Source: Oscillospiraceae bacterium
GTDB taxonomy: Bacteria; Bacillota; Clostridia; Lachnospirales; Lachnospiraceae
Reading direction: 5' to 3'
DNA: 64,000 bases
Assembly (NCBI GenBank): GCA_021771715.1
Contig: JAETOO010000001.1
Coordinates: forward strand, 372,001 to 436,000
The position numbers were made by a program, and so were the translations under genes. Shown here piece after piece: positions 1-64,000 of this stretch. The notes under the pieces were generated by a model. That model was given only the letters and a program-made list of their open reading frames with translations. It had not been told where the DNA came from and ran no database searches. Positions within the stretch are counted from its first letter, which is position 1. Every line of letters begins with the position of its first letter.

Positions 1-393
1 TTTCTGTCCCGGGACGGCCGACTCGGTCAAAAGGATCTCCCTGTGGTTCACATCCAGCCCCTGCCGGGTCTCCCCGTCCACGAAAGCCAGAAACTGCGGA
101 TTGTTCGCATCCCACTCGCCTTCCCTGCCCGTCGTAATCTCCAGCACAACCGTCTCGCCCTCTAACTCCCCGGGAATCACCGTCTCAAACCGGAACCAGT
201 AATACTCGCTGTCGCCTCCCCAGCTGAGCCTCTCATCCAGGAGCGCCCACTCTCTCTTTTCCGAATCAGGGGCCTGACTTTCTCTCTCCTCTGTCTTGAT
301 CCAATACACCGGAGACACGGTTTCCGCGTCCGAACAAATCAGCTGACCAAGGCACGAGATCAGTTTTTGATTTCTTGCATCTATAAAACTCAT
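1..393 (-). CDS. GH38-type alpha-mannosidase, N-terminal part (cut by window edge)
   Basis: The first 131 codons of a gene that runs off the left edge. The start at 393 reads MSFIDARNQKLI. The visible part contains WGGDSEYYWFRF, a GREGEWDANNPQF stretch and FVDGETRQGLDVNHREI. In GH38 alpha-mannosidases this is the N-terminal beta-rich domain that precedes the catalytic barrel. The catalytic domain itself is outside the window, so the family call rests on this domain only. It lies 85 bp downstream of the UroD-like gene in the same direction and is probably the last visible gene of the glycan operon. With GH38, two GH2 enzymes and an oligosaccharide importer together, mannose-containing oligosaccharides such as N-glycan fragments are a reasonable substrate guess. 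Confidence 0.72.
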   Translation of the reverse strand, partial: MSFIDARNQKLISCLGQLICSDAETVSPVYWIKTEERESQAPDSEKREWALLDERLSWGGDSEYYWFRFETVIPGELEGETVVLEITTGREGEWDANNPQFLAFVDGETRQGLDVNHREILLTESAVPGQK

Positions 394-478
394 AGAATAC
401 CCTCTCTTTTTCTCCATGTTTCGCCTGCCGCACCCGCACAGCGCCCGTGCGGAAGAAAGCGGCCCCTCGGTTCCGGCC

Positions 479-1750
479 TTACCTCAGCGTTCTCCCCGTC
501 ACTTCCTCGTACATCGCGATCAGGTTCTCCGGCGGCACGTTGGCGACGATGTTGTGGATCGTGTTGAACACGAAGCCGCCGTCCTTGCCGAACACGTCCA
601 CCCGCTCGCGCACCTGCTCGCGGACTTCCTCGGGCGTTCCGAACGGCAGCGTGCGCTGTGTGTCGACGCCGCCGCCCCAGAACGTAAATTTATCGCCGTA
701 GTTCTCCTTCAGCCGGTGCAGATCCATGCCGTCCGCCGAGAGCTGCACCGGATTCAGGCAGTCGAGGCCCATCTCGGCAAAGTCATCCAGCAGATCGTAG
801 ACGCCGCCGCACGTGTGGTAGAAGGTCTTCCACGTCGTGTGCGTGTGCACCCAGTCGTTGATCTCCTTGTAGAACGGCTTGTAGAGCTCGCGGAACGTAT
901 CCTTGCCCAGCATCAGGCCGCGCTGGTTGCCGAAGTCGGTGCCGGAGATCCAGACGACCTGGATCCGCTCGCCGACCGCCTGATGGTAGATCTCCAGGTT
1001 TTTCAGCATGATATCCGTCTGATAGCGGAAGACTGCCTTCACATAGTCCGGGTACAGCTTCTGCGCCATCAGCCAGTCGTCCACCCGGCGGATTCCGCGC
1101 GGGTGATCGACCGCCGGTCCCGGCACGACCGCGGCATCGCCCAGCGCGCCGCCGCCCAGCATCCCGACGATCCCGTACTCTGTGTTCTCGTACAGCTCCT
1201 TCGACGTCTTCTCCCAGTGCCTTGCCTCCTCGTCGCTCATCACCGCGAAGTCGTCCTTGAAGTCCTCGAGCGGCGTCAGATCCTCCTCGTCGAGGTCAAA
1301 ATCAAACGGCTCCCGCGGCGCGGCGTCGAAGAAGGAGCCGCCCTTGGGCATCATCGCGCTGTACTCGGCACTGCGGTTGCCGTGCGGGTAGACCCACTTC
1401 GTCCCGCGCTCGTCCACATCGTACTCAAAGCCGCCGCCCATCCAGACCGGCGTTCCGTCATCCATCTCCCACGGCTTCCAGTCCTGATTCTTGTAACCGT
1501 AGAAATTTCCGATATTAAAAAGGCCGACCACGTCACAGCCAAGACGCTGCCGCAGGTCCTCCTCCACCTCGCCGAGCAGCTGTCCCGGCTCAATAATCTT
1601 CACCCGGTGCTGATCCAGCCCCAGCGCCCCGCGCAGACGGTACAGGGTACTTGCATTAATCCCCGTCTGGGACGTAGCCCCCAGATCCAGGACGGTGCGG
1701 TCCGTCGGCTGATGGTTCAGCGTCGCAATTAAACGTTCTCTTCCATTCAT
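479..1750 (-). CDS. UroD-like (uroporphyrinogen decarboxylase family) protein, probable methyltransferase
   Basis: 423 aa, starting MNGRERLIATLNHQPTDR, the typical opening of UroD-family proteins outside haem synthesis. The fold ends with a WGGGVDTQRTLPFGTPEEV segment and an IHNIVANVPPENL segment, both usual for this subgroup. A His-x-Cys pair at H312/C314 (in FYHTCGGVYD) resembles the start of the zinc motif HxCx(n)C of corrinoid-dependent methyltransferases such as MtaA/MtbA. The usual third ligand near the C-terminus is not obvious; NTIHNI occupies that area. True HemE roles are unlikely because no haem genes are nearby. It sits between GH2 (52 bp upstream) and the alpha-mannosidase. UroD-like genes occur in many Clostridia sugar loci without a proven role. 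Confidence 0.75.
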   Translation of the reverse strand: MNGRERLIATLNHQPTDRTVLDLGATSQTGINASTLYRLRGALGLDQHRVKIIEPGQLLGEVEEDLRQRLGCDVVGLFNIGNFYGYKNQDWKPWEMDDGTPVWMGGGFEYDVDERGTKWVYPHGNRSAEYSAMMPKGGSFFDAAPREPFDFDLDEEDLTPLEDFKDDFAVMSDEEARHWEKTSKELYENTEYGIVGMLGGGALGDAAVVPGPAVDHPRGIRRVDDWLMAQKLYPDYVKAVFRYQTDIMLKNLEIYHQAVGERIQVVWISGTDFGNQRGLMLGKDTFRELYKPFYKEINDWVHTHTTWKTFYHTCGGVYDLLDDFAEMGLDCLNPVQLSADGMDLHRLKENYGDKFTFWGGGVDTQRTLPFGTPEEVREQVRERVDVFGKDGGFVFNTIHNIVANVPPENLIAMYEEVTGRTLR

Positions 1751-1801
1751 GAAACTATCCCATCCTTCTCACTTTTTTTACAGTTTGGCCATGCATAACT
1801 T

Positions 1802-3673
1802 TTACAGCACCCGATCCCCGTCTGGCCGGTACACCTGAACCTCTGCCTCCTCTGTCCCGGCCGGCAGCTGCACCGCGCACTGCTCTCCCGGCTTCAGATC
1901 CGGGATCGGTATCCGCTCCTCATTCACAGTCAGATAGTAGCCCTTCACCGCATAGCACGGGAAGTCCGACCGGCAGCTCAGCGTGAGCTCCTGCCCCCTC
2001 CGGGACAGCTGCACCGGCGCATACTCCTCGCGGACCACAAAGTAGGAGGGCTTTGGCTCGCCGCAAAGTCCGGCGGAGCCGTGCACGCGCTTCCTGAGCT
2101 TGCCCTCTCCGTCCTCGCCCATCTGCGTCCGGTAATCGTTCAGGCAGAAATACACCGTCCCGGCGATATTCGGGTACTGGCGGTAGCAGCGAATCTTCTC
2201 CAGGAAGATCTCCGTCCGCCGCGCGTCACCGCCCGAGAAGGCCGGCTCGCAGAGTCCGAATTCCGACGGAATCACCGCGCGGTCCGGATTTTTCGCGGTG
2301 ATCTTGTCCCACTCGCCGCACTGATCCCGGTCCCCGTGCCACGTGCCGATGTAGTCGTTCACCATCAGGATATCCCCGTCGGTCGTCCCGTCCAGCTCCG
2401 CGCCCTCAAAGATCGTGTTGCTGACGTAGTTCGCCGGGCGCGCAGGGTCCAGCCGGTGCGTCCACGCCACCGCGTCCTTTATGTACTGAATGGTCTCAGG
2501 CGCCTGCCCGGCCAGCTCATTTCCGACTCCCCAGGCGATGATCGACGGGTGGTTCCGGTGCGCGCGCACCATCTCTCCCATCTGCTGGCAGAAAATGTCA
2601 AGCTGAAGCTCGCCGGCCAGCTCCGGATCTTTCCCCCAGAACGGCACCTCCTCCTGCACCAGCAGCCCGTGGCGGTCGCACCAGTCGTACACCCAGTCGT
2701 CCTGCTGCCAGTGGAATCTGGTCAGCACACTGTTCGACTCCTTCAGGCAGAGCAGCATCTTCTCCAGCTGCTCCTTCGGCTCCGCCATGCCGTACACAGG
2801 GTCTGAGCCCGGCATCCACTCTGTGCCCGCCAGCCGCACCGGCTCGCCGTTCAGATAAAACCTGCCGCTGCGCACCTCGAATTTACGGAAGCCGACGACG
2901 GTCTCCACGCAGTCCGCCAGATCAGCCCCGTCCAGAAGGGACAGCTTCACCGTGTAGAGCTGCGGGCGGTCAAAGTGCCAGTAATCGACCGCTTCCAGCA
3001 CCCGGCCTTCCACCACGGCCGCTCTTTCGCCGCACAGCCCGGACCCCTGCGCCGCCAGAGTCCGCTCCCCGTCGCAGCCGCGGTACAGCTCCCACTCCAG
3101 GGCAAGCGCTTCCCCTGCCCCGTCGATCGCCGCGCGCACGCCAAACACCGCACAGCCTTCCTCCTGGCGCTCACCGGCCGCCGTGATCACCGGATCTGCC
3201 GTCACCGCGACGTCCGCGAGCCGCTGCGCCCCGGTCACCCTCAGCTCCACCGGCCGGATCAGCCCTCCGTCATTCGCCCAGTCGAAGCTCCTGCGGCACG
3301 GCAGCATCTCGTCGGCAAAGCGGTTGTCCGCGCTCACCCGGATCCGGTTCTTCTCCCCGCATCTCAGATACTCTGTGATCTCCACCTCAAACGGCGTGTA
3401 CCCGGAGCGGCGGTGTCCGCCCGCACGCGCCTCGTTGACCCAGATTTCTGCCTCGTGGTACACTGCACCGAAGTACAGGAACACGCGCTTCTCCTTCCAC
3501 TCCTTCGGAATCTCGACCTCCGTCTCGTACCAGCCGATTCCCCAGTATTCCTCCGTGCCGTCCTCTACGTTCCACGTATGCGGCACCGTCACCTCTCTCG
3601 CCGTCTCCGGGCGTTTTCCGTCCCCGCCCAGCCAGAAGCTCCATCTATCTAATCTCTTTTTCTCTAATGCCAT
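1802..3673 (-). CDS. Glycoside hydrolase family 2 (beta-galactosidase/beta-glucuronidase type), cytoplasmic
   Basis: 623 aa with no signal peptide. Order of domains: sugar-binding jelly roll (about 1-150, with YWGIGWYETEVEIP and GYTPFEVEIT), immunoglobulin-like domain (about 150-270), TIM barrel from about 275. The acid/base is E386 in AWGVGNELAGQ, and the likely nucleophile is E471 in VIPSEFGL. The short length, without the C-terminal domains of LacZ, matches the GH2 group that includes beta-glucuronidases and small beta-galactosidases. Residues do not fix the sugar. It follows the two permease genes after 37 bp, so it probably cleaves the imported oligosaccharide inside the cell. Confidence 0.85.
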   Translation of the reverse strand: MALEKKRLDRWSFWLGGDGKRPETAREVTVPHTWNVEDGTEEYWGIGWYETEVEIPKEWKEKRVFLYFGAVYHEAEIWVNEARAGGHRRSGYTPFEVEITEYLRCGEKNRIRVSADNRFADEMLPCRRSFDWANDGGLIRPVELRVTGAQRLADVAVTADPVITAAGERQEEGCAVFGVRAAIDGAGEALALEWELYRGCDGERTLAAQGSGLCGERAAVVEGRVLEAVDYWHFDRPQLYTVKLSLLDGADLADCVETVVGFRKFEVRSGRFYLNGEPVRLAGTEWMPGSDPVYGMAEPKEQLEKMLLCLKESNSVLTRFHWQQDDWVYDWCDRHGLLVQEEVPFWGKDPELAGELQLDIFCQQMGEMVRAHRNHPSIIAWGVGNELAGQAPETIQYIKDAVAWTHRLDPARPANYVSNTIFEGAELDGTTDGDILMVNDYIGTWHGDRDQCGEWDKITAKNPDRAVIPSEFGLCEPAFSGGDARRTEIFLEKIRCYRQYPNIAGTVYFCLNDYRTQMGEDGEGKLRKRVHGSAGLCGEPKPSYFVVREEYAPVQLSRRGQELTLSCRSDFPCYAVKGYYLTVNEERIPIPDLKPGEQCAVQLPAGTEEAEVQVYRPDGDRVL

Positions 3674-3710
3674 ATTCTCACTCTTTCCGGTCGCTCTGAC
3701 GACCTTTTAC

Positions 3711-4541
3711 TCAGCCCTTCACCGCGCCCGCCGAGATTCCCTTGATGAACGTCTTCGAGCACAGGCTGAAGATCACGATCATCGGAAGGATGGACAGCGA
3801 CAGCGCGCACATGATCGCGCCGTAGTCGCTTCGGAACGCGTTGGACAGGTTGTTTACCATCAGCGGGATTGTGAACAGCTCCTGCTTGTTCACGATGATG
3901 ACCGGCAGCACGTAGTTGTTCCACGACCACAGGAAAATCATCGTCGCGAGCGTCACGAATCCGGGCCGGATGCACGGGATCACGATCTTGAAGAACAGCC
4001 CCGGCTCCGAGCAGCCGTCCAGGCGCGCCGACTCCAGAAGCTCATCCGGCACGCCGTCGCTGATGAACTGCACCATCAGAAACGCGCCCAGCGGATGTGC
4101 CGCCCAGTTGAAGATCAGCGGAAGCAGCGTGTTGTTCAGCCCCGCCATGCGCATCTCCAGCATGTAGCCGATCAGGGAGATCTGCCCCGGGATCATCATG
4201 ACCGCGAGCACGAAGCCGAGGATCAGCTTTTTCCCGCGGAAGCTGTACTTTGCAAGCGCAAAGCCGATCATCGTCGAGACCACCACGCTGATGACCACCG
4301 ACCCGGCAGAAACCGCGATTGAATTGATGTACGCGCGGACAAACCCTTTCGAGAAGACCATCTTGAGGTTCTCCCACAGATAGTCGCTTGGCAGCACCGG
4401 GATTCCCTTGAAAATATCCTCGCTGTAGTACGTTCCCATGATAAACACAATATAGAGCGGGAAAAACATGAGAAAGGTCATCACAATCAGGATCATCTGT
4501 TTTCCCACTGCGGACAGTCTCTTTTTCGTCTTAGCGCTCAT
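3711..4541 (-). CDS. Carbohydrate ABC transporter permease, MalG type (CUT1)
   Basis: 276 aa with six predicted membrane segments, starting MSAKTKKRLSAVGKQMILIV. The EAA loop that contacts the ATPase reads ESARLDGCSEPGLFFKIVIP. The start overlaps the end of the MalF-type gene by 11 nt, which suggests translational coupling. It forms the membrane channel together with that protein and takes substrate from the SBP encoded just upstream. No ATPase gene is in the operon, so a shared MsmX/MsmK-like ATPase is expected. Confidence 0.92.
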   Translation of the reverse strand: MSAKTKKRLSAVGKQMILIVMTFLMFFPLYIVFIMGTYYSEDIFKGIPVLPSDYLWENLKMVFSKGFVRAYINSIAVSAGSVVISVVVSTMIGFALAKYSFRGKKLILGFVLAVMMIPGQISLIGYMLEMRMAGLNNTLLPLIFNWAAHPLGAFLMVQFISDGVPDELLESARLDGCSEPGLFFKIVIPCIRPGFVTLATMIFLWSWNNYVLPVIIVNKQELFTIPLMVNNLSNAFRSDYGAIMCALSLSILPMIVIFSLCSKTFIKGISAGAVKG

Positions 4542-5472
4542 GCTTCTCCTCCTTTCTGTTCGTCAGCTTGAAACCGATCAGCGAAAAACCGATGATGATC
4601 ACAAACAGCGTGTAGGCGATCGCCGAGCCGTAGCCCAGACGCGAATCCAGATTGAATGCGTCATTGTAGAACTTCCACACCATCGTCAGCGCCGTCTGCC
4701 CCGGCCCTCCGCTCTGCCCGGTGCCCACCGACGCCCAGCCGGAGAACAGAAGCTTCGGCTCCTCGAACATCTGCAGGCCGCCGATAATCGACGTCACGAT
4801 CAGAAACATCGTCGTATTTTTCAGCATCGGCACCGTCACCTTGCAGAAAATCGTGAACTTTCCCGCGCCGTCCACGGCAGCCGCCTCGTAGACCTCGCCC
4901 GGCAGTGCCGTCATCGCCGCGAGGTAGATGGTCATGTAGTACCCCAGGTATCTCCAGACCACCATGATCACGATGATGACCTTCGCCGCGATCTCATCCT
5001 GCAGCCAGAAGTACGGCTCGTCCAACACGCCGACCGCCACCAGCAGCTTGTTGATATAGCCCGACTGCCAGTCGAACAGATACGAGAAAATGAAGCCGAT
5101 TGCCACCGGCGTGGTGATGTACGGGAAAAAATTGACCGTCTGATAAAAGCGCCTGCCCCTGCCGATGTCAAACAGGAAGTAGGCGACCAGCATTCCCAGA
5201 ATCACGGTGATCGGCGTCGAAAAGCCCATCAGAATCACCGTGTTTTTCAGCGATTTCAGAAACAGCGGATCCTTCGTCAGCAGAGTGACGTAGTTCCGGA
5301 TTCCCACAAATACCTTCTGCCCGATTCCGTTCCAGTCAAAAAAACTCAGCTCAAAGGAGTAGAGCATCGGAAACAAGCTGAACAGAAAGTACGACAAAAG
5401 GAACGGAAGACAGAACAGATACGGCCACTTGCCTGCCTTTCTCCCCAGCCTGCTCTTGCTTTTTTTATGCAT
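4531..5472 (-). CDS. Carbohydrate ABC transporter permease, MalF type (CUT1)
   Basis: 313 aa from the chosen start MHKKSKSRLGRKAGKW at 5472, which has GGAGGAG about 9 nt upstream. An in-frame start at 5619 would add 49 residues that overlap an intercistronic hairpin and look non-coding. Six membrane segments; EAA motif EAAAVDGAGKFTIFCKVTVP. It pairs with the overlapping MalG-type gene downstream. The Lys/Arg-rich N-terminus before the first membrane helix is normal for this family. Confidence 0.9.
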   Translation of the reverse strand: MHKKSKSRLGRKAGKWPYLFCLPFLLSYFLFSLFPMLYSFELSFFDWNGIGQKVFVGIRNYVTLLTKDPLFLKSLKNTVILMGFSTPITVILGMLVAYFLFDIGRGRRFYQTVNFFPYITTPVAIGFIFSYLFDWQSGYINKLLVAVGVLDEPYFWLQDEIAAKVIIVIMVVWRYLGYYMTIYLAAMTALPGEVYEAAAVDGAGKFTIFCKVTVPMLKNTTMFLIVTSIIGGLQMFEEPKLLFSGWASVGTGQSGGPGQTALTMVWKFYNDAFNLDSRLGYGSAIAYTLFVIIIGFSLIGFKLTNRKEEKHER

Positions 5473-5515
5473 GTAAATACCTCCTCCATCAAAAATACTC
5501 TCCGGAAAAAGACAA

Positions 5516-5581
5516 GACTGCCGCAAACGAGGTGCATCCCCCGCAACCCCCTTGACGGATGCTTCTCTGTTTGCGGCAGTC
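5516..5581 (-). promoter_or_regulatory. Intercistronic stem-loop between SBP and permease genes
   Basis: A long hairpin: 13 perfect pairs (5516-5528 with 5569-5581, GACTGCCGCAAAC) continue inward into a second stem of 9 of 11 pairs (5529-5539 with 5557-5567). It lies between the SBP stop and the MalF-type start, with no T-run after it on the minus strand. Such structures commonly protect the SBP part of the transcript so that SBP is made in excess of permease; that role is inferred here. Confidence 0.65.
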
Positions 5582-5684
5582 TCCTGCTGCCTTCTACGGC
5601 AAATGCTGTCCCGGCACACTCCGCCTAAACAGCCGGCTCAAATGCCGGAGAATCTGTTTCGTTCCGCAGTATCACGGCGATTCC

Positions 5685-6965
5685 TTATGACAGTACCGCT
5701 GTCGGAATGAGCATCTGCACCTCCGCTTTCAGTGCCTCAAGCGCATCCTCCAGCGTCATATCCGGCTCTGCAGCCATCTGTGCAGCCACATTCGACAGGG
5801 CAGATTTCACGTTCGCCTCGTGCTTGGACGGCACCTGGCCCTGCGTCGTGATCGCGATCGTGTTGATGAAGTAGTCTGCGAGGTTCTGGCCTCCGAAGAA
5901 CGCATCATACTGTCCTTCCTCTGTGAAGAAGTAAGAATTTTCATCCTCGTACGGAGCCTTGAAGCCGGTCATGAAGCCGAACTGGCGGTATGCCTCCTCA
6001 ACGCCCTCGCCGGTGCAGTACACTTCCTTGATGTAATCCCAAGCAGCCTCCTTGTGCTCGCTGCCGGAGTAGATGCTGACGGACGTGCCGCCGTACGTAA
6101 ATCCGCCGTCCGGAGCCTGAGTCAGTCCCCAGTTGCCCGAGCCGTCCGGATCGTTGGTCGCAATGTTCCACTTGACAGCCCACGGCGCGCACGGATAGAA
6201 CAGGATCTCGCCCGCCGCGTAACTCGCGCTCAGCGCAGGGCTGCCGTCCTCCTGCTTGCCGAGCAGGCCAGCCTGGTTGAATTTCGTCAGGATCTCAAAC
6301 ATATGCGTAAAGCGTCCGGTCAGGTCAATATTGTCCCCGTCGATGTAATCGCTGACATTCTGGTTGAGCAGAATCTGATTGCACAGGGAGATGCCCGGGA
6401 GAATCGCCACGCTGCCGCCGCTCTTCTCCTTGAGCTGTGTCGCCACGTCGTACAGCTTGTCCCAGTCGGAGATCATCTCTGCGATCTCGGCCGGATCATC
6501 GGTTCCCAGGTACTCCTTCGCGAGATCCCTGCGGTACGCAAAGCCGCTCGGACAGATCTGCTGCTCCACGCCGTAGAGCTCGCCGTTCGGGCCGCTTCCC
6601 AGCTGGTACGCGAAATCAAACATCTCGTCCGGTCCGACATTGTACGGGTCCTTGGACAGATCCTCCATGATGCCCAGATCGAAGGACTTTCCGCGGTAGC
6701 CCTGCTCGCTCAGAATGATATCCGGCACGCCGCTTCCGCTCGCCACCGCGCTCTGCAGCTTCTGCATGTAGTCCGCCGTAGCGACCACCAGTGTCTCAAA
6801 GTTTACATTCGGATGCTTCTCGTGATACCACTCGGTCATGTGAGTCAGATGCGCCTCATCCCAGTCCCAGATCGTCAACGTTACCTCTTCCTCCGCACCT
6901 GCCATCGTGCCAAACGGAAGCGCAGCGATTGCAGCCACTGCCAGTGCCGCCAGTAATTTCTTCAT
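5685..6965 (-). CDS. Extracellular sugar-binding protein of ABC transporter (SBP family 1)
   Basis: 426 aa from the start MKKLLAALAVAAIAALPFG at 6965, which has GGAGG upstream. An upstream in-frame start at 7079 would put 38 residues before the signal peptide. The signal peptide ends near AGA/EEE (about residue 24) and contains no lipobox cysteine, unusual for a Gram-positive SBP. The mature part begins VTLTIWDWDEAHLTHMTEWY, typical of CUT1 oligosaccharide-binding proteins, with a late PSKHEANVKSALSNVAAQM helix region. It delivers substrate to the MalF/MalG pair encoded downstream. Confidence 0.9.
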   Translation of the reverse strand: MKKLLAALAVAAIAALPFGTMAGAEEEVTLTIWDWDEAHLTHMTEWYHEKHPNVNFETLVVATADYMQKLQSAVASGSGVPDIILSEQGYRGKSFDLGIMEDLSKDPYNVGPDEMFDFAYQLGSGPNGELYGVEQQICPSGFAYRRDLAKEYLGTDDPAEIAEMISDWDKLYDVATQLKEKSGGSVAILPGISLCNQILLNQNVSDYIDGDNIDLTGRFTHMFEILTKFNQAGLLGKQEDGSPALSASYAAGEILFYPCAPWAVKWNIATNDPDGSGNWGLTQAPDGGFTYGGTSVSIYSGSEHKEAAWDYIKEVYCTGEGVEEAYRQFGFMTGFKAPYEDENSYFFTEEGQYDAFFGGQNLADYFINTIAITTQGQVPSKHEANVKSALSNVAAQMAAEPDMTLEDALEALKAEVQMLIPTAVLS

Positions 6966-7196
6966 TATAATACCTCCACGCAAAATCAAGAATATTGTTT
7001 TCAGTTTCCCGCAAGTTTCAGGCCCGAACTTGTATATGTACCAGTATAGCCCAAACTCTGCGCGAACAGAATACCTCATTCTACTTTTTGATGGACTATT
7101 TTCCTCATTTTGCGCTATTTTGCCAATATAAATTCAAAAAACGGCCCTGCATTTCCGCAAAATCACTGCATCCAATCCCGGAATTACCCCCGGCGA
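6966..7196 (-). promoter_or_regulatory. 231-bp spacer upstream of the SBP gene, weak internal promoter candidate
   Basis: The AT-richest part of this operon. On the minus strand a TATACT box (7043-7048) follows a poor -35 match TTCTGT (7066-7071) at 17 nt, giving a leader of about 70 nt before the SBP signal peptide. An internal promoter here would uncouple the transporter from the upstream GH2 and DUF5107 genes. No convincing terminator for the DUF5107 gene is seen. Confidence 0.35.
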
Positions 7197-10100
7197 TCAC
7201 CCGTTCCCGTCATTGTGCAGCATGGTCTGCACCTGTCTCAGATAGAGGACAGCATTCTGATGACTGCTCTCCTCGCGAAGCGCCTCCTCGAACTGCTCCC
7301 TCGCCTGCGTCAGCTCTCCGAAGCCGACCGCGGCCAGGCCCATCAGGTAACGGCAGTGCGCCCTGTTCCTGCGGTCCATGTCCTCCTCGAAAATCAGGAA
7401 GTCCGGCAGCGACACGGCAAAGAAGTCCGGCTTCATCACGTCGCGAAGGTGCCGCTCCCCGTAGTCCATCAGCTTGTTGAAGCACGCGTACGCCGCACGC
7501 CGCCTGCCCGTCTTCAGGCACGCGAGTCCCTTGTACAGAATCATGTCCGCCGGCTGGTCGTAGTAGTACAGCATTCCGGCCGGCTCATCCTCGCCGAGCT
7601 GCGCCCGCTCATAGTACCCGGCAGCCTCCCCGGTCTGTCCCAGACCCTCGGCGGCCTCCCCCAGGTAGTAGTAGATATGGTTATCCTTCGTCCCTTCCAG
7701 TCTTCCCTCGCCCAGATTCTCCGGGTACGCGAGCGACCGCTCCAACAGCTCCTTCGCACCGCGGTAATCCCGCGCCAGCAGCCTCCGCTTCGCCAGCTCG
7801 ACGAGCGCGACCTTGTACTGCGCGCAGACTCTGCCCTCCGCGCCCTCCCACGGGCGGAAGCTGTGGGACATCAGCGCCTCGTACGCCCGCTCGTGCGCTC
7901 CCGCAAGGTTGCAGAGCGTGACATACTCCAGCATCACGTCGTCGCGCTCCCCGATGATGTCCCTGTGGCGCTCGTAGCCCTCCAGCCGCTCCTTTGCCGA
8001 AACGCCGAGCCGCTTGTACAGCTGATCCAGCTCCAGAAATACCCGGACGTCTGTCTCGTCCAGCGCAAACGCCTTCTCGAGCTCCTTGCGCGCCCGCCGG
8101 ACATCTCCCAGCTTGTTGTAGCACGCCAGCGCCAGGTTCCTGTGGACCGTCGGGTAGGAATCGTCCAGGGACACAGAGGTCTCCCACAGCTTCACCGCCC
8201 TCGCAAACTGCAGCTTGTCGTAGTAGAGATTGCCCAGGTAGTAGTACGCCTTCGCACCCTGCGGGTTGCAGGAGATCGCATCCTGCAGCACCGCGATGTC
8301 CTCCAGCTTGTTCGGGAAGCAGCAGTACGGGCTCTGCCGCTCTGCCAGGCGGTGCGCCGCAGCGCCCTCCTCGGGCTTCCCCGCCAGTCTGAGGTAGTAG
8401 CCCAGATAGTAGAGGATCATCGGATTCCCCTGCCCATACTCCGCAAGCACCGCGCAGGCCTCCTCGTACGCTCCCATCTCCGCGTAATCCCTCGCGGTCT
8501 GCAGATAGCTCTCGTGGAACCCGCGCATGAGGCGCCGCCGCTCGGATCTCGCTTCTTCGGCAGCCTGTCTTCCGGTCCGGCTGCCACTCTGCAGCATCTC
8601 GGATTCGCCGGCCTGTTCTTCAAGCAGCATTGCTGTCCGCTCTGCGTTCCGGCTGTCGAGCGGAGTTGCCATCTGCTCTGCAATCTGACTGCCAAGCGGA
8701 TTTACCACCTGCTCTGCGATCTGGCTGCCAGGTAGATTTGCTATCTGCTCCAGCTCATACCGCGACACATAGTCGAACGGGTCCAGCGCGAGATTCTCCT
8801 CGATCCACGCAAACGCCTCCTCCTGCCTGCCGAGCCTGCGAAGCAGCAGCGCCCGCAGCCCTCTCGCCTTGACGTTGTGCGCATTCTTCACGAGTCCCTT
8901 CTCGGCCAGCTCCAACGCCTCCTCATACCTTGCGTCCGCCGCGGCGATCACGGCCAGATAGTAGAAGGACATCTCCTGCTGCTCATTGCTCCAGGTCGCC
9001 TTGTAGAACGCGTCGTACGCCTCGTCCTTCCTGCCCTGATAAAACAGCGCGAGCCCGAGATTGTAGTACGCCTCACTGTTGTACGGATTCGGGCTTCTCC
9101 ACGTCATGCGGTCAATCGCCGCGCGGAAGTGCTTCTCGGCCGTCTCGAAATCCCCTCTTCTCAGGAGGAGCAGTCCGTACGCATTGTTCAGCCTGATATC
9201 TCCGCCATCCCGCTTCAGTCCCTCCAGATAATAGGGGTCCGGCAGGTACGTGGCATGGCGGTGCTGCTCGATGTGCTGACCGGTCAGAAGCAGCTCCTCG
9301 TTCGTCCGGATCTGCTCCGGCTCCAGCGCGGCCTCGGCAGGTTCGGCCAGCTTGGGGAGCCGCTCCTTCTCCGCCTGGTAGCGGACGAGCAGCTTCCCGT
9401 CCCCGTACACCGACACGCAGACCTCCTCCGGCCTCGCCTGCGCCTCGATGGTCCGCTCGTAGATGTCCACCGGGGAGAGCACCGCCCGCTCGCGCGCGAT
9501 CTCCTCCCCCTGCTTTCTGACGACGATCTCCCCGCACGCGTATTTTTCCGTCGCGTAGACCGTCACGTGGATATGTCCCTCTGCCACCTCCACATTCAGC
9601 GCCGCGTGAATCGTCGCATTTTTCACCTGTCCGACCTTCTTGTACGGCATAAAATACTGCCGGAACGTCTTCTCCTCAAACGGCTTCAGCCAGGTGAAGT
9701 CCGGCTGGTTCTCCGTGTACACGCCGGTCATCAGCTCGATGTACGGCCCGTCCTCGTCCGTCAGATTCCGGTCCCACGCCTTTCCGAACTCGCCGCAGCC
9801 CCAGGTCCACTGCTTCTTTCCCGGCGAGAAGTGGTGGTCCGCCACATGCAGAAGCCCGGCCTCCTTCTGGTAGTCGTACCCGCCGACGAAGTCATATTTT
9901 GACGTCTCCGCCATGTAGGAGGTCGGCACCGGGATGTTTTTGTAGCGCGAAATGTCCACGCCCTCGCTGTAATCGTGCTTGTAGTACACGCCCTTCGCGA
10001 TCGGGAACCGCGACACCGCGCGCTTGCCGTGGTCGTAGACGTTGTGCACGTCCGGCGGAAAGATCGACTGCGTGTGATCGTTGACCGGAACCGCCGGGTT

Positions 10101-10676
10101 CGCCCACCACAGGAAGGTCTGCGGCAGCGCGGTCCGGTTGTAGAGCTGGCCGCGCACCTCCAGGTAGGCCTTTCCGGGATAGAGCGTGAACGCGGCGATC
10201 CCCTTCGTCCCGTACATCTGATCCACATCGTGGACCAGCAGCGTCTTGCTGCCGTCCTCATTCTCGCGGATCAGATGGTCCACCGGCATGTACGTCGTCG
10301 GGCGGTGGTGCTGCGGCCAGTTGAACTCGATCCCACCGGAGATCCACGGCCCCGCCAGTCCCACCAGCGCCGGCTTGATCACATGGTTGTAGTAGACAAA
10401 GTCATAGCCGTTTGTCTTGTCGTACGCCCTCTGGATGCGCCCGCCCAGCGCGGGCAGCACCATGATCTTCAGATACTCGTTCTCCAGGTACACCGCGTTC
10501 CAGACCTTGTCCTTCTTCTCTCTGCTGATCTTTTCCGTGGTCGGGTACGGATACACTTTTCCTGAGCTCCCCTGATAGACCCGCTTCTCCAGAAACATCG
10601 GGTTCCTGTCCGGCTCCCCGACCTCGTATGTGGGAATCGTCACCTGCTCCTCCCATATCCTCACTTCGCCCATCAC
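7197..10676 (-). CDS. DUF5107 domain protein with tetratricopeptide repeats
   Basis: 1159 aa, cytoplasmic. Residues 1 to about 340 form DUF5107 (EVGEPDRNPMFLEKRVYQGS; GGIEFNWPQHHRPTTYMP; HDVDQMYGTKG), a domain that resembles the galactose-mutarotase-like beta-supersandwich and is found in glycan loci. From about 480 the chain is TPR helices (for example NPYNSEAYYNLGLALFYQGRKDEA), interrupted at residues 645-680 by three copies of a 12-residue Gln/Ser-rich repeat. The TPRs could bind partner enzymes or carry sugar-processing specificity; no activity is proven that I know of. It follows GH2 by 63 bp and leads into the SBP gene. Confidence 0.8.
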   Translation of the reverse strand: MMGEVRIWEEQVTIPTYEVGEPDRNPMFLEKRVYQGSSGKVYPYPTTEKISREKKDKVWNAVYLENEYLKIMVLPALGGRIQRAYDKTNGYDFVYYNHVIKPALVGLAGPWISGGIEFNWPQHHRPTTYMPVDHLIRENEDGSKTLLVHDVDQMYGTKGIAAFTLYPGKAYLEVRGQLYNRTALPQTFLWWANPAVPVNDHTQSIFPPDVHNVYDHGKRAVSRFPIAKGVYYKHDYSEGVDISRYKNIPVPTSYMAETSKYDFVGGYDYQKEAGLLHVADHHFSPGKKQWTWGCGEFGKAWDRNLTDEDGPYIELMTGVYTENQPDFTWLKPFEEKTFRQYFMPYKKVGQVKNATIHAALNVEVAEGHIHVTVYATEKYACGEIVVRKQGEEIARERAVLSPVDIYERTIEAQARPEEVCVSVYGDGKLLVRYQAEKERLPKLAEPAEAALEPEQIRTNEELLLTGQHIEQHRHATYLPDPYYLEGLKRDGGDIRLNNAYGLLLLRRGDFETAEKHFRAAIDRMTWRSPNPYNSEAYYNLGLALFYQGRKDEAYDAFYKATWSNEQQEMSFYYLAVIAAADARYEEALELAEKGLVKNAHNVKARGLRALLLRRLGRQEEAFAWIEENLALDPFDYVSRYELEQIANLPGSQIAEQVVNPLGSQIAEQMATPLDSRNAERTAMLLEEQAGESEMLQSGSRTGRQAAEEARSERRRLMRGFHESYLQTARDYAEMGAYEEACAVLAEYGQGNPMILYYLGYYLRLAGKPEEGAAAHRLAERQSPYCCFPNKLEDIAVLQDAISCNPQGAKAYYYLGNLYYDKLQFARAVKLWETSVSLDDSYPTVHRNLALACYNKLGDVRRARKELEKAFALDETDVRVFLELDQLYKRLGVSAKERLEGYERHRDIIGERDDVMLEYVTLCNLAGAHERAYEALMSHSFRPWEGAEGRVCAQYKVALVELAKRRLLARDYRGAKELLERSLAYPENLGEGRLEGTKDNHIYYYLGEAAEGLGQTGEAAGYYERAQLGEDEPAGMLYYYDQPADMILYKGLACLKTGRRRAAYACFNKLMDYGERHLRDVMKPDFFAVSLPDFLIFEEDMDRRNRAHCRYLMGLAAVGFGELTQAREQFEEALREESSHQNAVLYLRQVQTMLHNDGNG
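8637..8751 (-). repeat. 36-bp tandem repeat (three units plus a partial) inside the DUF5107/TPR gene
   Basis: Units begin at 8637, 8673 and 8709, with a partial fourth at 8745 (each starts CTGCTCTG or a near match on the plus strand). They encode 12-residue repeats around LGSQIAEQ in the linker between two TPR blocks. The period keeps the frame. Confidence 0.8.
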
Positions 10677-10739
10677 TGTTCCTCCTATTCCTATTTATCC
10701 GCCGTCAGCGCACAGGCCTGCTTCTTTATATTTCCATCG

Positions 10740-13520
10740 TCAGTGCACGAGCCCGCGCACCTCGTCCACGGTCAGTTCCTGCTCCGGCGCAAAGACATCC
10801 GATACCAGATAGCCATAGATCGCGCGAAGCAGCGCGCGCGCCTCCGGGTACTGCTGCAGATCCTGCAGGCCCATCGACGAGAGCAGCAGTCTGCCGCCGT
10901 TGCAGCGGCACTCCAGAAGCTGCGCCATCGGACGCATGTACGCGTAGCTGTCCATCTCCGTGACGATCGCCTTCATCGGCCGCGGCAGGATCACTGCGCG
11001 CTGCACCGCCATCGGCCACCACTGCCAGTTCGTGTGGAACTCGGTCGGGAACGCCGCAAAGATCGGGTGGCGCTCGTCGATCAGCTGGCCCATGCCGCCC
11101 TCCTGCGCCGCGAAGGTGCCGACCGACCAGAAGTCCGTCGTGAACTGCGCCCGGATCGAGGACGGCAGATGCTCCGCGTCCGACGGCGGCGTCAGGTAGA
11201 CACAGCCCCCACCCGCGAGCACGCCAAGCGCCGTCTCGTCCAGAACAGCCGTCTCATGGACATTCGCCGGGCAGACGGGCTCCGCCTTCCGGTAGACCCA
11301 CAGCGGGTACGTATTTTCCGCAATTCCTACGCGCACCTCGAGATCAAACCTTGCATTTTCCTGCACGAAATCCAACGGCAGCTCGAGCGTTCCGACCTTC
11401 GTGAGCGTCCCGGCCGGGCAGACGACCTCCGCCGATCCTCCGCTCTGTACTCCCGTCTCATCTGCCTGCAGCTCCTTGCTCTGTACAACTGTCTCGCCGC
11501 CCGCCAGCACTCCTTCCTGCACGGCCTCGCCGTCCTGCCAGAGTGTCCAGCGCACCGGCGCGCAGATCTCCTGCTTCCCGTAGTTCGCCACCGTCACCTC
11601 GGCCGTCAGCGTCTCTCCCGCCTCATACGTATACCGCGGCAGGCCGACCAGCGCCAGCTCGCTGCGGAAGAACCGGCGGAACTTCTCCGGCTGGGCGAAC
11701 GCGTACGGCTTCGCCTTCATATGCGAATTGATCATTCCCACCAGGGCCGTCCCCTGTCCCGGGAAATCCTGCAGTCCCAGAAGCGAGATGCCGGAGAGCT
11801 CCTTCGTCCGCATGGCCGCCTCGATCTCCTCGCGGTAGCCGATTCTGGACAGCTCTCCCGTCGCCTCGACGTAGCGCTTCCACTCTCCCAGAAGGCCCAG
11901 CCGCCCGGCCTTCTCCCGGATCAGCTCCAGGTTCACCGGCAGCGACACGCCGTGGAAGTCGGCGAGCTCCTCAAAGTCGGGCAGCACCTCAAACTGGCCC
12001 ACCTCGAAGCTGAACACCGGCTTTTTGTACGTTTTGCGCAGCTCCGCCATCGATGCGTCGTAGTTCGTCACCGCGCTCGGATAGCGCTGATTGATGTAGC
12101 CTTGGATCCCGTTGTCGCCCTCCATCGCCGCGAACGTGCCGCGCAGATCCCAGGAATCATATTTCTGCGACGTGTAGAAGTCGCTCGGCGCATCGCAGCC
12201 CGCCCTGCCGTAAAAGCCGTTCGACGCGTTCGCGTACAGCCTCGTCGCGTCCAGCTCATGCGCCAGATCCAGCAGCTCATGCATTCTCGCCAGCCCCAGC
12301 TCATGGTTGCACAGCTCGTTTCCAAACGTCAGCATCACAAAGGACGGATGGTTCGCCAGCGCGCGCACGATCGCCTCCAGCTCCGTCCGGAAATAGCGGT
12401 AGCTCTCGTCATCCTCGAACGCCGTCCGCGGGTTCCAGTGCGACAGCTCCGGCTGCATCAGCATCCCCAGCTCATCCGCCGCGTCAAACGCCGCCTCCGG
12501 CGGGCAGTGGGAGTGGAACCGCATGCAGTTGATCCCGTAGGATTTGTACAGCGAGAGAATGACCCGCCACTCCTCCGTGCTCATCGGCGGATGTCCTTCC
12601 TCCGGAAATTCCGCACAGTTCGCCTCGCTGCGCAGAAAGATCGTCCTGCCGTTGACGGCCAGCCTGCCGCTTCCGTTGTCGCCGAAGTCGCGCACCCCGA
12701 AGCGCACCGTCTTCCCGCCATAGTTCTCCAGAGATGCGGTGAGCTCGTACAGGTTCCCCTCGTACTCGTCCCAGCGCCTCACATCGTCCCTAAGGGCCAA
12801 CCCCTCCAGCGTCACCTCCGTCATCCCCGGCTGCAGCGCAACGCGCACCGACGCGAGCCCTGCCAGCGCCTCCGAGCACACCGCAAGCGTGCCCTCGTAC
12901 GCCCGGTCCGCGGAGATCTCCGCCTTCACCGTCAGCGTCCCGCCCTTCGGGTAGACGCGCACCGCGTGCAGAAAGACCGGCTCCTCCTCGCGCAGCCGCA
13001 CGTAGCCGAGCACCCCGTTCCAGTTCGTCTGCGTCTCGTCCGTCGCGGCCGAGGAGAACACAATCGCGTCATGCGGAAGCCCCGGATAGCTGTTGTCCGA
13101 GATCAGCGTCACCTCGCTGTCCCCGCCGAGCAGCCCTGTCACCTCAAAGATATGCGGCGTGCTGATCGACGGCGGCACGAAGTCGGCCACCTCCCGGCCG
13201 TCGATCCGAAGCCCGAGCACCCGCGCGCGCTCCGCCTCCAGAAATACGCGCTTGCCCGGCGCGCTCTGCCATGTGACCCGCCGCGTCATGTACGCCGGCC
13301 CCTCGTACGTATACTTTCTCGTGTAGCGGGTCGCGATCGGCGCATCCGCGTCAAACGCTTCGCCCGCGTCCCCGAGCCCCTCCGCCGGGTGCCACTGGTT
13401 GCTGCCCGTATCCCGGTACCCAATCCCGTTCTCATCCAGCGTGCCCGGCAGCCGCATCGCATGGCAGCTCCCGTCCTGCAGTTTCACACTCCACGTTCCT
13501 TCCAGTGAATATACCTTCAT
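10740..13520 (-). CDS. Glycoside hydrolase family 2 protein, long form
   Basis: 926 aa, no signal peptide; start MKVYSLEGTWSVKLQDG at 13520 with AGGGGG about 9 nt upstream. N-terminal jelly roll (1-180), Ig-like domain (180-285), TIM barrel (285-about 640) with acid/base E402 in LTFGNELCN and likely nucleophile E506 in VFSFEVGQF. The last ~280 residues hold an extra beta domain and a Rossmann-like region (about 780-920) that ends in a trimerisation-like fold. It is the first gene of the operon and lies opposite the AraC regulator, so it is likely the most directly regulated enzyme. The substrate sugar is not readable; beta-galactoside or beta-mannoside are the main options. Confidence 0.82.
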   Translation of the reverse strand: MKVYSLEGTWSVKLQDGSCHAMRLPGTLDENGIGYRDTGSNQWHPAEGLGDAGEAFDADAPIATRYTRKYTYEGPAYMTRRVTWQSAPGKRVFLEAERARVLGLRIDGREVADFVPPSISTPHIFEVTGLLGGDSEVTLISDNSYPGLPHDAIVFSSAATDETQTNWNGVLGYVRLREEEPVFLHAVRVYPKGGTLTVKAEISADRAYEGTLAVCSEALAGLASVRVALQPGMTEVTLEGLALRDDVRRWDEYEGNLYELTASLENYGGKTVRFGVRDFGDNGSGRLAVNGRTIFLRSEANCAEFPEEGHPPMSTEEWRVILSLYKSYGINCMRFHSHCPPEAAFDAADELGMLMQPELSHWNPRTAFEDDESYRYFRTELEAIVRALANHPSFVMLTFGNELCNHELGLARMHELLDLAHELDATRLYANASNGFYGRAGCDAPSDFYTSQKYDSWDLRGTFAAMEGDNGIQGYINQRYPSAVTNYDASMAELRKTYKKPVFSFEVGQFEVLPDFEELADFHGVSLPVNLELIREKAGRLGLLGEWKRYVEATGELSRIGYREEIEAAMRTKELSGISLLGLQDFPGQGTALVGMINSHMKAKPYAFAQPEKFRRFFRSELALVGLPRYTYEAGETLTAEVTVANYGKQEICAPVRWTLWQDGEAVQEGVLAGGETVVQSKELQADETGVQSGGSAEVVCPAGTLTKVGTLELPLDFVQENARFDLEVRVGIAENTYPLWVYRKAEPVCPANVHETAVLDETALGVLAGGGCVYLTPPSDAEHLPSSIRAQFTTDFWSVGTFAAQEGGMGQLIDERHPIFAAFPTEFHTNWQWWPMAVQRAVILPRPMKAIVTEMDSYAYMRPMAQLLECRCNGGRLLLSSMGLQDLQQYPEARALLRAIYGYLVSDVFAPEQELTVDEVRGLVH

Positions 13521-13605
13521 CTCTTTTCCCCCTTTTCCGTTTTGAGATCTAGCTGTAGTTTACCATGAAACACGACCGCGCAAAATGTCATATCATAAAT
13601 AATCA

Positions 13606-13634
13606 TGGACAATTTTCCACTGACATGCTATACT
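13606..13634 (+). promoter_or_regulatory. Sigma-A-type promoter of the AraC-family regulator
   Basis: TGGACA (13606-13611), 17-nt spacer ending in the extended TGC, TATACT (13629-13634). Transcription should begin near 13641, giving a leader of about 48 nt before the start codon at 13689. The adjacent ATCAT-rich stretch (13586-13607) between the divergent genes has repeated ATCAT pentamers and may hold the regulator's own site; that last point is a guess. Confidence 0.65.
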
Positions 13635-13688
13635 CACCGCATGGAAGAACTGATTACCTGGAAAAGAGACGGCTTCAAGGGAGAGCAG

Positions 13689-14570
13689 ATGATCGTCCTC
13701 CCGACCGAGGCCTTTCAGCCATATGTCCGCCACCCACAGGTGCGGCGGCTCTATCTGACGGATGTGGGTTACTTCCCCCAGGCACGGTATCATCGCCGCG
13801 AGAGAAAGGACGGCACCGAGGAGTACATCTTTTTTTACTGTGTCGACGGCACCGGGACGATCGTCGTCCGGGGAAAATCCTACACGCTGCACAAAAACGA
13901 AGCGTTCTGCATCCCGCGGTTCGCAGGCCATCTGTATTTCGCGGATGAGTCTGACCCGTGGAGCATCCTTTGGGTACACGTAAAGGGCGAAGACACGCAG
14001 TACTTCCCCCTCGAAGAGTGTGCCGTTGTTCCCTTTGTGTCCGAAAACGCCTCCAACCGCATGATGTTCCTCTTCGGGCTGTTGTTCCGCGTGCTCGAGG
14101 GCACCTACACGCTCGGCAACTTTATCTACATCTCCCAGGTACTCTCGCTGATCCTCGCGGAGACGTACCACCGCGAGAAAAAGAACGCGGATCTCGGCCA
14201 GAACAAGCGCATCACCAGCGTCATCCGCTATATGTACGCCCACCTGGATGAGAACCTGACGCTCGACCAGATCAGCGACGAATTTGACCTCTCCAGGAGC
14301 TACCTGAACGCGATTTTTCAGAAGCACACCCAGCACGCGCCGATGGATTTTTTTATCAACCTGAAAATGACGCGGGCCTGCAGTCTGCTGCGCTCCACGG
14401 ACCTTCACATCTACGAGATCGCCCAGCAGCTGGGCTACTCCGACCAGTATTACTTTTCCCGCATTTTCAAGAAGACCGTCGGCATCTCGCCGAAGCAGTA
14501 CAAGAACAGCGATTACATTCACCTGAAAGAGCCAAACCTCAAAGAGTCAGAATCAGACAGCCCTTCCTGA
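13689..14570 (+). CDS. AraC-family transcriptional regulator of the glycan operon
   Basis: 293 aa from the chosen start MIVLPTEAFQPYVRHPQ at 13689, which has AAGGGAG 5-6 nt upstream and sits 48 nt after the predicted transcription start. The longer frame from 13605 would overlap its own -35 box. N-terminal cupin-like sugar-sensing domain (DVGYFPQARYHRRER, EYIFFYCVDGTGTIVVRG), then two helix-turn-helix motifs in the last 100 residues (LTLDQISDEFDLSRSYLNAIFQK; IYEIAQQLGYSDQYYFSRIFKK). It is divergent from the GH2 operon, the usual arrangement for an activator of that operon. Confidence 0.9.
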   Translation: MIVLPTEAFQPYVRHPQVRRLYLTDVGYFPQARYHRRERKDGTEEYIFFYCVDGTGTIVVRGKSYTLHKNEAFCIPRFAGHLYFADESDPWSILWVHVKGEDTQYFPLEECAVVPFVSENASNRMMFLFGLLFRVLEGTYTLGNFIYISQVLSLILAETYHREKKNADLGQNKRITSVIRYMYAHLDENLTLDQISDEFDLSRSYLNAIFQKHTQHAPMDFFINLKMTRACSLLRSTDLHIYEIAQQLGYSDQYYFSRIFKKTVGISPKQYKNSDYIHLKEPNLKESESDSPS

Positions 14571-14593
14571 TACGAAGTCCAGGAAGGGCTGTC
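14556..14593. terminator. Terminator-like hairpin between convergent araC-type gene and galT
   Basis: A perfect 14-bp stem (GACAGCCCTTCCTG, 14556-14569, with 14580-14593) and a 10-nt loop. The TGA stop of the regulator lies inside the left arm. There is no strong T-run on either side, so it may work in both directions only weakly. Confidence 0.6.
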
Positions 14594-14613
14594 CGGGTAT
14601 TTGGAAAGAGGGT

Positions 14614-14630
14614 GCCCCAAACTGCGGGGC
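14614..14630 (-). terminator. Short hairpin downstream of galT
   Basis: GCCCC (14614-14618) pairs with GGGGC (14626-14630) 15 nt past the galT stop. On the minus strand it is followed by a pyrimidine stretch, ACCCTCTTTCC. It may assist the larger adjacent hairpin. Confidence 0.4.
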
Positions 14631-14645
14631 TTTCCCTACGGTTTT

Positions 14646-16175
14646 CTATTTCACGCTCTCGATAAACCGCGCAAATGCGGCCGCGCCCTCCGAGGTGCGC
14701 TTGTAGACGCCGGCGTGCTCGAGCACCTTCATGAACACGATGCCGACCTCATCCTCGATGATCTTGCCGATCGTCTCCGGCTCGAAGCTTCCGTACTTCT
14801 CCTTCAGCTCATCGACCCAGTCCGCGTGCTTTGCGAGCTCCTCGTCGCCGCGGATGTCGCGGCCCTCGACCATCGCCGTCTCGAGATGCTCCAGCTCGTC
14901 CTTCAGCCGCGCCGGCAGCACCGCGAGGCCCATGACCTCGATCAGGCCGATGTTCTCCTTCTTGATGTGGTGCAGCTCTGCGTGCGGGTGGTAGACGCCC
15001 AGCGGGTGCTCCTCGGTCGTGATGTTGTTGCGCAGCACGAGGTCGAGCTCGTACTTATCGCCGCGCTTGCGCGCGATCGGAGTGATCGTGTTGTGCGGCT
15101 CGCCGTCCGTCTCCGCGAAGATAAAGGCTGCCTCGTCCGTGTAGCCGCGCCATGCGAGCAGAATCCGGTCTGCCAGATCCACGAGCCGCGCCGCATCCGC
15201 ATGGCGGATCCGGATCACGGACATCGGCCACTTCACGATGCCGGCCTCCACATCCTCATAGCCCGCGAAGGTGACCGTCCGCTCGATCGGCGCCTTCGCC
15301 ATCGCGAACTCATAGTGACCGCCCTGGAAGTGATCGTGGCTGAGGATCGACCCGCCCACGATCGGCAGATCCGCATTCGAGCCGACAAAGTAGTGCGGGA
15401 ACTGCGACACGAAGTCGAGCAGCTTCGCAAACGTCGCGCGCTCGATCTTCATCGGCACATGCTTCGAGTTGAAGACGATGCAGTGCTCGTTGTAGTACAC
15501 GTACGGCGAGTACTGGAAGAACCACGGGCTGTCATTGATCGTCACCGGAATGATGCGGTGGTTGCCGCGCGCCGGGTGGTTCAGGCGGCCTGCGTAGCCC
15601 TCATTCTCGCAGCAGAGCAGGCACTTCGGGTAGGAGGTCTGCTTCGCGAGCTTCGCCGCCGCGATCGCCTTGGGATCCTTCTCCGGCTTCGACAGGTTGA
15701 TCGTGATGTCGAGATCGCCGTACTCCGTCGGGGCGATCCACTTGCGGTCGCGCGCGATGCGGTAACGGCGGATGTAATCGGTATCCTGTGAAAATTTGTA
15801 GTAGAAATCCGTCGCCTTCTGCGGGCTCTCCTCGTAGAGCGCCTGGAATTTCCGGATCATGTTCGACGGCCGGTCCACGAGCAGCGCCATCACCTTCGTG
15901 TCAAACAGATCGCGGTAGCCGACGGTGTTCTCCTCGAGGATTCCGTTCTCGTACGCATAGTCGCAGATCCCGCCGAGGATCCCCTCGAGCTCGCCGACGA
16001 TCCCGGCGCAATCACCCGGCTGATAGGACGCCATCGCCGCCTCCGCCTCTTCCTCCAGCGCGTCCAGCCGCAACAGCTCGAGCAGACGGTTTGCCGTGTA
16101 CCGGACGTCGGCCTGTTCGATCAGCCCGGTCTCGAGTGCATATTGTACCAGTTTCACAATGCTCTCCTGAATCAT
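14646..16175 (-). CDS. galT: UDP-glucose--hexose-1-phosphate uridylyltransferase, Firmicutes class II
   Basis: 509 aa from MIQESIVKLVQYALETGLI at 16175, with GGAGGA upstream; the frame is open to 16403 but that extension has no ribosome site. It exchanges UMP between UDP-glucose and galactose 1-phosphate in the Leloir pathway, in the cytoplasm. Class II features: about 500 residues, SILSHDHFQGGHYEFAMAKAP with the His-x-His nucleotide-transfer motif, HNTITPIARKRG, and VYHPHAELHHIKKENIG. galK and galE are not in the window. It is convergent with the AraC gene and probably monocistronic. Confidence 0.93.
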   Translation of the reverse strand: MIQESIVKLVQYALETGLIEQADVRYTANRLLELLRLDALEEEAEAAMASYQPGDCAGIVGELEGILGGICDYAYENGILEENTVGYRDLFDTKVMALLVDRPSNMIRKFQALYEESPQKATDFYYKFSQDTDYIRRYRIARDRKWIAPTEYGDLDITINLSKPEKDPKAIAAAKLAKQTSYPKCLLCCENEGYAGRLNHPARGNHRIIPVTINDSPWFFQYSPYVYYNEHCIVFNSKHVPMKIERATFAKLLDFVSQFPHYFVGSNADLPIVGGSILSHDHFQGGHYEFAMAKAPIERTVTFAGYEDVEAGIVKWPMSVIRIRHADAARLVDLADRILLAWRGYTDEAAFIFAETDGEPHNTITPIARKRGDKYELDLVLRNNITTEEHPLGVYHPHAELHHIKKENIGLIEVMGLAVLPARLKDELEHLETAMVEGRDIRGDEELAKHADWVDELKEKYGSFEPETIGKIIEDEVGIVFMKVLEHAGVYKRTSEGAAAFARFIESVK

Positions 16176-16235
16176 AGTCTTATCCTCCGCTATAATAGTC
16201 TTTGACACAGCAGCCCAAGCTGCGTTCTCTCCTCT

Positions 16236-16265
16236 ATCATACCATCTTTTCTGTGATTCTGGCAC
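16236..16265 (-). promoter_or_regulatory. Candidate galT promoter
   Basis: On the minus strand GTGCCA (16260-16265), 18-nt spacer, TATGAT (16236-16241), predicting a leader of roughly 54 nt before galT. The -35 matches consensus at four of six positions. Confidence 0.45.
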
Positions 16266-16452
16266 CTTTTTTCTAAAATTTGCTGTTATCTGATGCCATG
16301 ACTCTATCCCCTCGCCAGCTCTGACTCCCCCCGCCTGCATACTCGTAATACTCAGCGTAGCCCGCTGCGCCTGCGTTTTTGACCTGCACACTCGAAAAAG
16401 CATTCTGCATGATTGGTACAGTTTTTATCGAACGCGATACCAGCGAAGCAGA

Positions 16453-17871
16453 TCATGCCCCACTGCGTCTCACCAGCTCCAGGAAATGTTGAAAGCGCAG
16501 GTCGCCGCGCAGGAATGCAAGCTCCTCATCCTGCTCCAGTCCGCGGAGCATCATCGCGCGGATGGATCCGGCGATCTCCGGGCTGCGGCTCGGGTCGGAG
16601 CCCTTCAGGTGCGGATACAGCTTTGTCTCCTTGTTCGACCTCGCAGCCAGTGACAGGATGTTCTCAAACATCGCCCGGAGTGCGCAGAGCGTGCGGTCCT
16701 TGTCCTGTGTGCTGACGCCGAGAAAATATTCCGGGGCATTTTTGATGTACGCGCCGAGCTCCAGCAGGTCCGCCAGCTCCCCGTGCAGTTTCGCGAGCTC
16801 CTCCGCTTCCTCCCGCCGGCCCGTGCGCAGCTTGTTCTCGATCAGCAGCTGCAGGGCGCTTGTGATCTGCGTCCCGCTCTCCAGGATCACGCCCTCGTAC
16901 ACCTTGCAGGCCTCCTCCGTCTTCCCCTGCTCCATGTACAGAGCCGCCTGCAGCGGGCGCTTGTCCAGACCGTGGAGCGGAACCTCATCCAGCAGCCGCT
17001 GTGCCCCCTCGTAGTCGCCCGCCCTGCGGCAGTGCGTCACCAGATTCACCTTCGCCAGCTCCGCGCTGTGCGCATCCTTGCCGTCCGCCACCAGCTTGTA
17101 CCACTGCAGGACCTTCGCGGAGATTTCCGCTATCCGGTCGGCCTGTATGTCTTCCCGGTCGCTCTTCTGCGAACCCGGCTCTGTCTCATTCTGTATATTC
17201 TTCCGGCTGCACCTCTGCATTCCAAATTTTGTTTCTGGCTGTACATCCTCCCGCTCGCACTTCGGCATCACGGGCTCTGTTTCTGACTGTGCGTTCTCCC
17301 ACTCACACTTCTGCATCTCGAACTCTGCTTCTGGCTGTATATCCTTCTGACTGCCTTCCTGCATTTCAGACTCCGCTTCTGGCTGTATATCCTTCTGGCT
17401 GCCTTCCTGCATCTCAGACTCTGCTTCCGACCGTGTATCCTTCCGGCCCTTCGCCGTTTCCTTCCCTCTCCGCTCCCGGATCGCCACGGTTCCGGGCTCC
17501 ATGCTGATCTCCACATCCAGTATCTGCGCCAGACACACGATCAGCAGATCGCAGCACGGATGCTCCAGCACCAGCTCCTGGCTCCTGGCGTACCCGGCCT
17601 CCAGCCCTTCCCGCTTCACCAGTGTCTGCACCTCCCGCACCAGGCGGTCGATCTCCTGCATCGTCAGCTCCTCGTGAAACGACAGCAGCGTGTCCACATC
17701 CGTCTTCAGCAGCCTCGCCAGCGGCGCGAGCAGCGCGATATCCGGGCACGAGCTCCCCCGCTCCCACTTGTTCACCGCCGGCGTCGAGACGCCCAGATAA
17801 TTGGCCACCTGCTCCTGCGTCAGACCTGCGGCCTTCCTGTAGTGCTTGATCTGATCCTTCATGTTCCTCAT
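16453..17871 (-). CDS. XRE-family regulator with repeat linker and TPR-like C-terminal domain
   Basis: 472 aa. N-terminal Cro/C1-type helix-turn-helix (about 8-62: IKHYRKAAGLTQEQVANYLGVSTPAVNKWERG). Residues 148-243 are six degenerate copies of a 16-residue Glu/Gln-rich repeat (type EAESEMQEGSQKDIQP). From about 245 there are paired helices like TPRs (ISAKVLQWYKLVADGKDAHSAELAK; LLDEVPLHGLDKRPLQAALYMEQGKTEEA). This architecture, HTH plus TPR, is shared with Rgg/PlcR-like and abundant Lachnospiraceae regulators, though a peptide ligand is not shown. Clustered palindromes just upstream suggest autoregulation. Its target genes are unknown. Confidence 0.85.
   Translation of the reverse strand: MRNMKDQIKHYRKAAGLTQEQVANYLGVSTPAVNKWERGSSCPDIALLAPLARLLKTDVDTLLSFHEELTMQEIDRLVREVQTLVKREGLEAGYARSQELVLEHPCCDLLIVCLAQILDVEISMEPGTVAIRERRGKETAKGRKDTRSEAESEMQEGSQKDIQPEAESEMQEGSQKDIQPEAEFEMQKCEWENAQSETEPVMPKCEREDVQPETKFGMQRCSRKNIQNETEPGSQKSDREDIQADRIAEISAKVLQWYKLVADGKDAHSAELAKVNLVTHCRRAGDYEGAQRLLDEVPLHGLDKRPLQAALYMEQGKTEEACKVYEGVILESGTQITSALQLLIENKLRTGRREEAEELAKLHGELADLLELGAYIKNAPEYFLGVSTQDKDRTLCALRAMFENILSLAARSNKETKLYPHLKGSDPSRSPEIAGSIRAMMLRGLEQDEELAFLRGDLRFQHFLELVRRSGA
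17143..17430 (-). repeat. 48-bp in-frame tandem repeat, six units, in the XRE gene
   Basis: Six consecutive units encode residues 148-243 of the regulator. The two units nearest the HTH are almost identical (MQEGSQKDIQPEAE twice) and the later ones diverge. The array forms a long acidic, low-complexity linker between HTH and TPR regions. Confidence 0.85.
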
Positions 17872-17918
17872 CCCGGCCTCCTGTTTTTCTTATATTATTC
17901 GGTGTTTTGCGCGTCCCG

Positions 17919-17957
17919 AAGTCATGACTTTTCATGCAGGCATGAAGCGCATGACTT
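17919..17957. promoter_or_regulatory. Palindrome cluster upstream of the XRE gene, candidate operator
   Basis: A perfect 12-bp palindrome AAGTCATGACTT (17919-17930) directly abuts TTCATGC-AG-GCATGAA (17931-17946), followed by a half-site GCATGACTT. All share the core CATGACTT or CATG. Centres are 14 bp apart, so dimers would sit on a similar helix face. It lies 48-85 bp before the XRE start codon, where a repressor site is expected. Confidence 0.5.
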
Positions 17958-18117
17958 TTTGACGCTTGTACCATAATTATAGCCGCGCGCCTGCCGCCTT
18001 GCCATTGAGGGATTGTTTAATAGCTGCCTGCAATTTTAACCATGCGTTAAAAACAATCCCTGAGAGAATGTCCAGAAAAAGTTCCGCCCGCATCCTTCAA
18101 TATTTGCCAAAACAATC

Positions 18118-18146
18118 TGGACTTTTCCCGTATTTTCTGCTATTCT
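18118..18146 (+). promoter_or_regulatory. Candidate promoter of the DUF402 gene
   Basis: TGGACT (18118-18123), 17-nt spacer ending TGC, TATTCT (18141-18146); the leader would be about 50 nt. Confidence 0.45.
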
Positions 18147-18201
18147 CTTAGTAATTTCCAGTCATATTTTCTCATACCTGATGCATAATGGGGGACAGCA
18201 G

Positions 18202-18699
18202 ATGAGCGACGTGAAGCTATACCGCAAAAGGATCATCCCGGACGAATGCCTGCTTCTTGACCAGGACATCATTCTCTACCGGGACCAGGAAGTCATTATC
18301 ACGAAATGGAACACGATTCACCCGAAAAAGACACTGCACCACGGCTATTCCTGCTACTTCATGGAGCGCGGCTACAAGGTCAGCAAGTTCTACGACCGCG
18401 ACAACCATCTGATCAGCTGGTACTGCGACATCATCTCGCATACCTACGACCCGAAGACGGAGACGTACGTCTTCACTGACCTGCTCGCCGACGTGATCAT
18501 CTACCCGGACGGCTTTGTGCGCGTCGTCGACCTCGATGAGCTCGCGGACGCCCTGCGCGACGGCCTGATCACCTCCGACCAGCTGCAGCTCGCGCTGCGC
18601 AGGCTCGACAAGCTCCTGTCCGTGATCTACAAGGGAGCCTTCCCAAAGCTGCAGAAATACATCGAGGACTACGAGCACCCCGATGCACAGCACGTATAA
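18202..18699 (+). CDS. DUF402 family protein (nucleoside di-/triphosphatase-like)
   Basis: 165 aa from MSDVKLYRKRIIPDECLLL at 18202, chosen because GGGGGA lies 7 nt upstream. The DUF402 core is visible: KFYDRDNHLISWYCDIISHTYDP and DLLADVIIYPDGFVRVVDLDEL, whose Asp-rich motifs bind the metal in characterised nucleotide phosphatases of this family (such as staphylococcal Ntdp). Cytoplasmic and usually monocistronic. The activity here is inferred from the family. Confidence 0.82.
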   Translation: MSDVKLYRKRIIPDECLLLDQDIILYRDQEVIITKWNTIHPKKTLHHGYSCYFMERGYKVSKFYDRDNHLISWYCDIISHTYDPKTETYVFTDLLADVIIYPDGFVRVVDLDELADALRDGLITSDQLQLALRRLDKLLSVIYKGAFPKLQKYIEDYEHPDAQHV

Positions 18700-18712
18700 A
18701 CACAACTCATGC

Positions 18713-18752
18713 GAAGCTCCCTGCGGCCGCCCTTCTGACCGCAGGGAGCTTC
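18713..18752 (+). terminator. Terminator after the DUF402 gene
   Basis: A perfect 14-bp stem GAAGCTCCCTGCGG (18713-18726) with 18739-18752, a 12-nt loop, then TTGTCGG. It lies 13 nt after the stop codon. The T-run is short, but the stem is strong. Confidence 0.7.
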
Positions 18753-18828
18753 TTGTCGGTCGGCGCGAAACAAACATCCGCGCACTCCTTTTTAGAACCA
18801 CTGTCCTCACATGAAAACGTCTGAAACG

Positions 18829-19575
18829 CTACTGAAAATCCGGGTACTCGATCTGCACGAGCCGCAGGCCGTGGGCCGGCGCGGTCTCGGCGGCGCGGGA
18901 GCGGTCTTTGGCCGCCAGGATCGCGGGAATCTCCTCCGGCGCGATCTGCCCGCCGCCCACGCGCAGCAGTGTGCCGGTGATGATGCGGACCATGTTGTAG
19001 AGGAACCCGTTGCCGCGGATGCGCAGTGTGAGGATGTCGCCGCTTTTGGTCAGCTCGAGGCTGTAGATCGTGCGGACGCAGTTCGTCACATCCTCCTTTT
19101 TCGTGCAGAAGCTCGTGAAATCGTGCTCCCCGACAAGATACGAGGCCGCCTCGCGCATTTTTTCCAGGTCGAGGTCGTAATAGTAAAAAAGCGAGTACAG
19201 CCGTGCAATCGGGTCCGGAAACCGCCGGTTGCAGATCCGGTACTCGTACGTCTTTACCGTCCGCTGGAACCGCGGGTGAAAGTCCGGCGGCACCTCACAC
19301 GAATCCTGGACCCGGATATCCGCCGGGAGCCGCGTGTTCATCGCGTAGGAGATCCGCCCCGCCGGCATCCGCGCCGCGGTGTCGAACACACACACATTTC
19401 CGTCCGCATGCACGCCGGAGTCCGTGCGGCTCGCGCCGATCACATGAATCTCCTCCTGCAACAGCTCCGAGAGGTGATGGTTCAGGACACTCTCGATCGT
19501 AATGCCGTTCGGCTGCACCTGCCACCCGCAGTAATTCGTGCCGTCATATGCGACAATCAATTTCACCCGCTTCAT
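18829..19575 (-). CDS. truA: tRNA pseudouridine synthase A
   Basis: 248 aa, full length. Makes pseudouridine at positions 38-40 of tRNA anticodon arms. Visible motifs: KLIVAYDGTNYCGWQVQPNG, catalytic D52 in GASRTDSGVHA, KTYEYRI, and GNGFLYNMVRIITGTLLRVG. Its ATG overlaps the stop of the upstream binding-protein gene as ATGA, with AAAGGAG inside that gene's end, so translation is coupled. In many Firmicutes truA directly follows ecfT; here the galactose module lies between them. Confidence 0.96.
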   Translation of the reverse strand: MKRVKLIVAYDGTNYCGWQVQPNGITIESVLNHHLSELLQEEIHVIGASRTDSGVHADGNVCVFDTAARMPAGRISYAMNTRLPADIRVQDSCEVPPDFHPRFQRTVKTYEYRICNRRFPDPIARLYSLFYYYDLDLEKMREAASYLVGEHDFTSFCTKKEDVTNCVRTIYSLELTKSGDILTLRIRGNGFLYNMVRIITGTLLRVGGGQIAPEEIPAILAAKDRSRAAETAPAHGLRLVQIEYPDFQ

Positions 19576-20642
19576 GAATCTGCTCCTTTCGCCTGAAACT
19601 CCTCCGCGTTCTCCCTCGTCACCTTGTAGTACGGCAGGTAAATATACTGCTCTTTTTCAAATTCCAGCTCGTCCATTCCCTGCCCGGTCGCGAGCGCCAG
19701 GACCAGCTTCGCCATCGCCTCTGCCTGGCCCTCCTTGTCGTTGTACACCGTCGCCCGGAGCGTTCCCTCGATCACAGCCTCCAGCCCTACCTCCGTCCCG
19801 TCGATGCCGAAAAACACCGGGATGTTCGCCTCCGTGTAGTTCGTCTTGCCGTACGCGTCGACGGCCCCCAGCGCCATGTCATCGTTGTTCGCCAGCACCA
19901 GCTCGATCTGTGTCCGGTACTGGCCGATCATCTGCGCCATGCGGTTCTGCGCCTGCGCCCGGTTCCAGTTCGCGTTCCGCCAGCTCAGCTTCTCCAGCTC
20001 GATGCCGCTGCTCTTTAAGGTATCCACGGCGCTCTCCGTGCGGATGATCGCGTCCTGATGGCCCGGCTCCCCCTCCAGCACCACGTACTGGATCCTGCCG
20101 TCCCTGTTGCGGTCGATCGCGGGATCAGAGAGGATCACATCAGCCGCCAGCTCGCCCTGCATGACGCCGGACTGCCTGGCATCCGCCCCGACGTAGTACA
20201 GCCTGTCCCACTGCAGCATGTCCTCCGCAACCGGCTCCCGGTTGAAAAAGATGATCGGCACATCGCTTTCCCGCGCCAGGTCGATGATCTCCGAGGGATC
20301 CGCCCGGTCCACCAGATTCACCAGAAGAATCCGGCAGCCCTCCTCGATCAGCTCCGCGACCTGGTCGTCCTGAACCCGCTGGGATCCCGCCGCATCCCGC
20401 ACCGCCACCGCGATCTCCGCCCTGCCCTCCGCCTCCTCGGCCAACTCCTCCCGAAAGCAGTCCAGCAGCTCACTGATAAACGTATCGCTCTCGTCATAGC
20501 ACGTCACCCCAACCCTGATATTCCCCGCCGTCTCCGCCCTCTCCCCCGCACACCCGCCGGCAAGCAGCGCACCCGCGACCAGCGCAAAGAACCCTGCCAG
20601 CCCCAGCACGTTTTTTCTGATGTCTCCCCAGTCATTTTTCAA
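19572..20642 (-). CDS. Galactose/glucose-type substrate-binding lipoprotein (MglB-like, canonical order)
   Basis: 356 aa. The start is TTG at 20642 with GAGGAGGG 8 nt upstream; the nearby ATG is out of frame. Lipoprotein signal with lipobox LAGGC (cysteine about residue 31), then IRVGVTCYDESDTFISELL, VIFFNREP-like PIIFFNREPVAED, YYVGADARQSGVMQGELAAD, a calcium-loop-like DRNRDGRIQYVVLEGEPGHQDA, and NNDDMALGAVDAYGK. These are in normal MglB order. No permease is adjacent; it ends in the truA start. It may feed the MglAC importer or act in sensing together with the kinase cluster upstream. Confidence 0.85.
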   Translation of the reverse strand: MKNDWGDIRKNVLGLAGFFALVAGALLAGGCAGERAETAGNIRVGVTCYDESDTFISELLDCFREELAEEAEGRAEIAVAVRDAAGSQRVQDDQVAELIEEGCRILLVNLVDRADPSEIIDLARESDVPIIFFNREPVAEDMLQWDRLYYVGADARQSGVMQGELAADVILSDPAIDRNRDGRIQYVVLEGEPGHQDAIIRTESAVDTLKSSGIELEKLSWRNANWNRAQAQNRMAQMIGQYRTQIELVLANNDDMALGAVDAYGKTNYTEANIPVFFGIDGTEVGLEAVIEGTLRATVYNDKEGQAEAMAKLVLALATGQGMDELEFEKEQYIYLPYYKVTRENAEEFQAKGADS

Positions 20643-20766
20643 TCCCCATTCCCTCCTCTCCCTAACCCGGACAAACCGGAACCAAAAATTTTGCCACTCT
20701 GCGCAAGATTTCGTTTATAAGTATCTCTATAAATGCCGCAAATCTCCCATCCGCCATTCACAGTCA

Positions 20767-21008
20767 GAGAAGTACACCGGGGCGTCCACAGGCGACTATA
20801 GCGAGTCTTTACAAGTACTTGGGCCTCAGGAGGCCGGAGTATCTGTAAGGATCCTGCGATCCAGCAGGATTCTTAGCGGGCACTGTCTGAGCACCATGTG
20901 CATCCGGCACATGGTGCGAGTTGCCCGCGGCAGATACGCAGGCCTTCTGAGACCCTAGTACTTGTAGACGAGCGCCCCGGAGCCTGCGGACGCCCCGGTG
21001 TACTTCTC
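20767..21008. repeat. 242-bp nested palindrome (cruciform-like element)
   Basis: Outer stem: 20767-20793 with 20982-21008, 26 of 27 pairs. Inside it: ACAAGTACT (20811-20819) with 20957-20965; 20821-20835 with 20941-20955 (13 of 15); GTATCTG (20839-20845) with 20931-20937. The centre splits into two hairpins: 20846-20857 with 20864-20875, and GCGGGCA (20876-20882) with 20922-20928, which holds a perfect 11-bp stem 20891-20901 with 20907-20917. All arms are nested in register. It fills the gap between the two binding-protein genes. No T-run, no open frame, no clear target duplication. Confidence 0.85.
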
Positions 21009-21039
21009 GTCCGGTAAACCACAGATCCCCCCCGCACTC

Positions 21040-21984
21040 TCACTGACTCATCGTATACAGCATCTCCTGATTCTCCTTCGTAAACAGCGTCCCCCTGCGC
21101 ATCACGACATGCTGCACCGCCGTGCCCTTCATCTGCCGAAGCGGATTCCGCACCTTCTCCGCGACCTCCGTCAGACTCTGATACCCCATCAGAAACCCGT
21201 CCGGCACGATCAGGCAGCGCGCTGCCCCGGTGTCGAGGTAGTAGACCGCCCGCGCGGAACTTCCGATCCCGTAGAGCACGGCCCCGTGCAGGTCGTTGGC
21301 CGCCGCGCACGCTCCCGCGGCGATCAGGCTGCCGTCGTCAAAGGCCACCACGATGTTCACCCTCGGCTGCTCCGTCAGATCGTCCGCCCCGGAGACGGCA
21401 AACGCCACCGTGCCTTTGGCCCCTTCCTCCGCCAGCAACTCCTCAAAGCCGCTCCTGCGGGCCTCGGCCGCCTCCGCTTCCCCGCGCGTCCAGACCAGCC
21501 CCAGCGTCTTTCCGTCGAGGTTCCCGGCGTAATCCTCCAGCAGCGCGCGCGCCAGATCCCGCCCCATCGCGCGGTTGTCCGGCCCCGTGGACGGGAGCTC
21601 CGTCTCCCGGGACCGGTCGCCGCCGACGAGCAGGACCGGAATCTTCGTCCTTTTCTGCAGCGCCTCCGCCGTGACCCCCGCGACCGGCTGCACCAGCAGC
21701 GCTTCGGCTCCGTTCTGCGCCTCCTGCGCCGCCAGCTGCTCCACCTCCGCCGCGGACAGTTCCGCCGCCGTGCTGACCACGTACGCCTCCACTTCCTCGT
21801 CCTCCGCCGCCATGCGCAGCCCGTACTTAAAAGAGGTCCACTGGTCATCCTCCGAATTCCGGACAATGACGGACACTCTCTGCCGTTCCTTCCCGCTTTT
21901 CTCCTTCAGCATGAACGAAACCAGCAGCGCAAGCAGCGCCGCCAGCGTCAACTCGATTAAAATAAATGTCTTCTTACTGTTCAT
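21040..21984 (-). CDS. Membrane-anchored periplasmic-binding-protein-like sugar sensor
   Basis: 314 aa from MNSKKTFILIELTLAALLALL at 21984, overlapping the kinase gene by 11 nt. An N-terminal hydrophobic helix (about 6-26) without a lipobox cysteine suggests a membrane anchor. The rest is a periplasmic-binding-protein type 1 fold (VSVIVRNSEDDQWTSFKYGLRMAAED; GAEALLVQPVAG; IPVLLVGGDRSRETELPSTGPDNRAMGRDLA). It is co-encoded with a YesM-like kinase and YesN-like regulator, matching three-component systems such as XylFII-LytST in Clostridium, where an anchored binding protein hands the sugar signal to the kinase. A sensor role is inferred from this order. Confidence 0.75.
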   Translation of the reverse strand: MNSKKTFILIELTLAALLALLVSFMLKEKSGKERQRVSVIVRNSEDDQWTSFKYGLRMAAEDEEVEAYVVSTAAELSAAEVEQLAAQEAQNGAEALLVQPVAGVTAEALQKRTKIPVLLVGGDRSRETELPSTGPDNRAMGRDLARALLEDYAGNLDGKTLGLVWTRGEAEAAEARRSGFEELLAEEGAKGTVAFAVSGADDLTEQPRVNIVVAFDDGSLIAAGACAAANDLHGAVLYGIGSSARAVYYLDTGAARCLIVPDGFLMGYQSLTEVAEKVRNPLRQMKGTAVQHVVMRRGTLFTKENQEMLYTMSQ

Positions 21985-23809
21985 CGTAGTACCTGTGGCC
22001 CTGCTCCAGCCTCTCTCTGTTCTCCTCCGTGTACGCCACCGCCGGAATGCAGACCGAGACGCGCGTCCCCTCATCCGGCTCGCTCGCAATCTCCAGCCCG
22101 TACGATTCCCCGAACAGGAGCCTGATGCGGTTGTTGACATTGACGAGGCCCACGCCCGACCCGCGCTTGTGGACGCGCTTGTCGTCTGTCAGGAGGAGCC
22201 TTACCTCCTCCTCGGACATTCCCATGCCGTTGTCCTCCACCGAGAGGACGACCCTTCCGTCCTGCCGTCTTCCCGTCACCCGGATCTCGCCGCAGTCCTC
22301 CATGCCGCACACGCCGTAGTTGATCGCATTTTCCAGAAGCGGCTGCAGCACAAGCTTCACGGTGCAGAACGATTCGATCTCCGGCTCCACGTCAAACGTC
22401 ACGGCAAATGCATCCCTGTAGCGCACCTTCTGGATGTTCATGTAGCTCTCGGCGTGCTGCAGCTCCTCCTTCACGCTGATGACCGTCCGCCCCTTCGACA
22501 GGCTGATCCGGAACAGCTTCGCGAGCTGCGAGATCATAAACGCGGCCTCCTCGTTGCGCTCCCCCTCGATCATCCAGGTGATCGAGTCCAGCGTGTTGTA
22601 CAGGAAGTGCGGGTTGATCTGGCTCTGCAGCGCGTCCAGCTCACTCTTTCTGCGCTCCGTCTGCTCCTGGACGATCTTCCGCATCAGCATGTCAATCTGC
22701 TCATACGATTTCTGGATCGAGTAGCCGAGGTGCCGGATCTCGATCGAGCCGCCGATATAGATCTCCGGCTTCTCCCCCGCCTCATACTCCATGACGGAGT
22801 CGTTCAGCCGCATGATCGGCCTCGAAATCCGGACCGCGACGACGCGGTTGACCACGGAGAGCATCATCGCCATCAGAAGCATAATGATCCCGATAAAGTA
22901 GCGGATATTGATCATCCCGCGCGTGAACGCCGTGTAGGGGATCACCCCGACGAGCCGCCAGCCGGTGTAGCTGATGTTGTTCACCACCAGCTTCCGCCGC
23001 GCTCCGTTGAAGGAGTCCTCGTAGATCCCTTCCTTGTGCTTCGCCGCGGTGACGCTGTTCTCCCGCGCCAGGCCGCGGTTGATCTGGATCTGCCGCGGGT
23101 GGTAGATGATCTCCCCGTTGCGATCGCACAGGTAGTAGTACTGCCCGTTATTCTGCGTGTTGATCTGCTTCATCACGCGGGAGACGCTCGAATAGTCCAT
23201 GTCCACCAGCAGCACGCCGGGCTGCGGGACCCCGTTCACCGTGATCTCGATCGCCCGGCTCAGGGAGATCACCCAGTAATAGCGGAAGCTCGAGTCGTCA
23301 AACAGGTTCTGAATGTGAGGCGTGGAGAAATGCATGTTCTCCATCTCCCCCATCGCCCGCACGAACCAGTCCTGGCGCGACACATTCGGGTCCTCCTTCT
23401 GGAGCGCCACCGGCTCCGCCGCCATCAAACTCCCGTAGTGATTGTAGACGGCGATCGTCCGCAGATTGTCCCGGTTGGCCTCGTACAGCAGGTTCATCCC
23501 CCGCTGCACGGCGAGATCCTGGTTCGCAAAATCGCTCTCCTTGATGACATTGTAGTAGATCGCATCCGAGATTCTGCGCATGCCCACAAGATAATCTTCG
23601 AGATTTTCTCCCGCCTGCTCCATCACCTTCTGCGTGCTCCGTATCGTCTCCTCCCGCGCAAGCGTCGAGAACCGGAGGTACAGGACGATCCCCAGCACCA
23701 GCATGATGAAGAACGACACCAGCGAAAACGCGATCATGATGGTGGACTGCAGGCCCCTTGGCTCTATTTTTCTGATACGACTGACAATCCTATGCTTCAC
23801 TCTTCTCAT
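21974..23809 (-). CDS. Sensor histidine kinase, YesM type
   Basis: 611 aa. Membrane helix 24-46, extracellular Cache-like sensor (about 47-300), second helix about 302-322, HAMP (323-375), His_kinase domain with H401 in LQSQINPHFLYNTLDSI, and a HATPase with ENAINYGV, SVEDNGMGM and GSGVGLVNVNNRI. The N-box is intact. Its start overlaps the regulator gene by 20 nt. Such kinases normally respond to extracellular sugars and phosphorylate a partner AraC-type response regulator. Confidence 0.93.
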   Translation of the reverse strand: MRRVKHRIVSRIRKIEPRGLQSTIMIAFSLVSFFIMLVLGIVLYLRFSTLAREETIRSTQKVMEQAGENLEDYLVGMRRISDAIYYNVIKESDFANQDLAVQRGMNLLYEANRDNLRTIAVYNHYGSLMAAEPVALQKEDPNVSRQDWFVRAMGEMENMHFSTPHIQNLFDDSSFRYYWVISLSRAIEITVNGVPQPGVLLVDMDYSSVSRVMKQINTQNNGQYYYLCDRNGEIIYHPRQIQINRGLARENSVTAAKHKEGIYEDSFNGARRKLVVNNISYTGWRLVGVIPYTAFTRGMINIRYFIGIIMLLMAMMLSVVNRVVAVRISRPIMRLNDSVMEYEAGEKPEIYIGGSIEIRHLGYSIQKSYEQIDMLMRKIVQEQTERRKSELDALQSQINPHFLYNTLDSITWMIEGERNEEAAFMISQLAKLFRISLSKGRTVISVKEELQHAESYMNIQKVRYRDAFAVTFDVEPEIESFCTVKLVLQPLLENAINYGVCGMEDCGEIRVTGRRQDGRVVLSVEDNGMGMSEEEVRLLLTDDKRVHKRGSGVGLVNVNNRIRLLFGESYGLEIASEPDEGTRVSVCIPAVAYTEENRERLEQGHRYYDEQ

Positions 23810-25400
23810 GCTCCGTCCTGTACTTCAAGGGGGACATGCCATACCGCCGCTTGAACACGTAGCTGAAATAGTTCGGATCGGCGTACCCCACGCTCTTTGC
23901 GATAATATAGTTCTTGTCGTTCGTCTCCACCAGCAGGCGCGACGCCTGCTCCATGCGGTAGTCCGTCAGATAGCCCACAAACGAGGTCCCGGTCTCCTTC
24001 TTGAAGATGGTGGAAAAGTACGAGTTGGAGAGCCCGAGCTCCCCGCAGACCGTATCCAGCGACAGACTCTCGTCCGCGTAGTGGCTGCGCACGTACGCCT
24101 TCGCCTTCGCGACGAACGACTGCGACGACCTGCTGCGGGCGCTCGTCAGCTCATTGTGGAACGAGATGCTCAGCTCCAGGAGCCATCTGCGAAGCTCGTC
24201 CGTCTCAAGCTCCAGCAGCCCGTTGTAGAGCTCCTTGACATCCCCGAAATACCTGCCCGCCGGGATGTCGTTGTTCGATGAGAAGCGGAACAGCGCGCCC
24301 ACCAGCTCCATCACCGCGACGCGGTGCTGCTGCAGCGAGGTTGCGGAGGCAATGCTCCGGCCAAGGTACGCGTCGACCGCTCTCTCCATGTCCGCCGCCT
24401 CGCCCACGCGGATCATTTTGAACAGTCTCGACAGCTCAGACTCATACTCCAGCGCGGCCGTCCTCGTCTCCCTGGGCGCGATCTCCTTGATGTTGATCGC
24501 GCGCGAGGCGCCGTAGAGGATCCGGTAGGACACCGCCTCCCTCGCGTTGCCGTAGGACGCGGCGAGATCCAGGATATTCCTGCACACCTGCCCGATCCCG
24601 ACGGTGACGACCGCCCCGTGGATCCGGTGCACGTACCTGCAGAACCGGTCGCACTCATCCGTCAGCGCGGCCACCTCGCTCTCCCGGTCAAGCTGGGCGA
24701 GCATGACGGTATTCCCCAGGTACGAGAAAAACCGCGCCCTCCACTTTTCGGCCAGCCGCTCCTGGGCCTGGCGCTGCACGGACGCAAACAGCAGCAGCGG
24801 GTTGATCGTCTCCTGCAGGCCGCGCGACGACGTGTGGATGACCAGGCAGCAGAAAAACGGCCCCTCGAGCGAGATCTGGTAGTCGGAGAGGTATTTCGGC
24901 AGCTTTTCCTCCTGAATCCGCCCCTCGATCAGGGTGGAGTAGAAGTTTGCCTGCAAGAACGGCAGCGACTCCAGGTAGTAGTTCTGCAGGACTTCCACGT
25001 TCTGCTTCTCGCTGATCTCCTGGTCGAGCTTCTCCTTCAGGCGGGCGAACACCTCCGTGAGCTCCGCGGAATTGGCCGGCTTGAGGATGTACTCCTCCGC
25101 CTCCAGGTGGACGGCCTCCTTCGCGTACTCGAACTCGTCGAACCCGGTGAAGAACAGGACCTTGGTCGCCGGGTATTCCTTCCTGATGCGCTGCGCCAGC
25201 TCCATGCCGTCCATGTAGGGCATCCGGATGTCGGTCACCACCACATCCGGCTGCACCTCCTCCAGGATTTCCAGGGCCTTGACGCCGTTGTTCGCGTAAC
25301 CGATCACGGAGAAGCCCAGGGCCTCCCAGTCGATTTTCCGCAGGATGACGCGGATGACTTCCTCCTCGTCGTCTACCAAGAGTACCGTGTATCGTTCCAT
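23790..25400 (-). CDS. Response regulator with AraC-type output domain, YesN type
   Basis: 536 aa. REC domain 1-120 with acidic pocket D10/D11, phospho-acceptor D57 in VVVTDIRMPYMDG and K107-type lysine in YILKPAN. A long middle region (about 130-425) is typical of YesN proteins. C-terminal AraC HTH pair from about 430 (LSLDTVCGELGLSNSYFSTIFKKETG; YIIAKSVGYADPNYFSYVFKRRYGMSP). First gene of the sensing operon, with a near-consensus promoter upstream. Its likely target is the adjacent mglBAC operon. Confidence 0.93.
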   Translation of the reverse strand: MERYTVLLVDDEEEVIRVILRKIDWEALGFSVIGYANNGVKALEILEEVQPDVVVTDIRMPYMDGMELAQRIRKEYPATKVLFFTGFDEFEYAKEAVHLEAEEYILKPANSAELTEVFARLKEKLDQEISEKQNVEVLQNYYLESLPFLQANFYSTLIEGRIQEEKLPKYLSDYQISLEGPFFCCLVIHTSSRGLQETINPLLLFASVQRQAQERLAEKWRARFFSYLGNTVMLAQLDRESEVAALTDECDRFCRYVHRIHGAVVTVGIGQVCRNILDLAASYGNAREAVSYRILYGASRAINIKEIAPRETRTAALEYESELSRLFKMIRVGEAADMERAVDAYLGRSIASATSLQQHRVAVMELVGALFRFSSNNDIPAGRYFGDVKELYNGLLELETDELRRWLLELSISFHNELTSARSRSSQSFVAKAKAYVRSHYADESLSLDTVCGELGLSNSYFSTIFKKETGTSFVGYLTDYRMEQASRLLVETNDKNYIIAKSVGYADPNYFSYVFKRRYGMSPLKYRTEHEKSEA

Positions 25401-25438
25401 AGGGGGACCTCCTTTGGGGTGTGGGGTGAACTGAGGGT

Positions 25439-25467
25439 ATTATAGCAAGTTCGGGTGGGAATGTAAA
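25439..25467 (-). promoter_or_regulatory. Promoter of the response regulator/kinase operon
   Basis: Minus strand: TTTACA (25462-25467), 17-nt spacer ending TTGC, TATAAT (25439-25444). The leader would be about 30 nt. One of the best sigma-A matches in the window. Confidence 0.75.
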
Positions 25468-25504
25468 CGGAGGGCGGGGGATTTCCTGATAACAGGACGC
25501 GAAG

Positions 25505-25551
25505 CAGGCACAGAAACGGATGCCGCGGACGGCTGTCCGATTCTGTGCCTG
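25505..25551. terminator. Hairpin downstream of mglC
   Basis: CAGGCACAGAA (25505-25515) pairs with 25541-25551, with a further CGGA/TCCG pair inside. It is 25 nt past the mglC stop. The T-rich side is on the plus strand, so as an mglC terminator it is imperfect; a second small palindrome (25484-25497) follows on the minus strand. Confidence 0.5.
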
Positions 25552-25576
25552 TCTTACCTTTTATTTTAGAATTTCC

Positions 25577-27232
25577 CTACTTCTTCTGCACGTACTTCAG
25601 GCAGTCGAGTGTGACGGCCGCGAGGATGATGATGCCCTCGAATACGAACTGCAGATTGGTGTCGATGCCGAGGATCGTCAGGGAGTAGGTGAGGGCGGTG
25701 AAGATGAGCACGCCGACTACCACGCCTGAGATCTTGCCGATGCCGCCGGTGAAGGATACGCCGCCCACGACGCAGGCCGCGATGGCGTCCATATCCCAGC
25801 CCTGTCCGTAGGCTGCGGAGCCGGAACCGACCATGCGGGCGCACTCGAGCCAGGAGCCGAAGCCGTAGAGGACGCCCGCCAGCATGAAGGCACCCATCGT
25901 GACGCGGAACACGGAGATGCCGGAGACGGCTGCCGCCTCAGAGTTTCCGCCGACCGCGTACAGGTATTTGCCGAAGGTGGTCTTGTTCCAGATGAACCAC
26001 ACGATCGCGATCGCCGCGACGGCCCAGAAAATGATCGTCGGGAAGCCGTTGATCTTCGGGATGATCATCTTCGGGATCGAGGACTCGATCGCGCCGAAGG
26101 AGACACCCTTGGTCGCGTATGTGACGATACCGAAAATCATCAGCATGTTCGCCATCGTCGAGATGAAGGGGTGCATCTTGAACTTGGCCGTAAAGAAGCC
26201 CGCGATCGACGTAAAGCAGGTGCACAGGCAGATGCAGGCCAGAAGCGCCAGCACCACGCGCAGCGGCACCGGAATGCCGGTAAAGTCAAACACATGTCCG
26301 AAGACCGCGCCGGTGTTCACACCCTGATGCATCACGATCGTCGCCGTCGTCATGCCCATGCCGACCATGCGGCCGATTGAGAGGTCTGTTCCTGTCAGGA
26401 GGATCAGACCTGCCACGCCGAGCGCGAGGAAGATGCGCGGCGATGCCTGCTGCAGAATATTGAGCACGTTATTGTAGGTCAGCAGCGGCATGTTTTTCAG
26501 GATCGGCGTGATGATGCACAGCAAGATAAAAATCAGAATGATTACAATGTAGAGGCCGTTCCGCAGCAGAAATTCTCTGCGGTTGAAGGTGTAGCGGTAG
26601 TTTTCCAGCTTCTGAAGCCGGGACTCCGCAAACGTGAACTTCGACATGCGCAGCATATCAATCAGATGATACCGGTAGGTGTAGGCCGCATGTCTTCTGT
26701 CCTTGATCTCCTGCAGCTCCTTCTCGAGCTCCATCTTCGCGTCAAAGAGCCTGTTTTTGTGGACATACTTTTCGTCCTTGATCTCCTGGTGGTCGGAAAG
26801 CTTCGCGACAATCTCCTGGTGCTGCTTCTCCAGCTCCGCCACACGTCTGTGGTATTTTTCCTGTGCGAGCACCTTTTCCCGCTTGCAGCTCTCCCTGACC
26901 GGCTGATAGTATTCCCGGTCGTAGTGCGCCTTCAGATAGGCCTCCGCCTCCGCAATCAGTCTGGACACCTCGCCCTGATTCTTTGCCTCTACCGCTTTTG
27001 CCTTCTCAAGCGCCGCGCGTTCCTGGGCGATCCGCCTGTCTTTCTCCTCCTTTGTGTAGCTGCGCTCTCTCTTGATCCGTTCGATCTGGTTCTGGATGGA
27101 GATCACCCTGTTCGTACCGTCTGCCCGCAGAGCGTCAATTCTCTGCTGGATCGCGCCGATGTGCTCGTCGATCGGCTTACGCAGCTTCTCCTCCTGCTCG
27201 GACGTAAGAATCGTACTGTTTCCGTTCGCCAT
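25577..27232 (-). CDS. mglC: Galactose/methyl-galactoside ABC permease with long N-terminal coiled coil
   Basis: 551 aa, against about 336 in E. coli MglC. Residues 1 to about 223 are hydrophilic and highly charged with heptad-like patterns (IDEHIGAIQQRIDALRADG; KAVEAKNQGEVSRLIAEAEAYL; YHRRVAELEKQHQEIVAKL), so a cytoplasmic coiled coil is likely. The membrane part begins at about 224 (GLYIVIILIFILLCIITPIL) and has normal MglC features: GTDLSIGRMVGMGM, KFKMHPFISTMAN, and YAVGGNSEAAAVSGISV. It forms the channel with MglA and MglB. The gene starts 18 nt after mglA. Confidence 0.9.
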   Translation of the reverse strand: MANGNSTILTSEQEEKLRKPIDEHIGAIQQRIDALRADGTNRVISIQNQIERIKRERSYTKEEKDRRIAQERAALEKAKAVEAKNQGEVSRLIAEAEAYLKAHYDREYYQPVRESCKREKVLAQEKYHRRVAELEKQHQEIVAKLSDHQEIKDEKYVHKNRLFDAKMELEKELQEIKDRRHAAYTYRYHLIDMLRMSKFTFAESRLQKLENYRYTFNRREFLLRNGLYIVIILIFILLCIITPILKNMPLLTYNNVLNILQQASPRIFLALGVAGLILLTGTDLSIGRMVGMGMTTATIVMHQGVNTGAVFGHVFDFTGIPVPLRVVLALLACICLCTCFTSIAGFFTAKFKMHPFISTMANMLMIFGIVTYATKGVSFGAIESSIPKMIIPKINGFPTIIFWAVAAIAIVWFIWNKTTFGKYLYAVGGNSEAAAVSGISVFRVTMGAFMLAGVLYGFGSWLECARMVGSGSAAYGQGWDMDAIAACVVGGVSFTGGIGKISGVVVGVLIFTALTYSLTILGIDTNLQFVFEGIIILAAVTLDCLKYVQKK

Positions 27233-27250
27233 CTCTATTAATCTCCTTCA

Positions 27251-28759
27251 TTATAGGTATTTTGCACTGAGCCTCAGGAGCTCCTCCTGGTTGGTTTCCT
27301 TTGTGTTCACGATCCCGGAGAGATGTCCGTTTGACATGACGCCGATGCGGTTCGTGATTCCCAGAATCTCCGGCATCTCGGACGACACGACGAGGATCGT
27401 CTTGCCCTCCTTCGCCATCTTGATGATCAGCTCATAGATCTCGTACTTCGCGCCGACATCGATGCCTCTTGTCGGCTCATCCATCATGAAGATCTGCGGC
27501 TCACGCTCCAGCCATTTTCCGAAAATGACCTTCTGCTGGTTGCCTCCGGAGAGGTTTGAGATCATGTCGTCCGGTCCCATGCACTTCGTGTGCATGATCT
27601 TGATCTCATTTGCCGTCGCCTTCGTCATCTTCGCGTCCGAGAGCGCTACCTTCGCCTTGTACTGCTGCAGGTTCGCAATCGTCGTGTTGAACGTCAGATC
27701 TCCCTTCAGGAACAGGCCGTTGGCCTTGCGCTCCTCCGTGATCATGGCGAAGCCGTGCTCCATCGCTTCCTTCGCGCTGCCGAAATTCATCAGGCGGCCG
27801 TTGCAGTACACGCGCCCGGCAGCCCGCGTCCGAACGCCGAAAATCGTCTCGAGAAGCTCCGTCCGGCCGGCGCCCACCAGCCCGTACAGGCCGAAAATCT
27901 CGCCCTCCCGCACGTCAAAGGAGATATCCTGCAGGTGCGGCTCGAACTTCGTCGACAGGTGCTGGATGGACAGGATCACGTCCCCCGGCACATTGTCCAC
28001 CGTCGGGAACCGGTTCTCGAGGGAGCGCCCCACCATCGCGGCGATCAGCTCGTTCATGTCGGTGTCCTTCGTCTCCTTCGTCATCACGAGGTTGCCGTCC
28101 CGCAGGACCGAGATCTCGTCGCAAATCTCAAAGACCTCATCCATCTTATGCGAGATATAGATCAGGGAAATCCCCTGGTTCTTCAGCATCCGCATCATCT
28201 CAAAGAGCTTCGCCACCTCCTGCACCGTCAGCGAGGAGGTCGGCTCATCCAGGACAATCACCTTCGCATTGTAAGAAATTGCCTTCGCGATCTCACACAT
28301 TTGCCGCTGGGACACCGACATGTTCCGCATCGGCTGCGTGAGATTCACGGTCATCCCGAGCTTCCGGAAAAGCTCGGACGCTTCTTTTTTCATTCGGTTC
28401 TCATCAATCACGCCCATCGAGTTGACCGGGTAGCGCCCCAGGAACAAATTGTCGATCACGTTTCGCTCGAGACACTGGTTCAGCTCCTGGTGCACCATCG
28501 CGATCCCGTTCTCCAGCGCGTCCTTCGGGCCGGAGAAGCTCACCTCTCTGCCGTCGAGGAAAATCGTCCCCTCGTCCTTCTGATACGTGCCGAACAGACA
28601 CTTCATCATCGTGGACTTCCCGGCGCCGTTCTCTCCCATGAGCCCCATGACCGTCCCGCGCCGCAGGTTCAGGCTGATGTGATCCAGGACCCGGTTCCTG
28701 CCAAAGGATTTGCACATGCCGCGTATTGACAAGACGATATCATCCTTCTTATCTGTCAT
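27251..28759 (-). CDS. mglA: Galactose/methyl-galactoside ABC transporter ATP-binding protein
   Basis: 502 aa with two ATPase domains, as in CUT2 transporters. First domain: Walker A GENGAGKSTMMK, signature MSVSQRQMCEIAK and Walker B VIVLDEPTSSL. Second domain: degenerate Walker A-like GLVGAGRTELLE, signature LSGGNQQKVIFGKWL and FMMDEPTRGIDVGA. This asymmetry is normal for MglA/RbsA. It powers MglC and lies between mglB and mglC in one operon. Confidence 0.94.
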   Translation of the reverse strand: MTDKKDDIVLSIRGMCKSFGRNRVLDHISLNLRRGTVMGLMGENGAGKSTMMKCLFGTYQKDEGTIFLDGREVSFSGPKDALENGIAMVHQELNQCLERNVIDNLFLGRYPVNSMGVIDENRMKKEASELFRKLGMTVNLTQPMRNMSVSQRQMCEIAKAISYNAKVIVLDEPTSSLTVQEVAKLFEMMRMLKNQGISLIYISHKMDEVFEICDEISVLRDGNLVMTKETKDTDMNELIAAMVGRSLENRFPTVDNVPGDVILSIQHLSTKFEPHLQDISFDVREGEIFGLYGLVGAGRTELLETIFGVRTRAAGRVYCNGRLMNFGSAKEAMEHGFAMITEERKANGLFLKGDLTFNTTIANLQQYKAKVALSDAKMTKATANEIKIMHTKCMGPDDMISNLSGGNQQKVIFGKWLEREPQIFMMDEPTRGIDVGAKYEIYELIIKMAKEGKTILVVSSEMPEILGITNRIGVMSNGHLSGIVNTKETNQEELLRLSAKYL

Positions 28760-28834
28760 TCCTCTACTCCTAGTTTAGTTATATATGATGAAAGCCTCCC
28801 AGGAAGTGCTTTCGTCGACAGCTGCCTATGAAAG

Positions 28835-28872
28835 GAGGTTATCAGGGAGAATCGCTCCTCCCCGATAACCTC
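28835..28872 (-). promoter_or_regulatory. Intercistronic stem-loop between mglB and mglA
   Basis: GAGGTTATC (28835-28843) pairs with 28864-28872 and a further five pairs lie inside one mismatch. It is placed just after the mglB stop and lacks a proper T-run, so it probably stabilises the mglB message or reduces read-through into mglA. Confidence 0.65.
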
Positions 28873-28906
28873 TCCGCTTGCATTCCTATCAATCTGTCAG
28901 CAGCGA

Positions 28907-30145
28907 TTACTGATCCAGCAGGGATGTGTAAGAAGCTGCATTGTCCGTCTTCACCATGTTGATCGCGAACGCGTCGTACTGGCCCGGATTGCCCAGACGG
29001 TTGGTGATGTTGGACTCTGTCTGTCCGTCGCCGCCGATGTAGTCAACCTCGAGGTTCAGAATGTCGTCGTAGTTCTGAAGCAGCGGCTGATACGTGGAGC
29101 TCAGGAAGTTGTCAGAAGCATTGTAGATATTCAGCCAGATCTTCTTCACCGGATGTGCACTCTCGTCGAGCTGCACCGATACCGGATCATAGATCTTCGT
29201 GGAATCTGTGAAGTCCTGATAGTTGTCGGCGGTAACCGCAACGTTCAGTGCGTAGTAGGAGCGCTGCTCCTCATTGTAAACGTACACGTCGGAGGAGAGC
29301 ACGTTGCCCGCGTCATCCGCTGTGCCGATACCGGTGTCGATATCCACGCCGTCAAGCGCGTTGCGCAGAACACGAAGTGTCAGGTACGCCTGCACATCTG
29401 CGTGCTGGCTGATCGTTCCGCCGTAGCCCTCTGCGATCGCCGCCACCGCGTCGCTGTTCGCATCGTAGCCGAAGGTCGGCACGTTGTTGTCCTTGGACCA
29501 TGCGTTGAACATGGACATTCCCATGCCGTCGTTGTTGGAGACGACTACGTCGATCGCGTCGCCGAACGAGGAGGACCAGGTTCCAATCGCGTTTCCTGCA
29601 GTCGCTGCGTCCCAGGTAGCTCCCGCGGAGTTCTTCATCTCCTGCGAAGCCAGCTCACGAACCGTGTACGTCGTTCCGTTGATCTCCAGCGTGCCGTCCT
29701 GCACTGCAGATGCCGTGCCGTCCGTGTTCGTTCCGATCGGATCGCTGTCGATGTCTCCGTCCTTGTCCACGCCGGTGCCGAGTGCCTTGCGGACGCCTCT
29801 GGTACGCGCGATGGAATCGTTGTGTCCGATGTCGCCGATCGCCAGCACGTAGCCGATCACGCCGTCACCGTTGCGGTCGATGGAGTCGATGTTCGCCTCG
29901 ATGTAGTCCTTCACCATCGTACCCTGCAGCTCCGCGCCCTGATTCGCGTCAAAGCCCACATAGTATGTATTCTCGTTGTAGGTCAGAGCTGCCATGTCGA
30001 GCTCTCCCGTGGAGCTGTTCGACGGCTGGCGGTTGAACCACACGAGCGGCTTATCCTTGTTCGCTACCTCCTCTGCCGACACACCCGCTACGGTCGTCAG
30101 TCCCATCAGCGCTGCCACTGCCATTGTAAGCACTTTTTTGTTCAT
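28907..30145 (-). CDS. mglB: Galactose/glucose-binding protein, apparently circularly permuted MglB
   Basis: 412 aa from MNKKVLTMAVAALMGL at 30145, with AAGAAAGGAG upstream; SPase I-type signal to about AGVSA/EE, no lipobox. Segments appear in altered order. The mature N-terminus (33-40, PLVWFNRQ) matches the middle strand VVFFNKEP of E. coli MglB, followed by YYVGFDANQGAELQG, a calcium loop DRNGDGVIG (90-98), and VVSNNDGMGMSMFNAW (201-216). The C-terminal part (335-412: KKIWLNIYNASDNFLSS ... AFAINMVKTDNAASY) matches the canonical first 80 residues (GVTIYKYDDNF ... ALAINLVDPAAAG). The 120-200 region holds an insertion. Operon position leaves little doubt about the transport role. Confidence 0.85.
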   Translation of the reverse strand: MNKKVLTMAVAALMGLTTVAGVSAEEVANKDKPLVWFNRQPSNSSTGELDMAALTYNENTYYVGFDANQGAELQGTMVKDYIEANIDSIDRNGDGVIGYVLAIGDIGHNDSIARTRGVRKALGTGVDKDGDIDSDPIGTNTDGTASAVQDGTLEINGTTYTVRELASQEMKNSAGATWDAATAGNAIGTWSSSFGDAIDVVVSNNDGMGMSMFNAWSKDNNVPTFGYDANSDAVAAIAEGYGGTISQHADVQAYLTLRVLRNALDGVDIDTGIGTADDAGNVLSSDVYVYNEEQRSYYALNVAVTADNYQDFTDSTKIYDPVSVQLDESAHPVKKIWLNIYNASDNFLSSTYQPLLQNYDDILNLEVDYIGGDGQTESNITNRLGNPGQYDAFAINMVKTDNAASYTSLLDQ

Positions 30146-30205
30146 TTTCTGTTTCTCCTTTCTTCTTTTCCGGCATTGATTCGTCATGCCGTTGTTGATA
30201 GTGAC

Positions 30206-30211
30206 AGTATA
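30206..30211 (-). promoter_or_regulatory. -10 box of a probable mglB promoter
   Basis: TATACT on the minus strand, about 60 nt upstream of the mglB start. There is no recognisable -35 at 16-18 nt, which fits a promoter that needs an activator; the YesN-like regulator encoded nearby is the obvious candidate (inference). Confidence 0.4.
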
Positions 30212-30297
30212 CCGGATCAACATCGGATAAAACATAGAAAATTTTTCTGTGCGCCTTGAAAATTTTAAGATTTCGTCGGCGGAATGCCGAGAATAGG

Positions 30298-30332
30298 ACA
30301 AAAAGAAAGGCTCGACAGATCATGAGCGAGCC
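30298..30332 (-). terminator. Terminator upstream of mglB (minus strand)
   Basis: GGCTCG (30309-30314) pairs with CGAGCC (30327-30332). On the minus strand the stem is followed by TTTCTTTTTG. It would stop transcription coming from ecfT before it enters the mglB promoter. Confidence 0.6.
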
Positions 30333-30478
30333 CGCCAGGGGAAAAGAGGAGCATATGGGATGGCTCTCCTGCGCTGGTGTGAGAGCATATTCTGAGACGA
30401 GGGCAAATGAAAAATAGAATCCATTACTCCCAGGACTTTCGCAGGATGAAACGGAACCGTAAGAGAATACTGCAAAAG

Positions 30479-30601
30479 AAAAAGGGAACGGAGGGTGTCG
30501 CAAAATGCGGTAAATCCACAATGACTGGTATCTGTGCGATTCATCGTATACCAGCAGTGGCGGTTGCCAGCAATTTTGCAACACCCTCAGTTCCCTTTTT
30601 T
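30479..30601. repeat. Hairpin repeat element, copy 1, with A/T-flanked stem
   Basis: Arms 30479-30506 and 30573-30601 pair almost perfectly (AAAAAGGGAAC ... GAGGGTGT-GCAAAAT) and enclose a smaller hairpin, CTGGTAT/ATACCAG. T-runs flank the stem on both strands, so it can act as a terminator for ecfT. The central ~98 bp (30491-30589) is homologous to 45298-45395. The region between mglB and ecfT (30146-30752) holds nothing else I recognise. Confidence 0.8.
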
Positions 30602-30752
30602 CAGCAAAAACTTACATACCTGCTTCACAGACACTACTATGCATGAAAGTCGATTGCTCCGTGCTTCGCACTCCCGCAATCGCCCCCGGTATTCGCAATC
30701 CGATCTGTCGGTCTACTTGCTCATACCGTGGGTGCGCCCTCTCCTTTGGTGC

Positions 30753-31595
30753 TCACGAGAGCCCGAAGATCCGCGCGGCGAACCCGATCCGGTTCGCGCC
30801 GAACATCACCAGCAGATATGCCAACATCACAAGATACGCCATCCTGTCGCGGTGCGCGTAGACGAGCGGCTTCATCTTTGTCCTGCCCTCGCCCCCGCGG
30901 TAGCCTCTCGCCTCCATCGCCATCGCGAGGTCGTTCGCGCGGCGGAAGGCCGAGATGAACAGCGGCACCAGCAGCGGCACCATGTTCTTCGCCCTCTGGA
31001 TCAGGTTGCCGGACTCGAAGTCCGCGCCGCGCGCCATCTGCGCCTTCATGATCTTGTCCGTCTCCTCCATCAGGATCGGGATAAATCGGAGCGCGATCGA
31101 CATCATCATCGCGATGTCGTGCACCGGCACGCGGATCTTGTTCAGCGGGCGGAGCGCTTTCTCAAGCCCGTCCGTCAGATTGTTCGGCGTCGTCGTCAGC
31201 GTCATGATCGACGAACCCACGATCAGGTAGATCAGCCGGATGGCCATGAAGACCGCCGTCTCGATTCCCTCCTTCGTGATCGTCAGCTTCCAGATACGCA
31301 CCACCACCGTGCCGCGGATCAGAAACAAGTTGAACACCACGGTAATCATCAGCAGCATGATGATGGATTTCAGCCCGCGCATCATAAACTTCGGCGGCAC
31401 CTTCGAAATGCGGATCACCGCCACGAGCGCCAGCGTCGCCGCCACGTACGCCTCCGCCGAGCGGAACGCGAACAGGGAAATGATAAACACCAGCGTCCCT
31501 GCGAGCTTCACGCGCGGATCCAGCCTGTGAATCACAGAATTCGCCGGATAGTATTGTCCTAAGGTCATGTCTCTTAACATCGTTCTCTTCTCCAA
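30753..31595 (-). CDS. ecfT: Energy-coupling factor transporter transmembrane protein EcfT
   Basis: 280 aa with about five to six membrane helices (LAGTLVFIISLFAFR; IIMLLMITVVFNLFLI; LIYLIVGSSIMTLTT). Two coupling motifs are clear: AQMARGADFES and AMEARGYRGGEGRT, the Ala-Arg-Gly signatures that dock onto EcfA1/EcfA2. It is the shared scaffold for group II ECF vitamin transporters, whose S components are elsewhere in the genome. The gene is 69 bp after ecfA2. Confidence 0.95.
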   Translation of the reverse strand: MEKRTMLRDMTLGQYYPANSVIHRLDPRVKLAGTLVFIISLFAFRSAEAYVAATLALVAVIRISKVPPKFMMRGLKSIIMLLMITVVFNLFLIRGTVVVRIWKLTITKEGIETAVFMAIRLIYLIVGSSIMTLTTTPNNLTDGLEKALRPLNKIRVPVHDIAMMMSIALRFIPILMEETDKIMKAQMARGADFESGNLIQRAKNMVPLLVPLFISAFRRANDLAMAMEARGYRGGEGRTKMKPLVYAHRDRMAYLVMLAYLLVMFGANRIGFAARIFGLS

Positions 31596-31664
31596 ATGCA
31601 GCCGCGCGCTGTGCGCTTAACTGCCTGTGTCATCCAATATGGTTCCTGCACTCCTGGGCGCCTC

Positions 31665-32513
31665 TTACCTTCCCAGGCATTTCAGGATCGACGCGGCCGC
31701 CTCCTCCACGGTCGTCGCGTCTACGTCCGCCTGCCAGCCGCGCGCTGCCAGGTCATGCATCAAATACGTAACCTGCGGCGCGGCGAGCCCGATCTGTTCC
31801 AGCTCGCGGTAGTGGTCAAAGACCTCCCGCGGCGTGTCGTCGAACATGACCTGCCCGCGGTTCATCACAATGATGCGCTCCACATAGCGCGCGATGTCCT
31901 CCATGCTGTGCGAGACGAGGATGACCGTGATATGGCGCTCGTCGTGCAGTCTCTGGATCTGGTCGAGAATGTCGTCCCGCCCCTTCGGATCCAGCCCCGC
32001 AGTCGGCTCGTCGAGCACGAGCACATCCGGCTCCATCGCCAGGATCCCCGCGATCGCCGCGCGGCGCTTCTGTCCGCCGGAGAGCTCGAACGGCGATTTT
32101 TTCCAGTGCTTCTCCTTCAGGCCGACCAGCCGCAGCGCCTCCCTCGCGCGCGCCTCCGTCACATCCGCAGGCAGCCCGAGGTTCTTCGGCCCGTAGCAGA
32201 CGTCCGAGAAGACGTCTACCTCGAAGAGCTGATACTCCGGATACTGGAACACCAGCCCGACTTTGCTGCGCAGCTCCTTCTTATTGTAGCCTTCCTCGTA
32301 AATGTTTCTTCCATTATAATATACCGCGCCGCTCGTCCCCTTCAGAAGTCCGTTCAGGTGCTGAATCAGCGTCGACTTCCCCGAGCCGGTATGACCGATC
32401 ACCCCGATGAACTGTCCGTCCGGCAGCTCGAGATTCACATCCCTCAGGGCGTGCTTCTCAAACGCGGTGCCCTCGCTGTACACATAATTTAAATGCTCTA
32501 TCTTAATCGACAT
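31665..32513 (-). CDS. ecfA2: Energy-coupling factor transporter ATP-binding protein EcfA2
   Basis: 282 aa. Walker A GHTGSGKSTLIQ, Q-loop FQYPEYQLF, signature LSGGQKRRAAIAGIL, Walker B DVLVLDEPTAGLDP, H-loop VSHSMED. The start MSIKIEHLNYVYSEG and the C-terminal EVFDHYRELEQIGLAAPQVTYL region are typical of EcfA2 (long CbiO). It forms the ATPase heterodimer with EcfA1. Confidence 0.94.
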   Translation of the reverse strand: MSIKIEHLNYVYSEGTAFEKHALRDVNLELPDGQFIGVIGHTGSGKSTLIQHLNGLLKGTSGAVYYNGRNIYEEGYNKKELRSKVGLVFQYPEYQLFEVDVFSDVCYGPKNLGLPADVTEARAREALRLVGLKEKHWKKSPFELSGGQKRRAAIAGILAMEPDVLVLDEPTAGLDPKGRDDILDQIQRLHDERHITVILVSHSMEDIARYVERIIVMNRGQVMFDDTPREVFDHYRELEQIGLAAPQVTYLMHDLAARGWQADVDATTVEEAAASILKCLGR

Positions 32514-32738
32514 GGAATCGTTCCTCTCCTGTCCTGTCCTTCCCTGGCCTCTTCCTTTTTAGCCGATGTCTCCGCGGATGCTTTCGGCAGTCTGCGCACG
32601 GATTTCTCTTCGGCTGTCCTGCACATTCTCTAACGCGCATCTCCCGACAGTCTGCTGATTCTGTCTGTCATGCGCCGCTGCATTTTTCAGACATCCGCCC
32701 GCACCAGATACAATATCCAGCCGTCATGCCTGCCGCTC

Positions 32739-33602
32739 TCAACCTCTCTGCCCCCGCAGCTTCTCCAGCTCGTCCGCCAGCTCTGCCATCGACAGAATCC
32801 CGTCCGGCAGGGGCAGTCCCTTCTTCTGCAGCTCGTACGCGACGAGCGTCGCCTGCGGCACATCCAGTCTCCGCGCTTTCAGCTCCTCCACGTGGGAGAA
32901 GATTTCCTTCGGCGTTCCCTGCATCACGACCTTGCCCTGGTCCATCACGATCACCTTGTCAGCCTCGATGACCTCCTCCATGTAGTGCGTGATCAGCAGC
33001 ACCGTGACGTGCTCCTTCCGATTGAGCTCCTGCACCGTGCGGACGACCTCTTTTCTGCCGTTCGGGTCGAGCATCGCGGTCGGCTCGTCGAGCACAATAC
33101 ACTTTGGCCGCATCGCCACGACGCCCGCGATCGCCACGCGCTGCTTCTGCCCGCCGGAGAGCTTGTTCGGCGAGTGCGCGCGGTACTCCCACATGCCGAC
33201 CGCCTTCAGACTCTCCTCCACGCGCTTCCAGATCGCCTCGCTCGGCATTCCCATATTCTCCGGGCCGAAGCCGACATCCTCGTCGACGATCGTCCCGATG
33301 ATCTGATTGTCCGGATTCTGGAACACCATGCCGGCCGTCTGGCGGATCTCCCAGATCTGCGATTCATCCCGCGTGTCCTTGCCGTCGACGTAGAGCGTTC
33401 CCTCGGTCGGCACCAGGATCGCATTGATGTGCTTCGCCAGCGTCGATTTTCCGGAGCCATTGTGCCCGAGAATCGCTACAAAATCGCCTTCCTGCACATC
33501 GAGATCCACCCCGTCGACCGCCCGGATCGTGGACTCCGGATTACCCTCCTCGTCCAGTCTCTGATATTCATATGACAGCTTTCTGCCTCTGATAATACTC
33601 AT
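32739..33602 (-). CDS. ecfA1: Energy-coupling factor transporter ATP-binding protein EcfA1
   Basis: 287 aa. Walker A GHNGSGKSTLAK, Q-loop FQNPDNQIIGTIVDEDVGFG, signature LSGGQKQRVAIAGV, Walker B CIVLDEPTAMLDP, H-loop ITHYMEE. The FQNPDNQI motif is the usual EcfA1 mark. First gene of the ecf operon; the 225-bp spacer to ecfA2 (32514-32738) shows nothing I recognise. Confidence 0.94.
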   Translation of the reverse strand: MSIIRGRKLSYEYQRLDEEGNPESTIRAVDGVDLDVQEGDFVAILGHNGSGKSTLAKHINAILVPTEGTLYVDGKDTRDESQIWEIRQTAGMVFQNPDNQIIGTIVDEDVGFGPENMGMPSEAIWKRVEESLKAVGMWEYRAHSPNKLSGGQKQRVAIAGVVAMRPKCIVLDEPTAMLDPNGRKEVVRTVQELNRKEHVTVLLITHYMEEVIEADKVIVMDQGKVVMQGTPKEIFSHVEELKARRLDVPQATLVAYELQKKGLPLPDGILSMAELADELEKLRGQRG

Positions 33603-33618
33603 CTGCCAATTCCTCTTT

Positions 33619-33636
33619 TTGACAACGGTTTGTCAA
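33619..33636. promoter_or_regulatory. Perfect palindrome in the ecfA1 leader
   Basis: TTGACAA-CGGT-TTGTCAA, 7-4-7, ends 16 nt before the ecfA1 start codon and next to its ribosome site. Either an operator or a small RNA hairpin affecting translation. Confidence 0.5.
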
Positions 33637-33677
33637 CCATTCTGTTGTTCTGGTATACAAGCCAGCAGTTCTGTCAA

Positions 33678-33706
33678 ATTATATCAACTGTGTACCTAAA
33701 AAGCAA
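33678..33706 (-). promoter_or_regulatory. Candidate ecfA1 promoter
   Basis: Minus strand TTGCTT (33701-33706), 17-nt spacer, TATAAT (33678-33683); leader about 70 nt carrying the palindrome at 33619-33636. The usual upstream rplQ gene is absent, so the operon needs its own promoter. Confidence 0.55.
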
Positions 33707-33752
33707 GGGCGGATCAGACCGTTTTCTTTTGTGTTCGCAAATCTCAACATAA

Positions 33753-34775
33753 TCAGTCCTCCTGTTCCTCAATTCGTTTACGTTCATTTTCAATTTCATG
33801 TTGCAGTTGTTCCGTAGTCGGTAGCTCCAGACGATATCTTGACGCAAAAATTTGTTGTGCATCGTTCAAAACCGAATATTTGACAATGGCCTCGTTTTTC
33901 TGTGAACACAGAATCATACCAATGGTCGGATTGTCATCTGCGTTTTTATATAAGGCATCAAACATCCGAATATAGCTGTCCATCTGCCCAATATCGCCGT
34001 GCGTCAGCTTGCCAACCTTCAAGTCAATCAACACATGACACTTCAAAATGCTGTGATAGAACACCAGATCGAGATAAAAATCCTCATCTTCATACCGCAT
34101 CAGCTTCTGCCTGGCTACGAAACAGAAACCACGACCGAGTTCCAGCAAAAATTCCTGCAATTTGTCGATCAGTGCCTGTTCCAGATCGGATTCTCGCAGA
34201 GCCGGGTAATTCTTTAAGTCAAGGAATTCCAACACGTACGGGTCTTTGATAAAACTTTCTGACGCCAGCGGAACCATGAATTCATCAGCTTCAGCTTTCA
34301 CTGGCTCCCGATCTCTGCTGGCAAGAAGACGCTCATAATACAGTGTGGAGATTTGCCGTTCTAACTGGCGACTCGACCATGCAGAAGCAACTGCCTCATT
34401 CATATACCATTGTCGAGCCTGCTCGTTTTCAACCGACAACAAAAGCCGGTAATGCGTCCAGGTTAATTGCGAACGCAGTGCGTTCGTATTTGGAAACATC
34501 ACATAAAACTTTTTCATTTGCTGAAGCGTCCGAACAGAAAAACCTTTTCCGAACTCTTCCGTAAGACGGTTCGATAACTCCTGCAGAACAGACTTTCCAT
34601 ACCCGGAACGCAAATTGCCCTCCTGCTCATGTTCCACAATGATGCGGCCGATCTGCCAGTAAGCCTGAACCATCGTGAAATTCACGGCGGTGTACGCCTG
34701 TTTTCTCGAAGAGAGCAGCGCTTCTTTTATTTCGGAGTAAATGTCTTCGTAAAGAATCAATTTTTTGTCATTCAT
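33753..34775 (-). CDS. DUF1016 (YhcG-type) PDDEXK nuclease domain protein
   Basis: 340 aa from MNDKKLILYEDIYSEIKEAL at 34775, with GGGAGGCGGA upstream; an in-frame ATG at 34808 is less likely. N-terminal DUF1016 helical domain (QAYWQIGRIIVEHEQEGNLRSGYGKSVLQELS; LTWTHYRLLLSVENEQARQWY). C-terminal PDDEXK-like core: DEDFYLDLVFYHSILKCHVLIDLKVGKL, with the expected D ... DLK. Such proteins are found near restriction systems and on mobile DNA; the target is not established here. Clearly AT-richer than neighbours and alone in its transcription unit, so probably acquired. Confidence 0.85.
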   Translation of the reverse strand: MNDKKLILYEDIYSEIKEALLSSRKQAYTAVNFTMVQAYWQIGRIIVEHEQEGNLRSGYGKSVLQELSNRLTEEFGKGFSVRTLQQMKKFYVMFPNTNALRSQLTWTHYRLLLSVENEQARQWYMNEAVASAWSSRQLERQISTLYYERLLASRDREPVKAEADEFMVPLASESFIKDPYVLEFLDLKNYPALRESDLEQALIDKLQEFLLELGRGFCFVARQKLMRYEDEDFYLDLVFYHSILKCHVLIDLKVGKLTHGDIGQMDSYIRMFDALYKNADDNPTIGMILCSQKNEAIVKYSVLNDAQQIFASRYRLELPTTEQLQHEIENERKRIEEQED

Positions 34776-35241
34776 TGCTTTCCGCCTCCCAAAAGGAATC
34801 GCATTCATAATCCCTCACCGTCCGCCAGCAGGGCATCCAGTCGTCCTGATCTTTCATCGCAACAATGTCATCACTTACCGCTCTCAATACACTCTTTATC
34901 ACACTACTCTTCTGTTATACAGTAAAAATATTCAGAAATCAATCTATATTATCTACTACAGTTTATAACACCCTATAAATCCACTCAAATCAACTTTTTT
35001 CAGAAGCCAGATCACATCCGCAATAAAGCACTTTTTGTCTCATACATAAAAAAACCGGGCATCCCCGGTTCCGGCTTTTACACCTTGGCAGCGTTTTCGC
35101 ACCGCAAGATCCCATTTCCTAATTATTCTTGTCTGCTAAAGCTACTTTTCCCACAATCATGACAATCACAAAACTCTTCACTTGGTAGAGCCCTCTTGCA
35201 GCCGTATGCAGTTTTTTCCGCAATCACGAAATCAAAATCCC
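34776..35241. other. 466-bp AT-rich spacer
   Basis: Between the nuclease gene and the kinase gene. Apart from the terminator at 35046-35070 I see no gene, repeat or RNA. The composition is low-GC like the nuclease gene. Confidence 0.6.
35046..35070 (-). terminator. Rho-independent terminator of the RR-ABC-kinase operon
   Basis: On the minus strand AACCGGG-GAT-CCCGGTT-type hairpin (arms 35053-35059 and 35064-35070) followed by a run of eight T. Lies about 170 nt after the kinase stop. Confidence 0.85.
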
Positions 35242-36141
35242 TCACTTAGCAGCGCCTTCTGGCAGCCGCACGCAGAGCGTCAGCCGCCCCGCCTCATAGT
35301 CGGCCAGGAGCGCGCCGCCCATCTGCCCGACCAGAACCTTCGCGATTGACAGGCCGAGTCCCGTCGATGTCCTTGCGTTTTCGACCGTGTAGAAGCGGTC
35401 AAACAATCTCCCCACCTCCACTTCACTGAGTCCAGGCGCTGTGTTGGAAAAAAAGACCTCCCCCGCGGCGGTGAGCTCAATCTGCAGGTCTCCGCCGCTG
35501 TATTTCAGCGCATTGCTGATCAGATTCGAAAACACGCGCGACAGGGCGGCCCGATTCACACACCGGACCACCCTCTGTTCCGTCATGCAGATCTCTGGCG
35601 TGATGCCCCGCTCCCGCAGGGCCGCATAAAAGCCGGAAATGCTCTCCTCCAGAACGCCGTTCACGACCACCGGCTCCATCCGGCAGTCGTACTCCGGGGA
35701 GGTCAGGACCGAGTAGTGGAACAGCTCCTCCGTCAGCTGCTCAAGCGCCTCCGCGCGGTTCCGGATGATCCCCAGATAGCGCGCCGCCTCCCCGCTCACC
35801 TCCGTCCGCTCGAGCAGATCCAGATATCCGCCGATCGCCGTCAGCGGCGTCCGCAGATCGTGCGAGATATTCGTGACCGCACGCTTCAGCTCCTTGTCCC
35901 CCTCCACATAGCGGTGCCGCTGCCGCCGCAGCTCCCCAAGCTGCCCGTTGAGGTCGCTCGCCAGGCGGCTCATCGCCCCATCCCGCGAGGAGATCGTGAT
36001 CAAGGTGTTGGTATCGCCCTCCAGCTTCTCTCCCAGCTCCTCCCTGATCTCATCGGCGGATCTGCGCATCAGGATGATTTTTGCGCCAAGCGCAGCCACC
36101 GTTACAGCCAAAACCAAACACACGCACACGAGCCAAACCAC
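35242..36141 (-). CDS. Sensor histidine kinase with a single N-terminal membrane helix
   Basis: 299 aa. One hydrophobic segment (1-23, MVWLVCVCLVLAVTVAALG) and no extracellular sensor domain. H94 in NISHDLRTPLTAIGGYLDLL, N-box FSNLISNALKYSGG, G-box TGLGLSIAKVLV. Kinases of this build usually sense through an associated ABC transporter or within the membrane. It is last in the operon, 20 bp after the permease gene. The partner is the OmpR-type regulator at 38065-38730. Confidence 0.9.
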   Translation of the reverse strand: MVWLVCVCLVLAVTVAALGAKIILMRRSADEIREELGEKLEGDTNTLITISSRDGAMSRLASDLNGQLGELRRQRHRYVEGDKELKRAVTNISHDLRTPLTAIGGYLDLLERTEVSGEAARYLGIIRNRAEALEQLTEELFHYSVLTSPEYDCRMEPVVVNGVLEESISGFYAALRERGITPEICMTEQRVVRCVNRAALSRVFSNLISNALKYSGGDLQIELTAAGEVFFSNTAPGLSEVEVGRLFDRFYTVENARTSTGLGLSIAKVLVGQMGGALLADYEAGRLTLCVRLPEGAAK

Positions 36142-36161
36142 GATACCTCCTCCTCCTTAAA

Positions 36162-36992
36162 TCACTTGATATCTTTCCTCTCAAAGAAGAACACCCCAGC
36201 CCCCGTCGACACCGCTGTGATCAGCACACCATACAGCTGCAACTTCCAGAAGTGCTTCACCGCCATCATCATGTACTGGGCGGCCTGCCCCGACGGTAGG
36301 AAATCATACAGAAACTCGTAGATCTCGCGTTTCGTCCCCGTCAGATAGTTCGGATTCGGGATTGGCTTGCTCTCCACGAGATTTCCCGCTGCATCCATCT
36401 CATAACCCGTCAGAAATTCCGGCGCGTCCAGCATGCTGTTCAGATAAGCAGCGGCCAGAAACAGCACCACCACGAGCAGGATGCTGATCACGGCAACCGC
36501 TGTCTTATTTCCGCAGACCATGCTCAGCATCGTAAACAGAGAGCAGAACGTAACTGACAGGACAAGCGTTCCAAACACCAGCTTCAAAATCGTCCCAACC
36601 CCTGCCTCAGCAGCGCCAAAGAGCGGAATGCCGATCGCCGCAGCAGCAGCCAGATACACGAGGCACAGCAGAAACGAGACTGAGATCGACGTGATCAGAT
36701 TTGTGAAATAAATCTCTGACCGGGAATACCCGATGATAAGCTTGTTGCGGATCGTCCCGTCACTGTACTCCGTCCCGAAAAACAAGCTGCAAAAGACAGC
36801 CAGCAGGATGCCGATCAAAAACGTATACCCAAACATCAGCTGATCCAGGTTGGTCTCAAACCCGAACTTCACATGCTCCCTGTACTGCATACCGATCCGC
36901 ATCAGCACAAAGGCCAGCATCACCGCCGCACAGCCCCACAGCACCCGGTACCGCTTCAGGCGGGCGGCATTTGCAAACAGCAGTCTACTCAT
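36162..36992 (-). CDS. ABC-2 type transporter permease
   Basis: 276 aa from MSRLLFANAARLKRYRVLWG at 36992, with GGAGG 8 nt upstream; it overlaps the ATPase gene by 8 nt. About six membrane segments (LMFGYTFLIGILLAVFCSLFFG; ITSISVSFLLCLVYLAAAAAIG; VAVISILLVVVLFLAAAYLN). The FFGTEYSDGTIRNKLIIGYSRSEIY segment is common in ABC-2 permeases of lantibiotic immunity and bacitracin type. Exported substrate is unknown. Confidence 0.87.
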   Translation of the reverse strand: MSRLLFANAARLKRYRVLWGCAAVMLAFVLMRIGMQYREHVKFGFETNLDQLMFGYTFLIGILLAVFCSLFFGTEYSDGTIRNKLIIGYSRSEIYFTNLITSISVSFLLCLVYLAAAAAIGIPLFGAAEAGVGTILKLVFGTLVLSVTFCSLFTMLSMVCGNKTAVAVISILLVVVLFLAAAYLNSMLDAPEFLTGYEMDAAGNLVESKPIPNPNYLTGTKREIYEFLYDFLPSGQAAQYMMMAVKHFWKLQLYGVLITAVSTGAGVFFFERKDIK

Positions 36993-37899
36993 GTCTGCCA
37001 CCTCCGATTAGATTCAGATAGTAGCTCTCAAGGCTTTCCTCCTGCTCCTGCAAGTGGTACACCTCGCAGTCCCGCTCCGAGAGCCGCAGCGTCAGCGCCG
37101 TCACGCGGATCTCCCCGAAAATATCCGCCTCCTGCTCCGACAAAATGCGGTATTCCAGCCCCAGCTCATCCAGCACGCAGCTCAGCTTCCGCGTATCGGA
37201 CACGGACACATGGATGCATTTGCGGCAAGTCGCCTCCAGCTCGGCGGCGCTGATCTCCTTCACCATCTGACCGCGGTCGAGGAACCCAAAATGTGTCGCC
37301 AGCCTCGAGAGCTCGTCCAGGATATGGCTCGAGATCAGCACCGTGATCCCGCGCTCCCGGTTGAGCTTCAAAATCAGCTCCCGGATCTCTATGATTCCCT
37401 GCGGATCCAGTCCGTTCGCCGGCTCGTCCAGCACGAGAAAATCCGGGTTTCCCGCGAGCGCGACCGCAATCCCCAGCCTCTGGCGCATACCAAGGGAAAA
37501 ATGCTTCGCTTTTTTCCTGCCCGTATCCGCGAGTCCGACCAGCTCCAGCAGTTCCGGGACCCCGTCAAACGACGGCAGCCCCAGAATGCGGTACTGCTCC
37601 TCCAGATTGGCCCGCGCAGACAGATCCAGATAGATCGAGGGCGTCTCCACCACTGCGCCCATCCTGCGGCGGACCTTTCGGATCTCCCTCTGATCGTTCC
37701 TGACCCCGTAAAGCACATAGTCCCCGTCCGTGGGTCTCTGCAGCCCGCAGATCAGCCGGATCAGCGTCGTCTTGCCGGCTCCGTTTTTGCCGACAAAGCC
37801 GTAGATCGCGCCCTTTGGGACGTGCATCGAAAGTCCGCCAAGCGCCGTGCTGTTCCCGTAACACTTTTTCAGAGCGTTTGTCTCCAGAACATACTCCAT
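36985..37899 (-). CDS. ABC transporter ATP-binding protein (BcrA/LanF-like)
   Basis: 304 aa from MEYVLETNALKKCYGNSTAL at 37899, with GGGAGGGAAG upstream. Walker A GKNGAGKTTLIR, signature FSLGMRQRLGIAVAL, Walker B FLVLDEPANGLDPQG, H-loop ISSHILDEL. The ~90-residue C-terminal extension is typical of BcrA/LanF-like ATPases. Works with the ABC-2 permease. Together with the regulator pair this is the usual make-up of a peptide-antibiotic defence module, but the actual stimulus cannot be read. Confidence 0.9.
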   Translation of the reverse strand: MEYVLETNALKKCYGNSTALGGLSMHVPKGAIYGFVGKNGAGKTTLIRLICGLQRPTDGDYVLYGVRNDQREIRKVRRRMGAVVETPSIYLDLSARANLEEQYRILGLPSFDGVPELLELVGLADTGRKKAKHFSLGMRQRLGIAVALAGNPDFLVLDEPANGLDPQGIIEIRELILKLNRERGITVLISSHILDELSRLATHFGFLDRGQMVKEISAAELEATCRKCIHVSVSDTRKLSCVLDELGLEYRILSEQEADIFGEIRVTALTLRLSERDCEVYHLQEQEESLESYYLNLIGGGRHE

Positions 37900-37994
37900 T
37901 GTCTTCCCTCCTTCTCTCGAATACCTCACTCCGCTGTCCTCGGGATTTTCGCGCATGCTGCCCGAAAACATCTCGCAGAACAGTGGATGCTTGA

Positions 37995-38061
37995 ATACTA
38001 TCTCACTTTAACACCGGACCGTAAAGAAAGCGGTAAAGGGAAGCGTAAAGAAACCGTAAAG
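37995..38061 (-). promoter_or_regulatory. CTTTAC direct repeats: OmpR-type regulator binding region and promoter
   Basis: Four copies of CTTTAC on the minus strand (GTAAAG at 38021-38026, 38033-38038, 38045-38050, 38056-38061) spaced 12, 12 and 11 bp. Direct repeats at about one helical turn are the standard site type of OmpR-family dimers. The last copy overlaps a TTTACG -35-like element, with TAGTAT (37995-38000) as -10 at 19 nt, fitting activation of the ABC operon. Confidence 0.65.
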
Positions 38062-38064
38062 ATT

Positions 38065-38730
38065 TTATTCCTCCTTCATCTTGAAGCCGATCCCCCAGAC
38101 AGACTCGATGTAATCCCCGCCGCCCGCATCCCGGAGCTTTCGGCGCAGATTGCTGATGTGCATTTTCAGGGAACTCTCCGTGCAGTCCGGCGTATCCACG
38201 CTGATCCGCTCCAGGAGCTGGGATTTCGTAATCACCTGCGATGGGTTCTGCATCAGAAGCTTCAGGATGGCGAACTCCGTCCTCGTCAGCCTTGCCTGCG
38301 CATCGCCGACGCGCGCGATGTGCGTATCAGTGTCCAGCATAAGGTCCTCAAAGATCAGAACCGACGCGCGCTCACATACATCGTGTGCGCGCAGCTGCGC
38401 GGCGATCCGGGCAAGCAGCTCCTTTGTGTGGAAGGGCTTCGTCACGTAGTCGACTGCCCCGCCCAGCAGCAGCTCCACCTTGTGCTCGACTTCCACCTTC
38501 GCGCTCAGCACGATCACGGGAATCCCGTTTATGTGCTCCAGCACCTCTTCACCGCTCAGCCCCGGAAGCATCAGATCGAGCAGCACAAGGTCCGGCCGCT
38601 CCTGCCGGAGCACGAGCACCGCCTCCGTGCCCGAGTACGCCCGCACCGTCCGATAGCCCTCCTTGGCGAGCAGCTCCTCCAGGACATTGCCGATGTGGAG
38701 ATCGTCGTCGATAATCAGTATGCTTTTCAA
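38065..38730 (-). CDS. Response regulator, OmpR family
   Basis: 221 aa. The start codon is TTG at 38730, with GGAGGGG 7 nt upstream; no in-frame ATG is near. REC domain with D52 in LVLLDLMLPGLSG and K in YVTKPFHTKELLAR; winged helix from about 125 (RLTRTEFAILKLLMQNPSQVITKSQLLERI; ESSLKMHISNLRRKLR). It is separated from the ABC gene by the CTTTAC repeats, so it probably activates the transporter genes and its own partner kinase. Confidence 0.92.
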   Translation of the reverse strand: MKSILIIDDDLHIGNVLEELLAKEGYRTVRAYSGTEAVLVLRQERPDLVLLDLMLPGLSGEEVLEHINGIPVIVLSAKVEVEHKVELLLGGAVDYVTKPFHTKELLARIAAQLRAHDVCERASVLIFEDLMLDTDTHIARVGDAQARLTRTEFAILKLLMQNPSQVITKSQLLERISVDTPDCTESSLKMHISNLRRKLRDAGGGDYIESVWGIGFKMKEE

Positions 38731-38864
38731 ATGGGAACCCCTCCATTCTGAACACCCGCCGCATAAATTGAGAACGGCACATCATTTGATACCGTCTATT
38801 GTAACGGGTTCACGGGAATCTCGCAACAGAATTGAGTCAGGAAAATCCCCCCACCCAAGTAAAA

Positions 38865-38900
38865 CGTAAAAAGGCGACATCCGCCAAACCAGATGTCGCC
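38865..38900 (-). terminator. Rho-independent terminator of the nucleoside hydrolase operon
   Basis: GGCGACATC (38873-38881) pairs with GATGTCGCC (38892-38900), and on the minus strand TTTTTACGTTTTAC follows. It begins 14 nt after the stop codon. Confidence 0.85.
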
Positions 38901-38914
38901 ACAGTCTCATTTGC

Positions 38915-39835
38915 CTATCCGCGTTGCTCTTTTCTCTTTACGAAGAGCGCGAGCTTCGCGAAGAAATCCTCCAGGATAAACCTGCCGTCGACCTCGCGGT
39001 ACACGCGGATCGGACGGTTGTGCCGGTTCACAGCGTAGGTCATGTTGTCCGTGATCAGCGGCGCCTGCACGTAATCGTAGCTGTACATGTGCGCGAACAG
39101 CAGCACGCCCACCGCCGGAGAATCGCCGAGGCACCAATATTCGCCCGTCCTCGTGGTTCTGCGCGCGTAAATCGTATGACCGTTCTCCTCCAGCTGCTCA
39201 TACAGGTATTTTCCGATCTCTCCGCAGGGCCTGACCTTGTACTCCAGCTCCGCCAGGGAGACGATGACCTGGCTGTACACGTTTCTCGGGATCTGCCAGA
39301 GTGGGATGTCAGAGTTCATGACGACTCTGGCCGCCCTGATGTCGTTGCTCAGATTGTATTCATATCCGCCCTCCGGGTACTGCTCTCCGCCGATCCAGAT
39401 GCAGGTCAACCTTCCCGCGATCCTCGGCTCCATCAGGTAAGCGCACGCCATATCCGTCAACGGCCCCAGGAAAATCACGTACAGCGGATCTTCGCTCTCC
39501 TTCATCGCCTCCTCGATGATCAGCTTGGCGCCCTCCGAGCACTCCGGTGTCCGCTCATCGGGGATCGCCTTGACGGCTCCTTTGTACGCCAGCTCCTCAG
39601 GGAAATCCATCAGCGCCAGCACTTTCCTGATCTCCTCATAGCTGTCCAGCATACTGTGCTCGCTCTTCTCCTCACCGAAATGCGCCGCTATAATGCCCCG
39701 GTTATCAAATTTCGGGCTCAGAAGTGCCTGCACAATCGCATACTGGTCGTCCGCCTCATTCTTCGCGTCTGAGTCGACGATCAGACGCACCCGTTTTCCC
39801 TCCGGAATCCTGTAATGATACTTATCATAAATCAT
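38915..39835 (-). CDS. Nucleoside hydrolase (inosine-uridine hydrolase family)
   Basis: 306 aa. Splits N-glycosidic bonds of nucleosides into base and ribose; cytoplasmic. The calcium-binding motif is a variant: VDSDAKNEADDQYAI (D21, D23, D29, D30) instead of the usual DTDxGxDDxxAI. Other family parts: YVIFLGPLTDMACAYLMEP and NLSNDIRAARVVMNSDIPLWQIP. The last gene of an operon with a CUT1-type importer, 32 bp after the MalG-type gene. The altered motif and the transporter context allow a substrate other than ordinary ribonucleosides. Confidence 0.83.
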   Translation of the reverse strand: MIYDKYHYRIPEGKRVRLIVDSDAKNEADDQYAIVQALLSPKFDNRGIIAAHFGEEKSEHSMLDSYEEIRKVLALMDFPEELAYKGAVKAIPDERTPECSEGAKLIIEEAMKESEDPLYVIFLGPLTDMACAYLMEPRIAGRLTCIWIGGEQYPEGGYEYNLSNDIRAARVVMNSDIPLWQIPRNVYSQVIVSLAELEYKVRPCGEIGKYLYEQLEENGHTIYARRTTRTGEYWCLGDSPAVGVLLFAHMYSYDYVQAPLITDNMTYAVNRHNRPIRVYREVDGRFILEDFFAKLALFVKRKEQRG

Positions 39836-39867
39836 ACTTTCGCTCCTCTCTGTTCATTCCTTCTCCG

Positions 39868-40695
39868 TCACTGCTTCACCGCGCCTGCCATTCCTTCCAC
39901 AAAATAATTCTGGAACACCAGATAGACAAGTAGCACCGGCACGATCGAGATCAGGACTCCCGCATTCAAAAGACCGTAATTTGTCCCGTATTCCCCCATA
40001 AAGCTGATCAGTCCGTTCGGCACTGTCCTGAGCGCATCGTCCGTGACCAGAATACTCTGCAGCAAAAATTCGTTCCACGTGTTCAGGAAGTCAATGATAA
40101 ACACGGTCGCGATCGCCGGCTTGGTGATCGGCAGAATAATATTCCAGTACAGACGTCCCTCGGCGCATCCGTCTATGTAGGCCGCCTCGTCCAGTTCCCT
40201 GGGAATCGTCCGCATGAAGCCCCGCATCACCAGAATCCCGTACCCGATTCCAAACCCGATGTACACGAGGAACAGCCCTCCGTAGTTGTTGATCAGGCCA
40301 AACTGCGAGAAAAACCGGTTTAGCGGGATCAGAGCCATCTGGTGCGGCAGCATCATCCCCAGAAGGAAGAAAATGAAAATCCCATTTTTCATCTTTACCT
40401 TCAGGCGCGTGATCGCAAATGCGGCCAATGACTCCACCAGAATCCCCAGCGGGACCTTCATAAAGCAGATGATCAGCCCGTTGCGCATATACATTCCCAG
40501 GCGTCCCTTCACCCACGCGTCGGCAAAATTGTTCCACTTCCAGACCTCCGGCACGGAGAACAGGCTCTCGCCGGAATAAAAATCCGCCTGCGACTTCAAA
40601 GCGGTAATAAACACGGTCACCACCGGCAGCAGCCAGATCAGGGCGAGCAGGGTCAGGGCCGTGTAAAAACAGATTTTCTTCGTTCTTCTACTCAT
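39868..40695 (-). CDS. ABC transporter permease, MalG type (CUT1)
   Basis: 275 aa, six membrane segments, EAA loop DEAAYIDGCAEGRLYWNIILP. The N-terminal helix FYTALTLLALIWLLPVVTVF is followed by the usual periplasmic stretch EVWKWNNFADAW. 10 bp after the MalF-type gene and followed by the nucleoside hydrolase. No ATPase gene is adjacent. Confidence 0.92.
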   Translation of the reverse strand: MSRRTKKICFYTALTLLALIWLLPVVTVFITALKSQADFYSGESLFSVPEVWKWNNFADAWVKGRLGMYMRNGLIICFMKVPLGILVESLAAFAITRLKVKMKNGIFIFFLLGMMLPHQMALIPLNRFFSQFGLINNYGGLFLVYIGFGIGYGILVMRGFMRTIPRELDEAAYIDGCAEGRLYWNIILPITKPAIATVFIIDFLNTWNEFLLQSILVTDDALRTVPNGLISFMGEYGTNYGLLNAGVLISIVPVLLVYLVFQNYFVEGMAGAVKQ

Positions 40696-40705
40696 ATCCG
40701 CCCTC

Positions 40706-41572
40706 CTATTCGTCCCTCGCCGTGTACATGACGTATGGCACGATAATAAATACCATCATCAGCAGCATGACGCTGGCAATCGCACTTCCCTTGCCGAAAT
40801 TGCTGTAGGAGAAGGTCTGCGAATACATATAACTCGCCAGTGTCTCCGTCGCATTGATCGGGCCCCCGCCCGTCATCACCTTGATGATATCGTAGACCTT
40901 CATCGCCGCGATGATCAGCGTCGCCAGCACGATGACAAAGGTCTCCTTGAGCATCGGGAGCGTAATGTAGAAAAATGCCTTGACGCTTCCCGCCCCGTCG
41001 ATCCTGGCCGCCTCCGTCAGACTGACCGGAATCGTCTGCAGGCCCGCGAGGAACAGGACCATCGGCTGTCCGACTCCCTGCCAGAGCGCTGCGATAAACA
41101 CACAGTACAGCGCAATCTTCGGCGTCGAGAGCCAGTTCTGCTTCAAGCCTCCCAGCCCTGCCACATCAAAGATCTCATTGATAAATCCCATGTTCGGATT
41201 GTACATCCACTTCCAGATCACGCCGACCACTACGAGGGAGAGCATGTAGGGGATGTAGAAGATAGCCCGGTACACCACACGCCCCTTGAACGATTTGCTA
41301 AGAGCGACCGCAAGCAGGAGCGACACGCTCACCGTAAACACCACGTTCAGCACAATCCAGATCAGATTGTTTCTAAGCGCAGTCAAAAACACAGGGTCTA
41401 CCGTAAACAGATTGATGTAATTTTTCAGTCCGACGAACTCCTTCGCCCCTACCCCTTTCCACGAAAAGAAGCTGAGGTACAGAGAGTAGACCGTCGGGAT
41501 CACCACCACCGCGCTGAAAATGACAAATGCCGGTAAAATAAACAAATACGGCTTCCACTTCTTTTTCTTCAT
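40706..41572 (-). CDS. ABC transporter permease, MalF type (CUT1)
   Basis: 288 aa, starts MKKKKWKPYLFILPAFVIFS. Six membrane segments, EAA motif TEAARIDGAGSVKAFFYITLP. Pairs with the MalG-type protein at 39868. Lies 180 bp after the SBP gene, with an imperfect stem-loop in between. Confidence 0.92.
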   Translation of the reverse strand: MKKKKWKPYLFILPAFVIFSAVVVIPTVYSLYLSFFSWKGVGAKEFVGLKNYINLFTVDPVFLTALRNNLIWIVLNVVFTVSVSLLLAVALSKSFKGRVVYRAIFYIPYMLSLVVVGVIWKWMYNPNMGFINEIFDVAGLGGLKQNWLSTPKIALYCVFIAALWQGVGQPMVLFLAGLQTIPVSLTEAARIDGAGSVKAFFYITLPMLKETFVIVLATLIIAAMKVYDIIKVMTGGGPINATETLASYMYSQTFSYSNFGKGSAIASVMLLMMVFIIVPYVMYTARDE

Positions 41573-41601
41573 ATCGTCCTCCTTACCGGCATGCTGCTTT
41601 G

Positions 41602-41681
41602 GCCCGCGGCCTGCGTTTCGCGCTGCGCCTTCTCCCCGCCCGCCGCAAACCGCCCTGCAGCCGGCACACAGGCCCGCGGGC
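41602..41681 (-). promoter_or_regulatory. Imperfect intercistronic stem-loop between SBP and MalF-type genes
   Basis: GCCCGCGGCCTG (41602-41613) pairs with 41669-41681 with a single bulge. GC-rich spacer, no T-run. Same placement as the hairpins after the other two SBP genes at 5516 and 51233. Confidence 0.45.
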
Positions 41682-41752
41682 GGCCCTCATCCGCTCGCAG
41701 GCCCGTGCCAACTCGCTTCGTTATCCGGGATTTTCCTTCGGTTTCACAACCG

Positions 41753-43021
41753 TTACTGATTCTCTGCCTGATAGGTCACAATGCCGTTCTGCACGGTCGT
41801 TCCAGCATCCGCCGGAGCGATCTCGCCAAGCGCGATCCCATCCTGCGCCGCAAACAGCTGATCTGCCACCTCTGCCGGCAGTGCCTGATCTGTCTGCGTG
41901 TAGATGCCGCACGCGTCCATCAGCTCCATAATGCCCTCCGCAAGCGCGTAGCTCTCCGGAAGTTCTGCGCCCTTGAGCGCGATCGGCTGCTCGATGCTTC
42001 CAAACGCCGCGTTCCGCTCACTGTCATAGTAGTAAGACCAGAAATCCGTGATCGCAGCCAGCTGCGCATCCGTGACATTTGCGTTGACCTGCGTCATCTT
42101 CACGTACGCAGCCATACGGCCTGTTCCATCCTCATTCGTCTCCGACGGGAATGCAAAGTAGCTGTAGAGCGCCGGATCCTGCTCTGCACCGACAATCTGC
42201 TGTGCCATCGTCGGGCTGTCGATAATCATCGCGCACGTTCCGTTGTACAGATACATACGGCAGTCATTCGGGTCCTCTGTGATGAAGCCCTCGTTAAAGT
42301 AGCCCTTGTCCGACCACTCCTTGTACTTCTCAAATGTCTTTGTGACCGCCTCCTGGCTGCTCCAGTCTGACTGCATCAGTCCCAGCGCATCGTGCTCCTC
42401 GGCGCCCGCATAGTACTCCAGCAAATCCTGAATGTACCGCATCACATGCCAGCCGAACTGACCGCCTGTCGCAAACGGTGTCACGCCGTTCTCCTTCAGC
42501 GTCGCGCAGGCCGCCTCCAGCTCCTCAAATGTCTTCGGAACCTCAATTCCGTACTGGTCAAAAATGTCCTGCCGATACCACACAGCCATCATGGCGATGC
42601 TCTGCGGAATGCCGCAAAGCTGCCCCTCCAGCGTGCACAGCTCAAGTGCGGAACCGAGATACTTCTCCTCCCAGCCGTTCTCCTTCGCATACTCTGTGAA
42701 ATCGTACGTCAGACCATTTTCCGGATAGTAGCTCGCAAGGCTTCCGCCCCAGTTGTACCACATGTCCGGAAGCGTGTTCGAAGAGGCTGCCACCTTCAGG
42801 TTCGCCTTGATGTCATCCGTCGAATAGTAGGTCGGGGTAATCGTCACGTTCGGATTCTCTTCCATGTACGCCGCGATGATCTCATCCTCAAAATCCTTCC
42901 GCTGTGCCAGCGACCAGAAAGAAATCTCTACCGGCTCCTCCGCCGCTGCGGTGACCGCTGCCCCACAGAGCATGCTCGCGAGAATCGCCGTCCCAGTCAA
43001 TACGCATAGTGTCCTTTTCAT
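41753..43021 (-). CDS. Extracellular solute-binding protein of the nucleoside hydrolase operon
   Basis: 422 aa from MKRTLCVLTGTAILASMLCG at 43021, with GGAGGG upstream. The signal peptide has a cysteine (SMLC) but the residues before it do not form a lipobox; cleavage at AAA/EEP is more likely. Mature part VEISFWSLAQRKDFEDEIIAAYMEENPNVTI and MWYNWGGSLASYYPENG are typical of SBP family 1. It defines the specificity of the importer; ligand not readable. Confidence 0.9.
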   Translation of the reverse strand: MKRTLCVLTGTAILASMLCGAAVTAAAEEPVEISFWSLAQRKDFEDEIIAAYMEENPNVTITPTYYSTDDIKANLKVAASSNTLPDMWYNWGGSLASYYPENGLTYDFTEYAKENGWEEKYLGSALELCTLEGQLCGIPQSIAMMAVWYRQDIFDQYGIEVPKTFEELEAACATLKENGVTPFATGGQFGWHVMRYIQDLLEYYAGAEEHDALGLMQSDWSSQEAVTKTFEKYKEWSDKGYFNEGFITEDPNDCRMYLYNGTCAMIIDSPTMAQQIVGAEQDPALYSYFAFPSETNEDGTGRMAAYVKMTQVNANVTDAQLAAITDFWSYYYDSERNAAFGSIEQPIALKGAELPESYALAEGIMELMDACGIYTQTDQALPAEVADQLFAAQDGIALGEIAPADAGTTVQNGIVTYQAENQ

Positions 43022-43060
43022 TCCATTGCCCTCCTTAAAGTATGTTTGAAATAACACCCC

Positions 43061-43122
43061 AGAAATTTAGTATTGTTCCCATTTATTAAATTTCTTTATA
43101 TTATAGATATTACTAAATTTCT
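43061..43122 (-). promoter_or_regulatory. SBP operon promoter with two LacI-type operator copies
   Basis: TTACTAAATTT at 43110-43120 and its inverted copy AAATTTAGTAT at 43063-43073 flank a TATAAT -10 (43100-43105, minus strand) with no good -35. The upstream copy lies within the -35/-10 spacer. The same 11-mer is at 44288-44298 before the lacI-type gene, so both are likely its operators. Confidence 0.6.
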
Positions 43123-43204
43123 TTATCTGTATCTTACCTCTTTTTCCCCGTTTTCACAAGACGCAATTTTTTACAACAATCTTTTTCCTTTTTTGTAAAA
43201 TTTA

Positions 43205-43236
43205 TACAAAAAAAGAGGCTCTACACTGAGAGCCTC
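43205..43236 (-). terminator. Terminator of the lacI-type gene
   Basis: GAGGCTCT (43215-43222) pairs with AGAGCCTC (43229-43236); TTTTTTT follows on the minus strand. The TAG stop of the regulator is part of the hairpin. Confidence 0.85.
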
Positions 43237-44255
43237 AAGTTCTTTACACTGTTTCCTATGATCAGTTCTGTGCCGACGTACGTCCTTGATTTGATCGGCT
43301 TCATGCCTTCCATGCGCTCCAGCAAGATCAGCATCGCCTTCCGCGCCTTTTCCTGGTGAAATACCTTCACATACGTATATACAAAGTCCAGATCCAGCCC
43401 CCGCGGCAGCTCGTCTATCCCGAGAATCGACACATCCTCCGGGATCCGATACCCGCTCGACCGCAGCGCGCTGATCGTGCCAAACGCCACCGAGAAGTTT
43501 GCGGCCAGGATCGCCGAGGGCAGCCTGCCCCCGCGGCCGAGATACTCCATCACATTCGCGTAGGCGTCCTCGATCGTCACGCCCATATCAAAGCAGCGCG
43601 TCTGGCCGTCCGGGATGCCGTACTTCTCACAGTTCTCCAGAAAACTCTTCTGGCGCGTGAGAAACACCTGCATCCTCGTGCTGTTGTTAAAATAGAGGAT
43701 ATCCGAGTGGCCCATCTCATGCAGGTAGCGCATACAGTTCTCCACCGCATCCTTGTTGTCGATCATCACGGAGTCAAACGGACTGTTCTCAAAATCGCCC
43801 TCGTTCACCACAAGCGGCAGTTTACACTCGCGGTAAAACCGGAACGTCGACTCCGGCATCGAGGAAGCATAGAGATAAATCCCCAGCGTCCCGTCTGTCT
43901 CGCTCTCCTTGAGGATGCGCCTCGTCTCCTCCTCGTCATCGTGCACGTAGAGCAGCTTGACATCCAGCCCCCGCTCACTTGCCATCTGGAACATCGTCAG
44001 ATAGGATATGGAAAAAAGCCCGGCCGTGATGTCGTCGTAGTATGCGTTCTGACTCGCGTATTTCAGCGCCTTGACGCAGCCGTTCTTGATCTCAGTCCCA
44101 TTCCTGGCTGCCTCCGCACGTCTCATTTCACCCGCACATTTCAGAATATTCCTTCTGGTCTGCTCCCCGACGCCCGGTTTCCCATTCAGCGCCAGAGACA
44201 CCGTCGCCTCAGACACGCCCAATTTATTCGCGATTTCCTTTGCTTTTATCTTCAT
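43221..44255 (-). CDS. LacI-family regulator of the nucleoside hydrolase/ABC operon
   Basis: 344 aa from MKIKAKEIANKLGVSEATVSL at 44255. The HTH plus hinge (IANKLGVSEATVSLALNGKPGV) is intact; the effector domain has the periplasmic-binding fold (RILKESETDGTLGIYLYASS; YRIPEDVSILGIDELPRGLDLDFVYTYV). Placed just upstream of the SBP operon in the same direction, and its own promoter contains the operator motif, so it is probably autoregulated. Effector likely the imported compound or its product. Confidence 0.9.
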   Translation of the reverse strand: MKIKAKEIANKLGVSEATVSLALNGKPGVGEQTRRNILKCAGEMRRAEAARNGTEIKNGCVKALKYASQNAYYDDITAGLFSISYLTMFQMASERGLDVKLLYVHDDEEETRRILKESETDGTLGIYLYASSMPESTFRFYRECKLPLVVNEGDFENSPFDSVMIDNKDAVENCMRYLHEMGHSDILYFNNSTRMQVFLTRQKSFLENCEKYGIPDGQTRCFDMGVTIEDAYANVMEYLGRGGRLPSAILAANFSVAFGTISALRSSGYRIPEDVSILGIDELPRGLDLDFVYTYVKVFHQEKARKAMLILLERMEGMKPIKSRTYVGTELIIGNSVKNLRLSV

Positions 44256-44287
44256 ACCCCGCCTCTTCACAAACCGTTTTTTAAATT

Positions 44288-44298
44288 TTACTAAATTT
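44288..44298. promoter_or_regulatory. Third copy of the TTACTAAATTT operator motif
   Basis: Exact match to 43110-43120, 33 nt upstream of the lacI-type start codon, suggesting autorepression. Confidence 0.5.
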
Positions 44299-44362
44299 TT
44301 TTAGCGGTGTCAACCTTCTATTTCCCTCTCCCTGCCCTCAAGGGCAACTGCAGCGGAGCCGG

Positions 44363-44391
44363 TTGACTTTTTCCCTGTGAGAAGGTATGAT
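44363..44391 (+). promoter_or_regulatory. Promoter of the HIT-family gene
   Basis: TTGACT (44363-44368), 17-nt spacer, TATGAT (44386-44391). The leader would be about 52 nt and includes AAAGGAGG before the ATG at 44450. Confidence 0.75.
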
Positions 44392-44449
44392 GAGGCTGCA
44401 ACGCGTGAACCCGTTTCACCGAAATACAGATTTAAAAAGGAGGCCACCT

Positions 44450-44935
44450 ATGTGTCTTGTCTGTGACAGAATCCAGATGATCCGTGAACACCGCAACCCC
44501 TATTTCGTCCGGGAGCTCGAGACCGGCTATGTCGTATTGGGCGATCACCAGCATTTCCGCGGGTACACCCTGTTTTTGTGCAAGGAGCACGCCGTTGAGC
44601 TATCTGACCTGGAGCCGAAGATGCGGCTCAAATATCTCGAGGAGATGTCCCTCGTCGCGCAGGCCGCCGCGGCCGCTTTCCACGCGGAGAAAATGAACTA
44701 TGAGCTGCTCGGCAACGGGGACACTCACCTGCACTGGCATCTGTTCTGCCGGGTCAGGGGCGATCTCGACGGCTACGGGAACAACGGAGCCGGACCGGTG
44801 TGGTGGTATCCGCGGGAAAAGATGTACGACGACGCAAACCGTCCGTCCCCAGAAGAACTGGCAGAGATGAAAACAGCCCTGCTCTCAGAGCTGGAGCGTC
44901 TGCTGGCACAGCGCGCGGAGAGTGGCACGATATAA
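44450..44935 (+). CDS. HIT-family hydrolase
   Basis: 161 aa from MCLVCDRIQMIREHRNPYFV at 44450, with AAAGGAGG 7-8 nt upstream; the frame runs back to 44387 but without a ribosome site. The histidine triad is HLHWHLFCR, preceded by YELLGNGDTH. The N-terminal Cys-x-x-Cys (CLVC) may bind zinc as in other HIT proteins. These enzymes hydrolyse or transfer nucleotidyl groups. Divergent from the lacI-type gene. Confidence 0.88.
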   Translation: MCLVCDRIQMIREHRNPYFVRELETGYVVLGDHQHFRGYTLFLCKEHAVELSDLEPKMRLKYLEEMSLVAQAAAAAFHAEKMNYELLGNGDTHLHWHLFCRVRGDLDGYGNNGAGPVWWYPREKMYDDANRPSPEELAEMKTALLSELERLLAQRAESGTI

Positions 44936-44940
44936 GCTAC

Positions 44941-45118
44941 TTGCCTTGAATGGCGTAAAATATTATCACAATATGACTTGCTTGCCTTGAAGGGCTTAAA
45001 AATACTATCGCAATATGACTTGCTTGCCTTTAAGAACGCAAAAATACTATCACAATATAACTTTGCTTGCCTTGAAGGGCGCAGGAATATTAGAACAATA
45101 GGAGTCACTTGACTGGTC
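44941..45118. repeat. 41-43-bp tandem repeat array, four units plus a partial
   Basis: Units start TTGCCTTGAA or close at 44941, 44982, 45024 and 45067, with a decayed fifth at 45109. Each has a conserved 5' block (TTGCCTTGAAGGGC) and an AT-rich block (AATACTATCACAATAT). The array follows the HIT gene. On the minus strand it is open and gives 14-residue repeats (LKASKSYCDSIF), but that frame overlaps the HIT gene. The remaining spacer to 45297 shows nothing else. Confidence 0.8.
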
Positions 45119-45297
45119 AGTCGTAGAATCTTAACGTAAAAAGGGGAGTACCTGAAGAAAGCTATGCGAATAATGGCCACAAAGCCCTATACAACCTACA
45201 TTTTCAATGGATTACAAATAACTGGAACAAAGGATCTGACTTTTTTGTAAATACATCATCGAAACAGTTGAAAGGAATTACAAGTCTACGCAGAAAC

Positions 45298-45395
45298 AAG
45301 GTGCCGCAAAATTCCTCCGCTCTACAATCACTGGCATTTGTTCGATTGCTCGTACACCAGTCGTTGCAGCCGCCGGCAATTTTGCAGCACCCTCT
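45298..45395. repeat. Hairpin repeat element, copy 2
   Basis: Homologous to 30491-30589 over about 98 bp: GGTGCCGCAAAATT at the left arm, AATTTTGCAGCACC at the right, with the same core including ACAATCACTGGCATT and CGTACACCAG. It starts 13 nt past the stop of the GH51 gene on the minus strand, where it can act as its terminator. Confidence 0.8.
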
Positions 45396-45407
45396 CTTTA
45401 TGTTCCT

Positions 45408-46931
45408 CTATTTCACCTGAAAACGAAGCACATTCCAGGAGTGCTTTTTCAATACGACACTGATACATCCATCGACCGGATCCGCGAGCGGCCGCTCCTG
45501 CGGTACGACGCGAAATTCATCTTCGAACGTGTTCTTCGCGTACGGGTCCTCGTCGTACAGCTCGCGCCAGCCGCAGGCGCTCAGGTCTTTGAAGGAGCGC
45601 AGCTCCAGATTCAGGGTGACATCCTCATCCATATCGCAGTTGGCCGCGAACACGGTCAGCGCGCCGGTCTCCTCATCGTACGTACAGGTCACGGTCATGC
45701 TCTCCTGCGCGCCGTGATGCTCCGTCTCCTTCGTCGGGAGGAGGGAAGACCCGCGCAGCACCTTGCCCCGCGCGTACTTCGCGGCATCCTGGAACGGGTA
45801 GTACGTCACCTGGCGGATGGCCTTGCCCTTCGGGTCGGTCGTGATCATACCGCCCTCATTGACCAGCAGCGACTGGCAGGCGATCTTCACGCGGTCCGCG
45901 TTGTTCAGGAAGGTGCACAGCAGGCCGCCGTAGATCATGGCATCCATCTCCTTGAAGCTCGCGTACTGGTATTCCTGCTGGACACCACCCGGAACTGCGC
46001 CGGTATCGGTGATGACGCCCCACTCGTCGAAGGAGATATAGATCGTCTTGTCCGAGCGCTTCTTTCCCTTTACCAGATCGCAGGCTCCCTTGACCGTATC
46101 GAGATAATTCTGCAGGTCCCGGAAAAAGAACGGGATATCCGCCTCCGTGTCAACCATCTTGTAGGCGAGCTGCTTCTTTGGATTGTAGTTGAAATACCGG
46201 TGCAGAGAGAGGTAGTCGATCGAGTCGTAGCACTCCTCGAGCACCGCCTGATCCCACACGCCGAACGGCTCATGTCCCACCTCGTTCGTGCAGCTCCCGC
46301 AGGCGATCGTCTCGACGGTCGGGTCCATCCACTTGACGATCTTTGCCGTCTCCCGGCACAGCCGCGCGTACTCCTCGGCTGTGTGCATGCAGATCTGCCA
46401 CGCTCCGTCCATCTCATTGCCCAGGCACCACAGCTTGAAGCCGTGCGGCTGCTCGACACCGTGCTCCCGGCGCTTGTCGCTCCAGTAGGTGCCGCCGGGC
46501 AGGTTGCAGTACTCCACCAGTTCTCCTGCCTCCTTCGGCGTGCCGGTTCCCAGGTTGACCGACATCAGCATCTGAATGTCCAGCTCCTTCAAAAGCGCCG
46601 CGAACTCATTTGTGCCCACCTCGTTCGTCTCCCGGACGTTCCACGCCATATCCTGCCGGACGGGGCGCTCCTCCTTCGGCCCCACGCCGTCCTTCCAGTT
46701 GTAGCCCGACACGAAATTGCCGCCCGGATAGCGGATTCCGGTCACGCCGAGCTCCCGGATCAGCTCTTTCACATCTCCGCGGAACCCGTTTGCATCCGCC
46801 GTCTCGTGCTCCGGCTCATAGATCCCGCCGTAGACACATCTCCCCAGATGCTCCACAAAGGACCCGAACATCCTTCTGTCGACCTCGCCGATCACAAAAT
46901 CCTTGTCGTAGATTACCCGTGCCTCTTTCAT
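45408..46931 (-). CDS. abfA: Alpha-L-arabinofuranosidase, GH51
   Basis: 507 aa, cytoplasmic. Removes terminal alpha-L-arabinofuranosyl residues from imported arabino-oligosaccharides. GH51 features: [38 protein letters not shown], acid/base E173 in [10 protein letters not shown] and nucleophile E303 in ISFDEWGV. Last gene of the arabinoside operon, 29 bp after GH43. Its sequence resembles the second GH51 at 59577, but they are diverged and not a recent duplication. Confidence 0.94.
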   Translation of the reverse strand: MKEARVIYDKDFVIGEVDRRMFGSFVEHLGRCVYGGIYEPEHETADANGFRGDVKELIRELGVTGIRYPGGNFVSGYNWKDGVGPKEERPVRQDMAWNVRETNEVGTNEFAALLKELDIQMLMSVNLGTGTPKEAGELVEYCNLPGGTYWSDKRREHGVEQPHGFKLWCLGNEMDGAWQICMHTAEEYARLCRETAKIVKWMDPTVETIACGSCTNEVGHEPFGVWDQAVLEECYDSIDYLSLHRYFNYNPKKQLAYKMVDTEADIPFFFRDLQNYLDTVKGACDLVKGKKRSDKTIYISFDEWGVITDTGAVPGGVQQEYQYASFKEMDAMIYGGLLCTFLNNADRVKIACQSLLVNEGGMITTDPKGKAIRQVTYYPFQDAAKYARGKVLRGSSLLPTKETEHHGAQESMTVTCTYDEETGALTVFAANCDMDEDVTLNLELRSFKDLSACGWRELYDEDPYAKNTFEDEFRVVPQERPLADPVDGCISVVLKKHSWNVLRFQVK

Positions 46932-46960
46932 AAACGTCTGCTCCTCCTCTCTCTTCCACT

Positions 46961-49255
46961 CTACTTTACCACCAGCTCCATCACCACTCGCTCGCTGCCC
47001 TCCGGCAGATCGCGCTCTGGTGTCATTTCCAGGTACGGCAATCCGCTCTTTGCCCAGTGCACGCGGCGGATTCCCGGCTGGCGCTGCAGCGTCCTGTCCT
47101 GCGCGTCGTGCGGGATTGCGTGGTAAACCATCAGGTCATCCCCGGTGTCCGGGTCCTTTACAAAATTGTTGTGGCCCGGGCCGTACTCGCCCGGCACGCT
47201 CTCCTTGGTCAGCAGCGGGTACGGAATCCACGTCCAGTTCTCCTGCCGCAGCAGATCGGCTCCGCTCTTCGCGCGCAGCACTCCCACGTCATAGAGATCT
47301 CCCATACCGGTCGACGACCCGGAGACGGTCACGAACAGCTCATCCATGTGCCGCAGCAGATACGGGCCCTCGTCCACCTCTGTCTCGTAACGGTCCCAGC
47401 CGTACATCGGGCGCACCACGCAGCACGGCTCACTCGTCAGCCGATAGGGCTCCTTCTGATCAACCGTCGCGATGTAAATGTCCGCCGTCCCGGCCTCAAG
47501 CGCTCCGGTGTCGTAGCACATCTTCCGGTCCGACCACATCACATAGTCCTTCCCGCCGTCCCGGAAATACGTCATGTCGAGCGAGATGCCGCCCTCTGTC
47601 AGCAGGGAGCCGTCCCTTTTCACACAGAGCTGCGGCGCCTCCCAGGAGGCCGGATCCGCCGGATCTCCCTTGCACCGCAGGATGCAGGATTTCACCTGCT
47701 CCCAGTCCCCGTTCTCGCACAGCGCAGTGAACAGGTACAGCACACCATCGATCTCGTGCAGCTCCGCCGCCCAGGTGCCCACATAGCGCACGCCCGGATT
47801 CAGCGGCACACGGTAAATCACCACCGGCTCCGCCGCAAATGTGCCCTCGACCGTGTCCGCAATCCGGAGCTGAATGCTCTGTGAACCGGACGACGAGAGA
47901 TAGTATTTTCCACGGTACTCGGTCACGCAAGGGTCCGACATCCCCACAAAGTCCTTCGGTTCATCCGGCAGAAATTTGAGCGGAAGCGGAAACTCCCAGC
48001 GCTTCTGCCGAATCGTGCCCGGAATCTTCCAGACTCCCGGCCTCGACACATCCACCCGCGCCAGCGCCTCCGGATCCCAGCACACCTGCTTTTCGTGCGT
48101 CGATCCATCGCTGTAGCGGCACACCGCGCCCGGGAGACACGCAGCGGAATCGCTCATTACGTCCGACGCCATCTCACCTGAGGTGTCATTCGCTGCTCTG
48201 TATGCGCTCTCTCCCGCAAGGTTCGCCGATGTTCCGCGCTCTCTCTTATCTACCGGGTGATCTGCCGGCACGCACGCCTCCAGGTCAGTCCCTGTCTCTG
48301 GAAGTGCCTTCCCGACCGGCCACTCCAGCCGAATCGGCTCGACGCCGACAAAGCGGATCTCATCGAAATAGCCGCACAGCGTCTCCTTCTCCTCCTGCGT
48401 TATCTCAATCACATTTCCGGGCACACAACCCTCGATCCCGAAATCGCCTGCCTGCATACCGTCTGTCGCCGGGCTGCACACCTCCGAGCCGCGCACACCT
48501 GCGCCGCACACATCCGTTCCTTGCACACCTACGCTGCACACATCCGTTCCTTGCACACCTGCGCCGCACACATCCGCTTTCTGCGCACCTGCACCGCACA
48601 CCTCCGAGCCTTGCGCACCTGCGCCGCACGCATCCGTCTCCTGCGCATCCAGTTCCAGCCTCCGCGCCTCGAGCGCAAAGCACTTCTCCACCCGGACATC
48701 CGCCTCCGCACCGCAGTCTTCCCCCGGCGTCAGCTCCTCCATCCGAGCCGTTTTCCCGTCCGCACGGCACAAGCTGCTGCAGGATCCGCCCCAGAGCCCG
48801 GATTCCGTCTCCCATTCCACATAGTAGGCGCCTGTCTCCGCCTCGTACCGGCAGCGCGGCCTGCGCACCTCTTCCCCGGCCAGCCGCACAAACACCGGCT
48901 CCTCGTAGTGCACCAGATCCTTCGAGTGATACACGGCCATACAGCCGCACCGTTCCGAGTCAGCCGCGTTCCGGTTGCGGCGCACCGCACTCACGAAGAA
49001 GGAGCCGTCCGCCGCCCGGAAGATCCACGGGTCCACCAGCGTCTTTGTCACCCCGACAAACGCGTTTTCTGCAAAGGATGATTTTGCAAACAGAATCCCC
49101 GTATTGTTCCGAAGCGGCCGGAAGCTGCACCCGTCGTCACTGACTGCCAGGTGCACCGCATGCTCCCAGTCACAGTTGTAGCCCTTATGCCCCGGATAAT
49201 TGTGCTCCGGGTAGCAGCCCTCTCCCCGCTTGGTATAACATAGTAAATACGCCAT
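46961..49255 (-). CDS. GH43-like beta-xylosidase/arabinofuranosidase with two propeller-like halves
   Basis: 764 aa, no signal peptide. The N-terminal part (1-190) has propeller blades (WEHAVHLAVSDDGCSF; TLVDPWIFRAADGSFFVSAVRRN) and the C-terminal part (about 420-764) has the GH43-type core (MSDPCVTEYRGKYYLSSSGSQ; GTWAAELHEIDGVLYLFTA; VDEGPYLLRHMDELFVTVSGS). Between them, residues 201-260 are six 10-residue Cys-containing repeats (type GAGVQGTDVC), followed by a low-complexity linker. Catalytic Asp, Asp and Glu are probably in DPCVTE, the middle acidic segments and VDEGP, but I cannot assign them firmly. Acts with abfA on imported arabino- or xylo-oligosaccharides. Confidence 0.78.
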   Translation of the reverse strand: MAYLLCYTKRGEGCYPEHNYPGHKGYNCDWEHAVHLAVSDDGCSFRPLRNNTGILFAKSSFAENAFVGVTKTLVDPWIFRAADGSFFVSAVRRNRNAADSERCGCMAVYHSKDLVHYEEPVFVRLAGEEVRRPRCRYEAETGAYYVEWETESGLWGGSCSSLCRADGKTARMEELTPGEDCGAEADVRVEKCFALEARRLELDAQETDACGAGAQGSEVCGAGAQKADVCGAGVQGTDVCSVGVQGTDVCGAGVRGSEVCSPATDGMQAGDFGIEGCVPGNVIEITQEEKETLCGYFDEIRFVGVEPIRLEWPVGKALPETGTDLEACVPADHPVDKRERGTSANLAGESAYRAANDTSGEMASDVMSDSAACLPGAVCRYSDGSTHEKQVCWDPEALARVDVSRPGVWKIPGTIRQKRWEFPLPLKFLPDEPKDFVGMSDPCVTEYRGKYYLSSSGSQSIQLRIADTVEGTFAAEPVVIYRVPLNPGVRYVGTWAAELHEIDGVLYLFTALCENGDWEQVKSCILRCKGDPADPASWEAPQLCVKRDGSLLTEGGISLDMTYFRDGGKDYVMWSDRKMCYDTGALEAGTADIYIATVDQKEPYRLTSEPCCVVRPMYGWDRYETEVDEGPYLLRHMDELFVTVSGSSTGMGDLYDVGVLRAKSGADLLRQENWTWIPYPLLTKESVPGEYGPGHNNFVKDPDTGDDLMVYHAIPHDAQDRTLQRQPGIRRVHWAKSGLPYLEMTPERDLPEGSERVVMELVVK
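48476..48655 (-). repeat. 30-bp in-frame tandem repeat, six units, in the GH43 gene
   Basis: Six consecutive units encode residues 201-260, each ending in Cys (DAC, EVC, DVC, DVC, DVC, EVC). Regular Cys every 10 residues in a cytoplasmic enzyme is odd. Confidence 0.85.
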
Positions 49256-49282
49256 TGCTCTCCCAGTCCTCCAAATGTTGTC

Positions 49283-50152
49283 TTATCCTTTGATTCCAGA
49301 CGTCGCCTGCCCTGCCACGAAATACTTCTGCCCGAAGATGTACAGCACGAGCATCGGGAGCATCGACACCGTCGCCGCCGTGAACGCCAGGCTGTACTCC
49401 GATGTCCGGTCGCCGATGAACATCGCCAGTCCGTTTGACAGCGTCCGCATGTCCGTCGCGCTCGACACCAGCAGCGGCCAGAGCAGATCGTTCCAGCAGT
49501 TGTTGATGCTCAGCAGAAATACCGTGATCATCGCCGGCCGGATCAACGGCAGCATGATCTTCCAGAAAATACCGAACTCTCTCATTCCGTCGATGCGGGC
49601 CGCGTCCTCCAGATCCTTGGGCAGTCCCTGGAATGCGGACCGGCACAGGAAAATCCAGTAAGCGGAGGCCACCTTCGGAATAATCAGGCCCCAGAAGGTA
49701 TTCAGCCACCCAAGGTAGTAGACCTCCAGGTACAGCGGCACCATGATCACCTGGAACGGTATCATCATAGTCGCTAAGAACAAAAGAAACAAGACATTTT
49801 TTCCCTTAAATTCAAATCGTGCAAACGCGTACCCGGCGAGCGCATTGACAAACATGCCCGGAATCGTGCAGCCGACCGCATAGATGACGGTATTCTTCGT
49901 CAGGTTCAGGAAATCAATGCTCGAGAGCACACGTCTCCAGTTCTCCGCCAGCGCATTTGCCACCGGGAAAAACTTCGGCGGATACTGCATGACCTCCGTA
50001 TCTGTCTTGAACGAACCCAGGCACATCCAGATGAGCGGAGCCAGCAGCAGAAAGGCGAAAATGCAGAGCATGATAAAGATCGGAAGATATTTTACTCCGT
50101 TTTTCACCCGGACATTCGACACACTTTTAGTTCTGACCAATCCCTTTTCCAT
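49283..50152 (-). CDS. Arabinoside ABC transporter permease, MalG type (CUT1)
   Basis: 289 aa. Six membrane segments; EAA loop EDAARIDGMREFGIFWKIMLP. Similar to AraQ-type permeases by position and family. 27 bp before GH43 and 14 bp after the MalF-type gene. Confidence 0.92.
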   Translation of the reverse strand: MEKGLVRTKSVSNVRVKNGVKYLPIFIMLCIFAFLLLAPLIWMCLGSFKTDTEVMQYPPKFFPVANALAENWRRVLSSIDFLNLTKNTVIYAVGCTIPGMFVNALAGYAFARFEFKGKNVLFLLFLATMMIPFQVIMVPLYLEVYYLGWLNTFWGLIIPKVASAYWIFLCRSAFQGLPKDLEDAARIDGMREFGIFWKIMLPLIRPAMITVFLLSINNCWNDLLWPLLVSSATDMRTLSNGLAMFIGDRTSEYSLAFTAATVSMLPMLVLYIFGQKYFVAGQATSGIKG

Positions 50153-50166
50153 CCTTGTCCGCCTCC

Positions 50167-51072
50167 TTAATCGTCTGAAGTCTTGTTCATAATCGCGTAC
50201 ATAATGACGGTGATAATCATGATAAATACGAACAGCACCTCACTCATGGCCGTCGCGTACCCCATCTTGTCCAGCGAATTGAACGCAGTGTCATAGATAT
50301 AGACTACAAGTGTCGTCGTCGTCCGGCTTGGGCCTCCCCGTGTCAGCGTGTACACAATGTCGAACATCTGCAGAGAACCGATGATGCGCGTCATCAGAAG
50401 GAACCAGAACGACGGCATGATGCCGGGAAGCGTCACGTAGAAAAACTGGTTGATCTTGCCGGCCCCGTCGATCGCGGAGGCCTCGTACAGAGACTCCGGG
50501 ATATTCTGGATCGCCGAGACCAGGATGATCGTGGAGATACCGAAAGTCTTCCAGATCGCGACGAACACGACGACGTACAGCGCCGTGCCGGTGTTATTTA
50601 ACAAATTGACATCGGAAAATCCGAGCAGCTTCAGCCAGTAGGTAAAAATACCAATGTTCGAGTGCAGCACCAACTGCCAGGTCACACCGACCGTCACCGC
50701 CGACGCGATGACCGGCAGGAAGTAGATGCTACGGAACAGCTTGTTCCACGGCGTGTTTTTCGCCAGCAGCGCGGACAGCACCACGCCGATCACCATCTGC
50801 AGCGGAATCTCGACCAGCGTGTACTTCAGCGTGATCGTTACACTCTGCAGGAACCGCCGGTCCGTAAAGATCTTCGTGTAATTGTCCAGCCCGACAAACT
50901 TCGCCTTTGACAGATCGACACCCATCTTCTGCGTGCTGATATAAAATGAAGCGAGCAGCGGGATCAGGCAGAACACAATCAGCAGGATGCCCGCAGGCGC
51001 GATGTAGAGATACGCAGTTCTCTGCCGGCGCTGCTCAAGGGATATAGACTTTTTCTTTCCTGTAGCGCTCAT
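50167..51072 (-). CDS. Arabinoside ABC transporter permease, MalF type (CUT1)
   Basis: 301 aa from MSATGKKKSISLEQRRQRTA at 51072, with AAAGGAGGAG upstream. The frame is open to 51258, but the extra 62 residues translate a 36-bp tandem repeat and lack a ribosome site. Six membrane segments, EAA motif YEASAIDGAGKINQFFYVTLP. AraP-like by family and operon. Confidence 0.92.
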   Translation of the reverse strand: MSATGKKKSISLEQRRQRTAYLYIAPAGILLIVFCLIPLLASFYISTQKMGVDLSKAKFVGLDNYTKIFTDRRFLQSVTITLKYTLVEIPLQMVIGVVLSALLAKNTPWNKLFRSIYFLPVIASAVTVGVTWQLVLHSNIGIFTYWLKLLGFSDVNLLNNTGTALYVVVFVAIWKTFGISTIILVSAIQNIPESLYEASAIDGAGKINQFFYVTLPGIMPSFWFLLMTRIIGSLQMFDIVYTLTRGGPSRTTTTLVVYIYDTAFNSLDKMGYATAMSEVLFVFIMIITVIMYAIMNKTSDD

Positions 51073-51121
51073 GATACTCCTCCTTTTCCAGAACTCCCGG
51101 TTCACAGAACAGACGGCTGCC

Positions 51122-51250
51122 AAAACGGAATCGCCAGGGTATCCGAATCCGGCTCCCAAAACGAGATCACCGGGGCTTCCGAATCCGGCTCCTAAAACGG
51201 GATCACTGGAACATCCGCTCGGGAACGCCAAAACGGGGATGCCGGAACTC
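51122..51250. repeat. 36-bp tandem repeat, three units plus a partial, in the SBP-permease spacer
   Basis: Units start AAAACGG or AAAACGAG at 51122, 51158, 51194, with a partial fourth at 51230. Units two and one share TCCGAATCCGGCTCC. The partial fourth unit is one arm of the hairpin at 51233-51264, so the array may have grown from that hairpin. Confidence 0.8.
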
Positions 51251-51264
51251 TCCGACACCCCCGT
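51233..51264 (-). promoter_or_regulatory. Stem-loop with T4 between arabinoside SBP and permease genes
   Basis: ACGGGGATGCCGG (51233-51245) pairs with 51252-51264 (11 of 13), and on the minus strand TTTT follows. A partial terminator or processing structure that would favour SBP expression. Confidence 0.6.
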
Positions 51265-51342
51265 CTCCGACTGATGGATCTTATCCTATTCCGTATCCGT
51301 CGGCAGCCTAATCAAGACAAGCCTTTGAACCGATGTTTATGT

Positions 51343-52674
51343 TCAATAATACTCGGAAATGTAGTCCTCCAGATCCGCCTGGTAGTTCACGAAGAACTCC
51401 TGCACGTCATCGTACGTCGGATCCGTCGGTCCGTTGAACAGCCAATCCTGCACGAAATCGGTCTGGCAGCTCGCCGCATCGCTGTAAGCAAGGTTGCCCG
51501 GAGCGGTGAACATCTGAACCTGAGCGGTCTCGCTCGGCGTCAGGTCTGCAAGGATCTGAACTGCCTGGTACTCTTCGCTGTTCGAGGTCGGAAGGTATGC
51601 ATTCAGGTAGCACATAGAAATCGACCACTCTGCATTCGGCGTCACGTTGCTGTAATCCACATCGTTCGTCGTCTCGCATGCAGCCAGGCCCGAGCCGGTC
51701 ATCCACCACTCGATGAACTTCTGAGCAGCCGCTGCCTCCTCGTCCGTAGCGGAGGTTGTGAGCATGAAGCTCGCCATATCTGCCAGAGCGTACTCCTTCT
51801 GATCCTCGCCGGTAACGGTCGGGAGCATTGCCACGCCGTAGTTGACACCGGAAGCATCCAGAGAACCCTTGAGCCATCCGCCGTTCGTCATGACGCCGAT
51901 CTGGCCGGCAGCCATCATGGAATCGATGTCCTGCTCCTGCGGGTTGTAGCCCTTGTCATACAGGTTCTTCATCCAGATCATCGAATCTGCAAATGCCTGA
52001 TTCTCCAGAAGGTTCGCCTTGAAGCCGTTCTCCTCGTCGCCCTCGATCAGGTAGCCGGTGCCAAAGCGCTGGATCACGGACTGGTTCTGGCCGTTGTAGC
52101 AGTAGAACAGGCCGGAGCCGTAGATCGGGTTGTCATCTGTGGAGAGTGCGCTGACCGCCTCAGCCGCTGCCGTCCACTCGTCAAACGTCGTCGGAACCTT
52201 CTCAACGCCTGCCTGCTCGAACAGATCCTTATTGTAATACATCATGTAAGTGCTGATCTGGAACGGGATGCCGTAGAGCGTGTCGTCATTGTAGCACATG
52301 CTCATGTAAGCCGGGGAGAAATCCTCCTCCTTCAGGCTCGTGTTCTCCCAGATATCACCCATGTCGCGCAGATAGCTGCCGTAGCGATTGATCTCGTTCG
52401 TGCTCAGAAGGATCAGGTCTGCCGCCTCTCCGGTCGGAAGGCTGGTCTGAAGCATATCAGAGAAGGAGGTCGTGCGGGTCATATCCACGTATACATCCTC
52501 ACTCTCCTCGTTGAACTTATTCACGAGTGCCTCCAGCGTATCGCCGTCGCCGCCCGTCCAGCTGTTCCAGAATACCACGGTCGTCTTCTCCTCCGCTGCG
52601 TTCGCAACGAGAGCTGCACTGCCTGTCGTCATCACCATACTAAGAGCCAGTGCCATACAAATCTGTTTTTTCAT
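51343..52674 (-). CDS. Arabinoside-binding protein of ABC transporter (SBP family 1)
   Basis: 443 aa from MKKQICMALALSMVMTTGSA at 52674, with CAGGAGGATC upstream. Signal peptide to about ANA/AEE, no lipobox. Mature part TTVVFWNSWTGGDGDTLEALVNKFNEES is typical of SBP family 1. Nearest functional analogue by operon context is AraN of Bacillus subtilis; ligand is inferred from the GH43 and GH51 genes downstream. Confidence 0.9.
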   Translation of the reverse strand: MKKQICMALALSMVMTTGSAALVANAAEEKTTVVFWNSWTGGDGDTLEALVNKFNEESEDVYVDMTRTTSFSDMLQTSLPTGEAADLILLSTNEINRYGSYLRDMGDIWENTSLKEEDFSPAYMSMCYNDDTLYGIPFQISTYMMYYNKDLFEQAGVEKVPTTFDEWTAAAEAVSALSTDDNPIYGSGLFYCYNGQNQSVIQRFGTGYLIEGDEENGFKANLLENQAFADSMIWMKNLYDKGYNPQEQDIDSMMAAGQIGVMTNGGWLKGSLDASGVNYGVAMLPTVTGEDQKEYALADMASFMLTTSATDEEAAAAQKFIEWWMTGSGLAACETTNDVDYSNVTPNAEWSISMCYLNAYLPTSNSEEYQAVQILADLTPSETAQVQMFTAPGNLAYSDAASCQTDFVQDWLFNGPTDPTYDDVQEFFVNYQADLEDYISEYY

Positions 52675-52719
52675 AAGCCTTTGATCCTCCTGTTTTTTGT
52701 TTTTGTGCAACATGAACAA

Positions 52720-52735
52720 AACACATCGGTGTGTT
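52720..52735. promoter_or_regulatory. 16-bp palindrome, probable LacI-type operator of the arabinoside operon
   Basis: AACACA-TCGG-TGTGTT, perfect arms. It lies about 20-35 nt downstream of the predicted transcription start, a classic repressor position. The regulator encoded at 53374-54369 is the natural candidate. Confidence 0.55.
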
Positions 52736-52761
52736 CACGTGTACGCATTTAAGATGGATTC

Positions 52762-52790
52762 ATCATAGCACCGAGTATTGCTTCTGTCAA
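52762..52790 (-). promoter_or_regulatory. Promoter of the arabinoside operon
   Basis: Minus strand TTGACA (52785-52790), 17-nt spacer ending TGC, TATGAT (52762-52767). Close to full consensus, so tight repression is expected. Confidence 0.8.
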
Positions 52791-52888
52791 TAGCGTTTTG
52801 GATATTTTTTTCTTTTCTGTCATTATTGCAGTGGGCATCTTGACGGTTAATATTCTCTAGGCCCCCGCTCTTTATCACACACAACTAA

Positions 52889-53280
52889 AAATCGCCGACA
52901 ATACCGTTCTATGCGGCCCGAATTTCTTACCCTGACCGACGTACCACCTAAATCACCAGCAATACTATTCCATGCAACCAGACTTTCAGCTCTGACCGAC
53001 CCACCGTCTAAAATCGCCAGAAATATCGTTCTTCCATGCGGCCAGGATTTCTCATTCTGATCGACGCGCCGCCTAAATTGCCAAAAATATCGTTCTTCCA
53101 CGCGGCCAGACTTTCTCATCCTGATTGACGCGCCGCCTAAATTGCCAAAAATATCGTTCTTCCACGCGGCCAGACTTTCCCATCTTGATCAACGCGCCGT
53201 CTAAATAAAATATCGTTCTTCCACGCGGCCAGACTTTCCATGCTGACCGACACGCAGCCTATAATCACCAGACATACCTT
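52889..53280. repeat. 58-64-bp tandem repeat array, six units plus a partial
   Basis: Units start at 52889, 52950, 53011, 53075, 53139 and 53203, with a partial seventh at 53261 (61, 61, 64, 64, 64, 58 bp). Shared core: AAATATCGTTCTTCCACGCG then GCCAGACTTTC and GACGCGCCGCCT. Middle units are nearly identical; outer ones decay. Periods of 61, 64 and 58 are not multiples of three, so no protein is encoded. It lies between the arabinoside promoter and its regulator gene. Confidence 0.85.
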
Positions 53281-53284
53281 TTTG

Positions 53285-53342
53285 AAAGAAAAAAACCATG
53301 TCCCCGGACATCGCTTTTGCTTGTCACTCAGGTCATGGTTTT
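53285..53342 (-). terminator. Terminator of the second lacI-type gene
   Basis: AAAACCATG (53292-53300) pairs with CATGGTTTT (53334-53342), with an inner TGTCC/GGACA hairpin. On the minus strand TTTTTTTC follows. It lies about 30 nt after the stop. Confidence 0.75.
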
Positions 53343-53373
53343 GTTTTCTGTTCCTTTTGCAGTTCATTTTTCT

Positions 53374-54369
53374 CTACAGGGTGTCCCCCTCGAGAATATC
53401 GTGCGGGATCATCTCCCTGGCGTCGGTCTCCTCGCCCTGGATCAGGTGCATCAGCAGGTCCCCCGCAGCGTACCCGATCTTCTCCACATGGTTGTCTACG
53501 CACGGCAGCCTGGGGTGAAGCTCGCCGAACTCGTCCAGGTTATCAAACGTCATGATACCGTAATCATCCGGAGCCGTATAGCCCTCCCTGCGCAGATACC
53601 CCAGGACCTTGACTGCGAACATGGCGCCTGAGCACAGGATCGCCGGGTGCTTTTCGCCGCAGTTCTTTATGTAATCGAGCACCAGCGGCAGATAATTCTC
53701 TGGCTGCACCTCCGTGATCATGCTGCACGCCATGCCGTACCGGCGCCCCACTTCTTGCACCCCGTCCCATCTCTTGTAATGTCCCATGTTCGGCATGCCC
53801 TTCGAATCATAAAATGGAGGCGCCAAAAAAAGCAGTCTCCGATATCCCTTTTGGGCGATATACTCTGCCGCGTCCAGCCCCGCCTTCCGCTCATCCAGCC
53901 CCACGCCCGGGCAGCCCTCGAACTCGTCCAGGCCGAGCACACAGTACGGCACCCCCACCCGCTCCATCATCCGGTAAAAATGCTCGCCTTTGTTGATCGG
54001 GCTCACGATCAACCCGTCCACATGATGACCGACCAGCGTGCGGATCAGCTTTTTCTCCATCTCCTTATCGTCGCCGTGAACCGTAATGTTCAGGATATAA
54101 CCGTCCAGCAGGACTCTCTTCGCGATCGCGTCGACGATCTTTGAATAATACTGATTTCCCAGATCGACAATGATGACACCGATCATCATGCTGCGCCCCG
54201 ACACCAGAGAGCGGGCCACCAGATCCGGCTCATAGTCATACGCTTTCGCCGTCTCCAGGATGCGCTGCTTCGTCTCCTCGCTGATTCTCCCGTTTCCGTG
54301 AAGCGCCCGCGCCACCGTCGCCCGCGATACTCCGCAAATCTCCGCCAAGTCCTTTGTAGTTATTTTCAT
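53374..54369 (-). CDS. LacI-family regulator of the arabinoside operon
   Basis: 331 aa from MKITTKDLAEICGVSRATVAR at 54369, with GGGGAGGATGG upstream. HTH and hinge (LAEICGVSRATVARALHGNGRI) intact; effector domain with VGVIIVDLGNQYYSKIV-type opening (MIGVIIVDLGNQYYSK), HVDGLIVSPINKGEH and DDYGIMTFDNLDEFGELHPRL. Same direction as and upstream of the arabinoside operon but separated from it by the tandem array and terminator. Effector probably an arabinoside or its product. Confidence 0.9.
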   Translation of the reverse strand: MKITTKDLAEICGVSRATVARALHGNGRISEETKQRILETAKAYDYEPDLVARSLVSGRSMMIGVIIVDLGNQYYSKIVDAIAKRVLLDGYILNITVHGDDKEMEKKLIRTLVGHHVDGLIVSPINKGEHFYRMMERVGVPYCVLGLDEFEGCPGVGLDERKAGLDAAEYIAQKGYRRLLFLAPPFYDSKGMPNMGHYKRWDGVQEVGRRYGMACSMITEVQPENYLPLVLDYIKNCGEKHPAILCSGAMFAVKVLGYLRREGYTAPDDYGIMTFDNLDEFGELHPRLPCVDNHVEKIGYAAGDLLMHLIQGEETDAREMIPHDILEGDTL

Positions 54370-54574
54370 CTGACCATCCTCCCCGGCTGCTCGATTCGCA
54401 TTCCGGTCTTCTTCTCCGCGCTCTGTATCCTCTGATCCGCCACATATTTGTCCTGTGCGCGACTGCATTCCTGCCCTGCAGCGTGTTTATTTGTTCTGCG
54501 CCAGCTGTATTTCTGCCCTGCGCTCCATCTGCCATACTGCTCCCCTGACCAGTCAGGCTGAAATCAGCGCCCGA

Positions 54575-55297
54575 TCAAAGATATCTCTTCAAATTTTCAA
54601 AAACCACCCGATACGCATTCGCGTACAGATGAACGCCCTCGATCGTAAACTCCGCCTTCAGATCCCCGTTCTCGTCGGTCAGCCCCTCGTTGACATTAAT
54701 ATACCGGCAGCCATACTTTTCTGCGAGCATGCTCACCTGCTCATTTGCCAGCTTCAAATTCCCGTTCGTGCGGACCGCGAGCATCCCGCTCTTCGTCTGC
54801 TCATCTGCCACCCCTGCATTCACCGGATAGTACGCCATGAGGTAAAACACAGTGTTCGGCAAATGCGCTCTGGCGATCTGCAGGATTTTCTCATAATTTC
54901 CCATCAGATGCTCCAGCCAGTCTGAGCCGTCCTCCCAGACGCGCAAGTCATTCGTCCCGATATTCAAAAAGACCTTTGACGGCTCCAGGTCGAGGAGCAC
55001 CGTGTGGATCTCCCGCAGGAAATCATCGGTCGTATACCCCCCGATTCCCCGATTGTACACCGCCAGCTCGTACCCGGCACTCCGGCACAGCTCGCACACC
55101 GGAAACCCCTCCATAAGAGAGGAGCCGGTAAACAGAACTCCGCCCTTTCTGGCCGCCTGATTCAGATACTGAAAATTTTTCACCTTGCGCTGCTGCTCTA
55201 TCTGCATCTGGAGCAGCTGCCTGCGCTCCTCCTGCTCCCGCCAGAGAGCCTCCTGCTCCTGGAGTGCACTCACAGCTCTATCCTCATCCGCACTCAT
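54575..55297 (-). CDS. SGNH/GDSL-type esterase
   Basis: 240 aa from MSADEDRAVSALQEQEALWR at 55297, with GGAGG 9 nt upstream; a GTG start at 55357 would add 20 residues. Block I FTGSSLMEG with catalytic Ser, block II NRGIGGYTTDD, block III NIGTNDL, block V VHLYANAY with catalytic His (IEGVHLYANAY). A charged helix (about 1-40) precedes the domain. Possibly deacetylates imported oligosaccharides; this is an inference from the neighbouring glycoside operon. 205 bp upstream of the lacI-type gene. Confidence 0.85.
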   Translation of the reverse strand: MSADEDRAVSALQEQEALWREQEERRQLLQMQIEQQRKVKNFQYLNQAARKGGVLFTGSSLMEGFPVCELCRSAGYELAVYNRGIGGYTTDDFLREIHTVLLDLEPSKVFLNIGTNDLRVWEDGSDWLEHLMGNYEKILQIARAHLPNTVFYLMAYYPVNAGVADEQTKSGMLAVRTNGNLKLANEQVSMLAEKYGCRYINVNEGLTDENGDLKAEFTIEGVHLYANAYRVVFENLKRYL

Positions 55298-55612
55298 GCT
55301 CCGTTTCCTCCCCGTAGTTCCATTCGTATTTTTATCTCTGTCTCCTTGTTTATCCACGTCGCCGGGCCTCTGTCCCGGATCTCCGACAAAAGCACACTCC
55401 CTATAGTGTACAAAAAAAGTCTTCCAACGTCAATCATCATTCTGTCCTGTCAGTTGAGGATTGTCGAAAATCCCTCTTTTACAGTTATACAACCAACTAT
55501 TAAAATCAAAGCGCTCTCCAAGCCCACACATTGCAAATCCTTCCCTGTTCCAGATATTATTAGGCAGATCTTTATTTATCTTATCCATATCACAAGCACC
55601 TTCTTACGTTCC

Positions 55613-56443
55613 CTAATTCCCCATTAATTTTTTCTCGTCTTTCTTAACCCTTCTCTCTAGTTTTTTCAAATCCTCCGCTGGAGGCAAAGTTTCCGGTTTT
55701 ATTCCCCTTTGCCCCAGCATTTCCCGAACACTTGAATTGTTCTGTATATGTTCCTCTGTAATAAGCGGCTCACCATATAAATCTTTCTGTTCAACATTAT
55801 AATTTGTCATTTCTGTTGCCAGATTTTTTGCAGCTATCGTCAAGGTTGGAAGAAAATCCGCCAGAGGTCTGTTTTCCTTTACTCCAAGTCGCACTTTCAT
55901 GTCTTTGGTCGTAAAGCCACCAAAAAGTGCCTGATCTCCTTTAGATCTTATCCTTCCAAAGCCCGCATCATCTACTCCTCGTTCATAAATATTCTGCGAT
56001 AATCTTTTTTCAGATTCCTTTAGCTTTTCTCTCGCATTTAACCGTTCAATCAACCGGATCCTGTCCTCAATGATTTCCTGCTTTCTCGTTTGGACTGCAA
56101 AATAGCTTTGTGCAAAAGCAATTTCATTTTTTCTCGAATCCCCATTTTGTGCAATCAAATAACAGGCATACCGTGTTAAAGCATACTCTTTAACACCTCT
56201 TTCTGCATTTTTCGCTAATCTAATCATTTTCGTGACACCACGAAAATGATCCTCTACATTACCGCCAGCATTTTCACAAGCTATAATTGCTTTCTTTATA
56301 ACTAATTCAAAATTTTCCCATCTAGAATACCCCAACAAAGGCTGCAACTCTCTTGCATACCAAAATTCCATTTCACCGTCTTCCGATGAGTGAATAATAT
56401 CGTCAAAAAGTTTTTTTAGCTTTGCAATCATTTTCTCATCCAT
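55613..56443 (-). CDS. dinD: DinD-like DNA damage-inducible protein D
   Basis: 276 aa. Starts MDEKMIAKLKKLFDDIIHSS; BRO-N-like region (FWYARELQPLLGYSRWENFELVIKKAI; GVKEYALTRYACYLIAQNGD) and the DinD C-terminal part (DDAGFGRIRSKGDQALFGGF; LGVKENRPLADFLPTLTIAAKNLATEMTNYNV). Length matches the family. In E. coli DinD is SOS-induced and inhibits RecA filament pairing. Here it follows the AbiEi-like gene by 13 nt, so the two are probably co-transcribed. AT-rich, likely acquired. The 315-bp spacer to the SGNH gene holds nothing recognisable. Confidence 0.88.
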   Translation of the reverse strand: MDEKMIAKLKKLFDDIIHSSEDGEMEFWYARELQPLLGYSRWENFELVIKKAIIACENAGGNVEDHFRGVTKMIRLAKNAERGVKEYALTRYACYLIAQNGDSRKNEIAFAQSYFAVQTRKQEIIEDRIRLIERLNAREKLKESEKRLSQNIYERGVDDAGFGRIRSKGDQALFGGFTTKDMKVRLGVKENRPLADFLPTLTIAAKNLATEMTNYNVEQKDLYGEPLITEEHIQNNSSVREMLGQRGIKPETLPPAEDLKKLERRVKKDEKKLMGN

Positions 56444-56456
56444 AGCGGATTCCTCC

Positions 56457-57047
56457 TTAAAGCTGCTTTACTCTAAGCAGCTCCGCGTATTTCAGCAACC
56501 TTTTGTATTGCTGTTCATTATTTTTTACACGATCTATAAACTCCAATGTAATCTGAGGTTCCAAACGCCGCATATCACAGATACTTCGTTCGATATCATA
56601 AATATGATAGCAGCCGAATTCCGTCGTCTGCTTTCTCCGGCCAATCTGAAAATTACTGCCTGAAAAATAATGCCGCCTTGTCGGGAAATTCATTTTCAGC
56701 ATACTGCGGTCTGTCCGCTCCGTAGCAACTGATAAACATTCCGGTTCTGCCGTAATCGCCTTTTGATAATAAAGAGCACTGTCCATACAAATCACAGCCT
56801 TCGGATTACTAAGGCATACTTCAATACATTTATAGTCCCGCGGCTTTTTATATTGTCCTCCCGACAGCCAATAATGTCCATGTGACACCTTTTCCAAATA
56901 GCCTTCTTCCACCAGAACCGCTATCTGACGGTTGGAAAAGCCTTCTTCTAATAGTTCCTGAGTTCCCACATATCCTCTATACCTTTTATATACCATTTCC
57001 AATTTAACATATGTATTGGTTCTCATATATAAGTTCTCCTGCTGCAT
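56457..57047 (-). CDS. AbiEi-like antitoxin/transcriptional regulator
   Basis: 196 aa. N-terminal winged helix of the AbiEi type (GYVGTQELLEEGFSNRQIAVLVEEGYLEKVSHGHYWLSGG) and the following AbiEi domain (VCLSNPKAVICMDSALYYQ; YDIERSICDMRRLEP). In type IV toxin-antitoxin systems AbiEi represses and neutralises the AbiEii nucleotidyltransferase. No AbiEii gene is present; DinD takes that place. Start could also be at the internal MRTNTYVKLE (residue 8). Confidence 0.8.
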   Translation of the reverse strand: MQQENLYMRTNTYVKLEMVYKRYRGYVGTQELLEEGFSNRQIAVLVEEGYLEKVSHGHYWLSGGQYKKPRDYKCIEVCLSNPKAVICMDSALYYQKAITAEPECLSVATERTDRSMLKMNFPTRRHYFSGSNFQIGRRKQTTEFGCYHIYDIERSICDMRRLEPQITLEFIDRVKNNEQQYKRLLKYAELLRVKQL

Positions 57048-57633
57048 TTTTATTTTCTCTTATTGACATTCTTCCCAATTAATCCTTCTCTTTCCTTTAA
57101 AACATACGTCCTGGATAACAACTAGTCTTCGTCCTTTTGAATCAGACACAACTTTAACTTTTCTATCCATATATTTTCCTCAGATCGCATTTTTGTTACA
57201 CATATTATCGCATTTTTTCTTACACATGTCAATCATATTTCAATACAACCAAGGGCTCACCTCACATACACCTGCCCGCACCCACTCCTCCCTATACATG
57301 CAGTGAGTCCCTCACACACAGCGGTCTACCTGAGTGTTCGGATACTCCATAACCCCCGGCAGTGGCCTCGCGCCTCTCCTCAGATACGCCTTCATCTTCT
57401 CCCCATAGTTGCAGACGTTTTTCAAATGAGAGTTTCTTGGATTTATCTTCCACGCGCATGAAGACTTCATCTGCCTGCTTTGCATGCACCTGTATACTTA
57501 GCTCAATATGCATAAGAATAAAGAATGTGCCACTGCATACATTTTTAGCCCGTACATGACATATAATAGCAATGAGCCGAAAGCAGCGTTGACTTTTCCG
57601 GTCATTTCTGTTACAGTAGGCTCAGTGATCGTT
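57048..57633. other. AT-rich degenerate spacer with a duplicated fragment
   Basis: No intact gene. 57337-57398 is about 76 percent identical to 57864-57925 (47 of 62 positions by eye). In one minus-strand frame both encode the peptide pattern xKxYLxRGARPLxGxxxYP with mostly synonymous changes, so they look like two relics of the same gene. Confidence 0.55.
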
Positions 57634-57697
57634 CTGTGGAAACTTGCGAAGCCCACAGGCGGGGGAGAGCCTGCGGGTATCTCCCTCTTTTATTTTA
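57634..57697 (+). ncRNA. Structured RNA upstream of abiF-type gene (possible abiF RNA)
   Basis: CTGTGG (57634-57639) pairs with CCACAG (57653-57658). GGGAGA (57663-57668) pairs with TCTCCC (57680-57685), followed by TCTTTTATTTTA, a terminator end. An alternative stem CCCACAGGC/GCCTGCGGG overlaps both. abiF genes are known to be preceded by a conserved small RNA of this sort; membership here is inferred from position and structure. Confidence 0.5.
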
Positions 57698-57712
57698 TAG
57701 GAGATTTTGAAT

Positions 57713-57910
57713 ATGACAGTTACGAAAAATTTTTTAACCTTTACACAGCAGGTTAAAGCATTGAAAAATGATAAACATATCGTTATTTCTGATTCCCAAT
57801 ACGCAGAGGATATGCTGCAGCGTATCGGTTATTTTTCCCTTATGGGTGGTTATAAGCATTTATTTCGGATACACCGTAAACCCCCGCAGCGGCCTCGCCC
57901 CACGTTTTAA
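57713..57910 (+). pseudogene. Truncated AbiF/Abi_2 family protein
   Basis: ATG at 57713 with AGGAG 9 nt upstream. The first ~52 residues (MTVTKNFLTFTQQVKALKND; SQYAEDMLQRIGYFSLMGGYKHLFR) match the N-terminus of Abi_2 (AbiD/AbiF) abortive-infection proteins, which normally exceed 280 residues. Homology stops at the left edge of the duplicated fragment (57864), after which the frame reads unrelated sequence to a stop at 57910. Everything downstream is missing. Confidence 0.7.
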
Positions 57911-58034
57911 ATACACCTTCACCTCGCTGGATTAAAAAGCAATAACACAAACCCCTCCCAGCCGATTGATATGCTCCCTTTTAGGTAGACAAGAAAAATA
58001 ATAAAAACTTGTTGCCTGGAAGGGGGTATTTTTA

Positions 58035-58605
58035 TTGGGAAGAAAAGCAAAGTATAGTGCTGAAGAAAAGATCAATGCTGTCAGAGATTATTTAGATGGA
58101 AAAGAAAGTATGAGTTCCATAGCCAGGCGTTTAGAGATCGCGTTTCAGTCCTTCAAGCAGTGGGTAAAAAATTATGAAGCGATGGGAACAGATGCTTTTT
58201 CCACTCGTCAAAATAAGTGTTATTCTAAAACGGAGAAGGAGCAGGCTATTGCAGCATATTTAGCAGGTGAAGGTTCACTTATGGATATCTGCAAAACATA
58301 TAAAATCCTTTGAAGAACGAGTAGAAATCGCTTCGTACTGCATTTCTCATGACTATAATTATGCTGAAACTTCCGAAAAATTTTCAATTTCTTATCAGCA
58401 GGCACGAAATTATACTGTTAAATATGAAAAAGGTGGAGTTAATGCATTACAGGACAATCGTGGAAGACGAAAACCAGAAGATTCTCTTACCGAAATCGAA
58501 AGACTTCGGGCTGAATTAAAATTAGAAAAGGCAAAACGGCAAAAAGCGGAAATGGAGGCATCCTTCCTAAAAAAACTCGACGAAATAGAGCGGAGGCGGG
58601 GCTAA
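58035..58605 (+). pseudogene. IS3 orfA with internal deletion and frameshift
   Basis: Starts TTG (MGRKAKYSAEEKINAVRDYLDG) in one frame, stops at 58313, and continues from about 58304 in the next frame (SFEERVEIASYCISHDYNYAETSEKF) to 58605. Two HTH_Tnp units are recognisable. The join TYKI/SFEERVEIA lacks roughly 30-40 residues normally present there, so a small deletion shifted the frame. The 3' end keeps a leucine-zipper-like segment (ERLRAELKLEKAKRQKAEMEASFLKKL). Confidence 0.8.
58569..58575 (+). promoter_or_regulatory. Slippery A7 run for -1 frameshifting from orfA into orfB
   Basis: AAAAAAA within the FLKK codons. Shifting -1 here continues as KTRRNRAEAGLSLIRHGHIYQAI and then into orfB, as in IS3-family OrfAB fusion proteins. 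Confidence 0.65.
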
Positions 58606-58655
58606 GTCTGATCCGGCATGGACATATTTATCAGGCGATCAAAGAAGAACATGAG

Positions 58656-59504
58656 GTGCATGGGTATCCGGTATCTGCTCTTTGCAGGATGGGGAAAATA
58701 AGCAGGGCAGCGTATTACAAATGGCTCCACAGGGGGAACCCCTCGTACGAAGCAGAAAACCAGAGGATAGGGGAAAAAATAGAAAAGATCCATATGGAAA
58801 GTCCCGACAAAGGATATCGCCGGATACGAGACGATCTGGAGCGGTATCACGATATCAGGGTTAACGACAAGAGGGTACTTCGTATCTGCCGGAAGAAAGG
58901 TATTAAGTCTACTATCAAGTATTCCAGCAATAGCTGTACAAGGCAGGCTTCAAATCCGCAGTATATTGCGGAGAATGTTCTAAACCGGGAATTTTCGGCA
59001 GAAGCACCGAATCAGAAGTGGCTGACAGATGTTACGGAGTTTAAATACTATACAGGCATAAAGGTTCACAAGGTATATCTGAGCGCCATACTGGATTTGT
59101 ATGACCGCAGGATTGTATCCTATGTCATTGGTGATTCGAACAACAATGCTTTGGTATTCAAAACCTTTGATGCGGCGATTGCAGCAAATCCAGGCGCGAC
59201 GCCTCTGTGCCATTCAGACCGGGGATTTCAATATACAAACCGAATCTTTCATACAAAACTGGAGGCTGCAGGAATGACACAGAGCATGTCAAGAGTGGCT
59301 AAATGCATTGATAACGGTCCAATGGAAGGTTTCTGGGGGATTCTGAAAAGGGAAAGATATTATGGCAAGCGCTTTACGGACAAAGCAACACTTGTAGAAA
59401 TGATTAAGAACTACATCGAATACTACAATAATAAACGGTTACAGAGAAATTTAGGAATTTTAACTCCAATGGAGAAACACGATAACTATTTGGCAGTAGC
59501 ATAA
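58656..59504 (+). CDS. IS3-family transposase OrfB (DDE)
   Basis: 282 aa from GTG at 58656; the frame is open further upstream, which fits expression by frameshift from orfA. HTH_21 region (about 38-90), rve catalytic core with D125 (WLTDVTEF), D188 (CHSDRGFQYT) and E224 (PMEGFWGILK), spacing D-35-E. The catalytic gene is intact, but orfA is damaged, so the element is probably not autonomous. Confidence 0.92.
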   Translation: MHGYPVSALCRMGKISRAAYYKWLHRGNPSYEAENQRIGEKIEKIHMESPDKGYRRIRDDLERYHDIRVNDKRVLRICRKKGIKSTIKYSSNSCTRQASNPQYIAENVLNREFSAEAPNQKWLTDVTEFKYYTGIKVHKVYLSAILDLYDRRIVSYVIGDSNNNALVFKTFDAAIAANPGATPLCHSDRGFQYTNRIFHTKLEAAGMTQSMSRVAKCIDNGPMEGFWGILKRERYYGKRFTDKATLVEMIKNYIEYYNNKRLQRNLGILTPMEKHDNYLAVA

Positions 59505-59576
59505 AAACTGCCATCAGACATAGCTGATGACAGAAAATTTTTTATTTTTTTAATTGTCTACTTGACGGGTAGCGGT

Positions 59577-62105
<2,529 letters not shown>

Positions 62106-62121
<16 letters not shown>

Positions 62122-62792
62122 TGTGCATCCTCCCATCCGGCAATCGCATCTGTAAATGCAAGAGCCCTCCTCTCAATTGCCGAAAAGTCATTCGTTTTAA
62201 CTGCATTCCTTAAAATGAGCTGTCCCCCTACTCCAAGTACTTCCACGCCTGCATCCAAAAAATCTGCAACTGTCTCTGGCATAACACCCCCCACCGCACT
62301 CATCGGAATGTGGCACAAGGGTCCTCGAATGGCTTTGACATAACCCAAGCCAAGTTCTCCTGCCGGAAAAAGCTTCACAATATCTGCCCCGGCATCCCAC
62401 GCAGAAACAATTTCCGTAGCAGAAAATGCCCCTGGCATCGACACCATACCGAACTCCTTTGTTCGACGGATAACATCGACATTCACATTGGGCGAAATCA
62501 CCAGCCTGGCACCTGCACTATATGCGGTCTCAACCTCATGCGAATACAATGCGGTTCCACATCCGACAATGACCTGCTCCCCATATTGTTCCACAGTCCT
62601 TCGAATCTTATCTGCATTTTCCTCCAGATAGTCTTCTTTGTTATGCTCAAATGTAAATTCCAAAATCCGCACGCCACCGCTGATCAAAGCTTCAACAATA
62701 CCCTCTATTTTATTCCTTGGCACTCCTCTGATAATTGCAACGAGGCGAGCCCGTATGATAGCATTTAATATTTCATCATATTCACGAATCAT
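62106..62792 (-). CDS. dgoA: 2-dehydro-3-deoxy-6-phosphogalactonate aldolase (KDPG aldolase family)
   Basis: 228 aa. Class I aldolase: cleaves the phosphorylated keto-deoxy acid to pyruvate and glyceraldehyde 3-phosphate. AIIRGVPRNKIEGIVEAL, E45 in ILEFTFE, Schiff-base K140 in DIVKLFPAGELGLGYVKAIRGPL, and SAVGGVMPETVADFLDAG. The order dgoD-dgoA-dgoK is the usual De Ley-Doudoroff route. The 64-bp gap to dgoD has no other feature. Confidence 0.9.
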
Positions 62793-62856
62793 TTTCTCAT
62801 CACTCCACCTGTTTACAGAAAGAAAACACAGAATTCATCCGTGTTTTCTTTCAAAA

Positions 62857-64000
62857 TCACCAGTCAATCGGTGTTCCATCTTCCAGTCTCAGACGTGCAT
62901 TTCTCCAGGCATGGCCTGTTTTTGCCGCCTCACGAACCTTCTCCTCATCCACCTCTATACCAAGTCCCGGACGCATCGGTTTTTTTATCCATCCATTCTC
63001 GTACACAAACCCGCCATTTTCTTTCAGATAACACGGATTTCCCAGACCTGTTTTGTGAAGCTCCAGACTCTGTTCCTGAATAAACGCATTCGGAGTAGAA
63101 AAATCCAGCTGAATACAGCTCGCCAATGCAATCGGGCCAAGCGGACAATGCGGCGCTACCCCCATGTCATAACATTCTGCCATCGCCGCAATCTTTCTCG
63201 CCTCCCAGATACCTCCAACATGACTGAGATCCGGCTGAACGATATCGATTGCTCCCGATGCAATCATATTTTTATAACCCCATCTTGTATACATACGCTC
63301 GCCAGTTGCAATCGGAGTTACTGTATGACTGCGCAGTTCCTTAAACCCTTCAATTTGTTCCGGCTGAAGCGGCTCCTCAATATAAAGTAATTTATACTGT
63401 TCCAACTCCTTTAAAAGAATTCTCGCCATCGGCATATGCACTCTTCCATGAAAATCCACAGCAATGTCCAGTTCATAGCCAAATTTTTCCCGAATATCCG
63501 CAACCTTTTTTGCCGCTTTATCAATTTTATGTATGTTATCGACCCAACCAAGCGCATCTGTCACGCACATTTTGATAGTAGTGTATCCCTGATTGATTCT
63601 CTCCTGCACCTGTGAAAGATAATCCGCATCTCCTTCTGCCATGATCCATGCATAGCATTTCAGTTTATCACGGACCGCGCCGCCCAAAAGCTCATATACA
63701 GGGACACCTAATGACTTTCCTTTAATGTCCCACAGTGCTTGCTCAATGCCTGACATTGCGCTGGTAAGGACAGGGCCGCCTCGATAGAAATTGCAGCGGT
63801 ACATAAGCTGCCACAGCTCTTCAATATTACCTGCTTCTTTCCCCAGTATCATATCGCGCAGTTCTTTTACACAAGCTGCAACAGTATCTGCTTTTCCCTC
63901 AACGATTGGCTCTCCCCAACCTGTAATTCCCTCATCCGTAGATATCTTAAGAAAAAGATATCTCGAAGGCACTTTAAATAATTCAATATCCGTAATCTTC
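62857..64000 (-). CDS. dgoD: D-galactonate dehydratase (5' end two bases outside the window)
   Basis: 380 visible codons; the sequence ends with what should be the last base of ATG, then KITDIELFKVPSRYLFLKI. Enolase superfamily, mandelate racemase-like: barrel metal ligands in DIAVDFHGRVH, LLYIEEPLQPEQ and PIATGERMYTRWGY; VQPDLSHVGGIWEARKI and VAPHCPLGPIALASCIQLD follow. These match DgoD, including the His in DFHG and in APHCPLGP. It dehydrates galactonate to 2-dehydro-3-deoxygalactonate. Confidence 0.92.
   Translation of the reverse strand, partial: KITDIELFKVPSRYLFLKISTDEGITGWGEPIVEGKADTVAACVKELRDMILGKEAGNIEELWQLMYRCNFYRGGPVLTSAMSGIEQALWDIKGKSLGVPVYELLGGAVRDKLKCYAWIMAEGDADYLSQVQERINQGYTTIKMCVTDALGWVDNIHKIDKAAKKVADIREKFGYELDIAVDFHGRVHMPMARILLKELEQYKLLYIEEPLQPEQIEGFKELRSHTVTPIATGERMYTRWGYKNMIASGAIDIVQPDLSHVGGIWEARKIAAMAECYDMGVAPHCPLGPIALASCIQLDFSTPNAFIQEQSLELHKTGLGNPCYLKENGGFVYENGWIKKPMRPGLGIEVDEEKVREAAKTGHAWRNARLRLEDGTPIDW

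Follow-up and report, generated by a model that had tools for sequence, protein, structure and literature searches.

A circularly permuted MglB-type sugar-binding protein without a lipobox in a Lachnospiraceae genome

The locus and its genes

The window analysed here is a stretch of 64,000 nucleotides from the genome of an Oscillospiraceae bacterium (Lachnospiraceae in GTDB), and the gene of interest encodes P0002, a protein that from its sequence is the substrate-binding protein (SBP) of an Mgl-type (CUT2) glucose/galactose ABC importer. The genes follow the order mglB-mglA-mglC (Table 1). The coordinates given in a preliminary description of this DNA are right, the gene lying on the minus strand. 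The cleavage site of the signal peptide is placed by reading the sequence with the (-3,-1) rule.

Table 1. Features of the permuted mglB gene and its neighbours in the window
Feature	Position	Strand	Basis or remark
Permuted MglB-type glucose/galactose-binding protein P0002 (predicted), 412 aa	28907..30145	-	Pfam, PDB sequence search, model, structural alignment
Start ATG of the P0002 gene	30145-30143	-	Read from the sequence
Stop codon of the P0002 gene	28907-28909	-	Read from the sequence
Ribosome-binding site GGAG, upstream of the ATG at 30145	30158-30155	-	Read from the sequence
Signal peptide of P0002, residues 1-24, V-S-A then E-E, no Cys/lipobox	30074..30145	-	
P0002 residues 33-312 = canonical MglB 121-342 (pre-cleft strand to old C-terminus)	29210..30049	-	hhalign
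Calcium loop DRNGDGVIG, P0002 residues 90-98	29852..29878	-	Matches Tp0684/E. coli Ca site, mapped by hand
Linker, P0002 residues 313-338, old C-terminus to old N-terminus	29132..29209	-	hhalign
P0002 residues 339-412 = canonical MglB N-terminal segment, from ~43	28910..29131	-	Pfam, HMM, hhalign
mglA-type ATPase, 502 aa, two ABC_tran stretches	27251..28759	-	Downstream of permuted mglB
mglC-type permease, 551 aa, ~200-aa charged N-terminal extension	25577..27232	-	
Response regulator, receiver + GGDEF-like + AraC HTH	23790..25400	-	
dCache histidine kinase	21974..23809	-	
Second Peripla_BP_4 protein, N-terminal hydrophobic segment	21040..21984	-	Start MNSKKT inferred; Pfam from in-frame 22044
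P0003, normal-order MglB-like, lipobox-like Cys, probable sugar sensor	19572..20642	-	Pfam, BLASTP

Among the 80 best related loci, all those with room have MglA (75 of 75) and MglC (70 of 70) downstream. A related response regulator is present there in 49 of 63 loci, part of the kinase in 47 of 63. The extension of MglC is highly charged and coiled-coil-looking, and has no Pfam match. In all 74 permuted loci in which MglC was found the tblastn matches begin at residue 1-10, three of them being cut short at the far end. The operon of the canonical clostridial MglB L122 differs: its MglC (L288, 364 aa, from the sole canonical operon compared) lacks the extension and aligns only from residue 203. 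This canonical counterpart, in genome G888 of the same order, comprises a kinase (partial frame), a P0003-like protein, MglB, MglA and MglC.

Beyond the transporter and on its strand (19572-25400) lie the AraC-type response regulator, the dCache kinase, the second Peripla_BP_4 protein and the normal-order MglB-like lipoprotein, which together probably form a sugar-sensing system. Structures of the XylFII-LytS system appear among the structural alignment results for the P0002 model. Given that P0003 is a normal-order MglB homolog with a lipobox near a kinase, by analogy it may serve as the sensor, like XylFII.

Order of the pieces and kinship with Tp0684

The preliminary description took P0002 for a circular permutant of MglB, and on this the Pfam order, the segment HMM, hhalign and colinearity with Tp0684 agree. 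Peripla_BP_4 profile positions 93-256 match residues 57-266, no match to positions 1-92 occurs ahead of residue 57, and PF18610 (Peripla_BP_7) follows at residues 334-403 (E 5e-41, 139 bits). The intermediate pieces run in normal order, as had been proposed (Table 1), and the new termini lie where they had been put, ahead of the PLVWFNRQ strand. In the segment HMM, the match of the displaced segment extends to ~108 of the canonical protein P0123. The predicted structure (pLDDT 83.4) forms strand-helix-strand-helix-strand-helix over residues 334-411, which fall inside its colinear alignment with Tp0684, and canonical MglB structures align with the model only from chain residue 54-79 onward. Against the canonical MglB equivalog NF011924 (cut-off 420 bits) P0002 scores 93.6 bits in two stretches; the normal-order P0003 is also under the cut-off, at 244.7 bits. 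P0003 is indeed of normal order, as first described, with Peripla_BP_4 positions 1-257 matched in a single run. The direct internal comparison that it was said to offer held for the main body, P0002 31-240 pairing with P0003 127-293 in BLASTP, and failed for the C-terminal segment (1.7 bits); since the segment HMM misses the N-terminus of P0003, only the main body is comparable.

The preliminary description knew of no natural case of a permuted MglB, but the permutation itself has already been described: Tp0684 (TpMglB-2; PDB 5jx2, 6bgc, 6bgd) is a circular permutant in the published literature. Brautigam et al. (2016; PMC4990184) solved this Treponema pallidum protein, found a circularly permuted topology with a fourth crossing in the hinge and a preference for D-glucose, and introduced the name "Type Ic / Cluster Bc" for the permuted class, with homologs in treponemes and in Gram-positive bacteria, many of them gut commensals. 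It was the sole relevant paper found on permuted MglB, and a literature search under the name 'Peripla_BP_7' found none.

P0002 is an additional member of this class. Tp0684 is its top match in the PDB sequence search, the homology covering residues 29-410 of 412 (E 1.4e-91), within the paper's criterion of >90% coverage, and P0002 carries the trait of the class, the canonical N-terminal segment (first three N-lobe strands) at the C-terminus. The two share permuted order, full-length colinearity, 41-43% identity in structural alignments and the region of the calcium loop. The colinear alignment of the model points to a possible fourth lobe crossing in the hinge of P0002, of which the linker would, by analogy with Tp0684, be the counterpart. 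Mapped by hand from the PDB search alignment and Table 2 of PMC4990184, E. coli D14, F16, N91, H152, D154, R158, W183, N211, D236 and N256 correspond to P0002 D345, F347, N38, H108, D110, R114, W178, N205, D228 and Q247. Nine of these ten glucose-site residues are identical to Tp0684, whereas the tenth, D345, is as in E. coli where Tp0684 has Asn; P0002 likewise shares 9/10 sugar positions with E. coli GGBP. Canonical MglBs such as GGBP and L122 are homologous to P0002 in both parts and differ from it in sequence order. Tp0684 further differs in being a spirochaete lipoprotein, whereas P0002 has no lipobox and its genome no detected Omp85.

The preliminary description advised a search for the same piece order in other genomes, and 113 loci were found, the window's own included. 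PF18610 occurs in 45 of 397 genomes of the family, spread over 41 of 334 genera, in 2 of 398 genomes of the phylum and in 4 of 196 of the order, the window's genome counted each time, and in none of 14 control genomes; two of the four order genomes owe their place to sub-cut-off matches to canonical MglB N-termini. Among the genomes listed with a match in one of these surveys each has one copy, except G769 with two. Identity to P0002 among the 80 best genome loci is 77-92%.

The lipobox and the tethering of permuted proteins

P0002 contains no cysteine in either the signal peptide or the mature protein, and thus no lipobox. The permuted MglBs of other Lachnospiraceae, such as Blautia parvula (L049) and [Ruminococcus] torques (L044), resemble it at the start of the operon, but most have a lipobox and a low-complexity linker, with 16-58 residues from the Cys to the first core motif in the lipidated proteins. 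By regular expression 101 of the 113 permuted loci, window included, carry a lipobox, and the 12 without one include the ambiguous L121 (SSAC); after removal of 10 duplicates the figures are 94 of 103 with and 9 of 103 without, L121 being counted as lipidated. Both Cys and linker are absent from P0002, L009, L010, L011, L013, L021 and L030, and the full N-terminus of L009 has no Cys; in L035 a Tyr replaces the Cys and the linker is kept, and L107 is also without a lipobox. Because a lipobox is present in the large majority of permuted MglBs, the anchor of P0002 appears to have been lost rather than never to have been present. On the tree of the proteins, lipobox presence requires at least 6 changes, of which the starred branches force only 1, and the tree does not distinguish loss from gain.

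This pattern bears on why the permutation exists. In PMC4990184 it is suggested that the permutation may help tethering, which is there regarded as a likely commonality of most Type Ic/Cluster Bc members and not as a defining trait; that the new termini could alter anchoring was also an idea of the preliminary description. The frequency of the lipobox among the non-redundant permuted proteins and the distance between Cys and core speak for permutation as an adaptation to lipid tethering. A lipobox-like Cys is also found, however, in 46 of 120 canonical-order MglBs (by regular expression, among matches to one clostridial query), and P0002 is permuted yet without an anchor. Consequently the tethering idea gains no support here, the data speak against its simple form, and we consider it an unlikely explanation.

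Homology and origin of the displaced segment

A second question concerns the source of the displaced segment, which might stem from an unrelated gene and resemble the canonical N-terminal fold by convergence. The 2016 paper considered this possible, having found only 13% identity between the C-terminal 100 residues of Tp0684 and the N-terminal 100 of E. coli MglB (PMC4990184). A segment HMM was built from 83 motif-caught segments, 6 sequences remaining after redundancy filtering. It matches 120 of 120 canonical MglBs (clostridial and spirochaete), starting at residues 28-62; the scores range from 10.7 to 23.3 bits (median 15.4), while the best of 2400 shuffled decoys reaches 6.7. All 120 are matches to one clostridial query, and therefore not independent, and P0192 was dropped before the count. 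This protein, of 596 aa, is nearly a doubled canonical MglB whose middle is garbled and out of frame, and is probably an artefact. In hhalign, segment residues 339-375 align with canonical 43-79 at E 4.5e-7, so that the resemblance to the canonical N-terminus noted in the preliminary description exceeds chance.

Five other Peripla_BP_4 proteins of the window's genome reach at most 1.7 bits or have no match, which argues against a borrowed segment. Across 196 genomes of the order PF18610 finds only two permuted proteins and the N-termini of the canonical MglBs L122 and L123 (E 1.2e-5 and 2.0e-5, under the curated cut-off), and a precomputed PF18610 match stands on 7 of 120 proteins of one protein listing. 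Against this, the HMM misses the N-termini of P0003 (1.7 bits, at residues 249-276) and of P0124, a normal-order sensor-like homolog (-0.6 bits). Judged from the HMM, hhalign and PF18610 results, convergence is very unlikely; the displaced segment is, on sequence evidence, homologous to canonical MglB N-termini of clostridia and spirochaetes, which is an addition to the 2016 paper.

That Pfam assigns this region a family of its own might suggest that residues 335-412 are a domain added to a complete normal-order binding protein. The main body, however, leaves the first 92 profile positions of Peripla_BP_4 unmatched, and the model aligns throughout with Tp0684, the segment lying within the colinear fold and not beside two complete lobes; Pfam, hhalign and structural alignment thus make an added domain highly improbable. 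Because of its weak matches to canonical MglB N-termini, PF18610 is read here as corresponding to the canonical N-terminal segment, and it would not be a separate domain. An assembly or annotation artefact has nothing specific in its favour beyond the artefact-like internal repeats of metagenome relatives, and with the same order in 113 loci and the gene in a conserved operon it can practically be dismissed. The relatives concerned, P0005 (525 aa) and P0006 (479 aa), carry short internal repeats taken as metagenome artefacts.

As to how the permuted gene arose, an ordinary mglB may have undergone tandem duplication, fusion and truncation, such that what was once the N-terminal linker would now join the old C-terminus to the old N-terminus, and the protein would start just before the PLVWFNRQ strand. 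At the junction, residues 302-312 (VAVTADNYQDF) resemble the last residues of canonical MglB (VAVTPDNFADF), and some 26 linker residues then precede the canonical N-terminal strand, a remnant such as this route would leave. No duplication intermediate was found among the listed PF18610 open frames, where permuted proteins have 418-511 aa; the protein search covered the best 120 of 7996 matches and admitted only proteins 0.55-1.75 times the query length. In a tree 22 permuted proteins form one clade against 24 canonical ones (support 100/100). Since the branches to outgroups and sensors are very long and the tree holds no spirochaete permuted protein, the statement is confined to this sample of 22, for which the tree is in line with a single origin. 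Taken as a whole, a permuted Mgl-type SBP of a CUT2 importer, of duplication origin and exported unanchored, is very probably the correct account of P0002.

Apparent lack of anchors across binding proteins

In monoderm bacteria, binding proteins are expected to be lipoproteins. To see whether MglB is peculiar in this respect, 163 SBP_bac_1 (PF01547) proteins from 17 genomes, for most genomes the better-scoring matches only, were surveyed for N-terminal lipoboxes by rules and reading by eye. The eye overrode the classifier in several cases (L166, L219, L220, L169, L211 and L212 as lipoproteins, L187 not), and for this reason all 163 were recounted by two fixed rules. In the window's genome (G000; 30 of 50 matches) a lipobox was called in 1 of 30 by the strict rule (L129), 4 of 30 by the permissive rule and 0 of 30 by eye. 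The permissive candidates, L127, L129, L135 and L153, may be lipoproteins; an earlier regular expression had flagged 5 of 30, all with, by eye, the Cys inside the hydrophobic stretch and a later AxA-like site.

In the eight genomes whose permuted MglB has no lipobox (G000, G600, G466, G645, G971-G974) the counts were 14/103 strict, 23/103 permissive and 13/103 by eye, against 34/38, 36/38 and 36/37 in the seven whose permuted MglB has one (G712, G469, G912, G975-G978; G912 is placed here with the ambiguous L121, and the eye count leaves out L285, whose start is cut). Fisher p values, uncorrected for kinship, were 4e-17, 1e-15 and 2e-21, respectively. Lipobox scarcity among SBP_bac_1 proteins thus tracks lipobox absence in the permuted MglB across 15 genomes. 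G645 is intermediate (strict 4/13, permissive 6/13, eye 6/13). Two genomes were left out of the group totals: G549, of the window's genus and with no permuted MglB, has a lipobox in 4 of 14 by both rules and 3 by eye, and G689, which shares an identical permuted MglB core with G977, in 6 (strict), 7 (permissive) and 8 (eye) of 8. A lipobox is also absent from the transport proteins of Peripla_BP_4 type in L002 and L004; P0003 and L001 have one.

Lgt was found in 9 of 9 genomes tested and LspA in G000, the only genome tested for it; the cells can therefore make lipoproteins, and loss of the lipoprotein machinery was rejected as a cause. Omp85 was detected in 0 of 7 genomes tested (G971-G974 not among them), and an outer membrane was likewise rejected as a reason for soluble binding proteins. 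Most sampled binding proteins of G000 seem to be soluble despite the machinery. On balance we lean towards a broader reading of these N-termini, in which several Lachnospiraceae lineages (Parablautia, Candidatus Limivivens and others) leave most transport SBPs unanchored, release them in soluble form via signal peptidase I, keep the sensor-like proteins (P0003, L001) lipidated, and hold the SBPs in a wall-enclosed, periplasm-like space; the permuted MglB would then be one of many switched proteins. No description of lipobox loss in binding proteins of Lachnospiraceae or Clostridia was found in the titles and abstract openings of the literature searched.

Proposed function and significance

P0002 would be exported with a signal peptide of apparent signal-peptidase-I type. 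Seemingly without a lipid anchor, it is probably a free protein in the space beneath or inside the cell wall, as are apparently most sampled transport SBPs of the genome, although a tether by another partner is possible. From the conserved residues it is predicted to bind glucose, and perhaps galactose, between two lobes, which would close and then dock on MglC as in other binding proteins.

The permutation being known, P0002 is of value as a well-resolved member: it speaks to the homology of the displaced segment, a point not settled in 2016, and weakens the case for tethering as the explanation. Of greater importance than the permutation is the missing anchor. If true, a genome-wide switch to soluble binding proteins poses a testable question, namely how such cells retain their nutrient receptors.
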